Source: Streptomyces tailanensis (GTDB taxonomy: Bacteria > Actinomycetota > Actinomycetes > Streptomycetales > Streptomycetaceae). From it: DNA of 64,000 nt. A program made the translations under genes and the position numbers. The DNA lies in the NCBI RefSeq assembly GCF_008386495.1, contig NZ_VTHJ01000006.1, positions 1-64,000 on the forward strand, read 5' to 3'. This document shows, in pieces, positions 1-64,000 of this stretch (within the stretch, counting starts at the first letter, position 1; each line of letters starts with the position of its first letter). The notes below the pieces were generated by a model. It searched no databases, had not been told where the DNA came from, and saw only the letters and a program-made list of their open reading frames with translations.

Positions 1-21
1 TCCGGCGACGGACGGCACCGC

Positions 22-50
22 CCCCGCACGACCAGAGCGATCGTGCGGGG
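22..50. terminator. GC-rich hairpin at left edge
   Basis: Two perfectly complementary 10-base arms (22-31 CCCCGCACGA and 41-50 TCGTGCGGGG) enclose a 9-base loop. No T-tract follows. It probably terminates a gene lying left of the window. Nothing else recognisable lies in 51-270. Confidence 0.5.
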
Positions 51-270
51 CATCGGACCGTCCAGGCCCGACCGGGCACCCCGGGGCGTGAGGGACACCG
101 CCCCCGCATCCCCGGACCACGGACACGATCCGTTGGAGCCGGACACGGCGAGACCGCGGTCGACCAGAACACCCAACACCGTTCGGGGCGTTCGGCTGAG
201 CATGAGTCCAGGCAACAGGACTCACTCCCACTCAGTCTTTAGGAACGGTTTCGTGGTCACCCGTCGCACA

Positions 271-1353
271 CTACTGAACCGGCTTCAGCCGCCGGGTGGT
301 CTCTTGTGTCCTCTCGGCTGTCCTCTCGACGAAGCGTTCTACGTCTGCGGCGGTCGGCCGGAGCAGCCCGTCCCGTACGGCGAGGGCCGTGGCCTCGGCG
401 CGCGAGGCCGCGCCGGTCTTGCGCAGCAGGTGTTCGACGTGCGTGTGCACGGTACGCGGGGACAGGAACAGCGCCTGCGCGATGGCCTGGTTGGTCTGAC
501 CGGTGGCCGCCCTGGTGAGCACCTCCAGCTCACGCGGGCTGAGGCCGTACGGCAGCGGGACGGGCGCCTCGTGCACGAGGACCGCCTGGCGTACGACCGC
601 CGCGCCGAGGGTGTGCCGCCGGAGCGTGACACGGTACCAGTCCTGTCCGACGGGCCACAGCAGCCGCAGCCGCGTGCCGCGCGAGTCGGCGAAGGCGCGC
701 GCCAGCCGGCGGAACTCGGCGTCCCGCAGCACTCCGGCCGGGTCCCGGCCCGGGACGTCAATGGCCTCGTCGGCGACGAGCAGGCTCGCTCCGCCCTCCG
801 CCGGCAGGTCGTGGAGGTCACCGGCGTGGGCGGTGGTATCGGCGAGGACGCCCAGGGCGGGCAGGAGGGAAGCGAGCAGGCGGCGGGTGTCGGTGTCGTA
901 CGCGTCCGGGGTGTCGGTGGAGAGGGTGATCATTCCGACGAGCCGGCCGCGGTGGCGCAGTGCGCCCGTCACCGCGTCGCGGACGCCCGCCGGGCGCATC
1001 CGCTCGGCGTAGAACCAGCCGTCACGGTAACGCTCCCCGGAGCCTTCGGTCTGCTCGACGTCCTCGATGTCCTCCGAGATGGAGGGCGGGACCTCGCTGC
1101 GCAGGACGTTGCCGTACCAGGGCGTCGACATGAACTCGGCGGCCAGGGCCTCGGAGACCTCGGCGTCGTAGCCGACGCCCGCGATCTGCACGTACGTGCC
1201 GGTGATCGGGTCGACCTCCAGCAGGGTGGCGGCGTCGAGGGGCAGGGCACGGCCGAGCTCCCGCAGCGCCTCGGCGCAGGCGGACGCGGTGTCGCGCTCG
1301 CGGGTGAGCATGCCGATGCGGGTGGCGGCCGCGATCTGGTGGTGGTCGAGCAT
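271..1353 (-). CDS. LuxR-family regulator with GAF-like sensor domain
   Basis: A 360-residue protein. The C-terminal quarter is a classic LuxR/GerE helix-turn-helix (SPRELEVLTRAATGQTNQAI, then SPRTVHTHVEHLLRKTG). The N-terminal ~170 residues resemble a GAF-type small-ligand module, so it is likely a one-component or orphan transcription factor; no receiver domain with the usual Asp pocket is seen. The ATG at 1353 is preceded by GGGAGG. A good leftward promoter lies at 1402-1430. It is monocistronic and faces away from the ABC importer to its right, from which it is separated by a long repeat-rich gap. Target genes are unknown. Confidence 0.85.
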   Translation of the reverse strand: MLDHHQIAAATRIGMLTRERDTASACAEALRELGRALPLDAATLLEVDPITGTYVQIAGVGYDAEVSEALAAEFMSTPWYGNVLRSEVPPSISEDIEDVEQTEGSGERYRDGWFYAERMRPAGVRDAVTGALRHRGRLVGMITLSTDTPDAYDTDTRRLLASLLPALGVLADTTAHAGDLHDLPAEGGASLLVADEAIDVPGRDPAGVLRDAEFRRLARAFADSRGTRLRLLWPVGQDWYRVTLRRHTLGAAVVRQAVLVHEAPVPLPYGLSPRELEVLTRAATGQTNQAIAQALFLSPRTVHTHVEHLLRKTGAASRAEATALAVRDGLLRPTAADVERFVERTAERTQETTRRLKPVQ

Positions 1354-1401
1354 GCGAGCCTCCCGGGCCTGCCCGAGACCGTGCAGGTCTTTTGGGGCCT
1401 A

Positions 1402-1430
1402 ACGATATGGGTCCGGCAATGGTTGGACAA
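1402..1430 (-). promoter_or_regulatory. Promoter of the LuxR-type gene
   Basis: Read leftward, a TTGTCC -35 box (1430-1425) and a TATCGT -10 box (1407-1402) are separated by exactly 17 bases. This is a good vegetative-type promoter about 50 bases upstream of the ATG at 1353. Confidence 0.5.
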
Positions 1431-1560
1431 GACATTCACCTATCCGTGACGCGGGGGTGGCGGGGCTGTGGACTCGGCCGTCTGCCGGGCTGTGGCTCAG
1501 GCGGCCGATGGGACATGGTTCAGCGGGCCGGCCGGGGCGCGCGGGTCCTCCGAGTCGTGA

Positions 1561-1880
1561 CCCAGCCATCCGCCCGGCCGCGACACACAGATCCACAGAA
1601 CCGTGGCCCAGCCACCTGGCCGACTGTGGCGCGCCGGTCAGCCGAGCCGTGGCCCAGCGGCCTGCTCGGCCGCGACACAACGGCCCGCCGGGTCAAGGCC
1701 CAGGCGTCCACCCAGCCGCGGCACACCGGCCCACCGAACCGGGCCCAGCCATCTGGCCGGCCGTGACACACCGGTCCGCCGGAGCAAGGCGCAGCCGTCC
1801 ACCCGGCACCGACACACCGGCCCACCGAACCGGGCCCAGCCGTCTGCCCGGCCGCGGCGCAGCGGACCGCTGAGCCGTGG
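1561..1880. repeat. Seven-copy ~46-bp tandem repeat
   Basis: Repeat units start at 1561, 1607, 1653, 1699, 1744, 1790 and 1835, a period of 45 or 46 bases. Each unit begins CCCAGCC-like, then has a GGCCG(C/T)G(A/G)CACA-like core and a CCGAACCG(T)G-like tail. A degenerate unit appears to precede the array at about 1510-1560. Units differ by several substitutions, so the array is old rather than freshly expanded. Several frames stay open through it only because of extreme GC content, and the mixed 45/46 period argues against a coding repeat. It occupies most of the non-coding gap 1431-2053. Confidence 0.75.
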
Positions 1881-2053
1881 CGCACCGGGATGCCTCGTCC
1901 TTGCGGCCGTTGTTCCTCGGCGTGATCTCGTCCGCCGTAAGCGGTCGGTATTTGTACGGATGGTGGGGCGGGGCGGTGGGGTCTTTTCTGGTCGGCACAG
2001 CCGGACACCGGTCGATCCGGGTCCACGTCCACGTCCCCTTGGAGAGCCCCGCC

Positions 2054-3088
2054 ATGACCAGACGTCCGTATTTCGTCGCCGCGGCCTCGCGTAGGCAGTT
2101 CCTCACGTGGTCCGCCGGGGCCCTCGCCACGACCGGGCTGGCAGCCTCGGGCTGCAGCGCCCCCGAGGGCAGCGGTTCGGCGAAGGCCGCGGGCGCCTCG
2201 CCCTCCCCGACGACGCTCAGCCGGATCGGACTCGACTACCCCTTCACCCAACTCCCGCTCTACACCACCCTGGTGAAGCTCTCCACGGCCGCCGCGACGA
2301 AGCACGACGTCAAGCTGCTGACGACGAGCGACGCGAGCAACCCCGACACCCAGGCCACCAACCTCAACACCTGGGTCGCGCAGAAGATGCCCGCGATCGT
2401 GTCATTCCCCATGGTCTTCGAGGCCGCCGAGTCGATCGCCAAGGCCGCGCTGGACGCGGGGCTGATCTGGGTGACGTACGGCGGAACGCTGGAGAACCAG
2501 AGCGCCGACATCCAGTTCAGCTTCCGGGAGGGCGGCAGGCTGCTCGGGGAGGCGGCGGCGAAATGGGCCGACGAGGAACTGGGTGGCAAGGGAAAGGTGG
2601 CGTTCCTGGTCGACAACACGATCGAACTGGGCCGGGAGCGCACGAAGGGCATGGTCGACGCGTTCACGAAGCTCGCGCCGGGTGTCGACGTGGTCGCGCA
2701 GGAGCAGGCCATCGACCCCGACACGGGTCTGTCGAAGTCCAACGCGATCCTCGCCAAGCATCCCGACCTCAACATCGTCCTCGGGATCACGGACGCGGCG
2801 GCGTACGGCGGTTTCAAGGCGTTGCAGCAGGCCGGGCGGAAGAAGGGGGACGCGAAGACATTCGTCGGCGGGCAGGACGGTGCGGCTCCCTCGCTCCTCG
2901 CCATCAAGCAGGGCACCTTCTACCGGGCCTCCTCCGCCCTCGCCCCGCAGGACATCGCGAACGCGATCGTCGATGTGCCGCTCGCGGTAGCCGCAGGGAA
3001 GGCGAACCCGAGCGTTCAGGTGCCGGTGAAGCTGGTCGGCAGCGGCGACACGGCGGAGATCGACGCGCTGCTCGCCCAGAACGCGTAG
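2054..3088 (+). CDS. ABC transporter substrate-binding lipoprotein (sugar type)
   Basis: A 344-residue periplasmic-binding-protein-like receptor of the ribose/RbsB type. The N-terminus carries a Tat-like twin arginine (SRRQFLTW), a hydrophobic stretch and a lipobox (LAASGC), so the mature protein should be anchored to the outer face of the membrane. The ATG at 2054 has GGAG 13 bases upstream; an in-frame extension to 1877 has no ribosome-binding site. The gene is followed at 9 bases by its ATPase. The family binds sugars, nucleosides, autoinducer-2 or polyols. Here the linked amidohydrolase and catabolic locus leave the ligand open. Confidence 0.88.
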   Translation: MTRRPYFVAAASRRQFLTWSAGALATTGLAASGCSAPEGSGSAKAAGASPSPTTLSRIGLDYPFTQLPLYTTLVKLSTAAATKHDVKLLTTSDASNPDTQATNLNTWVAQKMPAIVSFPMVFEAAESIAKAALDAGLIWVTYGGTLENQSADIQFSFREGGRLLGEAAAKWADEELGGKGKVAFLVDNTIELGRERTKGMVDAFTKLAPGVDVVAQEQAIDPDTGLSKSNAILAKHPDLNIVLGITDAAAYGGFKALQQAGRKKGDAKTFVGGQDGAAPSLLAIKQGTFYRASSALAPQDIANAIVDVPLAVAAGKANPSVQVPVKLVGSGDTAEIDALLAQNA

Positions 3089-3097
3089 GGCTCCGCC

Positions 3098-4840
3098 ATG
3101 GCAGACATGACCGAGCCGACCCGGCAGACCGACGCCACCGGGCAGAGCGGGGCCGCCAACCCGCCGAACCTGCGGATCACCGCGTTGAACAAGTCCTTCG
3201 GCGGGGTCCGGGCCCTGGACAGCGTGGACCTCACCGTGCCCGCGGGGCAGGTCCATGCCCTCCTCGGTCACAACGGCGCCGGAAAGTCCACCCTGATCAA
3301 GTGCCTCGGCGGCGCCTTCCCGCCGGACTCGGGGACGATCGAGGTGGGCGGTGTCCCGCACACCCGGCTCAGCCCTCGTGAGTCGATCGCGGCGGGGGTG
3401 GCGATCATCTTCCAGACGCTGAGCGTCGTGGACTCGCTGACCGTGACCGAGAACATCTTCCTCGGCCAGGAGTGGACCCGGTACGGCCGGATCGACCGCC
3501 GGGCCCAGGAGAAGGTGGCCGCCGAACTCCTCGACCGCGTCGCCGCGAGCTGCTCACCGCGCGACCGGGTGGGGGAACTCCCCATGGGCCAGCGGCAGTT
3601 GGTGGAGATCGCCAAAGCGCTCAGCCGCAGTGCCTCGGTCCTGGTCCTCGACGAGCCCACCGCCGCCCTCTCCGGCACCGAGAGCGACGCGCTCGCCGCC
3701 CGGGTGGAGGATCTGCGGAGGCAGGGGCTGGCCATCGTCTACGTCACGCATCTGCTGGCGGAGGTCGAGCGACTGGCCGACGCGGTGACCGTCCTGCGGG
3801 ACGGCCGGGTCGCCCATCATTCGACGGGGGCCAGGCAGGGCCGCCGGGAGCTGGTGGACGCGATCACGGGTGGACGGGGGGCCGCGTCGGCGGATTCCGC
3901 TGAAGACAGGGCGGCTTCGGCCGGTGTTTCGTCAGCCAGGGAGCGGGGCGCGAGCGCCGTTGGCGCGGTGGATCCCCCTGGGAGCGCGGCCCCCGACCCG
4001 ACCATGGCCACCACCTCGCCGACCGCCTCCCCCACCGCCCGCCTCACCGTGCGCGGGCTACGCGGCCCCGGCTTCGGACCGGTCGATCTCACCGTCGGTG
4101 AAGGGGAGATCCTGGGGCTGTACGGGCTGATCGGGTCCGGGCGTACGAGGATGCTGGAGACCCTGTTCGGCAGGCGCCGCGCCTCCGGCGGGACCGTGCG
4201 GGTCGGGGAGCGGGTCGTCGAGCCCGCCAGGCCCGCCGACGCGCTGGCCGTCGGGATCGCGCTGGTGCCGGCGGACCGTCGGGCCCAGGGCCTGTTCCCG
4301 GGACTGAGCGCGCAGGACAACGTGTTGCTGCCGACCGTAGGGACCCTCGCCCGGCGCGGGGTGCGGGCGCTCGGTGCCGAGCGGCGGGTGTTCGGTTCGC
4401 TCGCCGAGGCCATCGGGCTGCGTCCCGCGCGGCCGGGGCTGCCGGCCTCGGCGTTCTCCGGCGGCAACCAGCAGAAGCTGCTGCTGGGCCGGTGGATCAA
4501 CGAGGCCCGGGCCGTCGACGTCCTGCTGCTGGACGAGCCGACCCAGGGCGTCGACGTCGGCGCCCGCCAGGAGATCTACGACGTCGTCTCCACCCTCGCC
4601 GAACAGCGCGGCACGGCCGTGCTGTTCGCCTCCAGCGACCCGGAGGAGGCGGCCGCCCTCGCCCACCGCTGTCTGATCGTCGACCGGGGGCGGGTCATCG
4701 GCGAACTGTCGGGCGCCGAACTCACCGAAGAGGCCCTGCTGGCGGCCGTACACGACGCCGACCCCGACCCTCCGCCCACATCCGCCTCCGCCCCCACCCC
4801 CGCCGTACCGCACGCCCCACACCACGAAGGAGCAGCATGA
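3098..4840 (+). CDS. Sugar-type ABC transporter ATPase, double domain
   Basis: A 580-residue ATP-binding subunit of the RbsA/MglA type with two nucleotide-binding domains. The first has Walker A GHNGAGKST, an LPMGQRQ signature and Walker B LVLDEP. The second has a degenerate Walker A (GLIGSGRTRML), signature FSGGNQQK and Walker B LLLDEP, the usual asymmetry of this family. The inter-domain linker (about residues 255-310) is unusually Ala/Ser/Thr-rich. The start could also be the second Met at 3107. It overlaps the permease gene by the ATGA quadruplet, indicating translational coupling. Confidence 0.92.
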   Translation: MADMTEPTRQTDATGQSGAANPPNLRITALNKSFGGVRALDSVDLTVPAGQVHALLGHNGAGKSTLIKCLGGAFPPDSGTIEVGGVPHTRLSPRESIAAGVAIIFQTLSVVDSLTVTENIFLGQEWTRYGRIDRRAQEKVAAELLDRVAASCSPRDRVGELPMGQRQLVEIAKALSRSASVLVLDEPTAALSGTESDALAARVEDLRRQGLAIVYVTHLLAEVERLADAVTVLRDGRVAHHSTGARQGRRELVDAITGGRGAASADSAEDRAASAGVSSARERGASAVGAVDPPGSAAPDPTMATTSPTASPTARLTVRGLRGPGFGPVDLTVGEGEILGLYGLIGSGRTRMLETLFGRRRASGGTVRVGERVVEPARPADALAVGIALVPADRRAQGLFPGLSAQDNVLLPTVGTLARRGVRALGAERRVFGSLAEAIGLRPARPGLPASAFSGGNQQKLLLGRWINEARAVDVLLLDEPTQGVDVGARQEIYDVVSTLAEQRGTAVLFASSDPEEAAALAHRCLIVDRGRVIGELSGAELTEEALLAAVHDADPDPPPTSASAPTPAVPHAPHHEGAA

Positions 4841-5838
4841 CCACCGCGACCACGGCGACCGCCGCCGAACGCGCCGTTCCCGGCCCGCGCGCCCTGGCCG
4901 CCGGGGGCCTGGCGACCCTGCGACGCCAACCTCTTCTCCTCGTTCTCGCCCTGCTGGTGCTGGTGTTCCAGCTGTCCACGGGCAGCTTCCTCGACCCGGG
5001 CAATCTGCGCGGGATCGCCACCGACGCGGCGGCCCTCGCGATCGTCGCCGTACCGCTGGCTCTGCTGGTGATCAGCGGATATCTGGATCTGTCGGTGGGC
5101 TCGACGCTGGCGCTCGGGGCGTTGACGGCCGGCTGGCTCGCGGGTGAGCAGGCCCAGTCCCCGGTGGTCGCCGTGGTGGGAGCGCTGGCCGTCGGTGCGG
5201 CGGTCGGTGCCGTGAACGGCGTGCTGTGCTGCTACTTGGGGCTGTCGCCGTTCATCGTGACGCTGGGCATGCTGGCGGCCGTGCGCGGACTGGCCCAGCA
5301 GCTCTTCCCGCTGCCGCTCAGCGGGTTCGGCGACGGGTTCGCGTGGCTGGGCGGGGCGCGGATCGCCGGGATCGCCGCGCCCGTCGTCATCGCCGGGGCC
5401 GTGCTCGTCGCCGGGGCGCTGTTCCTGGCGTACACGCCGACCGGGCGGCATGTGTTCGCGATCGGGGTCAACCGTGAGGCGGCGTACCTGTCCGGCATCG
5501 ACGTCCGCCGTACGCCGTTCGCGCTGTTCGTGGTCACGGGTACGGCGGCGGCCCTGGCCGGGGCCATCAAGGCGTCGGTGCTGGACAGCGCGGTCTCCGG
5601 GACCTCGGGCGCGGGCTTCGAACTGACGGTGCTCACCGCGGTCCTGCTGGGCGGGGTCGCGCTGAGCGGCGGCTCCGGTTCGGTGCTCGGTGTCCTTCTC
5701 GGCGTGCTGTTCCTCGGCTGTCTGCAGAACGGGCTGACCCTGCTGAGCGTGCCGACGTTCTGGCAGCAGATGGCCCAGGGTGTGGCCCTGGTGGCGGGCG
5801 CCGCGCTCGCGTACTTCGGCCCACGAACGACCCGGTGA
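4837..5838 (+). CDS. Sugar-type ABC transporter permease
   Basis: A 333-residue hydrophobic protein of the RbsC/BPD_transp_2 family with about eight to ten membrane segments. Characteristic stretches include SGYLDLSVGST near residue 75 and an SGGSGSVLG-type motif near residue 280. Start ATG 4837 overlaps the ATPase stop and has GAAGGAG upstream. A single permease presumably forms a homodimer with the double-domain ATPase. It completes a three-gene importer that continues after 53 bases into the amidohydrolase. Confidence 0.92.
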   Translation: MTTATTATAAERAVPGPRALAAGGLATLRRQPLLLVLALLVLVFQLSTGSFLDPGNLRGIATDAAALAIVAVPLALLVISGYLDLSVGSTLALGALTAGWLAGEQAQSPVVAVVGALAVGAAVGAVNGVLCCYLGLSPFIVTLGMLAAVRGLAQQLFPLPLSGFGDGFAWLGGARIAGIAAPVVIAGAVLVAGALFLAYTPTGRHVFAIGVNREAAYLSGIDVRRTPFALFVVTGTAAALAGAIKASVLDSAVSGTSGAGFELTVLTAVLLGGVALSGGSGSVLGVLLGVLFLGCLQNGLTLLSVPTFWQQMAQGVALVAGAALAYFGPRTTR

Positions 5839-5891
5839 ACGGCCCCTTCCTTCCCCCTCCGCACTCCTTCGGACACCCCAGAGAGGTCCTC

Positions 5892-7589
5892 GTGAGCGAC
5901 ACCACCCCCTCCCTCGTCCTGACCGGCGGTCAGGTCATCACCGTCGACGCCGGTTTCACGGTCACCGAAGGTGTGGCCGTGCGCGGCCGGAAGATCGTCG
6001 CGGTCGGCACGGACGCCGAGATGCGTGCGCTGGCCGGGCCGACGACCAGGATCGTCGAGCTGGCGGGGCGGACCGTGCTGCCGGGCATCAACGACTCGCA
6101 TCTGCACGGCGCCGCGTACGGGCTGGCCAAGCCGCCGTTCGCCCTGAACGTCGGCCATCCGGCGGTCGGTTCGATCGCCGACATCGCGGCGGCGGTGGGC
6201 GAGGCGGCACGGGCCGCCGGGCCGGGCGAGTGGATCGTCGGCCTGGGCTGGGATCCGGGTTATCTCGCGGAGTGTCGCGCCGATCCGGACCGTTTCCCGC
6301 ACCGCGCGGATCTGGACGCGGTGGCGCCCGGCCACCCCGTCTGTCTGACCGACTTCTCGCAGCACATGGTGTGGGCCAACAGCGAGGCGCTGCGCCGCTG
6401 CGGGATCGACGCCGCCACCGAGGCGCCCGACGGCGGTGTCATCGACCGCGACGCCGACGGCCGGCCGACCGGCATCCTGCGCGAGGCCGCCGGGGTCCTG
6501 CTCCAGGCCGCCCTGCCCTCCCCCACCGTCGCCCAGCGCCGCCAGGCCATCCGGAACGTCGTCGCCGAACTCCACTCGCGCGGCATCACCAGCTACACCG
6601 AGCCCGGACTCGGCCCCGGCGGCTCCGAAACCCTGTTCGGCGGGCTGAGCACCGACAACTGGACCGCGTACGCCGATCTGGCCGCGACCGGCGGTCTCCA
6701 TGCCCGGGTCAGTGTCCTCCTCCTGCCCGCGCCGATGGGCGGCTCCGCCGACGACGTCCGCAAGGGCCTCGCGACGCTCCACCGCCCCGAGTCCGCCGAC
6801 CCCCGGCTGCTGAACGCCATCGGCGTCAAGATCTTCGCCGACGGGGTCCCCCCGAACCGCACGGCCTGGATGAACGAGCCCTACCTCGACGGCGGCCACG
6901 GCTCCCTGTGCGTGCACGGGCACACGCCCGAGCTCCAGGTGGACGAGCTGTACGAGATGATCCGCGTCGCCCACGAGGCCGGCTACCAGCTGGGCGTCCA
7001 TGTGACCGGGGACCGGGCCATCGACATCGTGGTGAACGCGTTCCTGGCCGCGCAGCATGACGCGCCCCGCCGGGACGCCCGGCACTACGTCATCCACGGC
7101 GACTTCATCGGCGCGGACAGCCTCGCCAAGCTGGCCGCGCACGGCTACGGCGTCAATATGAACCCCGCCATCAAGTGGACGATCTCCGACCTGATGGAGG
7201 AGGTCGTGGGCCCCGAGCGGTCGGCGTACGAGTGGCCGGTGCGCTCGGCCTTCGAGGCGGGCGTCGCGGTGTGCGCGAGCTCGGACGCGCCGATCACCGA
7301 GCCCGACTGGCGTCAGGGCGTCGCCGGGATGCTGCTGCGGGAGTCGAAGGCCAGTGGCCGGGTCAGCGGACCGGAACAGCGCGTGGGACTCGCCGAGGCG
7401 CTGCGGGCGTACACGATCAACCCGGCGCGGCAGGACTTCGCCGAGGACTGGAAGGGGTCGGTGGAGGTGGGGAAGGTGGCGGACCTGTGCGTCCTCGACC
7501 GGCCGCTGCTGGATCTGGACCCTCGTGACATCACTCGGGTCGGGGTCGACATGACGGTGTTCGACGGCGGGGTCGTCTTCGAGCGCTGA
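5892..7589 (+). CDS. Metal-dependent amidohydrolase (YtcJ-like)
   Basis: A 565-residue amidohydrolase-superfamily enzyme. The N-terminal beta-sandwich is followed by the metal site motif PGINDSHLH (about residue 65). Further His residues in HVTGDRA and VIHGDF, and the late Asp in CASSDAPI, complete a typical TIM-barrel site. The likely start is GTG 5892, preceded by GAGAGG. The family hydrolyses amide or carbamoyl bonds of varied small molecules. Placement directly after an importer suggests it acts on the imported compound, possibly feeding the amine catabolic genes to the right. The substrate is unknown. Confidence 0.85.
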   Translation: MSDTTPSLVLTGGQVITVDAGFTVTEGVAVRGRKIVAVGTDAEMRALAGPTTRIVELAGRTVLPGINDSHLHGAAYGLAKPPFALNVGHPAVGSIADIAAAVGEAARAAGPGEWIVGLGWDPGYLAECRADPDRFPHRADLDAVAPGHPVCLTDFSQHMVWANSEALRRCGIDAATEAPDGGVIDRDADGRPTGILREAAGVLLQAALPSPTVAQRRQAIRNVVAELHSRGITSYTEPGLGPGGSETLFGGLSTDNWTAYADLAATGGLHARVSVLLLPAPMGGSADDVRKGLATLHRPESADPRLLNAIGVKIFADGVPPNRTAWMNEPYLDGGHGSLCVHGHTPELQVDELYEMIRVAHEAGYQLGVHVTGDRAIDIVVNAFLAAQHDAPRRDARHYVIHGDFIGADSLAKLAAHGYGVNMNPAIKWTISDLMEEVVGPERSAYEWPVRSAFEAGVAVCASSDAPITEPDWRQGVAGMLLRESKASGRVSGPEQRVGLAEALRAYTINPARQDFAEDWKGSVEVGKVADLCVLDRPLLDLDPRDITRVGVDMTVFDGGVVFER

Positions 7590-7634
7590 GCAGTGCCGAC
7601 GGGGTGCGGGCGGTCGTTCCTCGCGGGATCTCCG

Positions 7635-7652
7635 TACAATTTGAGTCCGAAC
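7635..7652 (+). promoter_or_regulatory. marR promoter -10 with predicted operator
   Basis: A TACAAT -10 hexamer (7635-7640) runs directly into TTTGAGTCCGAAC (7640-7652). The layout TAC-N2-TTTG-N4-C(A/G)AA matches the site at the -10 of the rightward promoter at 16527-16544. A similar palindrome sits after the -10 of the leftward promoter at 16425-16444. This suggests autoregulation by the MarR product. No clear -35 box is seen. Confidence 0.45.
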
Positions 7653-7685
7653 GACCGATTGACCCAACCAACGAGGGGGCGGCCC

Positions 7686-8258
7686 GTGCCCGGCCAGCGA
7701 TCCATCACCGAAGCCGAGAAGCTCGCCGCGGCGAAGCTCGGGGGCTTTCCGATCCGCCGGGAGCAGATGGCCGCGGTGGCGAACATCTACCGGGCCGCCT
7801 CGGCGGTACGGCAGCACCTGGAGAACTCCGTGCTGCGCGGCTCCGACCTCACCTGGACGGCCTTCGTGGTGCTGTGGGTCGTCTGGGTGTGGGGCGAGTC
7901 CGAGACCCGGCACGTGGCGGAGGAGGCCGGCATCTCCAAGGGCACGCTCACGGGCGTGGCGCGGACCCTCGAGTCGCGTGGCCTGCTGCGGCGGGCCGAC
8001 CACCCCACCGACGGCCGGCTGGTCCTGCTGACGCTCACCGACAAGGGTGAGGAGCTGATGCGGCGGGTGTTCCCGGAGTTCAACGAGGAGGAGGCGTTCG
8101 TCACGGCGGGGCTGAGCGACACCGAGTGCCGGAGCCTCGCGGAGGGCCTCCGCACGGTCGTGCTCCAGGTCGAGGAGCACGGCGAGGAGCGCCGCCGGAC
8201 CCTGCTGAACGGCGCCGAGCCCGCACCGCGCCGCAGCGGCCGCCGCCCGAAGGCCTGA
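7686..8258 (+). CDS. MarR-family regulator of the catabolic locus
   Basis: A 190-residue winged-helix protein. Recognition-helix region HVAEEAGISKGTLTGVARTLESRGLLRR is followed by the wing DHPTDGRLVLLTLTDKG, diagnostic of MarR. The GTG at 7686 follows GAGGGGGC; an in-frame ATG at 7593 lies upstream of the probable promoter and lacks a ribosome-binding site. The protein has a longer C-terminal tail than minimal MarR proteins. It sits between the importer/amidohydrolase genes and the leftward catabolic operon. A shared operator-like sequence at its own promoter and at both divergent promoters makes it the best candidate regulator, likely derepressed by a phenolic or amine ligand. That role is inferred. 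Confidence 0.85.
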   Translation: MPGQRSITEAEKLAAAKLGGFPIRREQMAAVANIYRAASAVRQHLENSVLRGSDLTWTAFVVLWVVWVWGESETRHVAEEAGISKGTLTGVARTLESRGLLRRADHPTDGRLVLLTLTDKGEELMRRVFPEFNEEEAFVTAGLSDTECRSLAEGLRTVVLQVEEHGEERRRTLLNGAEPAPRRSGRRPKA

Positions 8259-8290
8259 CCGCTGCACGGCGCGCGGCCCAACTGCCTTGG

Positions 8291-9031
8291 TCAGCCGCCG
8301 TGTTCCCGGGCCGCCGTCACGAACGCGTCGAACAGTCGCTGCTGGGCCGGGTCCTCGTGGGCGGTGTCCTCGGGGTGCCACTGGACGGCGGTGAACCAGC
8401 CCGGGGCGCCCGGGAGTTCGAGTCCCTCGACGGTGCCGTCGGCGGCCCGGGCGGTGATGGTGAGGCCGGTGCCGAGATCGGCCACCCGCTGGTGGTGGTA
8501 GCAGGACGCCTCGGCCTTCTCGGTGGCGGTGGCCCGCTCCAGCAGGGTGCCGCGCTGGATCGCCACCGGGTGGACGACGTGCCGGTGCTCCCGTTCCGGG
8601 CCGCCCATGTCCTGCTCCAGGGTGCCGCCGAGGGCGACGTTGACGACCTGGAGGCCCCGGCAGATCGCCAGCAGCGGCAGGCCCAGGTCCAGTGCGCGGC
8701 GGGCGACTTCGAGATCGAAGGCGTCCTGGAGGTCGTCGACGTCGTAGACGGTCTCGTGGATCCCGGCCGCGCCGTAGCGGTGCGGGGCGAGGTCGCCGCC
8801 GCCGGGGAGCAGGACGCCGTCGAAGCGGGCGAGACGGGCGGCCACGTCCGAGTCGACAGGGTGGACGGTCGCCGGCTCACCCCCGGCCCGCCAGACGGCC
8901 TCGATCAGTGCACGGGCGTTGACCTCGGCGGCGTACCGCAGCGCGGAGGTCGTCGCGGAGAACCGGGCGGGGATGGCGATCAGCGGCCGTACAGACGTGT
9001 GACTGTGGCCAGTGGTTTCCCGGTGGCTCAC
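8291..9031 (-). CDS. Gamma-glutamyl hydrolase, class I glutamine-amidotransferase fold (PuuD-like)
   Basis: A 246-residue class I glutamine amidotransferase-like hydrolase. The catalytic Cys lies in LLAICRGLQVVN, and the His and Glu of the triad in AVQWHPED near the C-terminus. It belongs to the PuuD/peptidase C26 group that hydrolyses gamma-glutamyl amides such as gamma-glutamyl-GABA. The GTG start at 9031 overlaps the stop of the upstream dehydrogenase (GTGA), so translation is coupled. Together with the GS-like ligase at 16591 it suggests an attach-and-release gamma-glutamyl strategy, as in PuuA/PuuD or the aniline AtdA1/AtdA2 pair. The actual amide is unknown. Confidence 0.85.
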   Translation of the reverse strand: MSHRETTGHSHTSVRPLIAIPARFSATTSALRYAAEVNARALIEAVWRAGGEPATVHPVDSDVAARLARFDGVLLPGGGDLAPHRYGAAGIHETVYDVDDLQDAFDLEVARRALDLGLPLLAICRGLQVVNVALGGTLEQDMGGPEREHRHVVHPVAIQRGTLLERATATEKAEASCYHHQRVADLGTGLTITARAADGTVEGLELPGAPGWFTAVQWHPEDTAHEDPAQQRLFDAFVTAAREHGG

Positions 9032-10518
9032 AGCTGGATCCAGGTGGTCTTGAGCTCGGTGTACTTCTCCAGGGCGTGGGCGGACTTGTCCCGTCCGTTG
9101 CCCGACTGCTTCATCCCGCCGAAGGGGACGGTGAGGTCGCCCTCCTCGTAGCAGTTGACCCAGACGGTCCCGGCCTTCAGCGCGCGGGAGACCTTGTGGG
9201 CGAGGGACAGGTCGGAGGTCCACAGGCCCGCGGCGAGGCCGTACTCGGTGGCGTTGGCCAGTCGTACCGCCTCGTCGAGGTCGTCGAAGGCGAGGATGGA
9301 GAGTACGGGTCCGAAGATCTCCTCGCGGGCCAGACGCATGCCGGGGTCCACGTGGTCGAAGACGGTCGGTTCCAGGAAGCTGCCGCCGGTGTCGGTGAGG
9401 ATGCGCGAGCCTCCAGTGAGCAGCCTCGCGCCCGCCGCCAGGCCGGTGCCGATGTGCTCCCGTACGCGCGTGAGGTGGTCCTCTCCGACCAGGGCGCCCA
9501 TCTCGGTGGCCGGGTCGAGCGGGTCGCCGACGCGTAGTTCGCGGGCCCGGCGTACGACGGCCTCGGTGACCTGTTCGGCGATGGAGGAGTGGACGAGGAG
9601 CCGGGAGGGGGCGGTGCACATCTCGCCCTGGTTGAAGAAGATGCCCCAGGCGGCGGTGGCTGCGGCCTTGTCCAGGTCGGGGGCGTCCGGGAGGACGATG
9701 TTGGGTGACTTGCCGCCCAGTTCCAGCCAGACGCGCTTGAGGTTGGAGTCGGCGGCGTAGTGGAGGAAGTGGCGGCCCACGGCGGTGGAGCCGGTGAAGG
9801 CTAGGACGTCCACGTCGGGGTGGAGCCCGAGGGCGCGACCCGCCACCGGCCCTCTGCCGTTGACGACGTTGAGCACGCCCGGCGGCAGCCCGGCCTCCGT
9901 CGCGAGGCGGCCGAGGAGGAGGGCCGACAGGGGTGAGTTCTCGGAGGGTTTCAGGACCACCGTGCAGCCGGCGGCCAGCGCGGGCGCGACCTTCCAACTC
10001 GCCAGGGTGAGGGGGAAGTTCCAGGGCACGACGGCGCCGACCACACCGGCCGGTTCCCGGGTGACGAGGGCGAGGGCGTCCGGCGCGGTGTGAGGGGACT
10101 CGTCGGTGAGTTTGTCGGCCAGTTGCCCGTACCAGCGGAAGGTGTTGATGGCGGCCCGCAGTTCGATGCCGTACGCGTCCGTGATGGGTTTGCCCATCTC
10201 CAGGCTGACGGCCAGGGCCAGTGACTCCCGCTGCGCTTCGAGCAGTTCGGCGAGGCGCAGCAGGATCCGGCCGCGCTCGGCGGGTGCCAGGCGCGGCCAG
10301 GGTCCGGCGTCGAAGGCCCGCCGGGCGGCTGCCACGGCCGCGTCGATCTCGGCGGGCCCGCCGTCGGCTACCTCGGCGACGGCCTGGCCGTCGCCTGGTG
10401 AGACGACGGCGAAGGTGCCGCCGCCACCCGGTTCGTCGGCGCCGTCGATGTGGTGCGCGCCGGGTATCACGAGCGCCTTGGCGCGGCGGAGCCACTCGTC
10501 GTGGGTGGCGGCGGGCAT
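9028..10518 (-). CDS. Aldehyde dehydrogenase (PuuC-like)
   Basis: A 496-residue NAD(P)-dependent aldehyde dehydrogenase. The general-base glutamate lies in LELGGKSPNIV and the catalytic Cys in NQGEMCTAPSRLL. The ATG at 10518 has GGAGG upstream; an in-frame extension to 10620 has no such support. Position next to a PuuD-like hydrolase and presence of a GS-like ligase in the locus recall gamma-glutamylaminobutyraldehyde dehydrogenase PuuC, but ALDH substrate cannot be read from sequence. It is seventh of eight genes in the predicted leftward operon, 105 bases after the FAH gene. Confidence 0.85.
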   Translation of the reverse strand: MPAATHDEWLRRAKALVIPGAHHIDGADEPGGGGTFAVVSPGDGQAVAEVADGGPAEIDAAVAAARRAFDAGPWPRLAPAERGRILLRLAELLEAQRESLALAVSLEMGKPITDAYGIELRAAINTFRWYGQLADKLTDESPHTAPDALALVTREPAGVVGAVVPWNFPLTLASWKVAPALAAGCTVVLKPSENSPLSALLLGRLATEAGLPPGVLNVVNGRGPVAGRALGLHPDVDVLAFTGSTAVGRHFLHYAADSNLKRVWLELGGKSPNIVLPDAPDLDKAAATAAWGIFFNQGEMCTAPSRLLVHSSIAEQVTEAVVRRARELRVGDPLDPATEMGALVGEDHLTRVREHIGTGLAAGARLLTGGSRILTDTGGSFLEPTVFDHVDPGMRLAREEIFGPVLSILAFDDLDEAVRLANATEYGLAAGLWTSDLSLAHKVSRALKAGTVWVNCYEEGDLTVPFGGMKQSGNGRDKSAHALEKYTELKTTWIQL

Positions 10519-10623
10519 GGGGGCCTCCAGAGCAGGTCGGTTAGAGGTGAGGTCGAACAATGCGTGGGCGGCACCGCCTGTCTTCGGCGGATGCCGGAGG
10601 TGTCCGCTCAGTCGCGGCACACC

Positions 10624-11469
10624 TCAGCGACGCGGCGCCCTGACGCCGCGGAACTCCCAGTCGCCGCCGAGCGCGGTGGACAGGACCTCCTCGGACTCGG
10701 TGGGCTGGGCGCCCACGTCGGTCCGTACGGGGGCCGGGCCGGTGACGATGCGGTTGGTGAGCCGACCGAGGCCCTCCACCTCCACCTCGACGACATCACC
10801 CGGCTGGACGGGACGGGAGTTGGCCGGGGTGCCGGACAGCAGCACGTCACCCGGGTACAGGGTGATCGTGCGGGCGATGTCGGCGACGAGGTAGTGCATG
10901 TCCCACTTCATCTCGTCGGTCGAACCGTCCTGGACGACCTCGCCGTTGACATACGTCCGCAGCCGCTTGCCGCGGAAGTCCCAGTCGGTGACCAGGCCGG
11001 GCCCGAGCGGGCAGAGGGTGTCGGAGCCCTTCACCCGGAGCATCGAGCCGGCGTCGGTGTCACGGAAGTCGTGCAGGCCGTAGTCGTTGGCGACCGTGTA
11101 GCCGGCGATGTACTCCCCCGCCTCCTCGGGCGCGATGTTCCGCGCCGTCCTGCCGATGACGATGGCGACTTCGCCCTCGTAGTTGAGCCATTTGCAGCCC
11201 TCGGGGCGGACGATCGCGCCCTGGTGGGAGTTGAGGGAGGAGGTCGGCTTGTGGAAGTAGGTGGGCGTCTCGGGCAGTTCGATCTGGAACTCGTCGACGC
11301 GGCTGCGGTGGTTGAGGTGGACCGCGATCACCTTGGAAGGGACGACCGGCGGCAGGTGCTGTGCCTCCTCGATCTTCACACGGCGGCCGTCCCCGGCGAC
11401 GAGTTCGTCCCCGTCGACGGTGACCTGGACGGCGGCGCCGTCGAGGAGGATGCGGCGGTATTCGGGCAT
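10624..11469 (-). CDS. Fumarylacetoacetate-hydrolase-family enzyme
   Basis: A 281-residue FAH-domain protein. Conserved segments include GYTVANDYGLHDFRD, SDTLCPLGPGLV and DVLLSGTPANSRPVQPGDVVEVEV, which carry the acidic metal ligands of the family. Homologues include HpaG-type decarboxylase/isomerases and 2-hydroxy-dienoate hydratases or hydrolases that act after extradiol ring cleavage. Start ATG 11469 has a GGAG upstream. It lies 10 bases after the extradiol dioxygenase gene, so a role late in meta-cleavage is strongly suggested by context. Confidence 0.85.
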   Translation of the reverse strand: MPEYRRILLDGAAVQVTVDGDELVAGDGRRVKIEEAQHLPPVVPSKVIAVHLNHRSRVDEFQIELPETPTYFHKPTSSLNSHQGAIVRPEGCKWLNYEGEVAIVIGRTARNIAPEEAGEYIAGYTVANDYGLHDFRDTDAGSMLRVKGSDTLCPLGPGLVTDWDFRGKRLRTYVNGEVVQDGSTDEMKWDMHYLVADIARTITLYPGDVLLSGTPANSRPVQPGDVVEVEVEGLGRLTNRIVTGPAPVRTDVGAQPTESEEVLSTALGGDWEFRGVRAPRR

Positions 11470-11479
11470 GGGTGGGCTC

Positions 11480-12424
11480 CTAGATACGGCTGTGAGGGGT
11501 GCGCGGGGTGGAGGCGGCGGGCAGGCCGGTGCCGGTCCAGCCGTCGGCCGGGCGGTCGAACCAGAGGTGGACCTGGCCGGTACCGATGGAGTTCTCGTAC
11601 TCGCCGTACTGGCGGGCCTTGGCCACGCACGCCTGCTCGCCGAGGGCACCGGCCATCATCAGGTAGTGGAAGAACTTCGCCTCGGGCTTGAACTTCCAGA
11701 ACTCGTCCATGGTGTCGAGGACCTTGTCGTGCCGGCCCTCCTTGAACCAGGCGATCCGCTTGTAGTCCGCCTCGCGGGCCTCCGGCGTGAAGATGTGCAC
11801 CGGGTCGCTCGCCTCGTGGTCGCGCAGCTCGCGCAGCGGCCAGAAGGTGTGCGAGAGCGCGCCGGAGGCGATGAGCAGGACCCGGCGGCCGGGCGTGGCC
11901 GCGATACCGTCCGCGAGGGCGCGGCCCAGCCGCAGATGGTCCTCCATGTCCCCGGTCTGGCAGACCCCGATGGTCACCCACCGCTTGTCGGGCAGCCCCT
12001 CCCCCAGGAACTTCCAGAGGTTGATCGTGGCGTAGTAGATCGGCAGGTACTCGTCCTCGATCGCGGTGATCCAGGTGCCGTGCCGGTCGGCGAACTTCTC
12101 GATGTTGTACGCGAGTTCGGGGTCGCCGGGAAAGTCGTACGGCATCCTGCACATGCCGCGCGGCAGTTCCTCGGAAGTGAACAGCCCGGCGCGCCGCTGC
12201 TGGGCGGTCACGACGAACTCAACGGTGGTGGCCCAGTGGGAGTCGAGGACGACGACGGTGTCGTATTCGTTGGCGGCATCCCCCTCGAAGACGTCCCGGC
12301 GGAGTTCCCGGAGCCCGGTCACGAGGGTGATCTCCTTGCCCTCGTTGAGCTCCAGCCGGTCGGCCTCGGGCAGCACGATGGTGGGGACGTGGGCGAGCAG
12401 GCCCGCCCCGACGATCTCACCCAT
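11480..12424 (-). CDS. Class III extradiol ring-cleavage dioxygenase (LigB/HpaD-like)
   Basis: A 314-residue member of the LigB superfamily of non-haem Fe(II) extradiol dioxygenases. Candidate metal ligands are His in GLLAHVP (residue ~11), His in VLDSHW (~62) and a later Glu; ASGALSHTF holds a further conserved His. The closest recognised function is homoprotocatechuate (3,4-dihydroxyphenylacetate) 2,3-dioxygenase. The gene overlaps the upstream aldehyde dehydrogenase by 8 bases. The order dioxygenase, semialdehyde dehydrogenase, FAH hydrolase is the core of the homoprotocatechuate meta pathway. A different catechol-like substrate is possible. Confidence 0.85.
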   Translation of the reverse strand: MGEIVGAGLLAHVPTIVLPEADRLELNEGKEITLVTGLRELRRDVFEGDAANEYDTVVVLDSHWATTVEFVVTAQQRRAGLFTSEELPRGMCRMPYDFPGDPELAYNIEKFADRHGTWITAIEDEYLPIYYATINLWKFLGEGLPDKRWVTIGVCQTGDMEDHLRLGRALADGIAATPGRRVLLIASGALSHTFWPLRELRDHEASDPVHIFTPEAREADYKRIAWFKEGRHDKVLDTMDEFWKFKPEAKFFHYLMMAGALGEQACVAKARQYGEYENSIGTGQVHLWFDRPADGWTGTGLPAASTPRTPHSRI

Positions 12425-13877
12425 GGGACGTCCACCCTCCAGGTGCGGTGACGGTGTTCTTCAGGTCGCAGTAGAAGTCGAAGCTCCAGGTGCCGCCCTC
12501 CCGGCCGACACCGGACTGACGGGAGCCGCCGAAGGGCGCCTGAAGGTCGCGTACGAAGAAGCAGTTGACCCAGACCGTGCCCGCGACCAGCTGTGCGGCG
12601 ACCCGTTCGGCGCGCTCGGGGTTGCCGGTGGCGAGGGTGGCGGCGAGTCCGAAGCGGGTGTCGTTGGCCAGCCGGATCGCCTCCTCCTCGGTGGCGAAGG
12701 TCTGGAGGGTCAGGACCGGCCCGAAGACCTCCTCCTGCACGATCTCCGAGTCCTGGGCGACATCGGTGAGGAGGGTCGGTGCGTAGTACTGGCCGTCCTT
12801 GCGGTGCCCGCCGATGACCGCCCGTGCCCCGGCCGCGACCGCCCGCCGCACGAATCCGTCGATCTTCTCCAGCTGGCGGGGATGGATGTTGGGCCCGATG
12901 TCGGTGGCCTCGTCCCTCGGGTCGCCCTGCCGCAGACCGGACGCCTTCTCGGCGAACCGGCGGGTGAACTCCTCGGCGACCGACTCCTCGACAAGGAAGC
13001 GGGTGGCGGCGAGGCAGACCTGCCCGGCGTTGTCGTACTGCTCCACCGCGAGGTCCACGGCGATGTCCAGGTCAGCGTCCGCGAACACCAACAGCGGTGA
13101 TTTGCCGCCGAGTTCGAGGCTGAGCGGCGTGAGGTTGGCGGCGGCGGACTCCGCGATGCGCTTGGCGGTCGGCACGGACCCCGTGAAGCTGATGCGCCGT
13201 ACGTCCGGGTGCGAGGTGAGCGCGTCGCCGATCTCGGCGCCGTAGCCCTGTACGACATTGAGGACACCGGCCGGAAGCCCGGCCTCGGCGGCGATGTCGG
13301 CGAGGAGCGACGCGGTCAGCGGCGACCACTCGGCGGGCTTGAGGACGACGGTGTTACCGGCGGCCAGGGCCGGCGCCACCTTCCACGTCGCCAGCATCAA
13401 CGGCGCGTTCCACGGCGTGATCAGCACACACGGGCCCGCCGGATCCCAGCTGACGTGGTTCTTGTGACCCCGGGTCTCGAAGTCCTCGTGCTCCAGCGAC
13501 AGCAGCCAGTCCGCGAAGAACCGGAAGTTGTGCGCCACCCGGGGCATCACGCCCCGCCGGTGCGAACGCAGCAGCGCCCCGTTGTCCGTCGTCTCGACGA
13601 TCGCCAGCTCTTCGAGCCGCTTCTCGACCCCGTCGGCGATGGCGTGCAGGATGCGGGCGCGTTCGGCACGGGAGGTTGCCGCCCAGGCGGGAAACGCCTC
13701 ACGAGCTGCGGCAACAGCGGCTTCGGCCTCGACCGGCCCGCCGCGAGCGATCTCGCCGAGGGGCTGGCCGTCGATGGGCGAGACGTCGGTGAAGGTCTCG
13801 GCGGAGGGGATGCGGCGACCGCCGATCCAGTGGCGGGTGTCGACGGAGACTCCGGCGACGATGGTTTTCTCAGACAT
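12417..13877 (-). CDS. Aldehyde dehydrogenase (HpaE-like)
   Basis: A 486-residue ALDH with base motif LELGGKSPLLVF and catalytic Cys in NAGQVCLAATRFLV. Sequence and position beside a HpaD-like dioxygenase suggest a 5-carboxymethyl-2-hydroxymuconate-semialdehyde-type dehydrogenase. The ATG at 13877 is preceded by TGGAGCC. Between this gene and the upstream acetoacetate-decarboxylase-family gene lies a copy of a dispersed repeat (13912-13985). The repeat might uncouple expression of the first three genes from the rest. Confidence 0.85.
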   Translation of the reverse strand: MSEKTIVAGVSVDTRHWIGGRRIPSAETFTDVSPIDGQPLGEIARGGPVEAEAAVAAAREAFPAWAATSRAERARILHAIADGVEKRLEELAIVETTDNGALLRSHRRGVMPRVAHNFRFFADWLLSLEHEDFETRGHKNHVSWDPAGPCVLITPWNAPLMLATWKVAPALAAGNTVVLKPAEWSPLTASLLADIAAEAGLPAGVLNVVQGYGAEIGDALTSHPDVRRISFTGSVPTAKRIAESAAANLTPLSLELGGKSPLLVFADADLDIAVDLAVEQYDNAGQVCLAATRFLVEESVAEEFTRRFAEKASGLRQGDPRDEATDIGPNIHPRQLEKIDGFVRRAVAAGARAVIGGHRKDGQYYAPTLLTDVAQDSEIVQEEVFGPVLTLQTFATEEEAIRLANDTRFGLAATLATGNPERAERVAAQLVAGTVWVNCFFVRDLQAPFGGSRQSGVGREGGTWSFDFYCDLKNTVTAPGGWTSHG

Positions 13878-13911
13878 GAAGATGGCTCCAGATGTACGAA
13901 GAGGGGAACGG

Positions 13912-13985
13912 CCGCGCCCCTTAAGGGGCGCGGGGCTGTGACATTTGCGGCTCCGCCGCGTGGGCGCGACCAGCCACAAACAACC
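13912..13985 (-). repeat. Dispersed intergenic repeat, copy A (long form)
   Basis: It contains a perfect palindrome with 9-base arms (13912-13920 and 13925-13933) around TTAA, then a stretch nearly identical, in reverse complement, to copy D at 55874-55962. Both contain CGCCCACGCGGCGGAGCCGC followed by AAATGTC. In the direction of transcription it lies between two co-directional genes, as do the other three copies. Confidence 0.8.
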
Positions 13986-14003
13986 CACGCTCCGAAACCG
14001 GCC

Positions 14004-14816
14004 CTACTCGGCAGACGCTTCCGACGTCCCGGACACCAGCAGCCGCCCGCCGTCCCAGACGACACCCACCTGCCGGTAATACGCGGCTATCGGCTCCCGG
14101 ATCTCCAGCCGAGCAAGTTCCTCCGTAGGCGCCTCGAACAGCTCCAACTCCGCGTCCCCCACCCACGCCTGCCCGCCCTCGAACGAAGCCGCCCCGGACT
14201 CGATCAACTCGTCCAGCGCCAACCCCTTCCCCTTCTCGATCGACGGCAGCCAGCGATGATGAGCCATGGGATGCCCGTTCACGAACCCATTCGTCTCCGA
14301 CGGCTCCCGGAGCGTCACGACGGTCTGGGCCAACCGGCGGTCGGCGGCGGCCAAGGTCGCCCCGAACCTCGCCCCCGCCGAGATCCGCGGAGCGGGCCCG
14401 TACGGATGCGGCCGCGTCTGATGGATGGACCCGAGCTTCTTCGGGTACCCCTGGTGCAGCCCGCGGGCGATCGCGAAGTCCTTGTCGACCCAGATGTAGA
14501 CGCACCGCGAGTACGTCCGCCCCTTGTACTGACAGCGGACGACCGCGAAGGCCTCCTTGTACTGGGAGAGCACCGGATCGAGCAGCTCCGCGCCGGACGC
14601 CGAGCAGGACTGCCAGTCGGCCCAGATCAGCGCGACCGCACCCGGGTCGTCGTCGGCCAACTCCAGCGGCTCGGGCAGCAGTTCACGTACCCGGGCGGGA
14701 TCGGTCCGGTACTCGACGGTCAGCAGGTCCCCGGAGTAGCGCCAGGGCGGGGACGGGATGAGTGACGAGGCACCGCTCGCCGTCTTGGGGTGGAAGTATC
14801 CACGGACACTGGTCAT
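14004..14816 (-). CDS. Acetoacetate decarboxylase family protein
   Basis: A 270-residue ADC-family protein. The active-site region GYPKKLGSIHQ (about residue 118) keeps the paired lysines that form the Schiff base in acetoacetate decarboxylase. Actinobacterial ADC-like proteins often act as decarboxylases, hydratases or aldolase-like enzymes on 2-oxo acids, so the reaction is not fixed. It lies 21 bases downstream of the ferredoxin reductase gene in the leftward operon and could process a ring-cleavage product or a 2-oxo acid. ATG 14816 is the only good start. Confidence 0.8.
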   Translation of the reverse strand: MTSVRGYFHPKTASGASSLIPSPPWRYSGDLLTVEYRTDPARVRELLPEPLELADDDPGAVALIWADWQSCSASGAELLDPVLSQYKEAFAVVRCQYKGRTYSRCVYIWVDKDFAIARGLHQGYPKKLGSIHQTRPHPYGPAPRISAGARFGATLAAADRRLAQTVVTLREPSETNGFVNGHPMAHHRWLPSIEKGKGLALDELIESGAASFEGGQAWVGDAELELFEAPTEELARLEIREPIAAYYRQVGVVWDGGRLLVSGTSEASAE

Positions 14817-14837
14817 GACGAAGGTTCCTTACCTTGC

Positions 14838-16106
14838 TCACGCGGTGAGGGCGGGCTGCTTGAGCAGCTGGGCGCGGTACTTGGCGGCGCCCATCGCGGC
14901 GGCCTGTCCGCCGAGGGCGACGACACCGACCAGGTGGCCGCCGCGGTGGTAGCCGAACAGGACGTCCCCGTCCCGGTCGCCGTCCGGATCGCCGTCCAGG
15001 ACGCGGACATCGCCCTTGCCGAGGGCCGGCGCCCCGAAGGACTGCAACCGGAAGTCGTGCTGGTCGCTCCAGAAGGTGGGCAGCGGCGCGAAGGCCGGCA
15101 GGCAGACCTCGAATCCGGCGAGCTGGGCGGTGAGCACCTTGGCGGCGTGCTTGGCGGTGTCCGTGGGAATGGACCAGTGCTCGACGCGGCGCGGCACCCC
15201 GTCGTAGCGGGCGTTGGGGAAGCGGGCCACGTCACCCACCGCGACGACGTACGGAAGTCCGCCGACTCTCAGCTGCTCGTCGGTCAGTGCTCCGTCCGTG
15301 AGGTCGAGCCGGTTGCCATCGAGCCATTCGGTGTTGGCGACCGAGCCGACGGACTCGACGACCACGTCGGCGGGGAGCACGCGGCCGTCGCTCAGGACGA
15401 CGCCGGTGACCCGGTCTTCACCCCCCTCGGCACCCCCGACGCCCTCGAACCCGGCGACGCCCGTGCCGAGCGCGAAGCGCACCCCGCGTTCCTCGTGGCG
15501 CCGCAGCAGGGCTCGGGCGGGGGCTTCACCGAGGGGTCCGACCATCGGCAGGGGCAGGGGATCGACGACGGTCACCTCCCGGACGCCGAGTCCCACGGCG
15601 GTGGCAGCGACCTCGCAGCCGATGAAGCCGGCGCCGATCACGACCACGCGGACGCCGGGCCGGGTGAGCGCGTCGCGCAGGGCCTGGGCGTCGGCGAGCG
15701 TACGGACGGTGTGGCGGCCCTCTGTCGGGCCGGGGCAGCCGAGCCGTCGCGGTCGCATGCCGGTGGCGACGACCAGGCCGTCGAAAGCGAGGGTGGATCC
15801 GTCGGCCAGGTCCAGGGTCCGTTCGGCGAGGCGGGCCGCGGCGACGGGGCTGCCGAGCCGCCATTCGACGTCGGCCGCGGCCGCCTTGGGCGTGAACGCC
15901 AGGGAGTCGAAGGAAGCCTTGCCGGCCAGGACCTCCTTGGACAGCGGCGGCCTGTTGTACGGCATGTGCGGCTCGTCGCCGACCACGGTGATCGCGCCGG
16001 TCCAGCCGGCGGCGCGCAGTTGTTCGGCAGCGCGCAGACCCCCCATGGAGGCGCCTGCGACGACGACACGACCGGTCACGGGCACAGGCGAGGGCGCGGC
16101 GGGCAC
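14838..16106 (-). CDS. FAD-dependent ferredoxin reductase
   Basis: A 422-residue pyridine-nucleotide-disulphide-type reductase. Two dinucleotide-binding motifs are visible: VVVAGASMGGLRAAEQL at the N-terminus for FAD, and VVVIGAGFIGCEVAATA near residue 150 for NAD(P)H. The YNRPPLSKEVL segment is typical of rubredoxin/ferredoxin reductases of P450 and Rieske systems. The GTG start at 16106 lies one base after the ferredoxin stop, so the two are coupled. It should pass electrons from NAD(P)H to the adjacent ferredoxin, and so to the P450 at 18022. Confidence 0.9.
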   Translation of the reverse strand: MPAAPSPVPVTGRVVVAGASMGGLRAAEQLRAAGWTGAITVVGDEPHMPYNRPPLSKEVLAGKASFDSLAFTPKAAAADVEWRLGSPVAAARLAERTLDLADGSTLAFDGLVVATGMRPRRLGCPGPTEGRHTVRTLADAQALRDALTRPGVRVVVIGAGFIGCEVAATAVGLGVREVTVVDPLPLPMVGPLGEAPARALLRRHEERGVRFALGTGVAGFEGVGGAEGGEDRVTGVVLSDGRVLPADVVVESVGSVANTEWLDGNRLDLTDGALTDEQLRVGGLPYVVAVGDVARFPNARYDGVPRRVEHWSIPTDTAKHAAKVLTAQLAGFEVCLPAFAPLPTFWSDQHDFRLQSFGAPALGKGDVRVLDGDPDGDRDGDVLFGYHRGGHLVGVVALGGQAAAMGAAKYRAQLLKQPALTA

Positions 16107-16107
16107 G

Positions 16108-16296
16108 TCAGGCCTCGATCCGGATGGCCTGGAGCGGGCACACGTCCGCCGCCTCCTCGACCTCGTCGCGCAGCGATTCGTCGGGGTCGGAGACGTACAG
16201 CAGACGCCCCTCGTCGTCCATCGAGAAGACATCGGGGGAGGCGAAGACGCACTGGCCGTGGTCCTGGCACTTGTTCATGTCGACGACGACCTTCAT
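16108..16296 (-). CDS. Small P450-type ferredoxin
   Basis: A 62-residue ferredoxin. The first cluster motif is CQDHGQC, in which the second cysteine of the classical CxxCxxC motif is replaced by His; the distal motif is VCPLQAI. This CxxHxxC...CP arrangement is common among actinobacterial P450 redox partners, which usually carry a [3Fe-4S] cluster. ATG 16296 has AGGAGG upstream. It is the first gene of the leftward operon and lies directly next to its reductase. Divergence from the P450 gene supports a three-component monooxygenase. Confidence 0.92.
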   Translation of the reverse strand: MKVVVDMNKCQDHGQCVFASPDVFSMDDEGRLLYVSDPDESLRDEVEEAADVCPLQAIRIEA

Positions 16297-16387
16297 GGCC
16301 GGTCCTCCTGGAGGTGAGGGCGTCGGAGCGGGGGTGAAGGAGGGAAGAGGGACCCGGCCGCGCGGGTGGCGCCGGGCCCCGGCCAAA

Positions 16388-16417
16388 GGGGTGCGGGACC
16401 ACAAGGGACCGCACCCC
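16388..16417. other. Hairpin in leader of ferredoxin operon
   Basis: Complementary 9-base arms GGGGTGCGG (16388-16396) and CCGCACCCC (16409-16417) with a 12-base loop. It lies downstream of the predicted leftward start point, so it would fold in the 5' leader of the ferredoxin mRNA. It could stabilise or attenuate that mRNA. Confidence 0.4.
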
Positions 16418-16424
16418 CTAACTC

Positions 16425-16467
16425 GTTTGGCTTCAAACAAGGTAGGCGGACCAGGAACCCTGGTCAA
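16425..16467 (-). promoter_or_regulatory. Leftward promoter and operator O1
   Basis: Read leftward, TTGACC (16467-16462) and TACCTT (16444-16439) are separated by 17 bases. Immediately after the -10 box is the palindrome GTTTG-N4-CAAAC (16425-16438), overlapping the expected start point. Within the promoter spacer lies a second palindrome, GACCAGG-AAC-CCTGGTC (16449-16465). The arrangement suggests repression of the ferredoxin-to-hydrolase operon. Confidence 0.65.
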
Positions 16468-16503
16468 TATCTATCCCCATGGATAATTTCTTTCCGTAGC
16501 CCC

Positions 16504-16544
16504 TTGCAGGGCGAGCCACCCCCTCTTACCGTTTGGCATCAAAT
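16504..16544 (+). promoter_or_regulatory. Rightward promoter and operator O2
   Basis: TTGCAG (16504-16509) and TACCGT (16527-16532) are 17 bases apart. GTTTG-GCAT-CAAAT (16531-16544) overlaps the end of the -10 box and copies operator O1 in sequence and placement. It would control the GS-like ligase and P450 genes. Confidence 0.6.
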
Positions 16545-16590
16545 AAACGGCCCAGGGTCGTGACCCCATCACCTGTCCGAGGAGACATCG

Positions 16591-17970
16591 GTGAGCGCAT
16601 CCGACATCCCAGAGGTCCGCCGGCAGATGGCCCGGCTCGCCGCCGACGGCATCGACGTCGTCCGGGTGACCTATCCCGACCTGCTCGGCACTGACCGGGC
16701 GCGTGATGTGCTGCTGGAGGAGTTGCCCCGGGCCTGCGAGCACGGGCTCGCCTTCTGTCGAGCCGTATACCACACCACCCCACAGGGCGATGTCGTCCCG
16801 GTGGCGGGCGGTCTCGACGCCGGACTGCCCGACATCTCCGTACGACCGGACCTCGACACCCTGGTGAAGCTGCCCTGGGAGCCGGGGGTGGCCACCTGTC
16901 TCGGCGAGGTGATCGACCCGGCGACCGGGTCACCCGCGCCGGAGTCCCCCCGCGACCTGCTGCGGGCCGTACTCGCCCGGTGTGCCGAGCACGGGCTGCG
17001 ACCGGTCGTCGGCCCGGAGCTGGAGTACTACCTGTGTGAACCCGAACCCGGACCCGAACGCGAACCCGGGACGGGGCCGGCGAGCGGCTGGCGTCGTTAC
17101 GCCGGGGACTCCGGGGTCGTCTACACCGCCGGGCTGCGCGCCGACCCCGACAACCATCTGCTGCGCACCCTGCGCCACGTCCGCGACCTGAACATCGGGG
17201 TGCTGAGCGGCAACCACGAGTTCGACGGCGGACAGTTCGAGATCAACCTCGTGCACTCGGAGGCCCTGTCGGCCGCCGACCGCGCCTTCCGTTTCAAGGC
17301 CGCGATCAAGGAGCTGGCCCGTCGCGAGGGCAGGCTCGCCACCTTCATGGCGAAGCCGTTCAACGACGCCGGCGGCTCCGGCTTCCACCTCCATCTGTCG
17401 TGCGAGGACGCGGAGGGTCGCAATCTCTTCGACGACGCCTCCGGCCCGTACGGGCTGTCCAGCACGGCCCGCCACGCGGTCGCCGGGGTCGTCGCACACG
17501 CCCCCGCCCTCGCCGCGCTGCTCAACCCGACGATCAACTCGTACAAACGCTTCGGGCCCGACACCCTCGCCCCGTGGCTGATCGACTGGGGGCTCGACAA
17601 CCGCAGCGCGATGGTCCGCATCCCGCCGGAGCGCGGTTCCGGCGCCCGTCTCGAACTGCGGCTGGGTGACGCCAGTGCCAATCCGTACCTGGCCGTCGCG
17701 GGCACCGCAGCCACCGCGCTGCTCGGTGTCCTGGCGGGCGAGGAACCGCCGGCGCCGCTGAAGGGCTACGGGTACGACACCAGCAGGTCCGCCCTGCTGC
17801 CCACGACCCTGACCGAAGCCCTCGACGCACTGGAGGCGGACACCGCCCTGGCCGAGGTGCTCGGCAAGGACTTCGTCTCCTCCTTCCTCTCCTACAAGCG
17901 GAACGAGGTCGAGCGCTTCCGACGGCACGTCACCGACTGGGAGTTCACCGAGTACGCCTACCACCTGTGA
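16591..17970 (+). CDS. Glutamine-synthetase-like gamma-glutamyl-amine ligase
   Basis: A 459-residue type I GS-fold protein. Metal and substrate motifs include GPELEYYL near residue 148, the NHEFDGGQFEIN segment and the ATP-site motif GGSGFHLHLS. NPTINSYKRF and RIPPERGSGARLELRLGDASANPYL follow. Length matches GlnA, but sequence is of the divergent PuuA/GlnA3/GlnA4/IpuC type that gamma-glutamylates amines rather than ammonia. GTG 16591 has GGAG upstream. It is first in a rightward pair with a P450. A GS-like gene beside a P450 is known from mycobacterial morpholine/piperidine degradation. Pairing with a PuuD-like hydrolase in the same locus supports gamma-glutamylation of an amine substrate. 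Confidence 0.85.
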   Translation: MSASDIPEVRRQMARLAADGIDVVRVTYPDLLGTDRARDVLLEELPRACEHGLAFCRAVYHTTPQGDVVPVAGGLDAGLPDISVRPDLDTLVKLPWEPGVATCLGEVIDPATGSPAPESPRDLLRAVLARCAEHGLRPVVGPELEYYLCEPEPGPEREPGTGPASGWRRYAGDSGVVYTAGLRADPDNHLLRTLRHVRDLNIGVLSGNHEFDGGQFEINLVHSEALSAADRAFRFKAAIKELARREGRLATFMAKPFNDAGGSGFHLHLSCEDAEGRNLFDDASGPYGLSSTARHAVAGVVAHAPALAALLNPTINSYKRFGPDTLAPWLIDWGLDNRSAMVRIPPERGSGARLELRLGDASANPYLAVAGTAATALLGVLAGEEPPAPLKGYGYDTSRSALLPTTLTEALDALEADTALAEVLGKDFVSSFLSYKRNEVERFRRHVTDWEFTEYAYHL

Positions 17971-18021
17971 CAGCCACCCGTGACAGCCGCTCCCGAAGTT
18001 CTTGACGCAAAGGATCCATCG

Positions 18022-19308
18022 ATGGCCGAGACCCCCACCACCACCGCCGTGTACGAACCCCTGCCCCTCAAAGACGTCGACCTCGCCGACCTGGACAACT
18101 TCACGGACGGCGTCACCCCGTGGCGGATGTTCCACACCCTGCGCCACGAGGACCCGGTGCACTGGCAGCCGGAGGAGGCCCCCAACTCCGGTTTCTGGGC
18201 GGTGACCCGGCACGCGGACATCGCCCGTGTGGACCGCGACGCCGAGACCTTCACCTCCACGAGGTTCGTGAACCTGGAAGAGGTCGACGACGACCAGATC
18301 AAGAAGCGCGCCTCCATCCTGGAGCTGGACGGTGTACGGCACCGCGCGCTCCGCAGCGTGATCCAGCGGCAGTTCGGCGCGAACGTCATCAACAGCTACA
18401 CCGACTTCCTGCGCGGCCTGACCGCGACCACGCTTGACACGGCCCTCGCCAAGGGCAGCTTCGACTTCGTCGCCGATGTCTCCGCCGACTTCCCCATCAA
18501 CGTCCTGGCCAGGCTGCTGGACGTGCCGCCTGCGGACAACCAGAAGCTCATCGACTGGGGCAACCGGATCATCGGCAACACCGACCCCGACTACGCCGAC
18601 GTCCTGCTGCACAGCGCGGAGAGCGAGCAGTACCGCGATCTGCCGTTCCGCTCCCCCGCCTCCCTGGAAGTCTTCGAATACGGCCGTGAACTGGCCCGGC
18701 AGCGGCGCGGCGGCGACGGCGCGGATCTGGTGTCGAAACTGGTCAACACCATCCCGCGCGACGGAGTCCCACTCTCCGCCCAGGACTTCGACAACTACTT
18801 CCTGCTGCTCGTCGTGGCGGGCAACGAGACCACCCGGCACACCATCTCCCACTCGATGCTGGCCCTGCTCCAGCACCCCGAGCAGCTCGCCAGGCTCAAG
18901 GACGCCCCCTCCCTGATCCCGGGGGCGGTCGAGGAGTTCCTGCGCTGGGCCTCCCCCGTCTACCACTTCCGCCGCACCGCGACCCGTGACGTCGAACTCG
19001 GTGGCAAGCAGGTGAAGGAGGGCGACAAGGTCGTCATGTGGTTCGCCTCCGGCAACCGCGACGAGGAGGTCTTCGGCAACCCGTACGACTTCGACGTCAC
19101 CCGCGCCGACAACGACCACGTCACCTTCGGCAAGGGCAGCCCCCACCTCTGCCTCGGCAATCTGCTCGCCCGGACCGAGATCCGCATCATGTTCGAGGAG
19201 CTGATCCCCCGCCTCGCGGACATCCGCCTCGCCGGTGACGTGCCCCGCGTCCGCTCCAACTTCGTAAACGGAATCAAGAAACTGCCGGTCGAGGTGACAT
19301 TGGCCTGA
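18022..19308 (+). CDS. Cytochrome P450
   Basis: A 428-residue soluble bacterial P450. The I-helix oxygen-activation motif is LLVVAGNETTRHTISH, the ExxR pair is EEFLRW, and the haem-binding loop is FGKGSPHLCLG with the axial Cys. The spacing resembles CYP124/125/142-type loops (FGGGGPHFCLG). ATG 18022 is chosen because AAAGGA lies 8 bases upstream; GTG 17980 is an alternative. It follows the GS-like gene by 51 bases, and its electron donors are the divergent ferredoxin and reductase. Expected chemistry is hydroxylation or oxidative C-N or C-O cleavage of the pathway substrate; which one is unknown. Confidence 0.9.
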   Translation: MAETPTTTAVYEPLPLKDVDLADLDNFTDGVTPWRMFHTLRHEDPVHWQPEEAPNSGFWAVTRHADIARVDRDAETFTSTRFVNLEEVDDDQIKKRASILELDGVRHRALRSVIQRQFGANVINSYTDFLRGLTATTLDTALAKGSFDFVADVSADFPINVLARLLDVPPADNQKLIDWGNRIIGNTDPDYADVLLHSAESEQYRDLPFRSPASLEVFEYGRELARQRRGGDGADLVSKLVNTIPRDGVPLSAQDFDNYFLLLVVAGNETTRHTISHSMLALLQHPEQLARLKDAPSLIPGAVEEFLRWASPVYHFRRTATRDVELGGKQVKEGDKVVMWFASGNRDEEVFGNPYDFDVTRADNDHVTFGKGSPHLCLGNLLARTEIRIMFEELIPRLADIRLAGDVPRVRSNFVNGIKKLPVEVTLA

Positions 19309-19426
19309 GGGGTCGGGCCCCTGCCGGGCCGGAAAAGTCGGTCCCGGCCGCGGGGCGGATGAATCCGCGGGAGACCGGTGTTGAATGCGAGGGACAGCAT
19401 CTGTACGTGACAGCAAGGGAGTTGTC

Positions 19427-19876
19427 ATGCCTCTTGAGGGCGAGTACGTGCCGAGTCCGACGCAGTGGGTGCGCGAGCAGGTCGAGTTGTACGAGAGCTC
19501 GGGTGGCACCAGAGGGACGACGCTGATGGACACCGGTATGCCCGTCGTCGTCCTCACCACGCGCGGCGCGAAGAGCGGCAAGATCCGCAAGACTCCGCTG
19601 ATGCGCGTGGAGCACGACGGGCGGTACGCGGTCGTGGCCTCGCAGGGCGGCGCGCCCAAGCACCCGGTCTGGTACCACAACCTCAAGTCCGACCCCCATG
19701 TCGAAATCCAGGACGGGCCCGCGCGCCAGGACATGACGGCACGAGAGGTCACCGGGACCGAGAAGGCCGAGTGGTGGGAGCGCGCGGTCGCCGCGTACCC
19801 GCCGTACGACGACTACCAGAAGCGGACCGACCGGGAGATCCCCGTCTTCGTGCTGGAGCCGTCGACCGGGCAGTGA
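19427..19876 (+). CDS. Deazaflavin-dependent nitroreductase-family protein (DUF385)
   Basis: A 149-residue protein of the F420-binding Ddn-like split-barrel family. Characteristic text is [20 protein letters not shown] followed by [20 protein letters not shown], which forms the cofactor-binding region. The ATG at 19427 has AAGGGA upstream. It is separated from the P450 by about 120 bases with no clear terminator, so it may or may not share that transcript. Members reduce nitro-compounds, quinones or enones with F420H2; substrate here is unknown. Confidence 0.85.
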
Positions 19877-19884
19877 CCGCCTTC

Positions 19885-19932
19885 TTGGCAGTCGGCTTGG
19901 CAGTCGGCTTGGCAGTCGGCTTGGCAGCCGGC
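19885..19932 (+). repeat. 12-bp tandem repeat, four copies
   Basis: Four adjacent units TTGGCAGTCGGC occupy 19885-19896, 19897-19908, 19909-19920 and 19921-19932; the last has one change (C for T). They lie just after the stop of the DUF385 gene in a 403-base gap (19877-20279). Confidence 0.85.
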
Positions 19933-20001
19933 GAAAAGCCGGGAGAAAAATCTTCGATTCGGTGCGCATGATCACTCACGCACCGGGCACACGAGGATCA
20001 G

Positions 20002-20032
20002 GCCCCGCCGCGTTCCCCCGTCGCGGCGGGGC
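20002..20032. terminator. Strong hairpin terminator
   Basis: Perfect 11-base arms GCCCCGCCGCG (20002-20012) and CGCGGCGGGGC (20022-20032) with a loop containing CCCCC are followed by TTT. It likely terminates rightward transcripts from the P450/DUF385 region. Confidence 0.75.
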
Positions 20033-20071
20033 TTTCCGCTGCCCTCCTCGCGGCCCGGGCGTCCGTCACAT

Positions 20072-20143
20072 CGTCTCCGTGTCCGCCGTCGTCTCCGTAT
20101 CTGTTGTCGTCTCCGTGTCTGCTGTCGTCTCCGTGTCTGTTGT
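20072..20143 (+). repeat. 18-bp tandem repeat, four copies
   Basis: Four 18-base units of the form CGTCTCCGTGTCTGTTGT with up to three substitutions occupy 20072-20089, 20090-20107, 20108-20125 and 20126-20143. They lie between the terminator at 20002 and the reductase gene at 20280. Frames through them would encode Val/Ser or Thr/Asp/Glu repeats, but none has a convincing start, so I treat them as non-coding. Confidence 0.75.
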
Positions 20144-20279
20144 CCGGCTCACCTTCGCCGATTGCCCCGAGTGGTCCCGCTCACACCGTGGGGTGCGCGG
20201 AAAACGGGGAACTCTCACCAGTGCAGACGCAATGCGGACGTAAGGCAGACGTATCCGGATGGATCGGGAGGAAGGCCAG

Positions 20280-21296
20280 ATGAGCGTCGGCGAGGGGAAC
20301 GAGCAGTACGGCAGGAAGGCGTTCAAGCGGTCCAAGAGCCACTTCACGGACCGGATCACCGCCGACGGCCGGGACGGCTGGCCCGTGGAGGCAGGCCGCT
20401 ACCGGCTGGTCGTCAGCCGTGCCTGTCCGTGGGCGAGCCGGGCGGTGATCTCCCGGCGGCTGCTCGGCCTGGAGGGGGCGTTGTCGTTGGCCGTGGCCGA
20501 CCCGATCCAGGACGACCGCAGCTGGCGGTTCACCCTGGACCCGGACGACCGCGATCCCGTCCTGGGCATCCGGTTCCTGAAGGAGGCGTACGACGCCCGG
20601 GAGAGCGAGTATCCCGGGGGTGTCAGCGTCCCGGCGATCGTCGACGTACCCAGCGGCGAGCTGGTCACCAACGACTACCAGCGGCTCACCCTCGACCTCG
20701 CCACCGAGTGGACGAACCTGCACCGCGCGGGCGCGCCCGACCTGTATCCGGCGGGGCTGCGCGACGAGATGGACGCGGTGATGGCCGAGGTGTACGAGGA
20801 CGTCAACAACGGCGTGTACCGGGCGGGGTTCGCCACGGGCCAGGAGGAGTACGAGGAGGCGTGCGACGCGGTGTTCCGTCGGCTTCAGGCGCTGTCGAAG
20901 CGGCTGACCCGGCGGCGTTATCTCGTCGGCGACACGATCACCGAGGCGGACATCCGGCTGTTCACCACGCTGGTGCGGTTCGACCCCGTCTACCACGGTC
21001 ACTTCAAGTGCAACCGCTGGAAGCTGGCGGAGGACCGGGTGCTGTGGGCGTACGCCCGTGACCTCTTCCAGACCCCGGGGTTCGGTGACACTGTCGACTT
21101 CGACCACATCAAACGGCACTACTACCGGGTGCACACGGGCATCAACCCGACCGGCATCGTGCCGCTCGGCCCCGATCTGTCGGGCTGGCTCACGCCCCAC
21201 CAGCGCGAGGAGCTGGGCGGCCGCCCGTTCGGCGACGGGACGCCGCCGGGGCCGGTGCCCGCCGCCGAGGTCGTGCCCCCGCAGGGGCGTCCCTGA
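20280..21296 (+). CDS. Xi-class glutathione-transferase-like hydroquinone reductase
   Basis: A 338-residue member of the ECM4/YqjG (glutathionyl-hydroquinone reductase) family. The active-site Cys lies in SRACPWASRAVISRRLLGLE near residue 47, and the all-helical C-terminal domain follows (DTITEADIRLFTTLVRFDPVYHGHFKCN). ATG 20280 is chosen because GGGAGGAAGG precedes it; ATG 20259 overlaps that site. Streptomycetes make mycothiol rather than glutathione, so the physiological thiol is probably mycothiol. It may detoxify quinones formed by nearby aromatic oxidation, but it is not in that operon. Confidence 0.88.
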   Translation: MSVGEGNEQYGRKAFKRSKSHFTDRITADGRDGWPVEAGRYRLVVSRACPWASRAVISRRLLGLEGALSLAVADPIQDDRSWRFTLDPDDRDPVLGIRFLKEAYDARESEYPGGVSVPAIVDVPSGELVTNDYQRLTLDLATEWTNLHRAGAPDLYPAGLRDEMDAVMAEVYEDVNNGVYRAGFATGQEEYEEACDAVFRRLQALSKRLTRRRYLVGDTITEADIRLFTTLVRFDPVYHGHFKCNRWKLAEDRVLWAYARDLFQTPGFGDTVDFDHIKRHYYRVHTGINPTGIVPLGPDLSGWLTPHQREELGGRPFGDGTPPGPVPAAEVVPPQGRP

Positions 21297-21333
21297 CCAC
21301 CGGCGACATCGCGACGCGAAGGAGGAGAGCCAG

Positions 21334-21630
21334 ATGCCCAAGAGGAAGAAACTCCCCCTGGCCTACAAGCCCCTCGGCTTCACCCTCGGCTGGGTGAGCG
21401 GGGCGCTGGCCTCGATGGCGTTCCGCGCGACGTGGAAGGCGATCCGCCACGAGGACGACGCGCCCGACGCGCTGGACCGGGATCGCGGCTGGGGCGAGGT
21501 GCTGCTCGCCGCCGCCGTGCAGGGCGCGATCTTCGCGGTCGTACGCAGCGCGGTGGACCGCACGGGCGCCAAGGCCATCGAGCGGTCCACCGGGGTGTGG
21601 CCGACCGCCGAGAAGGGCGGCCGGGACTGA
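21334..21630 (+). CDS. DUF4235 small membrane protein
   Basis: A 98-residue protein matching the DUF4235 family common in streptomycetes. A basic N-terminus (MPKRKKLP) leads into a hydrophobic stretch LGFTLGWVSGALASMAF, and a second hydrophobic segment EVLLAAAVQGAIFAVVRSAV follows. ATG 21334 has GAAGGAGGAG upstream. It lies 37 bases after the hydroquinone reductase gene and is probably co-transcribed. Function is unknown. Confidence 0.8.
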   Translation: MPKRKKLPLAYKPLGFTLGWVSGALASMAFRATWKAIRHEDDAPDALDRDRGWGEVLLAAAVQGAIFAVVRSAVDRTGAKAIERSTGVWPTAEKGGRD

Positions 21631-21636
21631 CGTTCC

Positions 21637-22029
21637 TCAGCCCGACTTGGGTGCCGTGGGGTGTTCGCGGCGCAGCGTGAAGGAATGGCCGGCCGGGTCG
21701 GAGTAGCCACGCTCCTCGAACGGCCCGGTCGGCTCATTCGTGTCCACCGGGCGCCCGCCGAGGGAGACGATCCGCCGCTCGGCCTCGTCGAGGTCCTCGA
21801 CGTAGAAGTCCAGATGGGTCTGGAGCGAGTTCTCGGGGCGCGGCCAGCTCGGCGGGGTGGCGTTGACATCGCGGCGGAACGCCAGCCGGGTGCCACAGGC
21901 CCCCTGGATGTCGACCCGGTTGGCCGTCGCGTCCGTCTCCTCGGCGTCGAGCAGTCCCGTGTAGAACGCGGCGAGCCTCTCGGGTTCGGCGCAGTCCAGC
22001 ACCACGAGGCCTGCCTGTACCAGTGCCAT
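21637..22029 (-). CDS. VOC (glyoxalase/bleomycin-resistance) family protein
   Basis: A 130-residue vicinal-oxygen-chelate fold protein with two beta-alpha-beta-beta-beta modules; typical segments are VLDCAEPERLAAFYTGLL and HLDFYVEDLDEAERRIVSLGG. Such proteins are metal-dependent isomerases, dioxygenases or binding proteins. The substrate cannot be assigned. It is convergent with DUF4235, only 6 bases apart. ATG 22029 has GGAGG upstream. Confidence 0.85.
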   Translation of the reverse strand: MALVQAGLVVLDCAEPERLAAFYTGLLDAEETDATANRVDIQGACGTRLAFRRDVNATPPSWPRPENSLQTHLDFYVEDLDEAERRIVSLGGRPVDTNEPTGPFEERGYSDPAGHSFTLRREHPTAPKSG

Positions 22030-22102
22030 GTCTCCTCCGTGGGTCAGCTATACGACCCCCGGGTACCCCGCCAGCCGTACCCGACCGTCGTTGGTAATTT
22101 CC

Positions 22103-22137
22103 TGGACGACTGTCCAGCTATAGTGGACACCTGTCCA
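22103..22137 (+). promoter_or_regulatory. Double operator and promoter of DUF1304-tetR operon
   Basis: Two copies of the palindrome TGGAC-N4-GTCCA lie at 22103-22116 and 22124-22137, centres 21 bases apart, i.e. on the same DNA face. A TATAGT -10 box (22119-22124) lies between them. This is a typical layout for a TetR repressor controlling its own operon. Confidence 0.7.
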
Positions 22138-22178
22138 AGAAGTGCGGAAGCATCGAGTGAACAACGGAGTCTGTTGAC

Positions 22179-22541
22179 ATGGAGATAGTGGCGAATGTGC
22201 TGGTCGCTCTGGTGGCCTCGCTGCATGTGTACATCCTGGTGATGGAGATGTTCCTGTGGCAGAAGAAGCCGGGGATGGGGTTCCACGGCTTCGACGCGGA
22301 GCTGGCTCGGCGCACCGCCCCGATGGCGGCCAACCAGGGTCTCTACAACGGATTCCTCGCGGCCGGGCTGGTGTGGGGGCTGATCGCCGGTGACCCGACC
22401 GGCTTCCGGGTCCAGATCTTCTTCCTGGGCTGCGTGATCGTCGCCGGTGTGTACGGCGCGGCCACCGCCAACCGCCGCATCCTCGTCGCCCAGGCGCTCC
22501 CCGGCGCGCTCGCGCTGGCGGCCGTCCTCGTCGCCGGATGA
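22179..22541 (+). CDS. DUF1304 membrane protein
   Basis: A 120-residue integral membrane protein of the DUF1304 family with four predicted helices; it begins MEIVANVLVALVASLHVYIL and contains the conserved NQGLYNGFLAAGLVWG. Function is unknown, though the family is often next to TetR or MarR regulators. Its ATGA end overlaps the TetR start, so the two are translationally coupled. The upstream region carries a double palindromic operator. Confidence 0.88.
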   Translation: MEIVANVLVALVASLHVYILVMEMFLWQKKPGMGFHGFDAELARRTAPMAANQGLYNGFLAAGLVWGLIAGDPTGFRVQIFFLGCVIVAGVYGAATANRRILVAQALPGALALAAVLVAG

Positions 22542-23092
22542 CCGTGGAGGACCCCCGGGCCGCCCGCACCCGGGCCAAGCTGCGGGAAGCCCTCCTCGAC
22601 GAGTGCGCCCGGCGTCCACTGCCCGAGGTCAGCGTGGCCGCGCTGGTCCGCCGGGCGGGGGTCGGGCGGGCCACGTTCTACCTGCACTATCCGGATCTGG
22701 AGGCGCTGGCCGTGGACGCCTGCGCCGATGTCGTACGGGAGGCGGTGGAGGCCCTGCACGCATGGCGCGGCCGGCCCGACCCGGTGCGGGCGCCGGCGGC
22801 CCTGCCGGAGTTCTTCGCCGGTCTCGCCCCGCACGCCAACCTGTACCGTGCCCTGCTGCTCCCGGGTGGCGGCGGCCCGCTCGGCCACGTCCTGCACCGG
22901 GACCTGCGCGCCTACAGCCTGCGTGAACGCGAGCTCGCCGGTGCGGCGGACGCCCCGCTCGTGGCCTCCGCCGTGTCGGCCACCTTCGCGGGCGTCCTCG
23001 CCGACTGGCTGCACGGCCTCATCGAGGCCACCCCGCAGGAGATCGCCGACCAGGCCTGGCAGTTGCTGGTCGCGCTGCACCGCAGCCGATGA
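22538..23092 (+). CDS. TetR-family regulator
   Basis: A 184-residue repressor. The N-terminal helix-turn-helix is evident: KLREALLDECARRPLPEVSVAALVRRAGVGRATFYLHYPDLEALAVD. The C-terminal ligand domain resembles TetR_C_33-like regulators. ATG 22538 overlaps the DUF1304 stop. It very probably binds the two TGGAC-N4-GTCCA sites at 22103-22137 and regulates its own operon. The ligand is unknown. Confidence 0.88.
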   Translation: MTVEDPRAARTRAKLREALLDECARRPLPEVSVAALVRRAGVGRATFYLHYPDLEALAVDACADVVREAVEALHAWRGRPDPVRAPAALPEFFAGLAPHANLYRALLLPGGGGPLGHVLHRDLRAYSLRERELAGAADAPLVASAVSATFAGVLADWLHGLIEATPQEIADQAWQLLVALHRSR

Positions 23093-23105
23093 GCACCACG
23101 CCCGG

Positions 23106-23971
23106 TCAGGCGCAGCCGTGGCCCTCCGCCACCTCGGGCCACACCTCGACGCCGTCGGGGGTGCGCACGTACACCTTCGACGGGTCGTCCGCGACGAGCC
23201 ACAGCGCCCGGTCCTCGTAGCGGTACCCGGTGTTATGCGCGTTCTCGGGCATCCGTACGCCGCTGTCGTAGGCGGAGGTGAGCATGCCGTCGGGCAGGAC
23301 GCCCTCGGGGTCTCGGGCGTACAACCGGCCATCCTCGTCGGCGTCGCCGCCCAGGGACAGGAAGTGGGCCGTCTGCCAGCCGCAGTGCTCCGCACCCGCG
23401 GACGTGTGCACCTTGGTGATCGGTACGCGCCTGCCGTTCTCGTCGGTCCAGATCTCGTACCACCGCGAGCCGGTGAAGCTCGCCGGGAGTTCGGCCGGGT
23501 CGCAGGAGGCGCTGGTCTCCGGGCCCCAACCGGGGCTGCCTTCCGGTCCTTGGCGACGATCACGGCGACCTTGGTCTTTCCATCGACGTCGTAGGAGAAC
23601 AGAACGCGGTCCTTCTCCTCGCGCTCGACGCGGTAACCGGAGCTCGGGACGTCGGGCACCTCGATGTCGAAGTACGCCTTCAACCCCTCCTCGGGCGTGT
23701 CTCCGCCGTCGTTCTCACTCCAACCGCCGGGGCCGCCTCCGCCCGCGTAGATCGCGCCGTCGCACTCCAGCGCCCTCCCGGCCGCGCCGGACTCGATCTC
23801 CATCGCCCTTACGCCGTCTTCGTCGACCTCCCGGTGCGGCACATGGAGCGGCCCGTCGTACGGCGCGGCCGGAGGGCTGCCCTCGACCAACAGACCGCCC
23901 TCGGTCTCGCCTCCGCACCCCACCGCCGCCATGGCCAGGACGAGTACCGTCGCCACGCGTCTCGCGCACAT
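23106..23971 (-). pseudogene. Secreted lipoprotein gene with frameshift
   Basis: The N-terminal part, starting ATG 23971, has a lipoprotein signal (VLVLAMAAVGC) and continues sensibly to about VIVAKD near 23545. The frame then becomes Arg/Pro-rich nonsense. Another leftward frame carries sensible protein from about 23544 (GSPGWGPETSASCDPAELP, then FTGSRWYEIW) to the stop at 23106 (ending EVAEGHGCA). Restoring one base near 23545-23550 would give a ~288-residue lipoprotein. This is either a real inactivating deletion or a sequence error. Function of the family is unknown to me. Confidence 0.7.
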
Positions 23972-24008
23972 CCCCCGCTCCTCCCTGAATCGAAGCTCTC
24001 CGGAACAC

Positions 24009-24057
24009 CGAACGTCCGGTGTCCCTCCTGTGACGCGGAAGGGACCCGGGACGTTCG
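24009..24057. terminator. Long hairpin between convergent-side genes
   Basis: CGAACGTCC (24009-24017) pairs with GGACGTTCG (24049-24057), and inside it GTCCCT (24021-24026) pairs with AGGGAC (24040-24045). It follows the alcohol dehydrogenase operon in the leftward direction and probably ends it. Confidence 0.6.
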
Positions 24058-24107
24058 ATGATCGGCGGGGAGGAGGCTCGGTGGATCCGCAGTGAATCCG
24101 CGGTGGA

Positions 24108-25217
24108 TCAGAACATCAGTACCGGCTTGATGGCCTTGCCGCCGCCCATGTCCGCGACGGCCTGGTCGATGTCCTCGAACTTGTAGCGGCTGATCAGGCG
24201 GTCCAGCGGGAGCTTGCCCGACTTGACCAGGTCGACCAGGACGGGGATGTCGGTCTGGGTCTCGGTGTCGCCGAGGGTGAGGCCGACGACCCGCTTGCCG
24301 CCGAGCATGCCGTTGACGTCGAGGGAGACCTCGGTGCCGAACGGCGGGGCGCCGACGATGACCAGGGTGCCGCGTGCGGCGAGCGCGTCGACGCCCTTGC
24401 GCAGGACGAAGACGCTGCCGGTGGTCTCGACGATGCCGTTGGCTCCCTGGCCGCCGGTCAGCTCCATGAGGGCGGCGGTGATGTCCTCGACCTCGCCGGC
24501 GTTCACGGTGTGGGTGGCGCCCAGCTCCAGGGACAGCTCCAGGCGCTCGGCGACCTTGTCGACGGCGATCACCTTGGTGGCCGGGGTCAGGGCCGCGGCC
24601 ATCACGGCGGAGAGGCCGACGGCTCCGGCGCCGAGGACGACGACGGTGCTGCCCGCGCCGGGCTCCAGGACGTTCCAGACGGCGCCGACGCCGGTCTGCA
24701 CGCCGCAGCCGAGGGGGGCGATGGAGTCCAGCGGTACGTCCGGGTCGACCTTGACGAGGCTGCGCTCGTCGACCAGGGCGCGCTCGGCGAACGAGGACTG
24801 GCCGAAGAAGTGGCCGCCGAGCGGCTCGCCGTCGCGGCTGATGGTGCTGGTGCCGTCGGCGCGGCGGCCGCCGATGAGGTTCAGCGGCAGCCAGGTGGCG
24901 CAGTACGCGGGGTGCCCGTCGCGGCAGTTGGCGCAGCCGCCGCAGGAGGTGAAGGAGAGGACGACGTGGTCGCCGGGGGCCACACCGGTGACGGCGGAGC
25001 CGATGGCCTCGACGACGCCCGCTCCCTCGTGGCCGAGGACGCCGGGCAGGGGGAACGGCAGTCCGCCGCCGGCGACACCGAGGTCGGTGTGGCAGAGGCC
25101 GGTGGCGACCATGCGGACGATCGCCTCGTGGGGGCCGGGCTCGTCGAGGACGACCTCGGAGAGGGTGAAGGGTGCTCCCCCGGACTCGACCACGGCGGCG
25201 CGAGTGGTGGTGGACAT
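24108..25217 (-). CDS. Zinc-dependent aryl-alcohol dehydrogenase
   Basis: A 369-residue medium-chain dehydrogenase. Catalytic-zinc ligands appear in ATGLCHTDLG, GHEGAGVVE and PLGCGVQTG; the structural-zinc lobe is CGGCANCRDGHPAYC; the NAD site is VVVLGAGAVGLSAV. It is most like benzyl-alcohol (XylB-type) dehydrogenases. It lies 33 bases downstream of an aldehyde dehydrogenase in one leftward operon, so the pair would oxidise an alcohol to the acid through the aldehyde. ATG 25217 has an AGGAG upstream. Confidence 0.88.
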   Translation of the reverse strand: MSTTTRAAVVESGGAPFTLSEVVLDEPGPHEAIVRMVATGLCHTDLGVAGGGLPFPLPGVLGHEGAGVVEAIGSAVTGVAPGDHVVLSFTSCGGCANCRDGHPAYCATWLPLNLIGGRRADGTSTISRDGEPLGGHFFGQSSFAERALVDERSLVKVDPDVPLDSIAPLGCGVQTGVGAVWNVLEPGAGSTVVVLGAGAVGLSAVMAAALTPATKVIAVDKVAERLELSLELGATHTVNAGEVEDITAALMELTGGQGANGIVETTGSVFVLRKGVDALAARGTLVIVGAPPFGTEVSLDVNGMLGGKRVVGLTLGDTETQTDIPVLVDLVKSGKLPLDRLISRYKFEDIDQAVADMGGGKAIKPVLMF

Positions 25218-25250
25218 CGCGGTAACTCCTTTTGCCTGTAAGGGGGTTGC

Positions 25251-26708
25251 TCAGTCGAGGGAGACGACGACGGACTTGACCTTGGTGTAGGACTCCAGGG
25301 CCTCGGGGCCGTACTCGCGGCCGAAGCCGGAGGCCTTCACACCGCCGAAGGGGACGGCGGGGTCGAGCATCGCCCAGTCGTTGATCCAGACGATGCCCGC
25401 CTGGAGGCGGTCGGCGACGCGGTGGGCGCGGGCCAGGTCGGTGGTCTGGATGCCGGAGGCCAGGCCGTACGGCGTGGAGTTGGCGAGCTCGACGGCCTCG
25501 TCCTCGGAGTCGAAGGGCTGCACGGTGAGGACGGGGCCGAAGATCTCCTCCTGGACGACCCGGGAGTCGTTGGCGAGGTCGGCGATGACGGTGGGCTTGT
25601 AGTAGAAGCCGCCGTTCAGGTCGAGACGCTCGCCGCCGCAGACGATGCGGCCTCCCTCCTTGCGGGCCAGCTCGACGTACTCCTCGACCTTCTTCAGGTG
25701 CCGCTCCCCCGCCATCGGGCCGATGACGGTCTCGGGCTGCCGCGGGTCGCCGAGGGGCACGCCGGGCACGGCGTCGGCGAGGATGCCGACCAGGATGTCG
25801 TAGAGCGGGCGGGCGACGAGCAGGCGGGGGCCGCCCATGCAGAACTGGCCGGTGTTGAAGACGAAGCCCTTGATGACGGCGCCGACGGCCTTCTCCACGT
25901 CGGCGTCCTCGAAGACGATGTGCGCCGCGTTGCCGCCGAGTTCCATGGTGACCGGCTTCAGGCTCTCGCCGGCGACGCTCGCCGCGTACCGGCCGGTCGC
26001 GGTGGAGCCGGTGAAGGCGATCTTGTCGACGCCCGGGTTGCGCAGCAGGGCCTCACCCGCGACGGGTCCGGTGCCGGTGACGACGTTGTAGACGCCGTCC
26101 GGGACACCGGCCTCCTTCAGCAGGCCCGCCATGTAGAGGGCGCTGAGCGGGGTCTCCTCGGCGGGCTTGTGCACGACCGTGTTGCCGGCCGCGAGCGCGG
26201 GGGCGATCTTGCTGCCGGCCAGGATCAACGGGAAGTTGAACGGGGTGATCGCGCCGACCACGCCGATCGGGCCGCGCTTGGTGTAGGCGTGGCGGTTCCC
26301 CGGGACGTCGCGGTTACCGCCCTCCAGGCTGAAGGCGAGGGAGGCGTAGTACTCGTAGTCGTTGGCCGCGTTGGTCACGTCGACGGCGTGGGCCAGAGTG
26401 ATCGGCTTGCCGACGTCACGGCTCTCCAGCGCCGCTATCTCGTCGGCGTTCTCCCGTATCAGCTGGGCGACGCGGTGCAGGATCCGGCCGCGCTCCCGGC
26501 CGCTCAGCCCGGACCAGGTGCCGCTGTCGAACGCCTCGCGCGCGGCCTGTACGGCGGCGTCGACGTCGGCCGCGCTCGCTTCCGCGACGGTCGTGACCAC
26601 CTGGCCCGTGGACGGGTCGATCACGTCGGCGCGTGCCCCGTCAGTCGCCTCGCGCCACTGCCCACCGATGAACAGCCGCCCGGGCTCGCTCTCGAAGGTG
26701 GTCGTCAT
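25251..26708 (-). CDS. Aldehyde dehydrogenase (benzaldehyde-type)
   Basis: A 485-residue ALDH. The general base lies in [12 protein letters not shown] and the catalytic Cys in [14 protein letters not shown]. Asn replaces the usual Lys in the ELGGK motif, as in benzaldehyde or aryl-aldehyde dehydrogenases such as XylC. ATG 26708 has GAGGAG upstream. It is first gene of the operon with aryl-alcohol dehydrogenase, divergent from a MarR gene, with palindromic operators between them. Confidence 0.88.
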
Positions 26709-26743
26709 TGCCCACTCCTCAGCTTGATTCAGCCTTGATCGCC

Positions 26744-26793
26744 AAGTCTTGATCACTAAGTCTTGATCACTAAGTCTTGATCACTAAGTCTTC
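26744..26793. repeat. 14-bp direct repeats in leader of dehydrogenase operon
   Basis: AAGTCTTGATCACT is present three times without gaps (26744-26757, 26758-26771, 26772-26785), followed by a partial fourth copy. Each unit contains the palindrome TGATCA. The repeats lie between the ribosome-binding site of the ALDH gene and the operator at 26794. Confidence 0.85.
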
Positions 26794-26845
26794 AACCAAC
26801 AGGATTCCTGTTGGTTCGCAGTTTCATTACACACAGGTTTCCTGT
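26794..26845. promoter_or_regulatory. Two MarR operators in divergent region
   Basis: A perfect palindrome with 11-base arms (AACCAACAGGA at 26794-26804, TCCTGTTGGTT at 26806-26816) is followed by a second, shorter site ACAGGTTTCCTGT (26833-26845). The two share ACAGG(A/T)TTCCTGT and are centred 34 bases apart. They lie between the dehydrogenase operon and the MarR gene and are its likely binding sites. Confidence 0.7.
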
Positions 26846-26865
26846 CAATGCCTTACGCTGACCTC

Positions 26866-27294
26866 ATGGTCGGCACCAAGGCACCCCCCTCCCTCCTGTA
26901 CATGGTCAAGCAGGTCGAGCTGGTTGTCCGCTCACGCCTGGACGAGCTGGTCAAGCCGGCCGGGATCACGGCGCTGCAGTACACGTCCCTCACCGTCCTG
27001 GAGCGGCACGACGGCCTGTCGGCCGCCCAGCTCGCCCGCGACTCGTTCGTCACCGCCCAGTCCATCGCGGATCTCGTTCGAAGTCTCGAAAACCGCGGAC
27101 TCGTCCGCCGGGAGCGCAATCCGCGCAACCGGCGCGAGCTGCTGATCCTGCTCACCGACGAGGGGCGCGAGCTGCTCGCCGAGGTCGCCGACCAAGTGCG
27201 TGACCTGGAGGAACGCATGATCAGCGACCTCACCGCACACCAGGCCGAGCAGTTCCGGCAGGCCCTGTCCAAGGCCTGGCAGGCGCTGTCGTAG
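26866..27294 (+). CDS. MarR-family regulator of the aryl-alcohol operon
   Basis: A 142-residue MarR protein with recognition region LSAAQLARDSFVTAQSIADLVRSLENRGLVRRE and wing RNPRNRRELLILLTDEG. I choose ATG 26866 because a TACGCT -10-like box ends seven bases before it, consistent with leaderless translation. ATG 26848 is in frame but lies inside the promoter. It is divergent from the ALDH/ADH operon, with two shared palindromes between. It probably represses both directions until an aryl aldehyde or acid binds. Confidence 0.87.
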   Translation: MVGTKAPPSLLYMVKQVELVVRSRLDELVKPAGITALQYTSLTVLERHDGLSAAQLARDSFVTAQSIADLVRSLENRGLVRRERNPRNRRELLILLTDEGRELLAEVADQVRDLEERMISDLTAHQAEQFRQALSKAWQALS

Positions 27295-27441
27295 GACACC
27301 CTGCGAAAAACTCCGGACAGGATGCCGAAGAAATCGAAGACATATGTCAATCGAACATGCTCAAATTCACTCTGACGGGGGTAACTTGCAGGGCGGGGAC
27401 GGGATTTGGCCTCACGCGGGCCGGTTGGAGGGGATGCCGTC

Positions 27442-27822
27442 GTGTCGAACGACCCCACACCGCCCACGACCGGGTATCTGCGGGTCCGCACGGACCGCGG
27501 TCACACCGTGCTCGAACTGCACGGCGAGATCGACATCGCCGCGGCGGTGGAGATCATTCCGCATCTGGACGCGGTAACGGGTCGCCGTGACGCCCGGGTC
27601 GTGATCGACCTGCGCCACGTCGCGTTCTTCGACTGCTCCGGCCTGCGCCTGCTCTACCGCGCCCGGCAGCGGGTCCTCGACCGCGGCGGCGAGCTCCGCC
27701 TGGTCTGCACCCACCCGCTCACCCTGCGCGTCCTGAAGGTGACCGGCCTGTCCCGCCTGCTGCCGCCCGCGCCGACGCTGGACGCGGCCCTGGAACAGCC
27801 CGAGGCCACGTCCCACACGTGA
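27442..27822 (+). CDS. STAS-domain anti-sigma factor antagonist
   Basis: A 126-residue SpoIIAA/RsbV-like protein. The core STAS motif is VVIDLRHVAFFDCSGLRLLYRA; the Ser in DCSGL is the usual phosphorylation site of the partner-switching mechanism. GTG 27442 is preceded by GGAGGGG. It would bind an anti-sigma kinase when unphosphorylated and free a sigma factor. No kinase, phosphatase or sigma gene is adjacent, so its partner is elsewhere. Confidence 0.87.
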   Translation: MSNDPTPPTTGYLRVRTDRGHTVLELHGEIDIAAAVEIIPHLDAVTGRRDARVVIDLRHVAFFDCSGLRLLYRARQRVLDRGGELRLVCTHPLTLRVLKVTGLSRLLPPAPTLDAALEQPEATSHT

Positions 27823-27858
27823 TGACCCACCACTCCGGCGGGCTCTGCGGTATCGGGT

Positions 27859-28812
27859 TCATTCACCGGGCGGCGCGTCGAACAGGGCGCTGACGGACTC
27901 GCCGTTGTGGATGCGGCGCACGGCCTCGGCGAGGGCGGGGGCGATGGAGAGGATCTTGAGCTTCTCGGTGCGCTCCTCGGCCGGGACGGGCACGGTGTTG
28001 GTGCACACGATCTCCAGTACGTCGGGCTGCTCGCCGATCCGCTTCAGGGCGCCTGCCGCGAAGAGTCCGTGGGTGCAGGCCACCCGGATCGAGCGCGGCC
28101 CCAACTCCCGCAGCCGCTGGAGGAGTTCGATGACCGTGCTGCCCTTGGCGATCTCGTCGTCGAGGACGATGACGTCCCGGCCCGCCACCTCGCCGATGAC
28201 CGAGCTGATGCTCACCCGGTCGTCCGCGAACCGCTGCTTGGCGCCCGCGGCCACCCGCGCGCCGATCATCCGTGCGAACGCCGCCGCCTCCTTGGCGTTG
28301 CCGAGGTCCGGCGAGACGACCGTCGTCCGGGTCAGGTCGTACTGACGGAAGTGCGCGGTTAGTTCACGCAGCGCGTGCAGATGATCGACCGGCACCGAGA
28401 AGAAGCCGTGCACCTGCGGCGAGTGCAGCGTCATGGCGAGTACGCGACTGGCACCGGCCGAGACCAGCAGGTCGGCGACGAGCCGGCCGCCGATGGAGAT
28501 GCGTGGGGCGTCCTTCTTGTCGGAGCGGGCGTACGAGTAGTGCGGCATGACCACGGTGATCCGGCCCGCGGAGGCGCCGCGCGCCGCGTCGCACATCAGC
28601 AGCAGCTCGACGAGGTGTTCCTGCACCGGCGCGACCAGCGGCTGCACCAGGAACACGTCCCGTTCCCGGCAGTTGGCCTGGAGCTGCACCTCCAGACAGT
28701 CGTTGGCGAACCGGCTCACCCGGGACGGGCTCAGCGGCACCCCGAGGTGCGCGCAGACCTCGTCCGCGAGTTCGGAGTGGGCGCTGCCGGTGAAAACGGC
28801 GATGTCACGCAC
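27859..28812 (-). CDS. prs: Ribose-phosphate pyrophosphokinase
   Basis: A 317-residue PRPP synthetase. It begins MRDIAVFTGSAHSELADEVC, has the ATP loop near CLEVQLQANCRERDVFLVQPL, and carries the PRPP-binding segment VIVLDDEIAKGSTVIELLQRL. The classical prs has VDDMIDTGGT there, so this is a divergent actinobacterial paralogue. Start GTG 28812 has GAGGAG upstream. It would make PRPP from ribose 5-phosphate and ATP for nucleotide, His and Trp synthesis. It may be a second copy, as streptomycetes usually also carry a canonical prs. Confidence 0.85.
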   Translation of the reverse strand: MRDIAVFTGSAHSELADEVCAHLGVPLSPSRVSRFANDCLEVQLQANCRERDVFLVQPLVAPVQEHLVELLLMCDAARGASAGRITVVMPHYSYARSDKKDAPRISIGGRLVADLLVSAGASRVLAMTLHSPQVHGFFSVPVDHLHALRELTAHFRQYDLTRTTVVSPDLGNAKEAAAFARMIGARVAAGAKQRFADDRVSISSVIGEVAGRDVIVLDDEIAKGSTVIELLQRLRELGPRSIRVACTHGLFAAGALKRIGEQPDVLEIVCTNTVPVPAEERTEKLKILSIAPALAEAVRRIHNGESVSALFDAPPGE

Positions 28813-29022
28813 GGTCGGCTCCTCGTATGAACATGATCATTACGGGCTGCGCGGCTCATGCTACTGGCCACCACCCGTACGCCGATTCGATACGGCGACC
28901 CGGACGGCACGCCCTCCAGGCCTACGTCCCGCCCTACGGCGAAGTGTGGAACAAACACCCAACTCGGCGTTCTTCCAAGGAGTTTGAGGGCATTTGTTGA
29001 AAGAGGAAGGAGGGCCGTCGAC

Positions 29023-29679
29023 ATGACGACGTCCATCAAGCGCACACGAGTGCCCGGCTGGGCCAAGCTGCTCACCGCCGTGATCATCCTCATAGTGGTG
29101 CTGCTGGCCGCGCTGCGGATGCTGGTGTTCGGAGGGCTGGACGACGTGTTCGGCACCGAGGAGCACGACCGCTCGGGGCCCACACTGCTGAAGTCCATCC
29201 AGGACATGAGCCGTTACGACGCCGCCTCCGGCAACTTCCAGGTGGTCGTCGACCTGGAGAAGGACGCCAAGTACCTGCCGGACGCGATCCGCGGCACCCG
29301 CACGCTGTACGTCGGCGCGGGCACCGTCGACGCCTACGTCGACCTCGGCAAGGTCGGCGAGAACGATGTGAAGGTCAACGAGGACCGCACGTCGGCCACC
29401 ATCAACCTCCCCAAAGCCCAGCTGGGCAAGCCCGCCCTCGACACCGAGCACTCCTACGCCGTCTCCAAGCAGCGCGGTCTGCTCGACCGCCTCGGCGACC
29501 TGTTCTCCGACAACCCCAACAGCGAACAGGCCGTCCAGCGCCTCGCGGTCAAGCACATCGGCGACGCCGCGAAGCAGAGCCGGCTCACCGACCGCGCCGA
29601 GGCCAACACCACCGACATGCTCGAAGGCCTGCTGAAGTCCCTCGGCTTCAAGGAGGTGAAGGTGACATTCGCGGCCTGA
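29023..29679 (+). CDS. DUF4230 single-pass membrane protein
   Basis: A 218-residue protein with a short basic N-terminus, one transmembrane helix (LLTAVIILIVVLLAALRMLVF) and an extracytoplasmic DUF4230 domain. ATG 29023 has GGAAGGAGGG upstream. Function is unknown. A 210-base gap separates it from the divergent prs gene, which should hold both promoters. Confidence 0.82.
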   Translation: MTTSIKRTRVPGWAKLLTAVIILIVVLLAALRMLVFGGLDDVFGTEEHDRSGPTLLKSIQDMSRYDAASGNFQVVVDLEKDAKYLPDAIRGTRTLYVGAGTVDAYVDLGKVGENDVKVNEDRTSATINLPKAQLGKPALDTEHSYAVSKQRGLLDRLGDLFSDNPNSEQAVQRLAVKHIGDAAKQSRLTDRAEANTTDMLEGLLKSLGFKEVKVTFAA

Positions 29680-29786
29680 CGGGCGACTCCTGACCGTCCG
29701 GAGGAGGCTCGTGCGGGCGGGGATTTCGGTTGTTCCTCGTGGGTAACCACCTTGGGACAAAGGGAAGTTGAAACTGGGAGGGTTGC

Positions 29787-30401
29787 ATGGCCCGTACCAC
29801 GTCACGTTCCCGATCCACGACCCCCAAGCGCCGCTCGTCGGCGGCACCGCGCGGTCGCCGGCCGCTTCCGCTGCCCGTACGGCTGCTGGTGATGGCGCTG
29901 GCCTTCGCGGCCATGGTGTTGTTCGGCGCGGTGCTGGCCGGGCTCACGCTCCAGCCGTCCCCGGCATCGGAAGCCCTCACTCACAGCAACCTGCGACCCG
30001 GCAGTTCCCTGGAGCTCTACTGGCACCACCCCTCACCACGCGACGCGATCAAGCAGATCGGCGGGAACGTCCTGCTCGGCGTGCCCTTCGGGATCCTGCT
30101 GCCGGTACTGGCGCCCGGTGCTCACGGGCTGTTGCGGGTCCCCGCGCTGACCGCCGTGATGATGCTGCTGGTCGAGTTGGTCCAGGGCGCGGTCGTCACG
30201 GGCCGCGCGTTCGACATCGACGACGTCATCCTCAACACCACCGGGGCGCTGCTGGGTTACCTGCTGCTGGGGCGGCGCCTCGGGCGGGCCGTGCACGTAC
30301 CACCGGGCGCCGCCCCGGCCCAGCCGAAAGCGCCACGGGGCGGCCTCGCCGGGCGCCTGCGCGGAATCCGCCGCAAGGGCGCTAGTGCAGCGACCAAGTG
30401 A
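29787..30401 (+). CDS. VanZ-family membrane protein
   Basis: A 204-residue protein with a Lys/Arg-rich N-terminus, about four membrane segments and the VanZ-like core IGGNVLLGVPFGILLPVL ... VELVQGAVVTGRAFDIDDVILNTTGALLGYLL. VanZ in enterococci gives low-level teicoplanin resistance; in streptomycetes the family is common and of unknown role. The C-terminus (about 45 residues) is basic and low in complexity. Its 3' end overlaps the convergent small gene by 20 bases. ATG 29787 has GGGAGG upstream. Confidence 0.85.
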   Translation: MARTTSRSRSTTPKRRSSAAPRGRRPLPLPVRLLVMALAFAAMVLFGAVLAGLTLQPSPASEALTHSNLRPGSSLELYWHHPSPRDAIKQIGGNVLLGVPFGILLPVLAPGAHGLLRVPALTAVMMLLVELVQGAVVTGRAFDIDDVILNTTGALLGYLLLGRRLGRAVHVPPGAAPAQPKAPRGGLAGRLRGIRRKGASAATK

Positions 30402-30618
30402 ACTTGTCGCCGCCCACCCAACGCACCTGGTCCGGGTCGTCGAGGTCGTGGACGACGATCCCGTACGCCGCCGCGGCCTCCAGCACGTCCGTCATCGCCT
30501 TCGCCTCGCCGACCACCTGGCCGTCGATCTCCACGATCCGGAACGGCGGCGTACCCGGCAGCACCCCGAGCACCATGACCCGGGGGTGGGAAATGTAGGG
30601 GCTCGCGATTTCCGTCAT
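30382..30618 (-). CDS. Small hypothetical protein
   Basis: A 78-residue protein (MTEIASPYISHPRVMVLGVL ... WVGGDKFTWSLH) with mixed alpha/beta composition and no recognised domain. Natural amino-acid composition and a plausible start at ATG 30618 support it being real. It converges with VanZ, overlapping by 20 bases, and diverges from the PHP gene. Function unknown. Confidence 0.65.
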   Translation of the reverse strand: MTEIASPYISHPRVMVLGVLPGTPPFRIVEIDGQVVGEAKAMTDVLEAAAAYGIVVHDLDDPDQVRWVGGDKFTWSLH

Positions 30619-30760
30619 GTCTAGAGCGTAGAGCGGTTCAGCGGTGTGTGACCGGGCGAGGTCCGGCCGTCGGCGACCGGGCGAGCGTCCGGCCGGGTGA
30701 GTCCGGGTGTGCGGGTACCCGGTGACTGGGCGACGCTGGAAACCGGAGGCTGGAGGTGGC

Positions 30761-31804
30761 ATGGATCCCGTCGAGGCCCTGGACCGGATCGCTTTCCTGC
30801 TGGAACGGGACCGGGCGCCCACCTATCGCGTACGGGCGTTCCGTACGGCGTCCGCCGTGCTGGAAGCCATGCCCGCGGACGAGGTGGCCGAGCGGGCGGC
30901 CACGGGCTCGCTGGAAAACCTGAAGGGGATCGGGCCGAAGACCGCGAAAGTGGTGCGGGAGGCGCTGGCCGGACAGGTGCCGGAGTATCTGCGGAAGCTG
31001 GAATCGGAGGCCGAGACCCCACTCACCGATCGCGGTGACCGGCTGATGGCCCTGATCAGGGGCGACTGCCATGTGCACTCGGACTGGTCGGACGGAGGCA
31101 GCGGAATCGAGGAGATGGGCCGGGCCGCCGCGCGCCTCGGGCACGAGTGGACGGTGCTCACCGATCACTCGCCCCACCTGACCGTCGCCCGCGGGCTGTC
31201 CGCGGACCGGCTGCGCGAGCAGCTCGACGTGGTGGCCGCGATCAACGAGCGGTGGGCGCCGTTCCGGCTGCTCACCGGTATCGAGTGCGACATCCTCGAC
31301 GACGGCTCGCTGGACCAGGAGCCCGAGCTGCTGGACCGGCTCGACGTGGTCGTGGTGTCCGTGCACTCCAAGCTGCGGATGGACGCCCGTGCGATGACCC
31401 GTCGGATGGTCGCCGCCGTGCGCGACCCGCACTCCGATGTGCTCGGGCACTGCACGGGGCGGCTCGTCAGCGGGCGTGGGCGGCCCGAGTCGGAGTTCGA
31501 CGCGGACGCGGTGTTCTCGGCGTGCGCGGAGACCGGGACGGCCGTGGAGATCAACTCCCGGCCCGAGCGGCTCGACCCGCCTCGGCGGTTGCTGCGGGAG
31601 GCCATGGAGGCGGGGGCGCTGTTCTCGATCGACACGGACGCGCATGCCCCGGGGCAGTTGACCTGGCAGATCCATGGGTGTGCTCGGGCGGAGGAGTGTG
31701 GGGTGCCGGCGGAGCGGGTGGTGACTGCTTGGGGGGTGGAGGAGGTGTTGGGGTGGGCTCGGGAGAGGGAGATTCCTTCTGGTTTGAGGGTGGGGGGCGC
31801 CTGA
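30761..31804 (+). CDS. Helix-hairpin-helix plus PHP-domain phosphoesterase (PolX-like)
   Basis: A 347-residue protein. The N-terminal ~95 residues are a PolX-like domain with helix-hairpin-helix NLKGIGPKTAKVV. A PHP domain follows, with metal motifs GDCHVHSDWSDGG, LTDHSPH, GIECDIL, SVHSKL and TDAHAP. The nucleotidyl-transferase palm and fingers of full-length PolX are missing; it joins the DNA-binding segment directly to the PHP domain. It is likely a metal-dependent phosphodiesterase or exonuclease of DNA repair. ATG 30761 has GGAGG upstream. Confidence 0.85.
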   Translation: MDPVEALDRIAFLLERDRAPTYRVRAFRTASAVLEAMPADEVAERAATGSLENLKGIGPKTAKVVREALAGQVPEYLRKLESEAETPLTDRGDRLMALIRGDCHVHSDWSDGGSGIEEMGRAAARLGHEWTVLTDHSPHLTVARGLSADRLREQLDVVAAINERWAPFRLLTGIECDILDDGSLDQEPELLDRLDVVVVSVHSKLRMDARAMTRRMVAAVRDPHSDVLGHCTGRLVSGRGRPESEFDADAVFSACAETGTAVEINSRPERLDPPRRLLREAMEAGALFSIDTDAHAPGQLTWQIHGCARAEECGVPAERVVTAWGVEEVLGWAREREIPSGLRVGGA

Positions 31805-31833
31805 GAGCTCGGGGGGTTCGGTGCGTTCGCGGG

Positions 31834-31876
31834 TGCGGGCTGCGTGTGGTTGTTCGCGCAGTTCCCCGCGCCCCTG
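31834..31876 (+). repeat. Dispersed intergenic repeat, copy B (short form)
   Basis: The stretch TGTTCGCGCAGTTCCCCGCG followed by CCCCT matches the reverse complement of copy C at 50806-50855. It lies between the PHP and HAD genes, in the direction of transcription. Confidence 0.75.
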
Positions 31877-31897
31877 ATTTGGTTGAGGTGGGTGTAC

Positions 31898-32563
31898 ATG
31901 GTGCGGGCTGCTGTGTTTGATGTCGACGGGACCCTTGTCGATACCAACCATCTGCATGTTGTTGCCTGGTGGGAGGCCTTTCGGCAGAGTGGGCGTCAGG
32001 TGGCGATGCATGACATCCATCGGGCGGTGGGGCTTCCGTCCGGGGATCTGATCACACATCTGCTGGGTGAGGAGATCGACCCGGACGAGACGGACGCCCT
32101 CAGTGCCGCGCACAAGAGTCTGTACGGGACGTACTTCGATCGGCTGCCCGCGCTGCCCGACGCGGGGCGGTTGTTGCGGCGGCTCGACGGTCAGGGGTGG
32201 AACGTGGTGCTGGCCACGTCGGCCGGTGGGTCGGAGCTGTCCGCGCTGCGTCGTGCGATCGGGGCGGACGATGCCATCGCGGCCACGGCGAGCGCCGACG
32301 ACGTGGCCGAGGGCAAGCCCGCGCCGGACCCGGTCGAGCACGCGCTGGAGCTGGTCGGGGCCTCTCCCCAGCAATCGGTGTTCGTCGGCGACACGGTCTG
32401 GGACATGCGGGCCGGCGTCCGGGCGGGAGTGCGCTGTGTGGCGGTGCTCTGTGGTGGCATTCCGCGCGTCGAACTGGAGGCGGCCGGTGCGGAGGCGGTG
32501 TTCCGGAATCCGGCGCATCTGCTGGCCGCGCTGGCGGAGAGTCCGCTCGGGCGGGGGGAATGA
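31898..32563 (+). CDS. HAD-superfamily hydrolase
   Basis: A 221-residue haloacid-dehalogenase-like phosphatase. Motif I is AAVFDVDGTLVDTN (nucleophile Asp), motif II lies in VVLATSAGG, motif III in AEGKPAPDPVEHAL, and motif IV in SVFVGDTVWDMRAG. A helical cap sits between motifs I and II. It is a beta-phosphoglucomutase or phosphoglycolate-phosphatase type; the substrate is unknown. ATG 31898 has GAGGTGGG upstream, and the leader contains a dispersed repeat. Confidence 0.87.
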   Translation: MVRAAVFDVDGTLVDTNHLHVVAWWEAFRQSGRQVAMHDIHRAVGLPSGDLITHLLGEEIDPDETDALSAAHKSLYGTYFDRLPALPDAGRLLRRLDGQGWNVVLATSAGGSELSALRRAIGADDAIAATASADDVAEGKPAPDPVEHALELVGASPQQSVFVGDTVWDMRAGVRAGVRCVAVLCGGIPRVELEAAGAEAVFRNPAHLLAALAESPLGRGE

Positions 32564-32598
32564 CCTGGTCAGGGCAGCTGTGGGCAACCTCGGACGAC

Positions 32599-32612
32599 GT
32601 GACACAGATCAC
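32599..32612. promoter_or_regulatory. Crp-type palindrome
   Basis: GTGA-CACAGA-TCAC matches the consensus half-sites of Crp (GTGA-N6-TCAC). It lies downstream of the HAD stop and upstream of a region ending in a strong terminator, where no gene is seen. Confidence 0.45.
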
Positions 32613-32659
32613 CGGCATTGTCCGGATCCGGAAGGAACAGTCGCTGGTACCTTCCCGTT

Positions 32660-32755
32660 GAACGAAGCGTGGGTACGGAGGGGACGCAGAGCGCCCCGCA
32701 CGCCCCGCCGCAGACTGCCCCGACCGTGATTCCCCCGTCCGGTCGGGGCTTCTCT
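32660..32755 (+). ncRNA. Possible small RNA (tentative)
   Basis: The 207-base gap between the HAD stop (32563) and the convergent VanX-like gene has no reading frame I trust. It does hold a Crp-like site, a TACCTT -10-like box at 32648-32653 and a strong terminator ending about 32755. A transcript of ~95 nt would start near 32660. Alternatively the terminator simply ends the HAD mRNA. Confidence 0.25.
32717..32749. terminator. Hairpin terminator after HAD gene
   Basis: Arms GCCCCGACCG (32717-32726) and CGGTCGGGGC (32740-32749) enclose a loop with CCCCC and are followed by TTCTCTTT. It resembles the terminator at 20002-20032, which has the same TTCCCCCGTC loop. Confidence 0.8.
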
Positions 32756-32770
32756 TTGTGCCAGGCCGCG

Positions 32771-33439
32771 TCAGGCTCGGTCCTCGTCCTCGCGTTCCCG
32801 CGGGCCGTACAGCGCGGCCGGTGCTCCCGTCATCAGGGCCCAGTAGCGGTCGCCGTACGACCAGTGCCACCACTCCGTCGGGTAGTTGACGAGGCCGGCC
32901 GCGGTGAGGGCGGCGCCGAGTGTCTCGCGGTGGGCGTGGGCCTCGGGGGTGATGTTCCCGGCGCCCGTGTAGCAGGCGCCGGAGCTCTCCTCGGGGCTGG
33001 CGTTGACCGGCGTACCGAAGTCGAGTTCACGGCCGTCGGCGTCGACGAGGGTCAGGTCCACGGCGGCGCCCGCCGAGTGCGGGGCGATCTCGGGCGGGGA
33101 GACATAGCGGCTGGCCGCCGCGCGTATGCGCTCGGCGTCCCAGTCGGGATGCAGGGCACGCATCTCGGCCGCGTACTGCTCGAAGTACGCGCGCTGCAGG
33201 GACGGCGGCCGGTACCCCTCGACGAACAGCAGCCGCAGCCCGTTCGGCAGCAGCGACTGGGCCTTGACCAGCCGGTCGAGCACGCCCGCGCGCAGCTGGG
33301 CGAAGGCCCCCGTGGCATCGGTCTTGCGCGCGTCGACCAGCAGGGGGCTGTCGCTGCGTACGTCGACGAGCGGCTCGTCGACGTCGTGGACGGGTACGGC
33401 CGCCACCTTCGGGTCGGACATCAGGATGATCTCGGTCAT
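32771..33439 (-). CDS. D-Ala-D-Ala dipeptidase (VanX-like, peptidase M15D)
   Basis: A 222-residue cytoplasmic metallopeptidase. The zinc-site motifs are PHSAGAAVDLTLVD and EWWHWSYGD, with a VEGYRPPSLQ core, all typical of VanX/DdpX. It would cleave D-alanyl-D-alanine. There is no VanHA-type ligase next to it, so it probably serves peptidoglycan recycling or turnover rather than a resistance cassette. ATG 33439 is chosen; a second in-frame Met lies at 33421. Confidence 0.87.
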   Translation of the reverse strand: MTEIILMSDPKVAAVPVHDVDEPLVDVRSDSPLLVDARKTDATGAFAQLRAGVLDRLVKAQSLLPNGLRLLFVEGYRPPSLQRAYFEQYAAEMRALHPDWDAERIRAAASRYVSPPEIAPHSAGAAVDLTLVDADGRELDFGTPVNASPEESSGACYTGAGNITPEAHAHRETLGAALTAAGLVNYPTEWWHWSYGDRYWALMTGAPAALYGPREREDEDRA

Positions 33440-33479
33440 GGGCCGATCTTCTCGTGGGCGCGGCCTGTTTCCGCCGGGA

Positions 33480-33507
33480 TTGACCAAGTGACTGTTGACC
33501 AAGTGAC
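33480..33507. repeat. Direct repeat TTGACCAAGTGAC
   Basis: Two exact 13-base copies at 33480-33492 and 33495-33507 lie in the divergent gap between the VanX-like and epimerase genes. The 15-base spacing is close to one and a half helical turns. It may be a regulator site or duplicated -35 element. Confidence 0.5.
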
Positions 33508-33609
33508 CACCGGGGTGACGACCGAACCCTGGGCGGAGGTCGCGTGCATCCGCCCGGTGCGGGTACTCGTGAGCCGCCCCGAGGATGCGCAGCGCTAGAG
33601 GAGCCGACC

Positions 33610-34638
33610 ATGAGCGAGGCAGCCGGCCGCAGGATCGTGATCACTGGCGCCACCGGCAATGTCGGTACGAGTCTGGTGCGTCTGCTCGCGGAGGACGCAC
33701 AGGTCGGTCAGGTGCGAGGACTGGCCCGTCGGGTTCCCGAGTGGACGCCCGCGAAGACGGAGTGGTCGGCCGTGGACCTCGGGTCCGAGGGCGCCGACCT
33801 GGTGAAGGAGTTCGAGGGGGCGGACGCGGTCGTCCATCTCGCCTGGGCGTTCCAGCCGACGCACGATCCGGCCGTGACCTGGCGGACCAATGTGCTGGGC
33901 GGTATCCGGGTCTTCGGGGCGGTGGCAGCGGCGAAGGTTCCGACGCTGGTGCACGCCTCGTCGGTCGGCGCGTACTCACCGGGTCCGAAGGATCACGCGG
34001 TCGAGGAGTCATGGCCCACGCACGGCTGGCCGGGCGCCGCGTACTGCCGGGAGAAGGCCTATCTTGAGCGTGCCCTGGACTCCTTCGAGTACGAACATCC
34101 GGGGGTCAGGGTGGTGCGGATGCGGCCCGCGTTCCTGTTCAAGCGGGAGTCGGCGAGCGAGCAGCGGCGTATCTTCGGCGGGCGCTTCCTGCCGGGGCCG
34201 CTGATGCGTCCCGAGCTGCTGCCGTTCATGCCCGACATCCCCGGCCTGAAGGTGCAGGCACTGCACACCGAGGACGCCGCCCAGGCGTACCGGCTGGCGC
34301 TGCACACCGATGTGCACGGCGCCTTCAACCTCGCGGCGGATCCGCCGGTGGACGCGGGGCTGCTCGGCGAGATGCTGGGCTCCCGTCCGCTGCGGATGCC
34401 TCGGGTCGCGGCGCGGTCCGCGGTCGCCGCCGCGTGGAACCTCCGGCTGCTGCCCGCCTCCCCGCACCTCTTCGACGCCGTACTGCGGCTGCCGCTGATG
34501 GACTGCACGAAGGCCCGCGCCGAACTGGGCTGGCGGCCCGAGCGCACGGCGGTGGAGGTGCTGGAGGAGTTCCTGGAGGGGCTGCGGCAGGGGGCCGGGG
34601 CGGAGACGGAGCCGCTTCGGGGGCGGAAGGTGGGGTGA
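33610..34638 (+). CDS. NAD-dependent epimerase/dehydratase family protein
   Basis: A 342-residue extended short-chain dehydrogenase. The N-terminal nucleotide motif is IVITGATGNVGTSLVRLLAED, the catalytic area has VHASSVGAYSPG, and a YCREK sequence (residues ~146-150) supplies the YxxxK pair. The substrate, presumably a nucleotide-sugar or sterol-like compound, is not predictable. ATG 33610 has GAGGAG upstream. It converges with the small acidic gene; a terminator lies between them. Confidence 0.87.
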   Translation: MSEAAGRRIVITGATGNVGTSLVRLLAEDAQVGQVRGLARRVPEWTPAKTEWSAVDLGSEGADLVKEFEGADAVVHLAWAFQPTHDPAVTWRTNVLGGIRVFGAVAAAKVPTLVHASSVGAYSPGPKDHAVEESWPTHGWPGAAYCREKAYLERALDSFEYEHPGVRVVRMRPAFLFKRESASEQRRIFGGRFLPGPLMRPELLPFMPDIPGLKVQALHTEDAAQAYRLALHTDVHGAFNLAADPPVDAGLLGEMLGSRPLRMPRVAARSAVAAAWNLRLLPASPHLFDAVLRLPLMDCTKARAELGWRPERTAVEVLEEFLEGLRQGAGAETEPLRGRKVG

Positions 34639-34652
34639 GGGCTACCGGCGGA

Positions 34653-34686
34653 CGGCGCCTGCCCGGGTCCCGCCGGGAAGGCGCCG
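34653..34686. terminator. Bidirectional hairpin terminator
   Basis: CGGCGCCT (34653-34660) pairs with AGGCGCCG (34679-34686), and the inner CCCGG (34662-34666) pairs with CCGGG (34673-34677). It lies between the converging epimerase and small acidic genes. Confidence 0.6.
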
Positions 34687-34724
34687 AGTTCTTGGGCAGC
34701 CGGAAAACTGCGAGGGTCCCTGGG

Positions 34725-34979
34725 TCAGCCGGACGGCTCGTCCGGTACCGGCTGCTCGGGGTTGACGGCGCCCGACTGGGGTGCGCCCTGCCGACCTGTG
34801 CCCGCCTCGTCCGTGTCGGGCACGTCGGTGGCGGGCTCGCCGTCCTCCTCCTCGCCGTCGGAGCCCTGCGTCGAAGCGACCTCCCACGGGTCCTCGCCCT
34901 CGTTCGCCTGTTGATCGGGCAGATCCCTGGGGACGGGGTCACCGTTCTCGCCGGGACCCTCCAGCCGGTGATCGGTCAC
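34725..34979 (-). CDS. Small acidic hypothetical protein
   Basis: An 84-residue, Glu/Asp/Gly/Pro-rich protein with no hydrophobic core (for example EGPGENGDPVPRDLPDQQAN), likely intrinsically disordered. GTG 34979 is preceded by AGGAAGGGAG at good spacing. Similar low-complexity acidic proteins are widespread in streptomycetes. Function unknown. Confidence 0.6.
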   Translation of the reverse strand: MTDHRLEGPGENGDPVPRDLPDQQANEGEDPWEVASTQGSDGEEEDGEPATDVPDTDEAGTGRQGAPQSGAVNPEQPVPDEPSG

Positions 34980-35049
34980 GGCGTGCTCCCTTCCTGTCGT
35001 GCGCCGGGAGCGGGTACCTCGACCTGATCGGCTCAAACCACGTGCCTGG

Positions 35050-36024
35050 TCAATCGCCCTCGCACAACTCGTCGAGGGCCGCCGTCAGCTGTGGCGCCAC
35101 CTGCTCCCGCCGCCAGGCGCGGTGCCCGTCGTCCAGAGCGCGCGGTACCGACTCGATCAGCATGATCAGGTAGAGGTAGCTGCGGTAGAGGGCGTACCGT
35201 CGCCGGGCCGACGCGGTGAACTCGACGCCTCCGCCCGCCTCCTGATACCCCGCCAGGAAGTTCTCGTCCTGCCGGATGTCACCCAGCAGCGCGAGCGAGA
35301 CGAAGTCCGCGATCGGGTCGCCCCAGAACATGCGCTCGCCGTCGATCAGGCCTCCCACCCGCACGGACTCGCCGCGCTCCACGAGGATGTTGCCGTCCCA
35401 CAGGTCGAAATGGACCAGCCGCGGCACGGTCACCTCGTCCAGGCAGTCGTACGCGGCCTTCGCCGTACGGGCCACCTCGTCCACGGGCCGGGGCAGCCAG
35501 GCCCGGTAGCGGCGGGCGTCGTCCAGCAGGGCGTCGTACATGGCGGTGAAAGCGGTGCGCCAGTCGGGGGCGAGGGGCCCGAAGGTGCCGGACGGGTAGC
35601 CGAAGCCGGGGCCGGTCACCCGGTGGAGCCGGGCCACCATCCCGCCCAACTCCCGCCGCAGCGCGGCGACTTGGGCCGCCTCCAGGTTCTCCCACCCGGC
35701 GCCCGGGCAGTACGTCAGCAGAACGTGGCGGCCGGTTGGCGCGCTGTCGTCGAGGGCGGCTCCGACCACCCGTGGCGCGGGCACTCCCACCGTCTCGGCA
35801 GCTCGGCAGAACTCGGCCTCGCCGCCCAGCAGTTCACTCTCGTAGGCCATGCCGGGAGTGGTCGGCGGCGGGGGAATCTTGAGGACGAGGCGGGTGCCGT
35901 CGGTGAGGCGCAGTTCCTCGACGGTGTTGTACGTGCCACCGCCGAGCGGCTCCCGTTCGGCGAGGCTCTCCGGCGGCAGCCCCGCCGCCGCGAGGACGAG
36001 CCGAGCCCGCTCCCAGTCATCCAC
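35050..36024 (-). CDS. Aminoglycoside/macrolide-phosphotransferase-family kinase
   Basis: A 324-residue APH-fold kinase. The catalytic loop is LVHFDLWDGNILVE (HxDxxxxN), the metal-binding Asp lies in GLIDGERMFWGDP, and the phosphate lysine in RLVLKIPPPP. The family phosphorylates small molecules such as antibiotics, choline, fructosamine or homoserine; this one is not assigned. GTG codons at 36024 and 36027 are both possible starts after GAGGGGG; I prefer 36024 on spacing. It is divergent from the FBP gene across a long perfect palindrome. Confidence 0.82.
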   Translation of the reverse strand: MDDWERARLVLAAAGLPPESLAEREPLGGGTYNTVEELRLTDGTRLVLKIPPPPTTPGMAYESELLGGEAEFCRAAETVGVPAPRVVGAALDDSAPTGRHVLLTYCPGAGWENLEAAQVAALRRELGGMVARLHRVTGPGFGYPSGTFGPLAPDWRTAFTAMYDALLDDARRYRAWLPRPVDEVARTAKAAYDCLDEVTVPRLVHFDLWDGNILVERGESVRVGGLIDGERMFWGDPIADFVSLALLGDIRQDENFLAGYQEAGGGVEFTASARRRYALYRSYLYLIMLIESVPRALDDGHRAWRREQVAPQLTAALDELCEGD

Positions 36025-36108
36025 CACAGTCCCCCTCTGCCATAAACCGGTGTGCGGGCCCACTCTACGAAAACCTGTGGCCCCTTCACCAGATTGCCTA
36101 TTAGCTTA

Positions 36109-36139
36109 GGCCGTAACCTAGGGATCCTAGGTTACGGCC
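36109..36139. promoter_or_regulatory. Perfect 31-bp palindrome in divergent region
   Basis: Two 14-base arms, GGCCGTAACCTAGG (36109-36122) and its exact complement (36126-36139), flank GAT. The palindrome is much more AT-rich than its surroundings. It lies 28 bases upstream of the FBP ATG, so it is either a regulator's operator for both genes or a hairpin in the FBP mRNA leader. Confidence 0.75.
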
Positions 36140-36166
36140 ATAGCTCTTCTCCCTGGAGGTCCACCC

Positions 36167-36661
36167 ATGAAGCCGCTCACCGAGCAAGACATCCGCGCCT
36201 CGTTCGTCAACTGCTCCAAGGGCGAGGCGAAGCGGATCTCGCTGCCGCGCGATCTGGACCGACGTCCTTGGGACGACCTGGACTTCCTGGGCTGGCGCGA
36301 CCCGGGCGCGCCCGATCGCAGCTATCTCGTCGCCGAACGCGCCGACGGGCTCGTCGGCGTCACCCTGCGCTTCCCGTCCGCGCAGCGCGGCTTCCTGCAC
36401 CGGAGCATGTGCTCGCTGTGTCTCACGACGCACCGGGGCAACGGGGTCTCGCTGATGACGGCCCGCAAGGCGGGGGCGGCCGGGCGTGAGGGGAACTCGG
36501 TGGGCGTCTACATGTGCGCCGACCTGGCGTGTTCCCTGTACGTACGCGGCAAGAAGGCCCTCGACTCCGGGAGCCGTTTCGAGGAGAGCCTCACGACGGA
36601 GGAGCAGATCGCCCGGACGGTGGGCAATCTGTCCGCCTTCCTGAAGAAGCTGTACGGCTGA
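36167..36661 (+). CDS. FBP-domain zinc protein (FusB-like, EF-G-binding fold)
   Basis: A 164-residue protein of the FBP/FusB-like family. The treble-clef zinc site is visible as CSLC (about residue 85) and CADLAC (about residue 124). Family members such as FusB bind EF-G and rescue it from fusidic acid; many actinobacterial members have unknown roles in translation. ATG 36167 has CTGGAGG upstream. The long palindrome just upstream suggests tight control. Confidence 0.8.
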   Translation: MKPLTEQDIRASFVNCSKGEAKRISLPRDLDRRPWDDLDFLGWRDPGAPDRSYLVAERADGLVGVTLRFPSAQRGFLHRSMCSLCLTTHRGNGVSLMTARKAGAAGREGNSVGVYMCADLACSLYVRGKKALDSGSRFEESLTTEEQIARTVGNLSAFLKKLYG

Positions 36662-36670
36662 GCCCCGCCA

Positions 36671-38005
36671 CTACCGGTCCCGCAGGCGCGCCGCTTCGAT
36701 GTCGTGCAGATGGATCAGGACGTCGTGGTTGCGGGCGAGCGCGATGTCGTACTCCGGGTCGGGGTAGGCCGTACCGATGCTGCGCGTCGGTCGGGCCCGG
36801 ACCAGCCAGGACCGGGCCGCTTCCGGAGTGGTCCGCAGGTCGACCACGTAGTCGCGGTACCGGACGCGGTCCAGTGTGTGCTCGTTGGTGCCCGGGCCCG
36901 CCGCGCCGACGGTGAAGCGCTGGACCTTTCCGTCGGGGCCGGTCGCGTTGAACGAGCCCCGGTCGAACGTGAACCCGACGCTGAGGTAGGCGTCACCGAG
37001 GCGGTCCCGCAGGAAGGCGCCCTGCATCCGGGGGTACTTGGCGGGGTCGTTCGACTCGTAGCCGACGTGGGCGTTGTGCGCCGACAGCAGGACCTTCGTG
37101 CCCGTGTGCTCCTGCCACCAGGCCGTGTTGTCCGCCATCACCTGGTCGCGGTAGCGCATGGCCTCCGCGAGCTGTGCCTCGTCGTCGAAGAAGTCGAACG
37201 CGAAGAAGCGCGCGACCTGGTCGACGACCGTGGCGTGCTGGACCGCCCAGTCGTACGCCGCCCGGTCCGCCCCCGGTGACCGCTTGCGCAGCAGCTCCAG
37301 GGCCTCGCCGGCCCGGGCCGCCATGTTCCGGCGCTCGGCGAGCGGCTTGGTCATGTACTGATTCATGTACTCGGCGAGGGGCACGGTGGGCCTCAGACCC
37401 CGGTACAGCTCGGCGAAACGGTCCCGAAGGTCGGGGTGGGCGCCGGCCACGTACTCGATGACCTTGTCGTACAGCTCGGGGCCGGCCCAGCCGAGGTCGT
37501 TGCCCATGAACTGGACCGGGTCCCGGGGATGCCGCTGGTTGTGGGCGCGCATCCACTCCAGGAGCGCCAGGAAGTCGGTGTTGTTCCACCAGAGGTAGTC
37601 GGCCTGGAACTCCACCCGCATGATCCGCCGTACGTCCCCCTTCCCGTACAGCACGTAGTCGTTGAGACGCAGGCCGGTGCTCCAGCTGCCCTCCAGGGCG
37701 AAGGTGCGGAACCCCTTGGTCTCGACGAGGTGGCGGAAGACCCGGTCCTTCATGGCGAAGAAGTCGTGCGAACTGTGCGTGGCCTCGCCGAGACCCACCA
37801 CACGCGCGTCGCCGATCATGCGGTCGAGCGGACGTAAACCACGGGCGTTGCCGCGTGGTTCCACGGTGTCCAGCGGGTACGCGGCACGTTCGAGGGCGGA
37901 GACGACGGGACCCCCGGTCGTCGCCGCGGCGGGCGGGGCTCCTGCCGCCACGGTGCCGAGGCAGAGGAGCAGGGACAGTGCGATTGCGGACCGTTGCCAT
38001 TTCAT
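36671..38005 (-). CDS. Secreted erythromycin-esterase-family protein
   Basis: A 444-residue protein with a Sec-type signal peptide (WQRSAIALSLLLCLGTVAAG, cleavage near AAA-TT). The Ere-like core follows: RVVGLGEATHSSHDFFAMK (the general-base His), FALEGSW and KVLLSAHNAHVGY. EreA/B hydrolyse the macrolide lactone ring, but most family members, including secreted actinobacterial ones, have no known substrate. ATG 38005 begins the signal peptide. It converges with the FBP gene and diverges from the FUSC exporter. Confidence 0.85.
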   Translation of the reverse strand: MKWQRSAIALSLLLCLGTVAAGAPPAAATTGGPVVSALERAAYPLDTVEPRGNARGLRPLDRMIGDARVVGLGEATHSSHDFFAMKDRVFRHLVETKGFRTFALEGSWSTGLRLNDYVLYGKGDVRRIMRVEFQADYLWWNNTDFLALLEWMRAHNQRHPRDPVQFMGNDLGWAGPELYDKVIEYVAGAHPDLRDRFAELYRGLRPTVPLAEYMNQYMTKPLAERRNMAARAGEALELLRKRSPGADRAAYDWAVQHATVVDQVARFFAFDFFDDEAQLAEAMRYRDQVMADNTAWWQEHTGTKVLLSAHNAHVGYESNDPAKYPRMQGAFLRDRLGDAYLSVGFTFDRGSFNATGPDGKVQRFTVGAAGPGTNEHTLDRVRYRDYVVDLRTTPEAARSWLVRARPTRSIGTAYPDPEYDIALARNHDVLIHLHDIEAARLRDR

Positions 38006-38094
38006 GATCCAAGGCTGTCCGCCGGACCGGTCGCACACCATCCGGCGGCCCACCGCTTCGAGGTGGGGAGAACCCCGGTTAAGGTCCTCGAACA

Positions 38095-39405
38095 ATGCGT
38101 TCGATGAGGTGGCGGAAGGAAAGCAGCGCAAGGATGCGAGACGTACGTGGTGTGTGGGCCGCGGTCGGCCCCAGGGTCGCCCGATGGCGGCAGGATCCGG
38201 TGATCGTGCAGTCCGTGCGATCGGCGGCGGCCGCGACGGTGGCCTACGTGGTAGCCCTGCAGGTGAGCTCGGAGGCGGCGCCCCTGACGGCTCCGCTGAC
38301 CGCGCTGCTCGTCGTCCAGGTCACTCTCTACGCCACGCTCACCAACGGCATCCGCCGCGTGAACTCGGTGGTGGCCGGCGTCGTCATCGCCATCGGCTTC
38401 AGCGTCCTGGTGGGTCTCACCTGGTGGAGCCTCGCCCTGCTGATCCTCGCCTCACTGGCCGTCGGCCATCTGGTGCGGGTCAGCGAGTACGTGCCCGAGG
38501 TGGCGATCAGCGCGATGCTGGTGCTCGGGGTGACCGAGGTCGGCGACACGGCGTGGGCCCGTGTGTTCGAGACGCTGATCGGCGCCGTCGTCGGGCTCGT
38601 CTTCAACTTCCTGTTCGCTCCCCCGGTGTGGGTCGAGGCGGCCGGTGAGTCCATCGAGGACCTGGCCCGCCGGATGCGGCGGCTGATGATCCGCGTCGGC
38701 GAGGAGGCCGCCGGCCGTACCCCCGTGGAGGCCGCGGAGGCCCACCTCGACGAGGCCCGCAAGCTCGACTTCGACATCGTCGAGGTGGACGCGGCCCTCA
38801 AACAGGCCGAGGAGAGCCTGAAGCTCAATCCGCGCGTACGGGAGGGTCTGCTGCACCGGGTCGTGCTGCGCACCGGTCTGGACACGCTGGAGATCTGCAC
38901 GGTGGTCCTGAGGGTGCTGGCCCGTACGCTCACCGACCTAGCCCGGGAGCGGGAGCCCGAGCCGCTGTTCTCGCCCCAGGTGGGGGCGGCCATCGAACGG
39001 CTGCTGGCCGAGATCGGTGACGCGGTGGTCAGCTTCGCGGTGCTGGTCACCACCGATGTCAGCCGCAGCGCCGAGTCCGCGGAGGCCCGGCTGGCGGCCG
39101 AGCTGTCCACGGCCACCGCGACCCGCGACAAGCTGGCCCAACTACTGCTCGACGACATCCAGCGGGACCCCCGCCAGTGGCAGCTGCACGGTGCCGTGCT
39201 GACGGAGGTCAACCGCATGCTGGACGAGCTGGACACCGAGCACCGCTCCCAGCGGCTGCTGGAGGAGCTCGACCGTTGCACCCGTGAACAGCGCGAGCGC
39301 TCCCCGCGCCTCACGCGCCTCCGCGAGCACCTGCGCATCCCCTCTCCCCTTCGACGGAACCGGTCTTCGCGGAACCGGTCCGCCCTCACCGGACGTACTA
39401 AGTGA
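38095..39405 (+). CDS. FUSC/aromatic-acid exporter family membrane protein
   Basis: A 436-residue protein. The N-terminal ~185 residues hold about five or six membrane segments (VRSAAAATVAYVVALQV, LLVVQVTLYATL, VVIAIGFSVLVGLTWW and others). The C-terminal ~250 residues are soluble, charged and probably coiled. Such half-size FUSC proteins are linked to export of aromatic acids or membrane-stress tolerance. The start could be ATG 38095, 38104 or 38134; none has an ideal ribosome-binding site. Confidence 0.8.
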   Translation: MRSMRWRKESSARMRDVRGVWAAVGPRVARWRQDPVIVQSVRSAAAATVAYVVALQVSSEAAPLTAPLTALLVVQVTLYATLTNGIRRVNSVVAGVVIAIGFSVLVGLTWWSLALLILASLAVGHLVRVSEYVPEVAISAMLVLGVTEVGDTAWARVFETLIGAVVGLVFNFLFAPPVWVEAAGESIEDLARRMRRLMIRVGEEAAGRTPVEAAEAHLDEARKLDFDIVEVDAALKQAEESLKLNPRVREGLLHRVVLRTGLDTLEICTVVLRVLARTLTDLAREREPEPLFSPQVGAAIERLLAEIGDAVVSFAVLVTTDVSRSAESAEARLAAELSTATATRDKLAQLLLDDIQRDPRQWQLHGAVLTEVNRMLDELDTEHRSQRLLEELDRCTREQRERSPRLTRLREHLRIPSPLRRNRSSRNRSALTGRTK

Positions 39406-39440
39406 CGAGGTACGACGCGATAGCGAGGGGAGCGTACGGA

Positions 39441-40580
39441 ATGGCCGGCGGCGCCGTGCGGATCGACGGGACCACACTGCATCTGCCGGGCGGTGTGCAG
39501 GTGCGCTTCAAGCGCACGCTGCGCCTGCCCGAGACGGGTACGCACCAACTCCCGCCGGGGCTGGGCGACTTCCCGATCCGCCGGGTCGAGGACTACCCGC
39601 ACACGGCCCCCGAGCAGATGCGGACGCGCGGCGGTGTGATGCTCCCGGTGTATCTGCGCGAGGCCATGTGGCTGCACTTCGGCGGTACGAAGGAACCGGC
39701 CGCGCTCCAGGTCGGCGTCGGCAAGGTGTGCGCGGTGTCGGGCAAGCCATGGAGCAGCACGCTCACCCGGAAGCCGCAGAACTATGTGGTGCTGCCGCGT
39801 CAGCCGTGGCTCGACGGCATCAACTCCGGCAAGGGCACGGTCCGCCAGTTCGTGGCCGTCCCGCTCGGGCTCGGCGCCACCGTCGAGGGCCAGGTCACCG
39901 GCGAGGAGGTGTTCGGCGGGGTCCAGCTCCAGTCCTTCCCGCTGAACGACAAGCAGCTCGCCGGGTGGCGGGAGCAGGAGCGGCTGCGCACCGAGCGGGA
40001 GCGGAACATGGGGCCGGTCGGTGGTTACGGCGGCCCGGTGCCGGCGGCCCCGATGCCTCCGCCCACGTACGGTGCCCCCATGCCTCCTGCGCCGGCCGGC
40101 GATCCGATGCCTCCGGGGGCGGCGATGCCGATGTCCGCGCCGGGCTCGGCCCCGATGGGCGGCGCTCCCGCGGCCCGGACCCGGGCTCCGGCCGCGATGG
40201 GCCTCGGGGTCGGCGGCTCGATGCGCCAGGAGGTCTACAAGGACGACTGGCCGAGCGGCAGCTGGGCCGAGCAGCCCGCGGGCCGGATCTTCGTGCACCT
40301 GGTCACACCGCCCGAGTGGCGTCGTATCACCGGCGAGGCCCCACCGCCGTCGCCCGTGGACCGCGCGGCCTACACCAAGGCCGGGCTCCCCTGGTTCGAG
40401 TACTACTCCGCCGACGAGGGTGCCGCCCACGACGTCGACCCGGCGGACACCCTCGGCGCGGTGAAGCCCGTCGGCGACTGGCTCGGCACGGACTTCGACC
40501 CGTGGCAGGCGCCCACTCCCGGCCAGGTGAAGCCACTCGGTGACGCGCCGGGCAGGCCGATCCAGGACGGCGACTGGTAG
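39441..40580 (+). CDS. Hypothetical protein with Met/Pro-rich linker
   Basis: A 379-residue protein without recognised domain. Residues ~1-190 look globular (VRFKRTLRLPETGTHQLPPG, YLREAMWLHFGG). A Pro/Met/Ala-rich linker occupies about 200-265 (PMPPPTYGAPMPPAPAGDPM). A second globular part repeats the theme of short hydrophobic and acidic segments to the end. ATG 39441 has GAGGGGAG upstream, and GTG 39402 overlaps the FUSC stop. Homologous proteins appear widespread in streptomycetes, but I cannot name a function. Confidence 0.75.
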   Translation: MAGGAVRIDGTTLHLPGGVQVRFKRTLRLPETGTHQLPPGLGDFPIRRVEDYPHTAPEQMRTRGGVMLPVYLREAMWLHFGGTKEPAALQVGVGKVCAVSGKPWSSTLTRKPQNYVVLPRQPWLDGINSGKGTVRQFVAVPLGLGATVEGQVTGEEVFGGVQLQSFPLNDKQLAGWREQERLRTERERNMGPVGGYGGPVPAAPMPPPTYGAPMPPAPAGDPMPPGAAMPMSAPGSAPMGGAPAARTRAPAAMGLGVGGSMRQEVYKDDWPSGSWAEQPAGRIFVHLVTPPEWRRITGEAPPPSPVDRAAYTKAGLPWFEYYSADEGAAHDVDPADTLGAVKPVGDWLGTDFDPWQAPTPGQVKPLGDAPGRPIQDGDW

Positions 40581-40751
40581 CGAACCCCGGCACGGGTCCC
40601 TCAGCGGATCCGGGCATCGCGCGGCGGATCGGCAGACCTCGGCGGCGGGCGTTGCATGGCGCGCAACGTCCGCCGTCGTTCTTTGCGCCGGACCGCTCGT
40701 ACCCGTCAAGGTTGGGTGACGGACGGGAAGAGCGACGACCGAGGTGCGCGA

Positions 40752-42008
40752 ATGACGAATGAGCCGGGACGGAATCCGGGCGGCTGGAGCAGGCGCCGAG
40801 TCCTGGGCATGCTGGCGGCGACGGCCGTGCCGGCGTCCCTGGCCGGTTGCTCCGGTTCCGACGGGACGACCGCCGGGCCCACGTCCTCCTCACCGGCGCG
40901 GGGCGCCTCGACGCCGACAGCACCCTCGGCGGCGGCGGAAGCGGGTGCACAAACGGCAACCCCGTCCCCCACCCCCTCCGGCCCCCGGCCGCTGTTCCTC
41001 GGCACGTACACCTCGGCCGACGGCGGCGGCACCGGCATCGGCGTCGCCACCTACGACGCCCGGAGCGGCCGTATCACGGGCAAGGGAACGATCTCCGGCG
41101 TCGGCGACCCGTCGTATCTCGCGGCGCATCCGGACCGACGGACGCTGTACGCCGTCAACGAGCGGGCGGAGGGCGGTGTGACCGCCGTACGGCTGTCGGA
41201 CCGCAAGGTCCTCGGCACCCGGAGCAGCGGCGGCGAGGCCCCCTGCCACCTCTCGGTGCACCCGAGCGGGCGGTGGCTGCTGAGCGCCAACTACGGCACG
41301 GGCAGTGTCGCCGTGCACCCCGTCGAGGACTCGGGTGCCCTCGGCGAGCGCACGGATCTGGTCGTGCACCGCAGTCCGGCACCGGGCCCGGGCCAGGAGG
41401 GCCCGCACGCGCACTACATCGCCGCCGGCCCTGACGGCGGTCACGTCCTCGCCGTCGACCTGGGCACCGACACGGTGTACACCTACCGGCTGGACGAATC
41501 CCGGGGCACGCTGACCGAGGTGTCGCGCGCCCGGACACGGGCGGGGGCGGGTCCCCGGCACCTGACCTTCCATCCCGAGGGGCGATACGCCTATCTCGCC
41601 AACGAGGTCGACAACACGGTCGTGGTCTGCGCCTACGACCCGGGGAGCGGCAAGCTCACGCCTGGCGATCCACAGCCCACGGGGACGGGCTCGGGCACGA
41701 GCTATCCCGCGCAGCTCCTCGTGACGCCGAACGGCTCGTACGCGTATCTCGCCAACCGGGGGCACGACAGCCTGACGCGCTACGCGGTCGAGGAGTCGGG
41801 TGCCCGGCTGAGGCTCCTGGACACCGTGCCGGTGGGCGGGGAGTTCCCCCGTCAGATCGCCTTCTCACCGGACGGGAGCCTGCTGTTCGCCGCGCATCAG
41901 CGGTCGAGCACGGTCGGGGTCTTCCACGTCGACGCCGAGAGCGGTGAACTGCGGTCCGCGGGCGAGCCGTTCGCGTCACCCGTCGCCGTCTGTGCGCTGC
42001 CGCTGTAG
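40752..42008 (+). CDS. Secreted lactonase-family beta-propeller lipoprotein
   Basis: A 418-residue protein. It has a Tat-like signal (WSRRRVLGMLAATAVPASLAG) ending in a lipobox (SLAGC), an Ala/Thr/Pro-rich spacer, then a seven-bladed propeller of the 6-phosphogluconolactonase (YbhE/Pgl) type. Repeated blade motifs include YLAAHPDRRTLYAVNE, HLSVHPSGRWLLSANY and HLTFHPEGRYAYLANE. The outside location argues against a pentose-phosphate role; substrate unknown. ATG 40752 is the best start. Confidence 0.87.
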   Translation: MTNEPGRNPGGWSRRRVLGMLAATAVPASLAGCSGSDGTTAGPTSSSPARGASTPTAPSAAAEAGAQTATPSPTPSGPRPLFLGTYTSADGGGTGIGVATYDARSGRITGKGTISGVGDPSYLAAHPDRRTLYAVNERAEGGVTAVRLSDRKVLGTRSSGGEAPCHLSVHPSGRWLLSANYGTGSVAVHPVEDSGALGERTDLVVHRSPAPGPGQEGPHAHYIAAGPDGGHVLAVDLGTDTVYTYRLDESRGTLTEVSRARTRAGAGPRHLTFHPEGRYAYLANEVDNTVVVCAYDPGSGKLTPGDPQPTGTGSGTSYPAQLLVTPNGSYAYLANRGHDSLTRYAVEESGARLRLLDTVPVGGEFPRQIAFSPDGSLLFAAHQRSSTVGVFHVDAESGELRSAGEPFASPVAVCALPL

Positions 42009-42701
42009 GGCGCGGGGGCAGGAGGCGGCGGTGGCCTGGGTGAGCAGGATGTGCATGCGCTCGGTGAGCTGGGCCACGGTGTCGGCGGGCTTGTGGAACG
42101 TCAGGCGTACGTCGCCGTTGCCGCGGGCCCGCTCGATGCGCAGGGTGAGGCCGTGCCGGTCGACGGCGAGCGGCTGGACGCGTACGGCGCCGTGCAGGCT
42201 GTCGTGCGGGACGAGCCGGGTGAGGCGCTCGACGGCGTCGGGGTGCGCGTCGGCGAGGTGCGTCAGCAGATGGGACTCGGCCGTGACCAGCGGGTCGGGT
42301 GCGGCGGCGGCGAACTCGTCGAGGTCGACCACGACCGCGCCGGCCGGCTCGCGCAGCACGATCCGGGTGGGCTTGAACTCCAGGTCGCCGTCCTTGGGCG
42401 CGAACCAGCCGGCCAGCCAGAGCCGGGCGCGGATACGGTTGCGCACGGGGACGGGCGCGACGTCGGCGAACTCCAGCACGGCGGACGGCTCACCGCGCGG
42501 TGCGCAGATCGCGGCGGCGACGAGCGTACTGTCCTCGGGGACGCACAGGATCACCCGGCCGTCCTCGGTGACGGTGTGCGCGCCGACGAACTCCTCGCGG
42601 CCGCCCTCGGCGGTCACCGCACAGGACCACGCCGCCGCGAGCACCGAGCGGGCACGCTCCGCCGCGGCGGGCGCGGCCGTCCAGGTGTGACGGTCACCCA
42701 T
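41976..42701 (-). CDS. DUF2470 protein, iron-regulated
   Basis: A 241-residue protein of the DUF2470/HugZ-like group. The C-terminal part (LLTHLADAHPDAVERLTRLV ... RLTFHKPADTVAQLTERMH) is the DUF2470 domain, found as a C-terminal module in haem-utilisation proteins of the pyridoxamine-oxidase-like split-barrel fold. ATG 42701 has GGGAGG upstream. An iron box lies directly upstream, so it is expected to be induced by iron starvation. Its 3' end overlaps the convergent lactonase gene by 33 bases. Confidence 0.82.
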   Translation of the reverse strand: MGDRHTWTAAPAAAERARSVLAAAWSCAVTAEGGREEFVGAHTVTEDGRVILCVPEDSTLVAAAICAPRGEPSAVLEFADVAPVPVRNRIRARLWLAGWFAPKDGDLEFKPTRIVLREPAGAVVVDLDEFAAAAPDPLVTAESHLLTHLADAHPDAVERLTRLVPHDSLHGAVRVQPLAVDRHGLTLRIERARGNGDVRLTFHKPADTVAQLTERMHILLTQATAASCPRALQRQRTDGDG

Positions 42702-42714
42702 CCCAATACCTCCC

Positions 42715-42733
42715 TTAGGTAAGCCTTGCCTAA
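42715..42733 (-). promoter_or_regulatory. DtxR/DmdR iron box
   Basis: Read leftward, TTAGGCAAGGCTTACCTAA matches 16 of 19 positions of the DtxR-family consensus (TTAGGTTAGGCTAACCTAA). It lies just upstream of the ribosome-binding site of the DUF2470 gene. Confidence 0.75.
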
Positions 42734-42816
42734 CCTATCCGAGATCGGGGCGTACGCCAACCAGAACCCGCCAGTACATGAACTTCTGTTCGCCACAGCG
42801 GGGTGCGACCGCGGCG

Positions 42817-43647
42817 TCACGCCGCCCAGTGACCGGGGCGGGTGACCGACGTCGGAAGGCGCGTCCCGGCGCTGCCGCGGGCCGCGTTGAGTTGGGGCTG
42901 GGTGAGGAAGAAGGCGCCGGTGAGGTCGGCGTCTGTGAGATCGGTGTCGCGCAGGTCGGCGCCTATCAGATCCGCGCCACGCAGATCGGCACCGGTCAGG
43001 TCGGCGGCGATGAGGTAGGCGCCCCGGAGATTGGCCCGGCTGAGGTCGGCTCCCTTGAGGCGGGCGCCGATGAGGTCGGCGTTCCGGCGGTTCTTCTTGC
43101 GTCCGGCACCCGCCCGCATGAGTTCGCTGGTCCGCAACAGCAGCTCGTTGACCCGCTGCCGGTGTGCGGCAACGTCCAACTCCGCCAATTCCTGCGCTGT
43201 CCGCCCGGTCAGTTTCTCCGTCTCGTCCAGCATCCGGCGTACGTCGGCATGCACCGGCCGGGCGGCGCGAAGCGTCAGCGTCTCGGTCAAGTACCAGAGG
43301 AGCTCATGGAGTTGGCGTACGACGGGGAACACGTCGAACATCCGCCGGGCGTGCTCCCGGCCGCCCGTACGCCAGTTCCGGCCGCCGAAGGTGACCTGGG
43401 AGACCTTCTGCCCGGCGCCGAAGCAGTCGTAGACCGTGCAGCCGGTGAAGCCCGTGTCCCGGAGCCGGGTGTGGATCCCGCACCGGAAGTCGTCCCGCAG
43501 GTTCCCGCACGGCTTGCCCGCCGGCTTGTCGACGGCGAAGTCGGACGAGGCGGCGAAGGGCAGCGCCACGCAGCACAGCCCGAAGCAACTGCCGCAGTCC
43601 GCACGCAGATCACGCAGGTGGAGGACGTCACCGGATCTTTGTTCCAT
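42817..43647 (-). CDS. Pentapeptide-repeat protein with Cys-rich N-terminus
   Basis: A 276-residue protein. The N-terminal ~95 residues hold eight or more cysteines (CGSCFGLCCVALPF, then C..C..C..C), suggesting a metal or Fe-S site. A helical middle follows. Residues ~185-250 are pentapeptide repeats of A(D/N)Lxx type (LIGARLKGADLSRANLRGAY, and on), forming a right-handed beta-helix. ATG 43647 has TTAAGGTGA upstream. Function unknown; pentapeptide proteins can mimic DNA, but the Cys-rich domain suggests another role. Confidence 0.82.
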   Translation of the reverse strand: MEQRSGDVLHLRDLRADCGSCFGLCCVALPFAASSDFAVDKPAGKPCGNLRDDFRCGIHTRLRDTGFTGCTVYDCFGAGQKVSQVTFGGRNWRTGGREHARRMFDVFPVVRQLHELLWYLTETLTLRAARPVHADVRRMLDETEKLTGRTAQELAELDVAAHRQRVNELLLRTSELMRAGAGRKKNRRNADLIGARLKGADLSRANLRGAYLIAADLTGADLRGADLIGADLRDTDLTDADLTGAFFLTQPQLNAARGSAGTRLPTSVTRPGHWAA

Positions 43648-43771
43648 ACGGTTCACCTTAACGAGAACTCACCGATGAGTTTTCGGGTCGGGAGGGGTCC
43701 CTAATACAACGGAAAACAAGCTGCGCTACGACTGAGGAAGCCACCTCGGACGCATCCCCTGAGGAGACATC

Positions 43772-43969
43772 ATGTGCACGCACCGGCCCGCCTGTCCCAG
43801 CGCCGACAGTCCGCACCACCACACCGCCGCGATCGTCTCCGCCCACCCCGAGCAGGGCTGGAGCCTCCTGTGCAACGGCACCATCGTCTTCGACGACACC
43901 GGTGAACTCCTGCCGGACGGCAGTGTCGTCGCCCCGCAGCGGACGCTCGGTCACGCGCTCGCCGCCTGA
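43772..43969 (+). CDS. DUF5999 small protein
   Basis: A 65-residue DUF5999 protein (MCTHRPACPSADSPHHHTAA ... LLPDGSVVAPQRTLGHALAA), a family found in streptomycetes. Two Cys and several His near the N-terminus could bind metal. ATG 43772 has GAGGAG upstream. Function unknown. Confidence 0.85.
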   Translation: MCTHRPACPSADSPHHHTAAIVSAHPEQGWSLLCNGTIVFDDTGELLPDGSVVAPQRTLGHALAA

Positions 43970-43991
43970 ATCGGACACGGCCGCGCGCGGG

Positions 43992-44510
43992 TCATGCGCG
44001 TGCGAGGTCCAGCCGCCAGTTGTTCGACACGCTCCACTGCCCGTTCGGATACTCGACGGACATCTCGCCGAGCAGCGTGAACCCGGCTTTGCGGCACACC
44101 GCGTTCGACGCGGCGTTCTCCACTCGGGGAAGCGCGTGCAGATAGCGGTGGGTGCCCGTGTCCCGGACTATGTCGACAACCGTGCGGGCGGCCCGTACGG
44201 CGAGGCCCCGGCCCTGGAACTCGGGCAGCACCTGCCAGCCGGTCTCCCACACCGTCTCGCCCTCCCACTCGTCGGCCCAGTAGCCGATCGACCCGACGGT
44301 CTCGCCGGTGTCGGAAAGCGTGATCCGGCACATCTGCCCCTCCGCCACCTCCAGATAGCGCCGGTGGCGGGCGACGAGTTCCTCCTCGGTCTCGGGGCCG
44401 CCCAGATACTGGGTCATCCTCGGGCTGTTGATCCGCCGGAGCAGCCAGAAGTCACCCTCCGACCAGGGCACAAGGCGCACCCCGCCCGAGTCGCCCTGAC
44501 CGCCCGTCAT
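43992..44510 (-). CDS. GNAT-family N-acetyltransferase
   Basis: A 172-residue acetyltransferase of the RimJ/RimL group. The acetyl-CoA site is VLPEFQGRGLAVRAARTVVD; the C-terminal N-A-A-S-N motif is in PRVENAASNAVCRKAGFTLLG. It acetylates a small amine or a protein N-terminus; target unknown. Its ATG overlaps the PIG-L stop (ATGA), so it is the last gene of a coupled leftward set. Confidence 0.87.
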   Translation of the reverse strand: MTGGQGDSGGVRLVPWSEGDFWLLRRINSPRMTQYLGGPETEEELVARHRRYLEVAEGQMCRITLSDTGETVGSIGYWADEWEGETVWETGWQVLPEFQGRGLAVRAARTVVDIVRDTGTHRYLHALPRVENAASNAVCRKAGFTLLGEMSVEYPNGQWSVSNNWRLDLARA

Positions 44511-45262
44511 CGGGCGAACACCTCGAAGGCCACCGCCGGTCTGCCGCCGAAGCGCTCCCCGGTGGTGCGTGCGTAGCCGGTGAGGAATTCCCGTACGTAG
44601 GTCTCCGGGTCCTGGCTCGTCAACGCTTCGATGTAAGTGCGGTGTTCCAGGAGGGAGGCGACCGCGCGGTCGAGGCCAGGTGTCGCGTCCACCGCGTGGG
44701 TGGGGGTCGAGGAACCGGCCACGGCGACCCAGCGGACGCCGTTCCAGGGCTCCAGACCCTGCTCCACGAGTTGCGGGAAGATCCAGCGGTTCCCGGCGTC
44801 GCCGGCGGCGTCCAGGGTGGCGCGGCCCACGGCCACATGGTCCGGGGTGTTCCAGGCGACGCCGCCCCAGGTGTCGCGGTGGTTGAGGGTGAGGACCAGT
44901 TCGGGGCGGTGTCTGCGGATGGCGGCCGCGATGTCCCGGCGCAGGGCGAGACCGTACTCGATCACGCCGTCCCTGTGGTCGAGGAACTCCACCTCGCTCA
45001 CGCCCACGACGGCGGCGCCGGCCCGCTGCTCGCGCTCGCGCAGCGGGCCGCATTCGGCGGGCGGCAGGGTGTCGATGCCCGCCTCACCACGGGTGGCCAG
45101 GAGATACGCGACCTCGCGGCCGGCGTCGGTCCAGGCGGCGATGGCCGCCGAGCAGCCGTACTCGAGGTCGTCCGGGTGGGCCACTACGGCGAGGGCGCGC
45201 CGCCAGTCGTCGGGCATGGGTTTGAGCTGGTTCGGTTGCTCCTGCTGCGGGTCGTCGGTCAT
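44507..45262 (-). CDS. PIG-L/LmbE-family deacetylase
   Basis: A 251-residue zinc-dependent deacetylase. The signature is VVAHPDDLEYGCSAAIAAW (Zn ligands His and Asp) with a later His in NTPDHVAVGRATLDAAGD. Relatives include MshB and Mca of mycothiol metabolism and N-acetylglucosaminyl deacetylases; this one is not specific enough to assign. It lies downstream of the aminopeptidase gene and is coupled to the GNAT gene. Confidence 0.85.
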   Translation of the reverse strand: MTDDPQQEQPNQLKPMPDDWRRALAVVAHPDDLEYGCSAAIAAWTDAGREVAYLLATRGEAGIDTLPPAECGPLREREQRAGAAVVGVSEVEFLDHRDGVIEYGLALRRDIAAAIRRHRPELVLTLNHRDTWGGVAWNTPDHVAVGRATLDAAGDAGNRWIFPQLVEQGLEPWNGVRWVAVAGSSTPTHAVDATPGLDRAVASLLEHRTYIEALTSQDPETYVREFLTGYARTTGERFGGRPAVAFEVFAR

Positions 45263-45316
45263 GGGCGCACAGTAGCCCGCACCACTGACAACGGGGCCCG
45301 GCTCACACGCCGTCCG

Positions 45317-46618
45317 TCACTCCTCGTCCCGCGTCAGGGCCAGCAGCCGGTCCAGTACGCGCGGTCCGCCGGCCCGTACGCCGTCGTGTTCGAACTCGTC
45401 GGTGACCCAGGTGCGCAGGCCCTTGATCGAGCGGGCCGTGCTGAGCGAGTGGGCGGTGTCGACGTACATGTCGTCGTGGTAGATCGCGGCGGCGACCGGG
45501 ACGTCGTTGGCGGCGAGGCGGGCCGGGTCGTACAGGGGTGCCCAGTCGGTGCGGGCGGCCAGTTCCCCGGCGGTGTCGCGCAGGGGGCGCAGGGCCGGGT
45601 CGGTGTCGAAGGTCCAGGGGTGGACGGACTCTCCGGTGAACAGCAGCGGCCCGTCCCCGGTGAGCGTCTTGGCGGCGTCGAACTGCGGGAACTCGGCGCG
45701 TACCCGCTCGGCGGACCAGGCCGTGGGGCGCTCGCCCTGGCCGTAACAGGCCTCGTGGACAAGGGCGTAGAGCGGGTGTCCGGCGAACGACAGCAGGCTC
45801 TGGACCTCCTCCTGGAAGGCGTCGGACAGGGCGGGGCCCTGGGGGGTGGTGACGAAGGCGTCCTCCAGGAGGAAGTGCAGCCGGTGGCTGCCGTCGCCGC
45901 GGCCGAGGAGGATGCCGAGGGACTGGAAGGCCTCGACGGTGAGCCGGTAGCCGCCGTTCAGGACGGGCTCGTGTTCGAGGAGGTACCCGGCGATCCGGCG
46001 GGCCCGCTCCACGTCCTGCGGGTAGCGGGCATAGTGCGCGGCGACCTTGCGTTCGATGCGCGGGTAGGCGGCGCGGTAGACGTCGTCGGCGTGACCGTCC
46101 AGGGTCGGCAGGCCGCCGGTGATGACGGCGGTGTTCAGGCCCTCGGGCGCGGTGGAGAGGTAGGTGACCGTGCAGAAGCCGCCGAAGCTCTGGCCAAGGA
46201 CGGTCCAGGGGGCGCCGCCGGTGACCTCGGGGCGGATGGCCTCGCAGTCGCGGACGATGGAGTCGGCGCGGAAGTGGGCGAGGTAGTCGGCCTGTTCACG
46301 GGGGCCGCCGCGCAGCGGGAGCGTCTGGCGGTTGGCGGGGGTGGAGGCGCCGGTGCCGCGCTGGTCGAGGAGCAGCACCCGGTACTCCTTCAGGGCCCGC
46401 TCCAGCCAGGCCTGACGGCCGATGAAACGGTTCGCTCCGAAGCCGGGGCCGCCCTGGAGGTAGACCAGCCAGGGCAGTTCGGCGTCCGTCTTGTCGCTCG
46501 CGACGACCTCGCGCGCGTAGAGCTCGATCCGCTCCCCCGCCGGGTCGTCGTGGTCGAGGGGGACGGTGAAGCGACGGTCGGTGAGCACGACACCGGGCTG
46601 CCGGTAGCTGACGGACAA
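45317..46618 (-). CDS. Alpha/beta-hydrolase, prolyl-aminopeptidase type
   Basis: A 433-residue serine peptidase of family S33. The oxyanion region is LVYLQGGPGFGANRF and the nucleophile elbow is VLGQSFGGFC; Asp and His occur in the C-terminal third (GDGPLLFTGESVHPW, AAIYHDDMYVD). TTG 46618 is chosen because AAGGAG lies 5 bases upstream; an in-frame extension to 46666 lacks one. It releases N-terminal proline from peptides. It precedes the PIG-L gene by 54 bases. Confidence 0.82.
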   Translation of the reverse strand: MSVSYRQPGVVLTDRRFTVPLDHDDPAGERIELYAREVVASDKTDAELPWLVYLQGGPGFGANRFIGRQAWLERALKEYRVLLLDQRGTGASTPANRQTLPLRGGPREQADYLAHFRADSIVRDCEAIRPEVTGGAPWTVLGQSFGGFCTVTYLSTAPEGLNTAVITGGLPTLDGHADDVYRAAYPRIERKVAAHYARYPQDVERARRIAGYLLEHEPVLNGGYRLTVEAFQSLGILLGRGDGSHRLHFLLEDAFVTTPQGPALSDAFQEEVQSLLSFAGHPLYALVHEACYGQGERPTAWSAERVRAEFPQFDAAKTLTGDGPLLFTGESVHPWTFDTDPALRPLRDTAGELAARTDWAPLYDPARLAANDVPVAAAIYHDDMYVDTAHSLSTARSIKGLRTWVTDEFEHDGVRAGGPRVLDRLLALTRDEE

Positions 46619-46673
46619 CAGGGCTCCTTGGACTGACGGTTTCCGGGCCGTGGTCCAGTCCAGCACAGATTGT

Positions 46674-47699
46674 TCAGCGTGCCGAGAGGCTGGAGCGCCG
46701 TACCACCAGCTCCGGTTGGAGCACGACCCGCCGGTGCTCGTGCCGCTCGGGCGCGATCTCGGCCTCGGTCTCCTCCAGGAGCAGTTCGGCGGCGAGGGCC
46801 CCCATGGTGACCGCGGGCTGCCGTACGGAGGTGAGGGGGACGGCGGCCGCGGCGGCGAACTCGATGTCGTCGTAGCCGACGATGGCGAGGTCGTCCGGGA
46901 CGCTCACGCCGGCCGCGTACATGGCCTGGAGCACGCCGAGGGCGAGCAGGTCGTTGGCGCAGAAGACGGCGGTCGGGCGGTCGGCGAGGCCGAGGAGGCG
47001 GGCGCCCGCGTCACGGCCGGCGGCCACGTCGAGGCGCTCGGTGGGCAGTTCACGCAGGGCGCCCGGGCCGAGCCCCGCCTCCTGCAGGGCGTTCAGGGCG
47101 CCCGTACGGCGGTCGCGGACCTGGTTGAGACCCGCCGGTCCGCTGACGTACGCGATGGAGCGGTGGCCGGCGTCGACCAGATGCCGTACGGCGAGCGCGC
47201 CGCCCGCCACGTCGTCGACGGACACCGAGCACTCGGTGGTGCCCTCGGCGACCCGGTCGACGAGGACGAAGGGGATGCCGTGCCGGCGGAACGCATTGAT
47301 GTTGCGCCCGGTGGCGTCGGCGGGCGTGAGCAGGACGCCCCGCACCCGCTGCTCGGCGAAGAGCGCCAGATACTCGGACTCCTCGCCCGCGCTCTGCGCG
47401 CTGTTACAGACCATCACGCCGAGCCCGGCGTCACGCGCGGCCCGCTCGGCACCGCGCGCGACGTCGACGAAGAAGGGGTTGCCCATGTCGAGCACCAGCA
47501 GCCCCATGATGCGGCTGCGCCCCGCCCGCAGCTGGCGCGCCGACTCGCTGCGGACATAGCCGAGGCGGTCGATCGCGGCCAGCACACGGGCCCGGGTCCC
47601 GGAGGCCACCGAATCCGGCCGGTTGATGACGTTGGACACCGTGCCGACGGAGACTCCGGCGGCCGCGGCGACGTCCTTGATACCCACCGACTGCGACAT
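46674..47699 (-). CDS. LacI-family repressor of the rhamnose regulon
   Basis: A 341-residue LacI/GalR regulator. The N-terminal helix-turn-helix and hinge (VGIKDVAAAAGVSVGTVSNV ... SESARQLRAG) precede a sugar-binding-protein-like core. It is the last gene of the leftward rhamnose set, and near-identical operator sequences flank the divergent rha promoters, so it is the probable rhamnose repressor. Inducer (rhamnose or rhamnulose) is inferred. ATG 47699 has CTGGAGG upstream; ATG 47738 is a weaker alternative. Confidence 0.87.
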   Translation of the reverse strand: MSQSVGIKDVAAAAGVSVGTVSNVINRPDSVASGTRARVLAAIDRLGYVRSESARQLRAGRSRIMGLLVLDMGNPFFVDVARGAERAARDAGLGVMVCNSAQSAGEESEYLALFAEQRVRGVLLTPADATGRNINAFRRHGIPFVLVDRVAEGTTECSVSVDDVAGGALAVRHLVDAGHRSIAYVSGPAGLNQVRDRRTGALNALQEAGLGPGALRELPTERLDVAAGRDAGARLLGLADRPTAVFCANDLLALGVLQAMYAAGVSVPDDLAIVGYDDIEFAAAAAVPLTSVRQPAVTMGALAAELLLEETEAEIAPERHEHRRVVLQPELVVRRSSLSAR

Positions 47700-47813
47700 C
47701 GGAAGGGGACCTCCAGGAAGGTGCGGGACGGCGGGCATACGTTCACATTACCTGCGGGCCACACAGAAATGGCCCGGTCAGGTGCAGGAACGCACGTTCC
47801 CGTCGTACGGGGA

Positions 47814-49238
47814 TCAGGCGGGCAGTGCGAAGTCGATGACGCGGAGTGCGGACGGCGTCGTACCGGTGGACTTCACCTGGTACAAGACCGACAGGACATT
47901 GTCCTGGGCGATCCGCATCTCGTCGAAGACGACCTCACCGAAGGCGTTGAGCCCGGAGCCGTCGAACAGGATCCTCCAGTCGGTGTGTCCGGAGGCCGCC
48001 GAGGCACCGGCGATCCGGCCGAACGGGAAGATCGCGTAGGCGTTGTTGTACTTGTCCATGACCAGCTTGGTGCGCTGGCTGGAGTTCAGCGGCACCGGTA
48101 TCTCGGTCTTCGCCCAGGCGCCGGAGGAGCTCTTGCGGACGAGGAAGGCACGGCCGTTGGCCGTTCGGTCGGCGACGTAGCCCGTCGTGCACTGGCCGAA
48201 ACGGCCGGGGACGTAGCTGATGATGGCGTGCGGACGGCCGGCGGAGTCGGTCCACTGGCTTTCCTGGTTCATCAGCGAATGGTCCGGGTTGAGCGCGTCC
48301 ACGACGAGGCCCGCGTCGGTGACGGAGACCTTGTCGGAGCCGCCGGTGGTGCCGACGACGGCGCCCGCGTTGTTGCGCCAGGTGCGGCCCAGGTCGTCCG
48401 AGTAGACGTAGCCCGTGTCGTGGTTGGTGATGCCGCCGCCGTTGCACATCACGGCGCCGTTCTGCTCACGCCACGTGAACATGGCGTGCAGGCGCCCGTT
48501 GCGGTCGTAGTCGATGCCGTGCAGGTACATGTTGCGGGCCGTCGAGGAGCCGTGCTCGCTGGTGTACGTGCCGGTGGAGGACGTCCACTCGCCGAGGTTG
48601 GTCCAGGAGGTGCCGTTGTACTCGGCGATGGCGTTGCGGCCGTTGCCCGAGATGCCGGCGCGGTAGCTCAGCTGGAGCTTGCCGTCGGGCATCGAGATGA
48701 ACTGCGGGTACGTGAACTGCGAGGTGAGCGCGAGCCCGTCCAGGGTGGACTGCGGGGCGCCGAAGCGGCTCGTGGTCCAGCTCAGCCCGGCCGGGTTGTC
48801 CATCAGGCCGGCCACGGACTTGACGTAGGTGAAGCCGTCGCTGTGCGAGTCCATGTTGAGGTGCAGCCGGCCGTCGACCTTGGAGACGCCCATCGAGATG
48901 ACGTTGTGGGAGTCGTTGTAGCGCAGCGTGTGGCCGACCTTGACGGTGGACCAGGTGCTGGAGCCGAGGACGCGGCGGCCGACGACGGCGTTGCGGTCGG
49001 CGGTGTACCAGACGGCGTACTGGTAGCCCTTGTAGGTGAGCAGAGCGTTCTTCTGGAACGCGTTGTTGTTGACCAGGCCGTCGTACGACACGAAGAAGAT
49101 GGCCTGGCTGTCGAGCAGCGTGTTGCCGGTCTGGGTGACGGAGGGACCGGGGTCGGCGGCGCTGGCGGTGGCCGAGCCCAGGGCGGGGGTCACCACGGCA
49201 CCGGCGAGGGCGGCGCCCAGCAGCGTACGTCTCTTCAT
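47814..49238 (-). CDS. Secreted BNR_4-family enzyme, candidate rhamnosyl-glucuronate lyase
   Basis: A 474-residue protein with a signal peptide (KRRTLLGAALAGAVVTPALG, cleavage near ASA-A). It belongs to the BNR_4 propeller group (LLTYKGYQYAVWYTADRN, NDSHNVISMGVS, HLNMDSHSDGFTYV, FTYPQFISMPDGKLQLSYR). Some BNR_4 enzymes release rhamnose from rhamnosyl-glucuronate ends (L-rhamnose-alpha-1,4-D-glucuronate lyases). Location between the mutarotase and regulator genes of the rhamnose operon makes this the leading hypothesis. It is not proven; the Tyr/His pair needed for elimination cannot be assigned here. Confidence 0.8.
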   Translation of the reverse strand: MKRRTLLGAALAGAVVTPALGSATASAADPGPSVTQTGNTLLDSQAIFFVSYDGLVNNNAFQKNALLTYKGYQYAVWYTADRNAVVGRRVLGSSTWSTVKVGHTLRYNDSHNVISMGVSKVDGRLHLNMDSHSDGFTYVKSVAGLMDNPAGLSWTTSRFGAPQSTLDGLALTSQFTYPQFISMPDGKLQLSYRAGISGNGRNAIAEYNGTSWTNLGEWTSSTGTYTSEHGSSTARNMYLHGIDYDRNGRLHAMFTWREQNGAVMCNGGGITNHDTGYVYSDDLGRTWRNNAGAVVGTTGGSDKVSVTDAGLVVDALNPDHSLMNQESQWTDSAGRPHAIISYVPGRFGQCTTGYVADRTANGRAFLVRKSSSGAWAKTEIPVPLNSSQRTKLVMDKYNNAYAIFPFGRIAGASAASGHTDWRILFDGSGLNAFGEVVFDEMRIAQDNVLSVLYQVKSTGTTPSALRVIDFALPA

Positions 49239-49304
49239 CTCGGGGACTCCATTGTCGAGCGAGGTGGGGAACGGGGAGAGGGTCGTGTCGTGTGTAACAA
49301 GAGC

Positions 49305-49625
49305 TCAGGCGAGGTGGAAGACCTCGGTGAGGGGCATCATCGCCTCGTCGGGCCGGGCGCCGTCCAGCGACTCGAAGAACGGCGCCATCTCCTTCTGCCA
49401 GCGGGCGTTGACCTCGGCGGCCTCCATGCCGGCTTGCGCGGCCTGGAAGTCCTCGGTCTCCAGGTAGCCGACGAGCAGGCCGTCGTCGCGCAGGAAGAGG
49501 GAGTAGTTGTGCCAGCCGGTGGCCGAGAGCGCTTCGAGCATCTCCGGCCACACGGCGGCGTGCCGCTCGCGGTACTCGTCGATCCGGTCCTCACGGACCT
49601 TGAGCAGAAAACAGACGCGCTGCAT
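49305..49625 (-). CDS. rhaM: L-rhamnose mutarotase
   Basis: A 106-residue RhaM/RhaU protein of the dimeric ferredoxin-like fold (MQRVCFLLKVREDRIDEYRE, HAAVWPEM, SLFLRDDGLLVGYLETEDFQ). It interconverts alpha and beta anomers of L-rhamnose, supplying the form used by the isomerase. It lies 64 bases downstream of the binding-protein gene. Family length (about 104) matches. Confidence 0.92.
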   Translation of the reverse strand: MQRVCFLLKVREDRIDEYRERHAAVWPEMLEALSATGWHNYSLFLRDDGLLVGYLETEDFQAAQAGMEAAEVNARWQKEMAPFFESLDGARPDEAMMPLTEVFHLA

Positions 49626-49689
49626 GAGAGACCGCTCCTGGGTGAGAGGGGTGGGGGGTGGTCAAGCGACCTGCGACGACCAGAAGTGA

Positions 49690-50772
49690 CTAGAAGTCGA
49701 AGTCGTCGATGTTGTCCTTGTTGAAGACGGTCGGCTTGCCGAGGCTGATCACACCGTCCTTGCCGATGGTGTACTCGCCCATGTCACCGGCGGTGAAGGT
49801 CTCGCCCTCCTGGCCGGTGATCTGGCCGGAGACCAGCGCCACGGCCGTACGCGCGGCCAGCTCGCCGAGCTTCGACGGGTCCCACAGCTCGAACGCCTCG
49901 ACGGTGCCGTTCTTGACGTACTTGCGCATGTCGTTCGGGGTGCCGAGACCGGTCAGCTTGACCTTGCCCTTGTACTTGGAGCCCGAGAGGTACTGCGCGG
50001 CCGCCTTGATGCCGACCGTGGTCGGGGAGATGATCCCCTTCAGGTTCGGGTACTCCTGGAGCAGGCCCTGGGTCTGCTGGAAGGACTGCTGGGCGTCGTC
50101 GTTGCCGTACGCGACCTTGACGAGCTTGATGTCCTTGTACTTCGGGTCCTTCAGCTCGTCCTTCATGAAGTCGATCCAGATGTTCTGGTTCGTCGCGGTC
50201 TGCGCGGCCGACAGGATCGCGATCTCGCCCTTGTAGCCGATCTGCTCGGCGAGCAGCTGGACCTCGGTGCGGCCCAGGTCCTCGGCGCTGGCCTGCGAGA
50301 CGAAGGCGTTGCGGCACTCCGGCTTGGTGTCGGAGTCGTAGGTGACGACCTTGATGTCGTTGCTCATGGCCTGCTTGAGCGCGGTGCACAGGGCGCCCGG
50401 GTCCTGCGCGGACACGGCCATCGCGTCGACCTGCTGCTGGGTGAGCGTGTTGACGTAGGAGACCTGGCCGGAGGTGTCGGTGGCGCTGGAGGGGCCGACC
50501 TCCTTGTAGCTGGAGCCCAGCTCCTTCAGGGCCGCCTCGCCGCCCTTGTCGGCGGAGGTGAAGTACGGGTTGTTGACCTGCTTCGGCAGGAAGCCGACGG
50601 TCAGCCCCTTCTTCAGCTCGGCGTTCGGGTCGGCCTTACCGGTGGCGGCCGCCGAGGCGCCCTCGTCCTTGACGTCGCTCTTCGTCGTACCACCACAGGC
50701 GGTGACGGCGAGAGCGAACGAGGTGACGGCGGCGAGGGCCGCGCAGGAGCGGCGGAGGGTTGCCTTGCGCAT
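49690..50772 (-). CDS. rhaS: Rhamnose ABC transporter substrate-binding lipoprotein
   Basis: A 360-residue RhaS-type receptor. It has a lipoprotein signal (LAAVTSFALAVTAC), then the Peripla_BP_4 domain (VGFLPKQVNNPYFTSADKGG, GEIAILSAAQTATNQNIWID). Gene order and sequence match the Rhizobium leguminosarum RhaSTPQ transporter. It lies downstream of the permease gene across a dispersed repeat that may set a different expression level for the binding protein. Confidence 0.9.
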   Translation of the reverse strand: MRKATLRRSCAALAAVTSFALAVTACGGTTKSDVKDEGASAAATGKADPNAELKKGLTVGFLPKQVNNPYFTSADKGGEAALKELGSSYKEVGPSSATDTSGQVSYVNTLTQQQVDAMAVSAQDPGALCTALKQAMSNDIKVVTYDSDTKPECRNAFVSQASAEDLGRTEVQLLAEQIGYKGEIAILSAAQTATNQNIWIDFMKDELKDPKYKDIKLVKVAYGNDDAQQSFQQTQGLLQEYPNLKGIISPTTVGIKAAAQYLSGSKYKGKVKLTGLGTPNDMRKYVKNGTVEAFELWDPSKLGELAARTAVALVSGQITGQEGETFTAGDMGEYTIGKDGVISLGKPTVFNKDNIDDFDF

Positions 50773-50805
50773 GGGATGGGTCCTTCTCTGAGAGAGGTGA
50801 GCGGG

Positions 50806-50855
50806 AGCGCCCTGTAAGGGACGCGGGGAACTGCGCGACCAGCCACGAACGACCG
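50806..50855 (-). repeat. Dispersed intergenic repeat, copy C (short form)
   Basis: It has the same sequence as copy B in reverse complement (CGCGGGGAACTGCGCGACCA). An imperfect hairpin, GCGCCCT against AGGGACGC, lies at its left end. It lies between rhaQ and rhaS, in the direction of transcription. Confidence 0.8.
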
Positions 50856-50877
50856 GAAGCTTTCAACGGACCGGTTT

Positions 50878-51879
50878 TCAAGCGGTCTTCCCGGCGGAGC
50901 CAACCGCCGCTTTTCGACCGGCCCTCGCGACAGCGATCTGCCGCGCGACCCGGGGACCGAGAACCGAGACAACCAACAGGACGCCGGTGACGACGATCTG
51001 CGACTGCGCGGAGACATTGACGAGGCTCATCACGTTCTGCAGCGCACCGAGCAGGAAGACTCCCGCGATCGCGCCGCCCAACGTGCCCTTGCCGCCGTCG
51101 AAGTCGATACCACCGAGCAACACGGCGGCGACAACCGAGAGTTCGAGCCCGGTCGCGTTGTCGAAGCGGGCGCTGGCGTAGTGCAGGGCCCAGAAGATCC
51201 CGGTGAGGGAGGCCATGAGGCCGGTCACCGTGAACAGGATGAGCTTCTGCCGCTTGACCCGGATGCCGGCGAACCGCGCGGCCTCCTCGCTGGCGCCGAT
51301 CGCGTAGAGGGAGCGTCCGAAGGGGGTGAGGTGGAGGGCGATCACGGCGATGGCGAGCAGCACCAGGAAGGGGATGAAGGCCTGGGGGACGAAGGAGTCC
51401 CCGATGCGGCCGGCCGCGAAGTCCAGGTACTGGGTGGGGAAGTCGGTCACCGCGTCGGAGCCGAGCACGATCTGTGCGATGCCCCGGTAGGCGGCGAGGG
51501 TGCCGATGGTGACGGCGAGGGAGGGCAGGCCGAGCCGGGTGACCAGGAGACCGTTGATGAGGCCGCAGACCACGCCGAGCGCCAGACAGATCGGGATGAT
51601 CGTCTCGATGGTCATGCCCTGGTTCCACAGGGCGCCCATCACCGCGCCGGACAGTCCGGCCGTGGAGGCGACCGACAGGTCGATCTCGCCCGAGACCACC
51701 AGCAGGGTCATCGGCAGGGCGATTAGCGCGATCGGCAGGGTGTTGCCGATGAGGAACGACAGGTTGAGCGCGTTGCCGAAGCCGTCCACGGTGGTGAAGG
51801 ACAGCAGGAGCACGACGATCAGGAGGGCGCCGACGACCGTGTCCCAGCGAACCGCGCGCGACAGGGTGGAGTCAGCCAT
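50878..51879 (-). CDS. rhaQ: Rhamnose ABC transporter permease
   Basis: A 333-residue RbsC-like permease with 8-10 membrane segments (VVGALLIVVLLLSF, LVVSGEIDLSVASTAGLSG, ELSVVAAVLLGGIDFDGGKG). It overlaps the rhaP stop by 8 bases. Two different permeases in one operon imply a RhaP/RhaQ heterodimer, as in Rhizobium. Confidence 0.9.
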   Translation of the reverse strand: MADSTLSRAVRWDTVVGALLIVVLLLSFTTVDGFGNALNLSFLIGNTLPIALIALPMTLLVVSGEIDLSVASTAGLSGAVMGALWNQGMTIETIIPICLALGVVCGLINGLLVTRLGLPSLAVTIGTLAAYRGIAQIVLGSDAVTDFPTQYLDFAAGRIGDSFVPQAFIPFLVLLAIAVIALHLTPFGRSLYAIGASEEAARFAGIRVKRQKLILFTVTGLMASLTGIFWALHYASARFDNATGLELSVVAAVLLGGIDFDGGKGTLGGAIAGVFLLGALQNVMSLVNVSAQSQIVVTGVLLVVSVLGPRVARQIAVARAGRKAAVGSAGKTA

Positions 51880-52912
51880 GGCGGGCGTTCCTCTTCTTCA
51901 GTGCGGTCGCCACCCGCAGCGCGACCACACGGTCCACGGCGATGGCGAGGATGAGCAGGATGCCGTTGATCGCGAGCACCCAGACCGAGCTGACGCCGAG
52001 GGCGGGCAGCACGCTGTTGATGGAGGTCAGCAGCAGCGCGCCGAGCGCCGCGCCGTAGACGCTGCCGGAGCCACCGGTGAAGACGACACCGCCGACCACG
52101 ACCGCGCTGACGACGGTCAGTTCATAGCCGTTGCCGGTGCTGGAGTCGACGTTGCCGAAGCGCGCCAGGTACAGCGCTCCGGCGAGGCCGGCGAGGGCGC
52201 CGCAGAAGGTGTACGCCATCAGGATCCGCTTGCGGACCGGGATACCGGCGAGGCGGGCGGCCTCCGGGTTGGAGCCGAGCGCGTACAGCTCGCGTCCGCT
52301 GCCGAAGTGCTTCAGGTAGTACGCCGTCGCCACCAGCACCGCCACGGCGATCAGCGCCAGGTAGGGCACCGCGGAGATGCCGCCGGAGCCGAAGTCGACG
52401 AACCCGTCCGGGAGGCCGGAGGCGACGATCTGGCGGGAGCCGACCCAGATCGAGTCGATGCCCCGGATGATGTACAGCGTGCCGAGGGTGACCACGAGGG
52501 CGGGTACCTGGCCGAGGCTGACGAGCAGGCCGTTCAGCAGACCGAAGCCGATGCCGAGCAGGACCGCGAGGGCCACGGCCACGACCGCGTTGCCGCCGCC
52601 CTGGAGATACGTACCGGCGGCGAAGGCGCTGATGCCGAGGGTGGAGCCGACCGACAGGTCGACGTTCCGGGTGATGACGACGAGCGACTGGCCGACGGCG
52701 ACCAGCACCAGGATGGTCGCGTTGAGCAGCAGGTCCTTGATGCCCTGCTCGGTGAGGAACTCGCTGTTGCCGAGCTGGGTGACGACGATCATCACCAGGA
52801 AGACGGCCAGGATGGCGAGTTCACGCATCTTGAAGACGCGGTCCACCAGCCGGGTGCCGCTGGACTTGGGCACCTCGGCGACGGGAGTGTTCTGAGGGGT
52901 GGTCACCGTCAT
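51872..52912 (-). CDS. rhaP: Rhamnose ABC transporter permease
   Basis: A 346-residue RbsC-like permease with a short charged N-terminus before the first helix ([16 protein letters not shown]), the [16 protein letters not shown] motif and the [20 protein letters not shown] motif. ATG 52912 overlaps the rhaT stop (ATGA), so it is translationally coupled. The frame stays open upstream inside rhaT but has no ribosome-binding site there. Confidence 0.9.
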
Positions 52913-54426
52913 GCGGCGGCCCTCCCGGTGGCTGCGGCCATCACGGTTTCCTCGGTGGCTTCGGAGCGAGGGATCTCGGCGGTGAGCCGGCCCTCGTGCA
53001 TCACGAGCACGCGGTCGGCCATGCCGAGGATCTCGGGCAGGTCGGAGGAGATCATCAGAACGGCGACACCGTCGGCGGCGAGCTGGCTGAGCAGCCGGTG
53101 CACCTCGGCCTTCGTACCAACGTCGATGCCTCGGGTGGGCTCGTCGACGATCAGCACCTTGGGCCCGGTGGCGAGCCACTTGGCGAGGACGACCTTCTGC
53201 TGGTTCCCGCCGGACAGGGTGTTGACGGTGTCGGCGATCCGGGCGTACTTGACCTGGAGCTTGACCGCCCAGTCGAGGGAGCGGCTGCGTTCGGCGCCGC
53301 GGTCGACGAGGCCGGCCTTCACCGTCGTACGGAGTCCGGTGAGGCCGATGTTCCGCTCGATGGACATGTCCATCACCAGGCCCTGGGCGCGGCGGTCCTC
53401 TGGGACCAGGGCGAGCCCGGCGGCCATGGCGGTGGAAGGGGCGCCGTTGATGAGCGCCTTGCCGTCGATGTCGACCTCGCCCGCGTCCCAGCGGTCGATG
53501 CCGAAGACGGCCCGTGCCACCTCCGTACGGCCGGCGCCGACGAGCCCGGCGAGGCCGACGATCTCGCCGCGGCGGACGTCGAAGGAGACGTCGGTGAAGA
53601 CGCCCTCGCGGGTCAACCGGCGTACGCTCAGCGCGACTTCGCCCGGCTCGACCTCCTGCTTCGGGTAGAGCTCGTCGAGGTCGCGGCCGACCATGCGGCG
53701 GACGAGGTCGTCCTCGGTCATGCCGTCCAGGAGCTCGCTGGAGATCCAGGCGCCGTCCCGCAGGGTGGTCACCCGCTGGCAGATCTGGAAGATCTCCTCC
53801 AGCCGGTGGGAGATGAAGAGGACCGCCGAGCCCTGCTCGCGCAGGGTGCGGACGACGCCGAAGAGGCGGGCCACCTCGCTGCCGGTGAGGGCGGCGGTCG
53901 GCTCGTCCATGATGAGAACGCGGGCGTCGAAGGAGAGCGCCTTTGCGATCTCGACGATCTGCTGGTCCGCGATGGAGAGGCCGCGCGCGGGGCGGTCGGG
54001 GTCGAGTTCGACGCCGAGCCGCTGCATCAGGGCGAGGGTGGCCGCGTGCGTGGCCTTGTGGTCGATACGGCCGAGGGCGCGCCGGGGCTGTCGGCCCATG
54101 AAGATGTTCTCGGCGATCGACAGATCGGGGAAGAGCGTGGGCTCCTGGTAGATCACGGCGATGCCCGCGTCCCGGGCGTCGGCCGGACCGTGGAACACCG
54201 TGGGCTCACCATCGAGGAGCACCTGACCGGAGTCCGGTCGGTGCACCCCGGCGAGCGTCTTGATCAGGGTCGACTTGCCCGCGCCGTTCTCTCCGGCGAG
54301 GGCGTGCACCTCTCCGGGGAACAGTTCGAGGGACACGTCCCGCAGGGCGCGTACGGCGCCGAAGGACTTGGAGATGCCCTTCAACGCGAGGACGGGGGCC
54401 GGACCCTTGTCGGACCGGTGGGTCAT
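52909..54426 (-). CDS. rhaT: Rhamnose ABC transporter ATPase, double domain
   Basis: A 505-residue RhaT-type ATPase. The N-terminal domain has Walker [10 protein letters not shown], signature [16 protein letters not shown] and Walker B VLIMDEP. The C-terminal domain has a degenerate Walker A ([10 protein letters not shown]), signature LSGGNQQK and Walker B VLIVDEP. ATG 54426 is the first gene of the leftward operon, facing a divergent promoter region shared with rhaI. Confidence 0.93.
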
Positions 54427-54479
54427 GGGGGCTCCTCGACGACGCCGGTAGCGGAAGGCCGGGGGCCCTCACTGCGTCG

Positions 54480-54535
54480 TGAAAGGTTTCAACTTGGTTG
54501 CCGGGACGTTAGGCACCACACGCAGGTCACGTCAA
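54480..54535 (-). promoter_or_regulatory. Leftward rha promoter with LacI operator
   Basis: Read leftward, TTGACG (54535-54530) and TAACGT (54511-54506) are 18 bases apart. Downstream lies TGAAAGGTTTCA (54480-54491), a LacI-type palindrome matching the site at the rhaI promoter. Repression would block rhaT and the rest of the importer operon. Confidence 0.6.
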
Positions 54536-54608
54536 TGGGTTTCGGCCGAAATTTTTTCGATATGAGAGGTCACAACAGTGTCACGGAAGGCGGGCTTGAC
54601 CAGGGGGG

Positions 54609-54657
54609 TTGACAGTTCGGCGAGTCACTCATAGTTTCCCGTCCTGAATCGTTTCAG
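54609..54657 (+). promoter_or_regulatory. rhaI promoter with LacI operator
   Basis: TTGACA (54609-54614) and TAGTTT (54632-54637) are 17 bases apart. CTGAATCGTTTCAG (54644-54657), with the central CG typical of LacI-family operators, lies at the start point. Its core TGAA(A/T)(C/G)GTTTCA is shared with the leftward operator. Confidence 0.65.
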
Positions 54658-54683
54658 ACATCAAAGCCGGTAGGAGCCCTGAC

Positions 54684-55844
54684 GTGACCGAGCTCGCCGC
54701 GGTGAAGGCCGCCCTCAAGACACAGGCCATTGAGACGCCGTCGTGGGCGTACGGAAACTCGGGAACGCGCTTCAAGGTGTTCGCCCAGGCAGGCGTGCCG
54801 CGCAACCCGTGGGAGAAGCTCGACGACGCCGGCAAGGTGCACGAGTTCACCGGCGTCGCCCCGACCGTGGCGCTCCATATCCCCTGGGACAAGGTCGAGG
54901 ACTACGCGGCGCTCGCCAAGCACGCCGAGCAGCGTGGTGTGAAGCTGGGCGCCATCAACTCGAACACCTTCCAGGACGACGACTACAAGCTGGGCAGCAT
55001 CTGCCACCCGGACGCGGCGATCCGCCGCAAGGCCGTCGATCATCTGCTGGAGTGCGTCGACATCATGGACGCGACCGGGTCGCGGGACCTGAAGCTGTGG
55101 TTCGCGGACGGTACGAACTATCCCGGCCAGGACGACATCCGAGAGCGCCAGGACCGGCTCGCCGAAGGCCTCGCCGAGGTGTACGAGCGGCTCGGTGACG
55201 ACCAGCGCATGCTGCTGGAGTACAAGTTCTTCGAGCCGGCCTTCTACACGACCGATGTGCCGGACTGGGGCACCGCCTACGCCCACTGCCTCAAGCTCGG
55301 CCCCAAGGCGCAGGTCGTCGTCGACACCGGGCACCACGCGCCGGGCACCAACATCGAGTTCATCGTGGCGACGCTGCTGCGGGAGGGGAAGCTCGGGGCG
55401 TTCGACTTCAACTCTCGCTTCTACGCCGATGACGACCTGATGGTCGGGGCCGCCGATCCGTTCCAGTTGTTCCGGATCATGTACGAGGTGGTGCGTGGGG
55501 GTGGCTTCACTCCTGAGGTCGCGTTCATGCTCGACCAGTGCCACAACATCGAGGCGAAGATTCCGGCGATCATTCGGTCGGTGATGAATGTGCAGGAAGC
55601 CACGGCGAAGGCGCTGCTCGTGGACCGGGAGGCTCTTGCTGTTGCTCAGCGGGGCGGGGATGTGCTTGAGGCCAACGCCGTGCTGATGGACGCGTACAAC
55701 ACGGATGTGCGGCCGTTGCTTCGTGAGGTGCGGGAAGAGATGGGGTTGGACCCCGAGCCCATGAAGGCCTACCGCCGGTCCGGGTGGGCTTCGAAGATCG
55801 TTGATGAGCGGGTGGGAGGAGAGCAGGCGGGTTGGGGGGCCTGA
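54684..55844 (+). CDS. rhaI: L-rhamnose isomerase
   Basis: A 386-residue TIM-barrel isomerase of the Pseudomonas stutzeri RhaI type, not the E. coli RhaA type. Metal-site segments include LLEYKFFEPAFYTTDVPDWG, VVVDTGHHAPGTNIEF and FDFNSRFYADDDLMVG. It converts L-rhamnose to L-rhamnulose. GTG 54684 has AGGAG upstream. First gene of the rightward operon. Confidence 0.93.
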   Translation: MTELAAVKAALKTQAIETPSWAYGNSGTRFKVFAQAGVPRNPWEKLDDAGKVHEFTGVAPTVALHIPWDKVEDYAALAKHAEQRGVKLGAINSNTFQDDDYKLGSICHPDAAIRRKAVDHLLECVDIMDATGSRDLKLWFADGTNYPGQDDIRERQDRLAEGLAEVYERLGDDQRMLLEYKFFEPAFYTTDVPDWGTAYAHCLKLGPKAQVVVDTGHHAPGTNIEFIVATLLREGKLGAFDFNSRFYADDDLMVGAADPFQLFRIMYEVVRGGGFTPEVAFMLDQCHNIEAKIPAIIRSVMNVQEATAKALLVDREALAVAQRGGDVLEANAVLMDAYNTDVRPLLREVREEMGLDPEPMKAYRRSGWASKIVDERVGGEQAGWGA

Positions 55845-55873
55845 TTCCGGGTTCCATCTGCCAGTTCTTGTTC

Positions 55874-55962
55874 GTTGCGGGCTGCGGGTCCGTCGTGGTT
55901 GATCGCGCCCACGCGGCGGAGCCGCAAATGTCCAGCCCCGCGCCCCTATAGGTCGCGCCCCT
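55874..55962 (+). repeat. Dispersed intergenic repeat, copy D (long form)
   Basis: Nearly identical to the reverse complement of copy A over about 60 bases. It lies between rhaI and the aldolase gene in the direction of transcription, with a duplicated GCGCCCCT at its right end. Confidence 0.8.
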
Positions 55963-56004
55963 AGTCACAACGTCACGTAACGTCACCGTAAGGATTGATC
56001 TCGC

Positions 56005-58044
56005 ATGGCAACCCATCCCGAAGCCGCCGCCCTTCTTGCTCGTTCCAATCGGCTCGGCGCCGATCCCCGTAACACCAACTACGCCGGCGGCAACACGTCC
56101 GCCAAGGGGACCGAGACGGACCCCGTCACCGGTGGTGACGTCGAGCTGATGTGGGTGAAGGGGTCCGGGGGTGACCTGGGCACGCTCACCGAGGCCGGGC
56201 TCGCCGTTCTGCGGCTGGACCGGATGCGGGCGCTCGTCGATGTGTACCCCGGGGTGGAGCGCGAGGACGAGATGGTCGCCGCGTTCGACTACTGCCTGCA
56301 TGGGAAGGGCGGGGCGGCGCCGTCGATCGACACCGCCATGCACGGTCTCGTGGACGCGGCGCACGTCGATCATCTGCACCCCGACTCCGGTATCGCACTG
56401 GCCTGTGCCGCCGACGGGGAGAAGCTGACCGCCGAGTGCTTCGGGGACAGTGTGGTGTGGGTGCCCTGGCGTCGGCCGGGCTTCCAGCTGGGGCTCGACA
56501 TCGCGGCCATCAAGGAGGCCAACCCGCAGGCCATCGGGTGCGTCCTCGGTGGGCACGGCATCACCGCCTGGGGTGACACCGCCGAGGAGTGCGAGAAGAA
56601 CTCGCTGCACATCATCCGTACCGCCGAGGCCTTCCTGGAAGAGAAGGGGAAGGTGGAGCCCTTCGGGCCCGTCATCAAGGGGTGCGAGGCGCTCGACGCC
56701 CCCGAGCGCCGGGAGCGGGCCGCCGCCCTCGCCCCGCACATCCGGGCCATCGCCTCGCAGGACAAGCCCCAGGTCGGGCACTTCAACGACTCCGAGGTCG
56801 TCCTGGACTTCCTGGCCGCCGCCGAGCACCCGCGGCTCGCCGCCCTCGGTACCTCCTGCCCCGACCACTTCCTCCGTACGAAGGTCCGGCCGCTCGTGCT
56901 CGACCTGCCGCCGACCGCCGACCTGGACTCGGCGATCGCCCGGCTGAAGGAGCTGCACGCCGAGTACCGCGAGGAGTACGCCGCCTACTACCAGCGGCAC
57001 GCCGAGCCCGACTCCCCCGCGATGCGCGGCGCCGACCCGGCGATCGTGCTGATCCCGGGTGTGGGCATGTTCAGCTTCGGCAAGGACAAGCAGACGGCCC
57101 GGGTCGCGGGTGAGTTCTACGTCAACGCGATCAATGTCATGCGGGGCGCCGAGGCGGTGTCGACGTACGCGCCGATCGAGGAGTCGGAGAAGTTCCGCAT
57201 CGAGTACTGGGCGCTGGAGGAGGCCAAGCTTCAGCGGATGCCCAAGCCGAAGCCGCTCGCCACGCGAGTCGCGCTCGTCACGGGTGCGGGTAGTGGGATC
57301 GGCAAGGCCATCGCGCATCGGCTGGTCGCCGAGGGTGCCTGTGTCGTCGTCGCCGATCTGAACGCCGAGAACGCCGCCGCCGTCGCCGAGGAACTGGGCG
57401 GGCCGGACAAGGCCGTCGCCGTGACCGTCGACGTGACGGACGAGGAGCAGATCGGCGCGGCCTTCAAGGCTGCCGCGCTGGCCTTCGGCGGGGTGGACCT
57501 GGTGGTCAACAACGCCGGTATCTCCATCTCCAAGCCGTTGCTGGAGACGTCCGCCAAGGACTGGGACCTTCAGCACGACATCATGGCCCGTGGCTCCTTC
57601 CTCGTGTCGCGGGAAGCGGCACGGGTGATGATCGCGCAGGGGCTGGGCGGCGACATCGTCTACATCGCCTCCAAGAACGCCGTCTTCGCCGGGCCGAACA
57701 ACATCGCGTACTCCGCCACCAAGGCCGACCAGGCGCACCAGGTGCGGCTGCTGGCCGCCGAGCTGGGTGAGCACGGCATCCGCGTCAACGGCGTCAACCC
57801 GGACGGTGTGGTGCGCGGCTCCGGGATCTTCGCGGCGGGCTGGGGTGCCCAGCGGGCTGCGACCTACGGGATCGAGGAGGAGAAGCTGGGCGAGTTCTAC
57901 GCGCAGCGGACCATCCTCAAGCGCGAGGTGCTGCCGGAGCACGTCGCCAACGCGGTGTTCGCGCTGACGGGCGGGGAGCTGACGCACACCACCGGTCTGC
58001 ACATCCCGGTCGACGCCGGCGTCGCCGCCGCCTTCCTGCGATGA
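56005..58044 (+). CDS. rhaEW: Bifunctional rhamnulose-1-phosphate aldolase / lactaldehyde dehydrogenase
   Basis: A 679-residue fusion. Residues ~1-400 are a class II aldolase domain (NTNYAGGNTSAKG, the zinc His pair in HVDHLHPDSG). Residues ~415-679 are a short-chain dehydrogenase (LVTGAGSGIGKAIA, YSATKAD with the catalytic YxxxK). The product matches B. subtilis RhaEW. It splits rhamnulose 1-phosphate to DHAP and L-lactaldehyde and oxidises the aldehyde to L-lactate. Overlaps the kinase gene by ATGA. Confidence 0.93.
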   Translation: MATHPEAAALLARSNRLGADPRNTNYAGGNTSAKGTETDPVTGGDVELMWVKGSGGDLGTLTEAGLAVLRLDRMRALVDVYPGVEREDEMVAAFDYCLHGKGGAAPSIDTAMHGLVDAAHVDHLHPDSGIALACAADGEKLTAECFGDSVVWVPWRRPGFQLGLDIAAIKEANPQAIGCVLGGHGITAWGDTAEECEKNSLHIIRTAEAFLEEKGKVEPFGPVIKGCEALDAPERRERAAALAPHIRAIASQDKPQVGHFNDSEVVLDFLAAAEHPRLAALGTSCPDHFLRTKVRPLVLDLPPTADLDSAIARLKELHAEYREEYAAYYQRHAEPDSPAMRGADPAIVLIPGVGMFSFGKDKQTARVAGEFYVNAINVMRGAEAVSTYAPIEESEKFRIEYWALEEAKLQRMPKPKPLATRVALVTGAGSGIGKAIAHRLVAEGACVVVADLNAENAAAVAEELGGPDKAVAVTVDVTDEEQIGAAFKAAALAFGGVDLVVNNAGISISKPLLETSAKDWDLQHDIMARGSFLVSREAARVMIAQGLGGDIVYIASKNAVFAGPNNIAYSATKADQAHQVRLLAAELGEHGIRVNGVNPDGVVRGSGIFAAGWGAQRAATYGIEEEKLGEFYAQRTILKREVLPEHVANAVFALTGGELTHTTGLHIPVDAGVAAAFLR

Positions 58045-59489
58045 GCGGGTCCGTGAAGTCGTACGCGGCGGTCGACCTGGGCGCGTCCAGTGGGCGGGTC
58101 ATGGTCGGCCGCGCGGGACGGGACTCGCTGGAGCTCGTCGAGGCGCACCGGTTCCCGAACCGGCCGGTGCGGACGCCCGAGGGACTGCGCTGGGACGTCC
58201 TCTCCCTGTACGCGGGGGTGCTCGACGGGCTGAAGGCGGCCGGGCAGGTCGACTCCGTCGGCATCGACAGCTGGGCCGTGGACTACGGCCTGCTGGACGC
58301 CGACGGGGCCCTGCTGGGCAACCCGGCGCACTACCGGGACACCCGGACCGAGGGTGTCGCGGAGAAGGTGTGGGCGACCGTGCCGGCCGCCGAGCTGTAC
58401 GCGGCGACCGGGTTGCAGTACGCGCCGTTCAACACGCTGTACCAGCTGGTCGCCGCCCGGTCGTCCGCGCAACTGGCGTACGCCAAGCGGTTGTTGCTCA
58501 TCCCGGATCTGCTGACGTACTGGCTCACGGGTGAGTTCGGGACGGAGTTGACGAACGCCTCGACGACGCAGCTGATCGATCCGCGCACGCGCGACTGGTC
58601 GTACGACGTGGCGGCGCGGCTCGGGATCGACCTGGAGCTGTTCGCGCCGCTGCGGCGGCCGGGCGATCCAGCGGGGTGGCTCCAGCAGCGGGTGCTGGAC
58701 GAGACCGGGCTGACCGGGCCGGTGCCGGTGACGACCGTCGGGTCGCACGACACCGCCTCCGCGGTGGCGGCCGTACCGGCCACCGGGGAGCGGTTCGCGT
58801 ACATCTGCACCGGCACCTGGTCCCTGGCGGGCCTGGAGCTGGACGCGCCGGTGCTGACCGAGGCGAGCCGGGCCGCCAACTTCACCAATGAGCTGGGGCT
58901 CGACGGCACCGTCCGCTATCTGCGGAACATCATGGGGCTGTGGCTGCTCCAGGAGTGCGTACGGGAGTGGGGTGACCCCGATCTCGGCGAGCTGCTGCGG
59001 GCCGCGGCGGGGGTGCCCGCGCTGCGGTCGGTCGTGGACGCGGGTGACGCGGCGTTCCTCGCGCCCGGGCGGATGCCCGAGCGGATCGCCGAGGCGTGCC
59101 GGGAGTCGGGGCAGCCGGTTCCCGGGACGCCCGCCGAGATCACCCGGTGCATCCTCGACTCGCTGGCGCTCGCCCACCGGCGGGCCGTCGCCGAGGCCCA
59201 GGCGCTCGCCGATCACCCCGTGGACGTCGTCCACATCGTCGGCGGCGGCACCCGCAACGCCCTGCTCTGCCAGCTCACCGCCGACGCCTGCGGGCTGCCG
59301 GTGGTGGCGGGTCCGGCGGAGGCGGCGGCCCTGGGCAACGTCCTCGTCCAGGCCCGGGCGCACGGAGTGGTGGGCGACCGCGCCTCCATGCGGCAGCTCC
59401 TCGCCCGTACCCAGCCGTTGGTGCGGTACGAGCCGCAGGGCGACCCTGCGGCCTGGCGCGCCGCGGAGGCCCGGCTCGCCGGGCGGTGA
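58041..59489 (+). CDS. rhaB: Rhamnulokinase
   Basis: A 482-residue FGGY-family kinase. The N-terminal phosphate loop is AAVDLGASSGRVMVG, with a conserved GSHDTASAV motif, and the C-terminal HIVGGGTRNALLCQLTADA binds ATP. It phosphorylates L-rhamnulose at C1 for the fusion aldolase, whose gene overlaps it. Order isomerase, aldolase/dehydrogenase, kinase completes the pathway. Confidence 0.92.
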   Translation: MSGSVKSYAAVDLGASSGRVMVGRAGRDSLELVEAHRFPNRPVRTPEGLRWDVLSLYAGVLDGLKAAGQVDSVGIDSWAVDYGLLDADGALLGNPAHYRDTRTEGVAEKVWATVPAAELYAATGLQYAPFNTLYQLVAARSSAQLAYAKRLLLIPDLLTYWLTGEFGTELTNASTTQLIDPRTRDWSYDVAARLGIDLELFAPLRRPGDPAGWLQQRVLDETGLTGPVPVTTVGSHDTASAVAAVPATGERFAYICTGTWSLAGLELDAPVLTEASRAANFTNELGLDGTVRYLRNIMGLWLLQECVREWGDPDLGELLRAAAGVPALRSVVDAGDAAFLAPGRMPERIAEACRESGQPVPGTPAEITRCILDSLALAHRRAVAEAQALADHPVDVVHIVGGGTRNALLCQLTADACGLPVVAGPAEAAALGNVLVQARAHGVVGDRASMRQLLARTQPLVRYEPQGDPAAWRAAEARLAGR

Positions 59490-59505
59490 GCCGCCCCTCA
59501 TGACC

Positions 59506-59548
59506 GGGGCCCCGTCCGTCGCCGACGGCGGACGACGGGCGGGGCCCC
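59506..59548. terminator. Terminator after rhamnose operon
   Basis: GGGGCCCCG (59506-59514) pairs with CGGGGCCCC (59540-59548), and CCGTCG (59516-59521) with CGACGG (59533-59538). No long T-tract follows. It separates rhaB from lutA. Confidence 0.65.
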
Positions 59549-59671
59549 GTCCCAACGTTCAGGTGTCTGTTTCTGTGCTGGTACTTCTGTGCTTGTGCGC
59601 GGGCCCTCTCCCCTACGGCGTATCGTCGCCGTACTCTGCATCCATCCGATGATCGACCCCGAGGAGCCGCG

Positions 59672-60427
59672 ATGCGTGTCGCTCTGTTCCTGACCTGTGT
59701 CAACGACACGCTCTATCCGGATACCGGCCGCGCCGTGGTGAAACTGCTGACCAGGTTGGGTGTCGACGTCGACTTCCCGATGGGGCAGACCTGCTGCGGG
59801 CAGGCGCACTACAACACCGGGTACCGGCATGAGGCGGAGCCGCTGGCCCGGCAGTTCTCCGATGTCTTCAGGGAGTACGAGGCGATCGTGACGCCGTCCG
59901 GCTCCTGCGGGGCGATGGTGCGGGAGCTGTATCCCCGGATGGGTGAGCGGGCCCGGGCGGAGGGGCGCGGGGACACCCTGGCGCGGACGCTCGCGCCGGT
60001 CGTGCCGAAGACGTACGAGCTGACCGAGTTCCTGGTGGACGTGCTGGGTGTGACGGACGTGGGTGCGTACTATCCGCACACCGTGACCTACCACCCGACC
60101 TGCCACGGTCTGCGCGGCCTGGGGCTGGGGGAACGGCCACGCCGGCTCCTCCAGGCGGTCAAGGGACTCGAACTGCGCGAGCTGCCCGGCGCCGACGAGT
60201 GCTGCGGCTTCGGTGGCACGTTCGCCGTGAAGAACTCCGATGTCTCGGCGGCGATGGGTGCCGACAAGGTGCGCAACGCCGAGTCGACGGGCGCCGACGT
60301 GCTGTGCGCCGCCGACAACTCGTGTCTCATGCACATCGGCGGCACGATGACCCGGCTGCGGACCGGGATGCGTCCGGTCCACATCGCCGAGATCCTGGCG
60401 AGTACGGAAGAGGAGCCCCTGGGATGA
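59672..60427 (+). CDS. lutA: L-lactate oxidation Fe-S protein A
   Basis: A 251-residue LutA/GlcF-like protein. Two cysteine-rich CCG domains are clear: GQTCCGQAHYNTGY (near residue 40) and ADECCGFGGTFAVKN (near 180). LutA with LutB and LutC forms the membrane-associated L-lactate dehydrogenase complex of B. subtilis. First gene of the lut operon. ATG 59672 has GAGGAG upstream. Confidence 0.92.
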   Translation: MRVALFLTCVNDTLYPDTGRAVVKLLTRLGVDVDFPMGQTCCGQAHYNTGYRHEAEPLARQFSDVFREYEAIVTPSGSCGAMVRELYPRMGERARAEGRGDTLARTLAPVVPKTYELTEFLVDVLGVTDVGAYYPHTVTYHPTCHGLRGLGLGERPRRLLQAVKGLELRELPGADECCGFGGTFAVKNSDVSAAMGADKVRNAESTGADVLCAADNSCLMHIGGTMTRLRTGMRPVHIAEILASTEEEPLG

Positions 60428-60458
60428 GCCGTCGTACGGAGAAGCCCGGGAGGGCCCT

Positions 60459-61964
60459 ATGAGCGGGACCTTCGTCGGAATGCCGGCGTTCCCGAAGGCC
60501 GCGCACGAGGCCGTGCACAACACGACCCTGCGCGGCAATCTGCGCCACGCCACTCACACGATCCGCGGCAAACGCGCCAAGGCCGTCATGGAGATGTCGG
60601 ACTGGGCGGAACTGCGTGACGCCGGTAAGCGGATCAAGGACCACACCCTTCGTCATCTCGACCGGTACCTCGTGCAGCTGGAGGAGTCGGTCACCGCGGC
60701 CGGCGGCACCGTGCACTGGGCCGCCGACGCCGACGAGGCGAACCGGATCGTGACGTATCTCGTCAAGGCGACCGGTGAGAGCGAGGTCGTCAAGGTCAAG
60801 TCGATGGCGACGCAGGAGATCGGGCTCAACGAGGCGCTGGAGGCCGAGGACATCCACGCCTACGAGACGGATCTCGCCGAGCTCATCGTGCAGTTGGGCA
60901 AGGACCGGCCGTCGCACATCCTCGTCCCGGCGATCCACCGCAACCGGGGTGAGATCCGGGACATCTTCGCGCGCGAGATGAGCGAGTGGGGCCGCCCGGC
61001 TCCCGAGGGTCTGACCGACTCGCCCGCCGAGCTGGCGGAGGCCGCGCGGCTGCATCTGCGGGAGAAGTTCCTGCGCGCCAAGGTCGGGGTCTCCGGCGCC
61101 AACTTCATGGTCGCCGACACCGGCACGCTGGTGGTCGTGGAGTCCGAGGGCAACGGCCGGATGTGCCTCACCCTCCCCGAGACGCTCATCTCGGTCGTCG
61201 GCATCGAGAAGATCGTGCCGACGTGGCAGGACCTGGAGGTCTTCCTCCAGACCCTCCCCCGCTCCTCGACGGCCGAGCGGATGAACCCGTACACCTCGAC
61301 CTGGACGGGCACGACAGACTCCGAGACGGCTGACGGGCCGAGCACCTTCCATCTCGTCCTCATCGACAACGGCCGCACCGACACGCTCGCCGACGAGGTC
61401 GGCCGCCAGGCCCTGCGCTGCATCCGCTGCTCGGCATGTCTCAACGTCTGCCCGGTGTACGAGCGGGCGGGCGGCCACGCGTACGGCTCGGTCTACCCGG
61501 GCCCGATCGGCGCGATCCTCAGCCCCCAACTCCGGGGCACGGCAAGCGAGATCGACGCCTCGCTGCCGTACGCCTCGTCGCTGTGCGGCGCCTGCTACGA
61601 GGTGTGTCCGGTCGCCATCGACATCCCGGAGGTGCTGGTGCACCTGAGGGAGCGGGTCGCACAGGGCGGCCCGGCGACGGAGAAGGGCAACAAGGTCGTG
61701 CTCAAGCCCGCGAAGGGGCATGCCGCCGAGCGGGCGGCGATGCGCGCGGCACGCTGGGCGCTCAGCCACCCCGGCGCGCTGCGCACCGGGCAGCGGCTCG
61801 CGTCCCGCACCCGTCGCCTCCATCCGCGGACGCTGCCGGGCCCCGGCAAGGCGTGGAGCGCGAGCCGTGATCTGCCCGCGGTGCCCGCGGAGCCGTTCCG
61901 CGACTGGTGGCAGCGCACGAACGGCGGGCGTACGAACGGTGGCAAGCAGGAGGGTACGAAGTGA
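60459..61964 (+). CDS. lutB: L-lactate oxidation Fe-S protein B
   Basis: A 501-residue protein. The N-terminal ~300 residues form the LutB/YkgF domain (KVGVSGANFMVADTGTLVVV), and the C-terminal part has two 4Fe-4S motifs, CIRCSACLNVCPVYE and CGACYEVCPVAIDIP. It is the central electron-transfer subunit. ATG 60459 has GGGAGG upstream; the stop overlaps lutC (GTGA). Confidence 0.93.
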   Translation: MSGTFVGMPAFPKAAHEAVHNTTLRGNLRHATHTIRGKRAKAVMEMSDWAELRDAGKRIKDHTLRHLDRYLVQLEESVTAAGGTVHWAADADEANRIVTYLVKATGESEVVKVKSMATQEIGLNEALEAEDIHAYETDLAELIVQLGKDRPSHILVPAIHRNRGEIRDIFAREMSEWGRPAPEGLTDSPAELAEAARLHLREKFLRAKVGVSGANFMVADTGTLVVVESEGNGRMCLTLPETLISVVGIEKIVPTWQDLEVFLQTLPRSSTAERMNPYTSTWTGTTDSETADGPSTFHLVLIDNGRTDTLADEVGRQALRCIRCSACLNVCPVYERAGGHAYGSVYPGPIGAILSPQLRGTASEIDASLPYASSLCGACYEVCPVAIDIPEVLVHLRERVAQGGPATEKGNKVVLKPAKGHAAERAAMRAARWALSHPGALRTGQRLASRTRRLHPRTLPGPGKAWSASRDLPAVPAEPFRDWWQRTNGGRTNGGKQEGTK

Positions 61965-62614
61965 GCAGCAGGGAGCTGATCCTGGGGCGGGTGCGGCGCG
62001 CCCTCGCCGACGTACAGCCGGACGACACGCCGTACGAGCAGGCCGTTCCGCGCGGTTATCTGCGGGAGCACGGTGACCTGAGCGTCGAGGAGACCGTGGA
62101 GCTGCTGGCGGAGAACCTGGCGGACTACCGGGCGATCGTGCACCGCACGGACACCGCCGGGCTCGCCGGAACCATCGCCGGCCTGCTCGCCGCGCACGGA
62201 TCCTCGACGGTCCTCGTACCGCCGGGGCTGCCGCAGGAGTGGCTGGCGGCCACCGAGACGGCACGCGTGGCGGACCGGGTGGAGAGCACTCCCGACGAGT
62301 TGGACCAGGTCGACAGCGTGATCACCGCCTGCGCCCTCGCCATCGCCGAGACCGGCACGATCGTCCTCGACGGCTCCCCCGACCAGGGCCGCCGCCGGAT
62401 CACACTCGTGCCCGACCATCACATCTGCGTCGTACGAGTCCCGGACCAGGTCGTCTCCTCGGTCCCCCAAGCCCTCGAACGCCTCGACCCGACACGCCCG
62501 TTGACCTGGATCTCCGGCCCTTCCGCCACCAGCGACATCGAGCTCGACCGGGTGGAGGGGGTGCACGGTCCGCGCACGCTTGAGGTGGTGCTGGTGGCCC
62601 CGAGCGTCGACTAG
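61961..62614 (+). CDS. lutC: L-lactate oxidation protein C
   Basis: A 217-residue LutC/YkgG (DUF162) protein (SVITACALAIAETGTIVLDG, RRRITLVPDHHICVVR). It is the third component of the lactate-oxidising complex. GTG 61961 overlaps the lutB stop. A GntR-type regulator such as LutR is not seen in the window. Confidence 0.9.
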   Translation: MSSRELILGRVRRALADVQPDDTPYEQAVPRGYLREHGDLSVEETVELLAENLADYRAIVHRTDTAGLAGTIAGLLAAHGSSTVLVPPGLPQEWLAATETARVADRVESTPDELDQVDSVITACALAIAETGTIVLDGSPDQGRRRITLVPDHHICVVRVPDQVVSSVPQALERLDPTRPLTWISGPSATSDIELDRVEGVHGPRTLEVVLVAPSVD

Positions 62615-62632
62615 GACGGGCACAATCGGCCC

Positions 62633-62907
62633 GTGGGGACGGACATTCGGGGATTCGTGGAGTGCCGCACGTGGGGCACGGGGCTCGACATCGGGGAGAC
62701 GGCCTGGTACCCGGCCGTCGAGTTGTCTGCCCCGGCGGCTACGGCTTGCTCTTCTTCGAGGTGCTCTCGCGGCCCAGGAGGCCGTACGCCCTGCGTCCGT
62801 TGATGGGCGGCCTCCCGGACGTCCGCACACCGATCATCCGCGCGGTGATCTTGCTACGTTGGATGGCGACCACGAACGGCAACTCGGGGAGCTTCCATGC
62901 CACATGA
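62633..62907 (+). pseudogene. Small gene with single-base frameshift
   Basis: From GTG 62633 the frame reads sensibly for about 34 residues (TDIRGFVECRTWGTGLDIGE, then TAWYPAVEL), then degenerates. A different frame reads sensibly from about 62733 (CPGGYGLLFFEVLSRPRRPY) to the stop at 62907. One missing base near 62730-62735 would join them into a ~92-residue protein of a streptomycete family of unknown function. Either a true frameshift or a sequence error. It overlaps the methyltransferase start by 11 bases. Confidence 0.55.
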
Positions 62908-63694
62908 CCGTCCTCCGGTGATCAACAGCGGTGTGCCGCACTCGGCGCGGATCTGGAACTACTGGCTGGGCGGGAAGGACTGCTACGAGATCGACCGGCA
63001 GGTCGGTGACGAGATCCGCAGGGCGAACCCCCAGATCGTCGACATCGCCCGCGCCCAGCGGGCGTTTCTGCGACGGACGGTCACACAGCTCACCGAGGAG
63101 ACGGGCCTGCGCCAGTTCCTCGACGTCGGTTCCGGTCTGCCCACGGTGGACAACACCCACGAGGTCGCCCAGCGCATCGCCCCGGACGCGCGGATCGTCT
63201 ACGCCGACCACGACCCGACCGTCCTCGTCCACGCCACGGCCCTGCTCACCAGTTCTCCCGAGGGTGCCACCGCCTACACCGACGCCGACCTGCGCGATCC
63301 GGACAGCATCCTCGAACAGGCCGCGCGCACGCTGGATCTCACGCGCCCCGTCGCCCTGATCCTGCTCGGCGTCGCCGCCCACGTGCCAGACGAGAGCGCG
63401 TACGACATCGTTGCCCGGCTGATGGACGCCCTGCCCGCCGGGAGTCATCTGGTGTTCGGCGACAGCACGGAGGTGTACCGACCGGAGGCGATGCGGGCGA
63501 TGGTCGAGCACTGGAACAAGACGAGCGACAACCCGCGCGTCAACCGCTCCCCCGAGCAACTCGCCCGCTTCTTCGACGGGTTGGAGCTGCTGGAGCCGGG
63601 GCTGCTGTCCGTGGCCCAGTGGCGGGCCGAGCGGGGTGGCTCCGCGGAGCCGTGGGAGGTGGACTGCTTCGGCGGGGTGGGGCGCAAGCCGTAG
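62897..63694 (+). CDS. SAM-dependent methyltransferase (DUF574)
   Basis: A 265-residue protein of the DUF574/SAV2177-like family, strongly expanded in streptomycetes. The N-terminus has the family signature SARIWNYWLGGKDCYEIDRQ, and the SAM site is FLDVGSGLPTVDNTHEVAQR. Acceptor unknown. ATG 62897 overlaps the preceding frameshifted gene. Confidence 0.9.
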   Translation: MPHDRPPVINSGVPHSARIWNYWLGGKDCYEIDRQVGDEIRRANPQIVDIARAQRAFLRRTVTQLTEETGLRQFLDVGSGLPTVDNTHEVAQRIAPDARIVYADHDPTVLVHATALLTSSPEGATAYTDADLRDPDSILEQAARTLDLTRPVALILLGVAAHVPDESAYDIVARLMDALPAGSHLVFGDSTEVYRPEAMRAMVEHWNKTSDNPRVNRSPEQLARFFDGLELLEPGLLSVAQWRAERGGSAEPWEVDCFGGVGRKP

Positions 63695-63700
63695 GTCACG

Positions 63701-64000
63701 TCATGCACCGGCCTCGTCGAGAGCCCTCGCGGCCACCCTCAGGTCCGCGACCAGCCCCGCGTACGCGCTGTCGCGGTCGTCGGCGCGGAGTACGGCCGAG
63801 GGGTGGATGGTGGCGACGACGTACGGCTGATCATCCTGTTCGAGCACTCCCGGCGGCAGGTTCAGCAGTGCGCCCCGGTCCTTGGTGACCCGGAAGGAGC
63901 TGCCCATCAGGGCCTTCGCGGCGGTCGCGCCGAGGACCACCACGGCCTCGGGCCGCACCAGACGCAGTTCGGCGAGCAGCCAGGGGCGGCAGGCGGCGAC
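63701..64000 (-). CDS. Uracil-DNA-glycosylase-family protein, partial
   Basis: The gene continues beyond the right edge; only the C-terminal ~98 residues are visible. They show RPEAVVVLGATAAKALMG, then KDRGALLNLPPG and the IHPSAVLRADDR motif typical of family 4/UdgX-type uracil-DNA glycosylases. The N-terminal Fe-S cysteines and the uracil-recognition motif are outside the window, so the subtype is uncertain. Confidence 0.8.
   Translation of the reverse strand, partial: VAACRPWLLAELRLVRPEAVVVLGATAAKALMGSSFRVTKDRGALLNLPPGVLEQDDQPYVVATIHPSAVLRADDRDSAYAGLVADLRVAARALDEAGA

Follow-up and report, generated by a model that had tools for sequence, protein, structure and literature searches.

The rhamnose locus and its putative lyase gene

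The window analysed here, 64,000 nucleotides of Streptomyces tailanensis (contig NZ_VTHJ01000006.1, positions 1 to 64,000), carries a rhamnose locus with two divergent sets of genes. On the minus strand the order is rhaT, two permease genes, rhaS, rhaM, the gene studied here and a lacI-type gene, and divergently run rhaI, rhaEW, rhaB and genes of lactate oxidation. The ABC ATPase gene rhaT (52909..54426; PF00005, RbsA/AraG-like) is followed by two ABC permease genes with PF02653 matches, one (51872..52912; rhaP or rhaQ) starting by eye at an ATG that overlaps the rhaT stop and the other (50878..51879) being rhaQ or rhaP. The rhamnose substrate-binding protein RhaS (49690..50772) matches TIGR02637 above its cut-off with 490 bits. 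The L-rhamnose mutarotase gene rhaM (49305..49625) was recognized by PF05336 (E 3.1e-33) and stays under the TIGR02625 cut-off, and a LacI-family, RhaR-like regulator (46674..47738; PF00356, PF13377) closes the set. On the plus strand, the L-rhamnose isomerase gene rhaI (54684..55844; TIGR02635, 677 bits) and the gene of the rhamnulose-1-phosphate aldolase/dehydrogenase RhaEW (56005..58044; TIGR02632) both exceed their cut-offs. The rhamnulokinase gene rhaB (58041..59489) matches TIGR02627 with E 3.6e-142, its 474.1 bits lying below the cut-off of 527.95. Two genes for L-lactate oxidation follow, a LldE/LutA-like subunit (59672..60427) named partly by position, with NF045670 below cut-off, and the iron-sulfur protein LutB/LldF (60459..61964; TIGR00273 above cut-off, 448 bits).

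The gene at 47814..49238 on the minus strand encodes, from an ATG start, a product of 474 amino acids that matches the Pfam family BNR_4 (PF15892) with E 1.5e-80 and that we annotate as a putative secreted PL42-type rhamnose-glucuronate lyase. By eye, its N-terminus, KRRTLLGAALAGAVV...ATASA/A, looks like a twin-arginine export signal (residues 1-27; 49158..49238, minus strand). In an alignment of 40 orthologues, R3 and R4 are each conserved to 90% or more, and a twin-arginine motif is also present in two unlinked homologues (DRRTFLRG and DRRSVIQS). The product thus agrees with the exported BNR propeller of the original prediction. Comparison with 8 of 80 orthologues gave dN/dS values of 0.11-0.38, which indicates that the gene is under purifying selection and no chance open reading frame.

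Family, fold and active site

A phmmer search of PDB sequences placed FoRham1 nearest (7esl, 7esk and 7esn, E 3e-28 to 3e-26, the best being 3.4e-28), followed by BT3686 (E 2.2e-18) and other former GH145 proteins down to 1e-14. The PL24 ulvan lyase Uly1 gave a marginal E of 0.018, and PL25 had no entry up to E 10. An AlphaFold model was built from 40 aligned sequences, 39 of the 80 orthologues among them, and reached a mean pLDDT of 75.5 and a pTM of 0.79. Structural modelling had been proposed as a check on the assignment, and the model matched FoRham1 best (7esk_A; Z 37.5, 392 residues, rmsd 2.9). Together with PF15892, this match identifies the seven-bladed BNR_4-type β-propeller of PL42. 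The former GH145 structures came close behind with Z 35-36, whereas the PL24 and PL25 ulvan lyases reached about 27; the fold alone scarcely distinguishes FoRham1 from GH145 (Z 37.5 versus 36.0). A reading as sialidase, prompted by the "neuraminidase" label of 5muk and 4irt, was rejected: in the fold search, true sialidases reached a best E of about 5e-9 versus 9e-26 for PL42.

The distinction comes from the active site. The FoRham1 numbering could be fixed because all 13 published residues were identical at one offset, and 12 of these 13 are retained in the S. tailanensis protein: D83, H85, H105, Y150, R166, S170, Y202, R220, N275, Q276, R331 and E381, which by alignment correspond to D109, H111, H132, Y177, R193, S197, Y238, R257, N324, Q325, R389 and E435. 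The His-His-Asp triad (FoRham1 D83/H85/H105) is therefore complete, as are the equivalents of Arg166, Tyr150 and Tyr202. Four of five residues of the rhamnose site are kept (N275, Q276, R331, E381), and the fifth, Tyr26, which contacts rhamnose O3, is replaced by Phe61; BT3686 has phenylalanine at this position as well. In addition, Pro223, a main-chain contact of the glucuronate, is Asn260. We aligned homologues in 113 rows after leaving out 17 loci that came from the S. tailanensis genome or duplicated a sequence. The rows include three pseudogene fragments, a copy cut by a contig end (L141) and one at a contig edge whose linkage is invisible (L107). Nine residues (D83, H85, H105, R166, Y202, R220, N275, R331, E381) showed zero substitutions wherever a letter was present, and Y150, S170 and Q276 showed one each. 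According to the mutant data in two reports on FoRham1, substitution at several such positions removes most or all of the activity (PMC8377490, PMC10951650).

Rhamnose could also be released by hydrolysis, as in the GH145-type α-L-rhamnosidase BT3686, which cleaves Rha-GlcA at a posterior site. In BT3686, this hydrolysis requires His48, and GH145 enzymes without this histidine have no rhamnosidase activity on gum arabic arabinogalactan protein (AGP), as stated in the relevant section of PMC8406133. The same section reports that the anterior lyase site of Bacteroides members without His48 works on wine AGP and not on gum arabic AGP. The residue equivalent to His48 is Tyr69 in the S. tailanensis protein, which accordingly lacks the posterior catalytic histidine of GH145. 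Tyrosine also prevails among the 113 rows (94), next to histidine in 15, S. scabiei (L010) among them, cysteine in one and a gap in three. While this position varies, the nine lyase residues do not, so that the lyase site is the constrained one. Even though the protein matches the NCBIfam model AlphRhmnaseBT3686 with E 6.4e-33 (113.9 bits versus a cut-off of 700) and some relatives carry the histidine, we consider it very unlikely that this product acts as a BT3686-like hydrolase, and with Tyr69 in place of His48 the GH145 identity was dropped. Instead, the gene product reads as a β-eliminating lyase rather than a rhamnosidase, and its predicted activity is directed at Rha-α-1,4-GlcA. The original prediction of an enzyme that releases rhamnose from Rha-GlcA ends holds, judged by sequence, for the type of enzyme; the mode of release has to be corrected, since a conserved lyase site combined with Tyr69 leads us to expect β-elimination.

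Two inserts of the S. tailanensis protein lack a counterpart in FoRham1, and each contains one cysteine, C265 (in 106 of the 113 rows) and C350 (in 110). Three copies outside the rha locus have equivalents of both cysteines. Counted from the Arg220 equivalent, C265 lies eight residues further on, and both inserts have low confidence in the AlphaFold model. The inserts may make up a rim close to the +1 side, held together by a disulphide.

Streptomyces also has a second class of BNR_4 proteins (L149-L155, seven rows; E between about 1e-20 and 1e-36), in which, among other changes, Asp83 is replaced by Asn and Asn275 by Ala. No rhaI, rhaM or RhaEW match was found in the stretches fetched around these genes.

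Conservation of the gene neighbourhood

For comparison of the neighbourhood we used the best 80 of 144 related stretches, 79 of them titled Streptomyces and one "Actinobacteria bacterium"; the nearest belong to S. caniscabiei, S. adelaidensis and S. stelliscabiei. The LacI gene adjoins the lyase gene in all 80 loci. The arrangement given in the original prediction, with the gene between rhaM and the lacI regulator on one strand, applies to our window and recurs as rhaM-lyase-LacI neighbours in 79 of the 80, the exception (L063) having the lyase and LacI genes without rhaM or transporter. The placement beside rhaM and lacI is no accident.

Across 199 Streptomyces genomes, the BNR_4 class (E 1e-60 or better) comprises 69 copies in 68 genomes. 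Of these 68, 66 contain rhaI, compared with 127 of 199 overall (Fisher p 2e-14, kinship ignored), and 61 of the 69 copies lie at most 15 kb from rhaI. The eight copies not placed near rhaI are a paralogue in genome G099, a copy between rhaM and LacI (G144, locus L102), one at a contig edge (G050) and five that were inspected. Of these five, two have rhaM and LacI on either side close to a contig end, one adjoins rhaM and is broken, and two lie elsewhere (G186 and G120), the 14.6 and 15 kb seen around them being free of rha genes. A phylum-wide protein search, which may have missed distant relatives, found the lyase in 6 of 396 genomes including S. tailanensis, all of one genus.

Candidate operators and the predicted regulon

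Two candidate operators, both listed on the minus strand, lie between rhaT and rhaI: TGAAACCTTTCA at 54480..54491, 53 nt before rhaT, and TGAAACGATTCA at 54645..54656, 27 nt before rhaI. The rhaT-rhaI spacers of 77 loci contained 77 TGAAACCTTTCA sites together with 73 TGAAACGATTCA and 4 TGAATCGATTCA sites. Sites of the pattern TGAANNNNTTCA numbered 159 in 1.65 Mb of loci, 156 of them inside this spacer, and there were none in four other spacers (78, 79, 79 and 80 loci). An operator of the lyase gene's own was found neither between rhaM and the lyase gene (79 loci) nor between the lyase gene and LacI (80 loci). A half-site before rhaS (50857) was conserved in 0 of 78 loci, and a scan for promoters and terminators gave nothing above chance. 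We assume that the lyase gene is co-transcribed with the rha genes. The locus has the features of a RhaR regulon, namely a LacI gene next to the rha genes and palindromic operators before the target operons, and the LacI-type protein is predicted from these sites to bind the candidate operators.

The 12-mer TGAAACSWTTCA occurs at five sites in the 10-Mb draft genome of S. tailanensis and its reversed control pattern at none. Two of the five are the rhaT-rhaI pair, one lies 26 nt before a gene for a GH78 protein and another 18 nt before one for GH106 (both with twin-arginine N-termini by eye), and the fifth precedes, by 34 nt, the gene of an ABC sugar-binding protein with a permease gene after it (L168:5170-11000). 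RhaR probably also controls these unlinked GH78 and GH106 rhamnosidases and the ABC oligosaccharide transporter. A PcRGLX-like gene, which we take to be of the exo-rhamnogalacturonan lyase type, starts about 4 kb past the operator site of the transporter, and the two are perhaps a pectin arm of the same regulon. In 14 more rha-bearing genomes, where the reversed control again gave 0, we inspected 21 sites outside the rha locus. Thirteen stood no more than about 60 nt from the start of the ABC binding protein seen in S. tailanensis (the match in L174 covering 103 residues only), two preceded GH106 and four preceded GH78-type genes (L185 recognized by tblastn only, the other three by Pfam); of the last two, one adjoined a different sugar transporter that has a LacI gene of its own and one was near a transposase. 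A result that speaks against this regulon came from 14 genomes without a rhaI match: the pattern was present in four of them (6 sites), and the reversed control equally gave 6.

The two lyase copies in unrelated gene surroundings (G186 and G120) are 64% and 61% identical to the S. tailanensis protein and keep the active-site residues. Both have an operator-like site before their start, TGAAACCTTTCA at 34 nt (L195:11446-11457) and TGAATCCATTCA at 26 nt (L197:2039-2050), respectively. The first has exactly the sequence of the rhaT operator; the other matches TGAANNNNTTCA but falls outside the stricter pattern. Such sites speak for the lyase being part of the rhamnose regulon wherever it is placed. 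Tied to the rha operon by position and common operators, the lyase plausibly supplies the imported rhamnose, as had been suggested from its position.

Presence, loss and selection

The lyase class is absent from 61 of the 127 rhaI-bearing Streptomyces genomes. The rha operon hence works without the lyase too, and the gene is accessory. Among 20 loci without the lyase, hand-picked from the table of rhaI-bearing genomes, rhaM is next to LacI in 14 and rhaS is next to LacI in five, where rhaM was not found; one shows neither arrangement. Three of the 20 (L120, L129, L131) contain lyase pseudogene remnants in the rhaM-LacI gap, which suggests that the gene was apparently lost more than once. A further fragment match in L132 spans 39 bases at E 0.001 and may be due to chance. 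Broken lyase copies are also present in other genomes.

The opposite case exists as well: in L063 and L138-L141 the transporter RhaSTPQ is lost or truncated while the lyase gene and both operators are kept, the gene of L141 being truncated by the end of its contig. No RhaS above the cut-off was found anywhere in genomes G101 and G181, and G073 has one elsewhere. The link between the lyase and RhaSTPQ is therefore not strict. The frequent absence of the gene, the remnants and the broken copies are what would be expected if the gene were a passenger or in decay and its location meant nothing for its function. We find this hardly credible given the dN/dS of 0.11-0.38 in all eight comparisons, the invariant active site, the retention of the lyase despite transporter loss and the operator-like sites of the two copies off the rha locus.

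Clues to the substrate

The second lyase copy of G099 (L148:7880-18209) is 56% identical and lies directly downstream of a GH30 gene whose nearest solved relative is the secreted endo-β-1,6-galactanase 24td (E 4.4e-217). Close to it are a PL9-like gene, a regulator gene and a GH43 gene with CBM6/CBM35-type modules. The catalytic part of this GH43 protein has matches to 3vsf (E 7e-21; its deposited name is "ricin B lectin", and it is presumably an exo-β-1,3-galactanase) and to chains named β-glucanase (6euf, 6e-17), galactan 1,3-β-galactosidase (7bys, 5e-14) and exo-β-1,3-galactanase (5flw, 5e-10). For a PD40-type neighbour no solved relative was found. L148 is probably an arabinogalactan locus, and the position of the paralogue beside an endo-β-1,6-galactanase-like gene ties the lyase clade to type II arabinogalactan, even if this arrangement is a single case among 392 genomes. 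S. tailanensis itself has GH30 matches at L170 (24td, E 8e-43) and L171, which suggests a capacity for arabinogalactan. No operator of the searched pattern was found at these two GH30 genes, and the GH43 protein of L171 matches xylosidase/arabinosidase-like chains best. A GH88/GH105 enzyme (PF07470) that would remove unsaturated glucuronate had no match in the S. tailanensis genome.

We considered a lyase acting on other than ordinary arabinogalactan, either a sulphated Rha-GlcA polymer comparable to ulvan or wine AGP or a bacterial exopolysaccharide with rhamnosyl-glucuronate ends. This would agree with the His-His-Asp motif, which is common to PL24 and PL25 ulvan lyases according to the structural part of PMC10951650, with the fold similarity to them (Z about 27) and with the phenylalanine that the protein shares at the Tyr26 position with BT3686, whose lyase site cleaves wine AGP. 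Since Bacteroides lyases cleave wine AGP and not gum arabic AGP, the substrate may indeed differ from gum arabic. However, in sequence the protein resembles PL24 only marginally (Uly1, E 0.018), the unlinked paralogue adjoins a β-1,6-galactanase-like gene, and scab-group Streptomyces, which are plant-associated, are among the closest genomes in the best 80 of 144, so that we regard a sulphated or bacterial polymer as improbable. In nature the enzyme most likely acts on the Rha-GlcA caps carried by the side chains of type II arabinogalactan.

A diverged lineage of rha loci (L142-L147) has permeases that are only 54-57% identical, and four of these six loci contain a pair of LacI genes. The large gene adjoining rhaI encodes a GH78 rhamnosidase in all three loci tested (L142, L144, L147), and rhamnose release thus appears coupled to catabolism there too.

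Discussion

Overall, we consider it likely that the gene encodes a secreted PL42-type L-rhamnose-α-1,4-D-glucuronate lyase that feeds RhaR-controlled uptake and catabolism of rhamnose, with arabinogalactan caps as the likely substrate. In the proposed mechanism, Arg193, His132 and Tyr177 on the anterior face of the propeller would neutralize the glucuronate carboxylate, and His111, held by Asp109, would take the proton from C5 of the glucuronate and then protonate the glycosidic oxygen. The terminal rhamnose would depart, leaving a 4,5-unsaturated glucuronate on the polymer. The freed L-rhamnose would be taken up by RhaSTPQ and catabolized by RhaM, RhaI, RhaB and RhaEW, onward through lactate, under repression of the rha set by the LacI-type RhaR acting through the operators between rhaT and rhaI.

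The original prediction went further and saw the substrate of the operon in a plant exudate rather than free sugar. This is too narrow, as RhaS is the binding protein of a rhamnose transporter, the same operator precedes GH78, GH106 and a second sugar transporter, and 61 of 127 rhaI genomes lack the lyase. If correct, the proposed function would suggest a simple rule for Streptomyces, by which a single repressor links the breakdown of rhamnose to its release from several polymers. A more speculative idea, which we think rather unlikely, is that the bacterium takes nothing but the rhamnose caps from plant AGPs. The RhaR-controlled lyase would then leave an unsaturated uronate, unremovable in this genome via the usual GH88/GH105 route, on an otherwise intact polymer, and a plant surface glycan would be edited rather than digested. 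This idea adds that the posterior site may be gained and lost among close orthologues by the Tyr/His change at one position. The enzyme could also serve as a bacterial tool for trimming arabinogalactan proteins.

The PL42 family and a LacI-type RhaR regulon with rhamnosidases and a transporter were known before, and the protein described here looks like a further member of this family in an unusual setting. According to a 2013 study, in the portion relevant here, the RhaR regulon of Actinomycetales includes the putative rhamnosidases ramA and rhmA, the ABC transporter rhiLFG, RhaEW and lactate dehydrogenase genes (PMC3870299). The S. tailanensis locus resembles it in the LacI regulator beside the rha genes and the palindromic operators, and the terms "bnr" and "gum" have 0 occurrences in the main text of that paper. 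PL42 or GH145 genes appear in gene lists of other Streptomyces genomes (PMC11475409, PMC11163044), and, judged by titles and the openings of abstracts, none of the open-licence papers among the matches listed describes a rhamnose operon of Streptomyces that contains a PL42 enzyme. If our assignment is right, a family characterized, in the sources cited here, from Fusarium and Bacteroidota such as Bacteroides enters a sugar regulon of soil actinobacteria.

Among characterized enzymes, FoRham1 of Fusarium oxysporum (PL42; 7ESK, 7ESL, 7ESN) is the closest relative. It shares the BNR_4 propeller and 12 of 13 active-site residues, is the best match in sequence and fold and, too, has tyrosine where GH145 has the posterior histidine. 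The identity in structure alignments is 24-29%, Tyr26 is replaced by Phe61, and the S. tailanensis protein differs further in its two cysteine inserts (C265, C350), its bacterial origin and its place inside a rhamnose operon. The PL24 and PL25 ulvan lyases share the propeller fold and the His-His-Asp motif but are more distant in fold (Z about 27 versus 37) and in sequence, with E 0.018 for PL24 and no match up to E 10 for PL25. BT3686 and the other former GH145 enzymes of Bacteroides, now in PL42, have the conserved anterior site in common with our protein, and BT3686 also the phenylalanine at the Tyr26 position. As described in part of PMC8406133, these enzymes release rhamnose from AGP, and the B. 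plebeius copy lies in a utilization locus with GH105, whereas the S. tailanensis genome has no PF07470 match. BT3686 differs in having a second, posterior hydrolase site with His48, where the S. tailanensis protein carries Tyr69.
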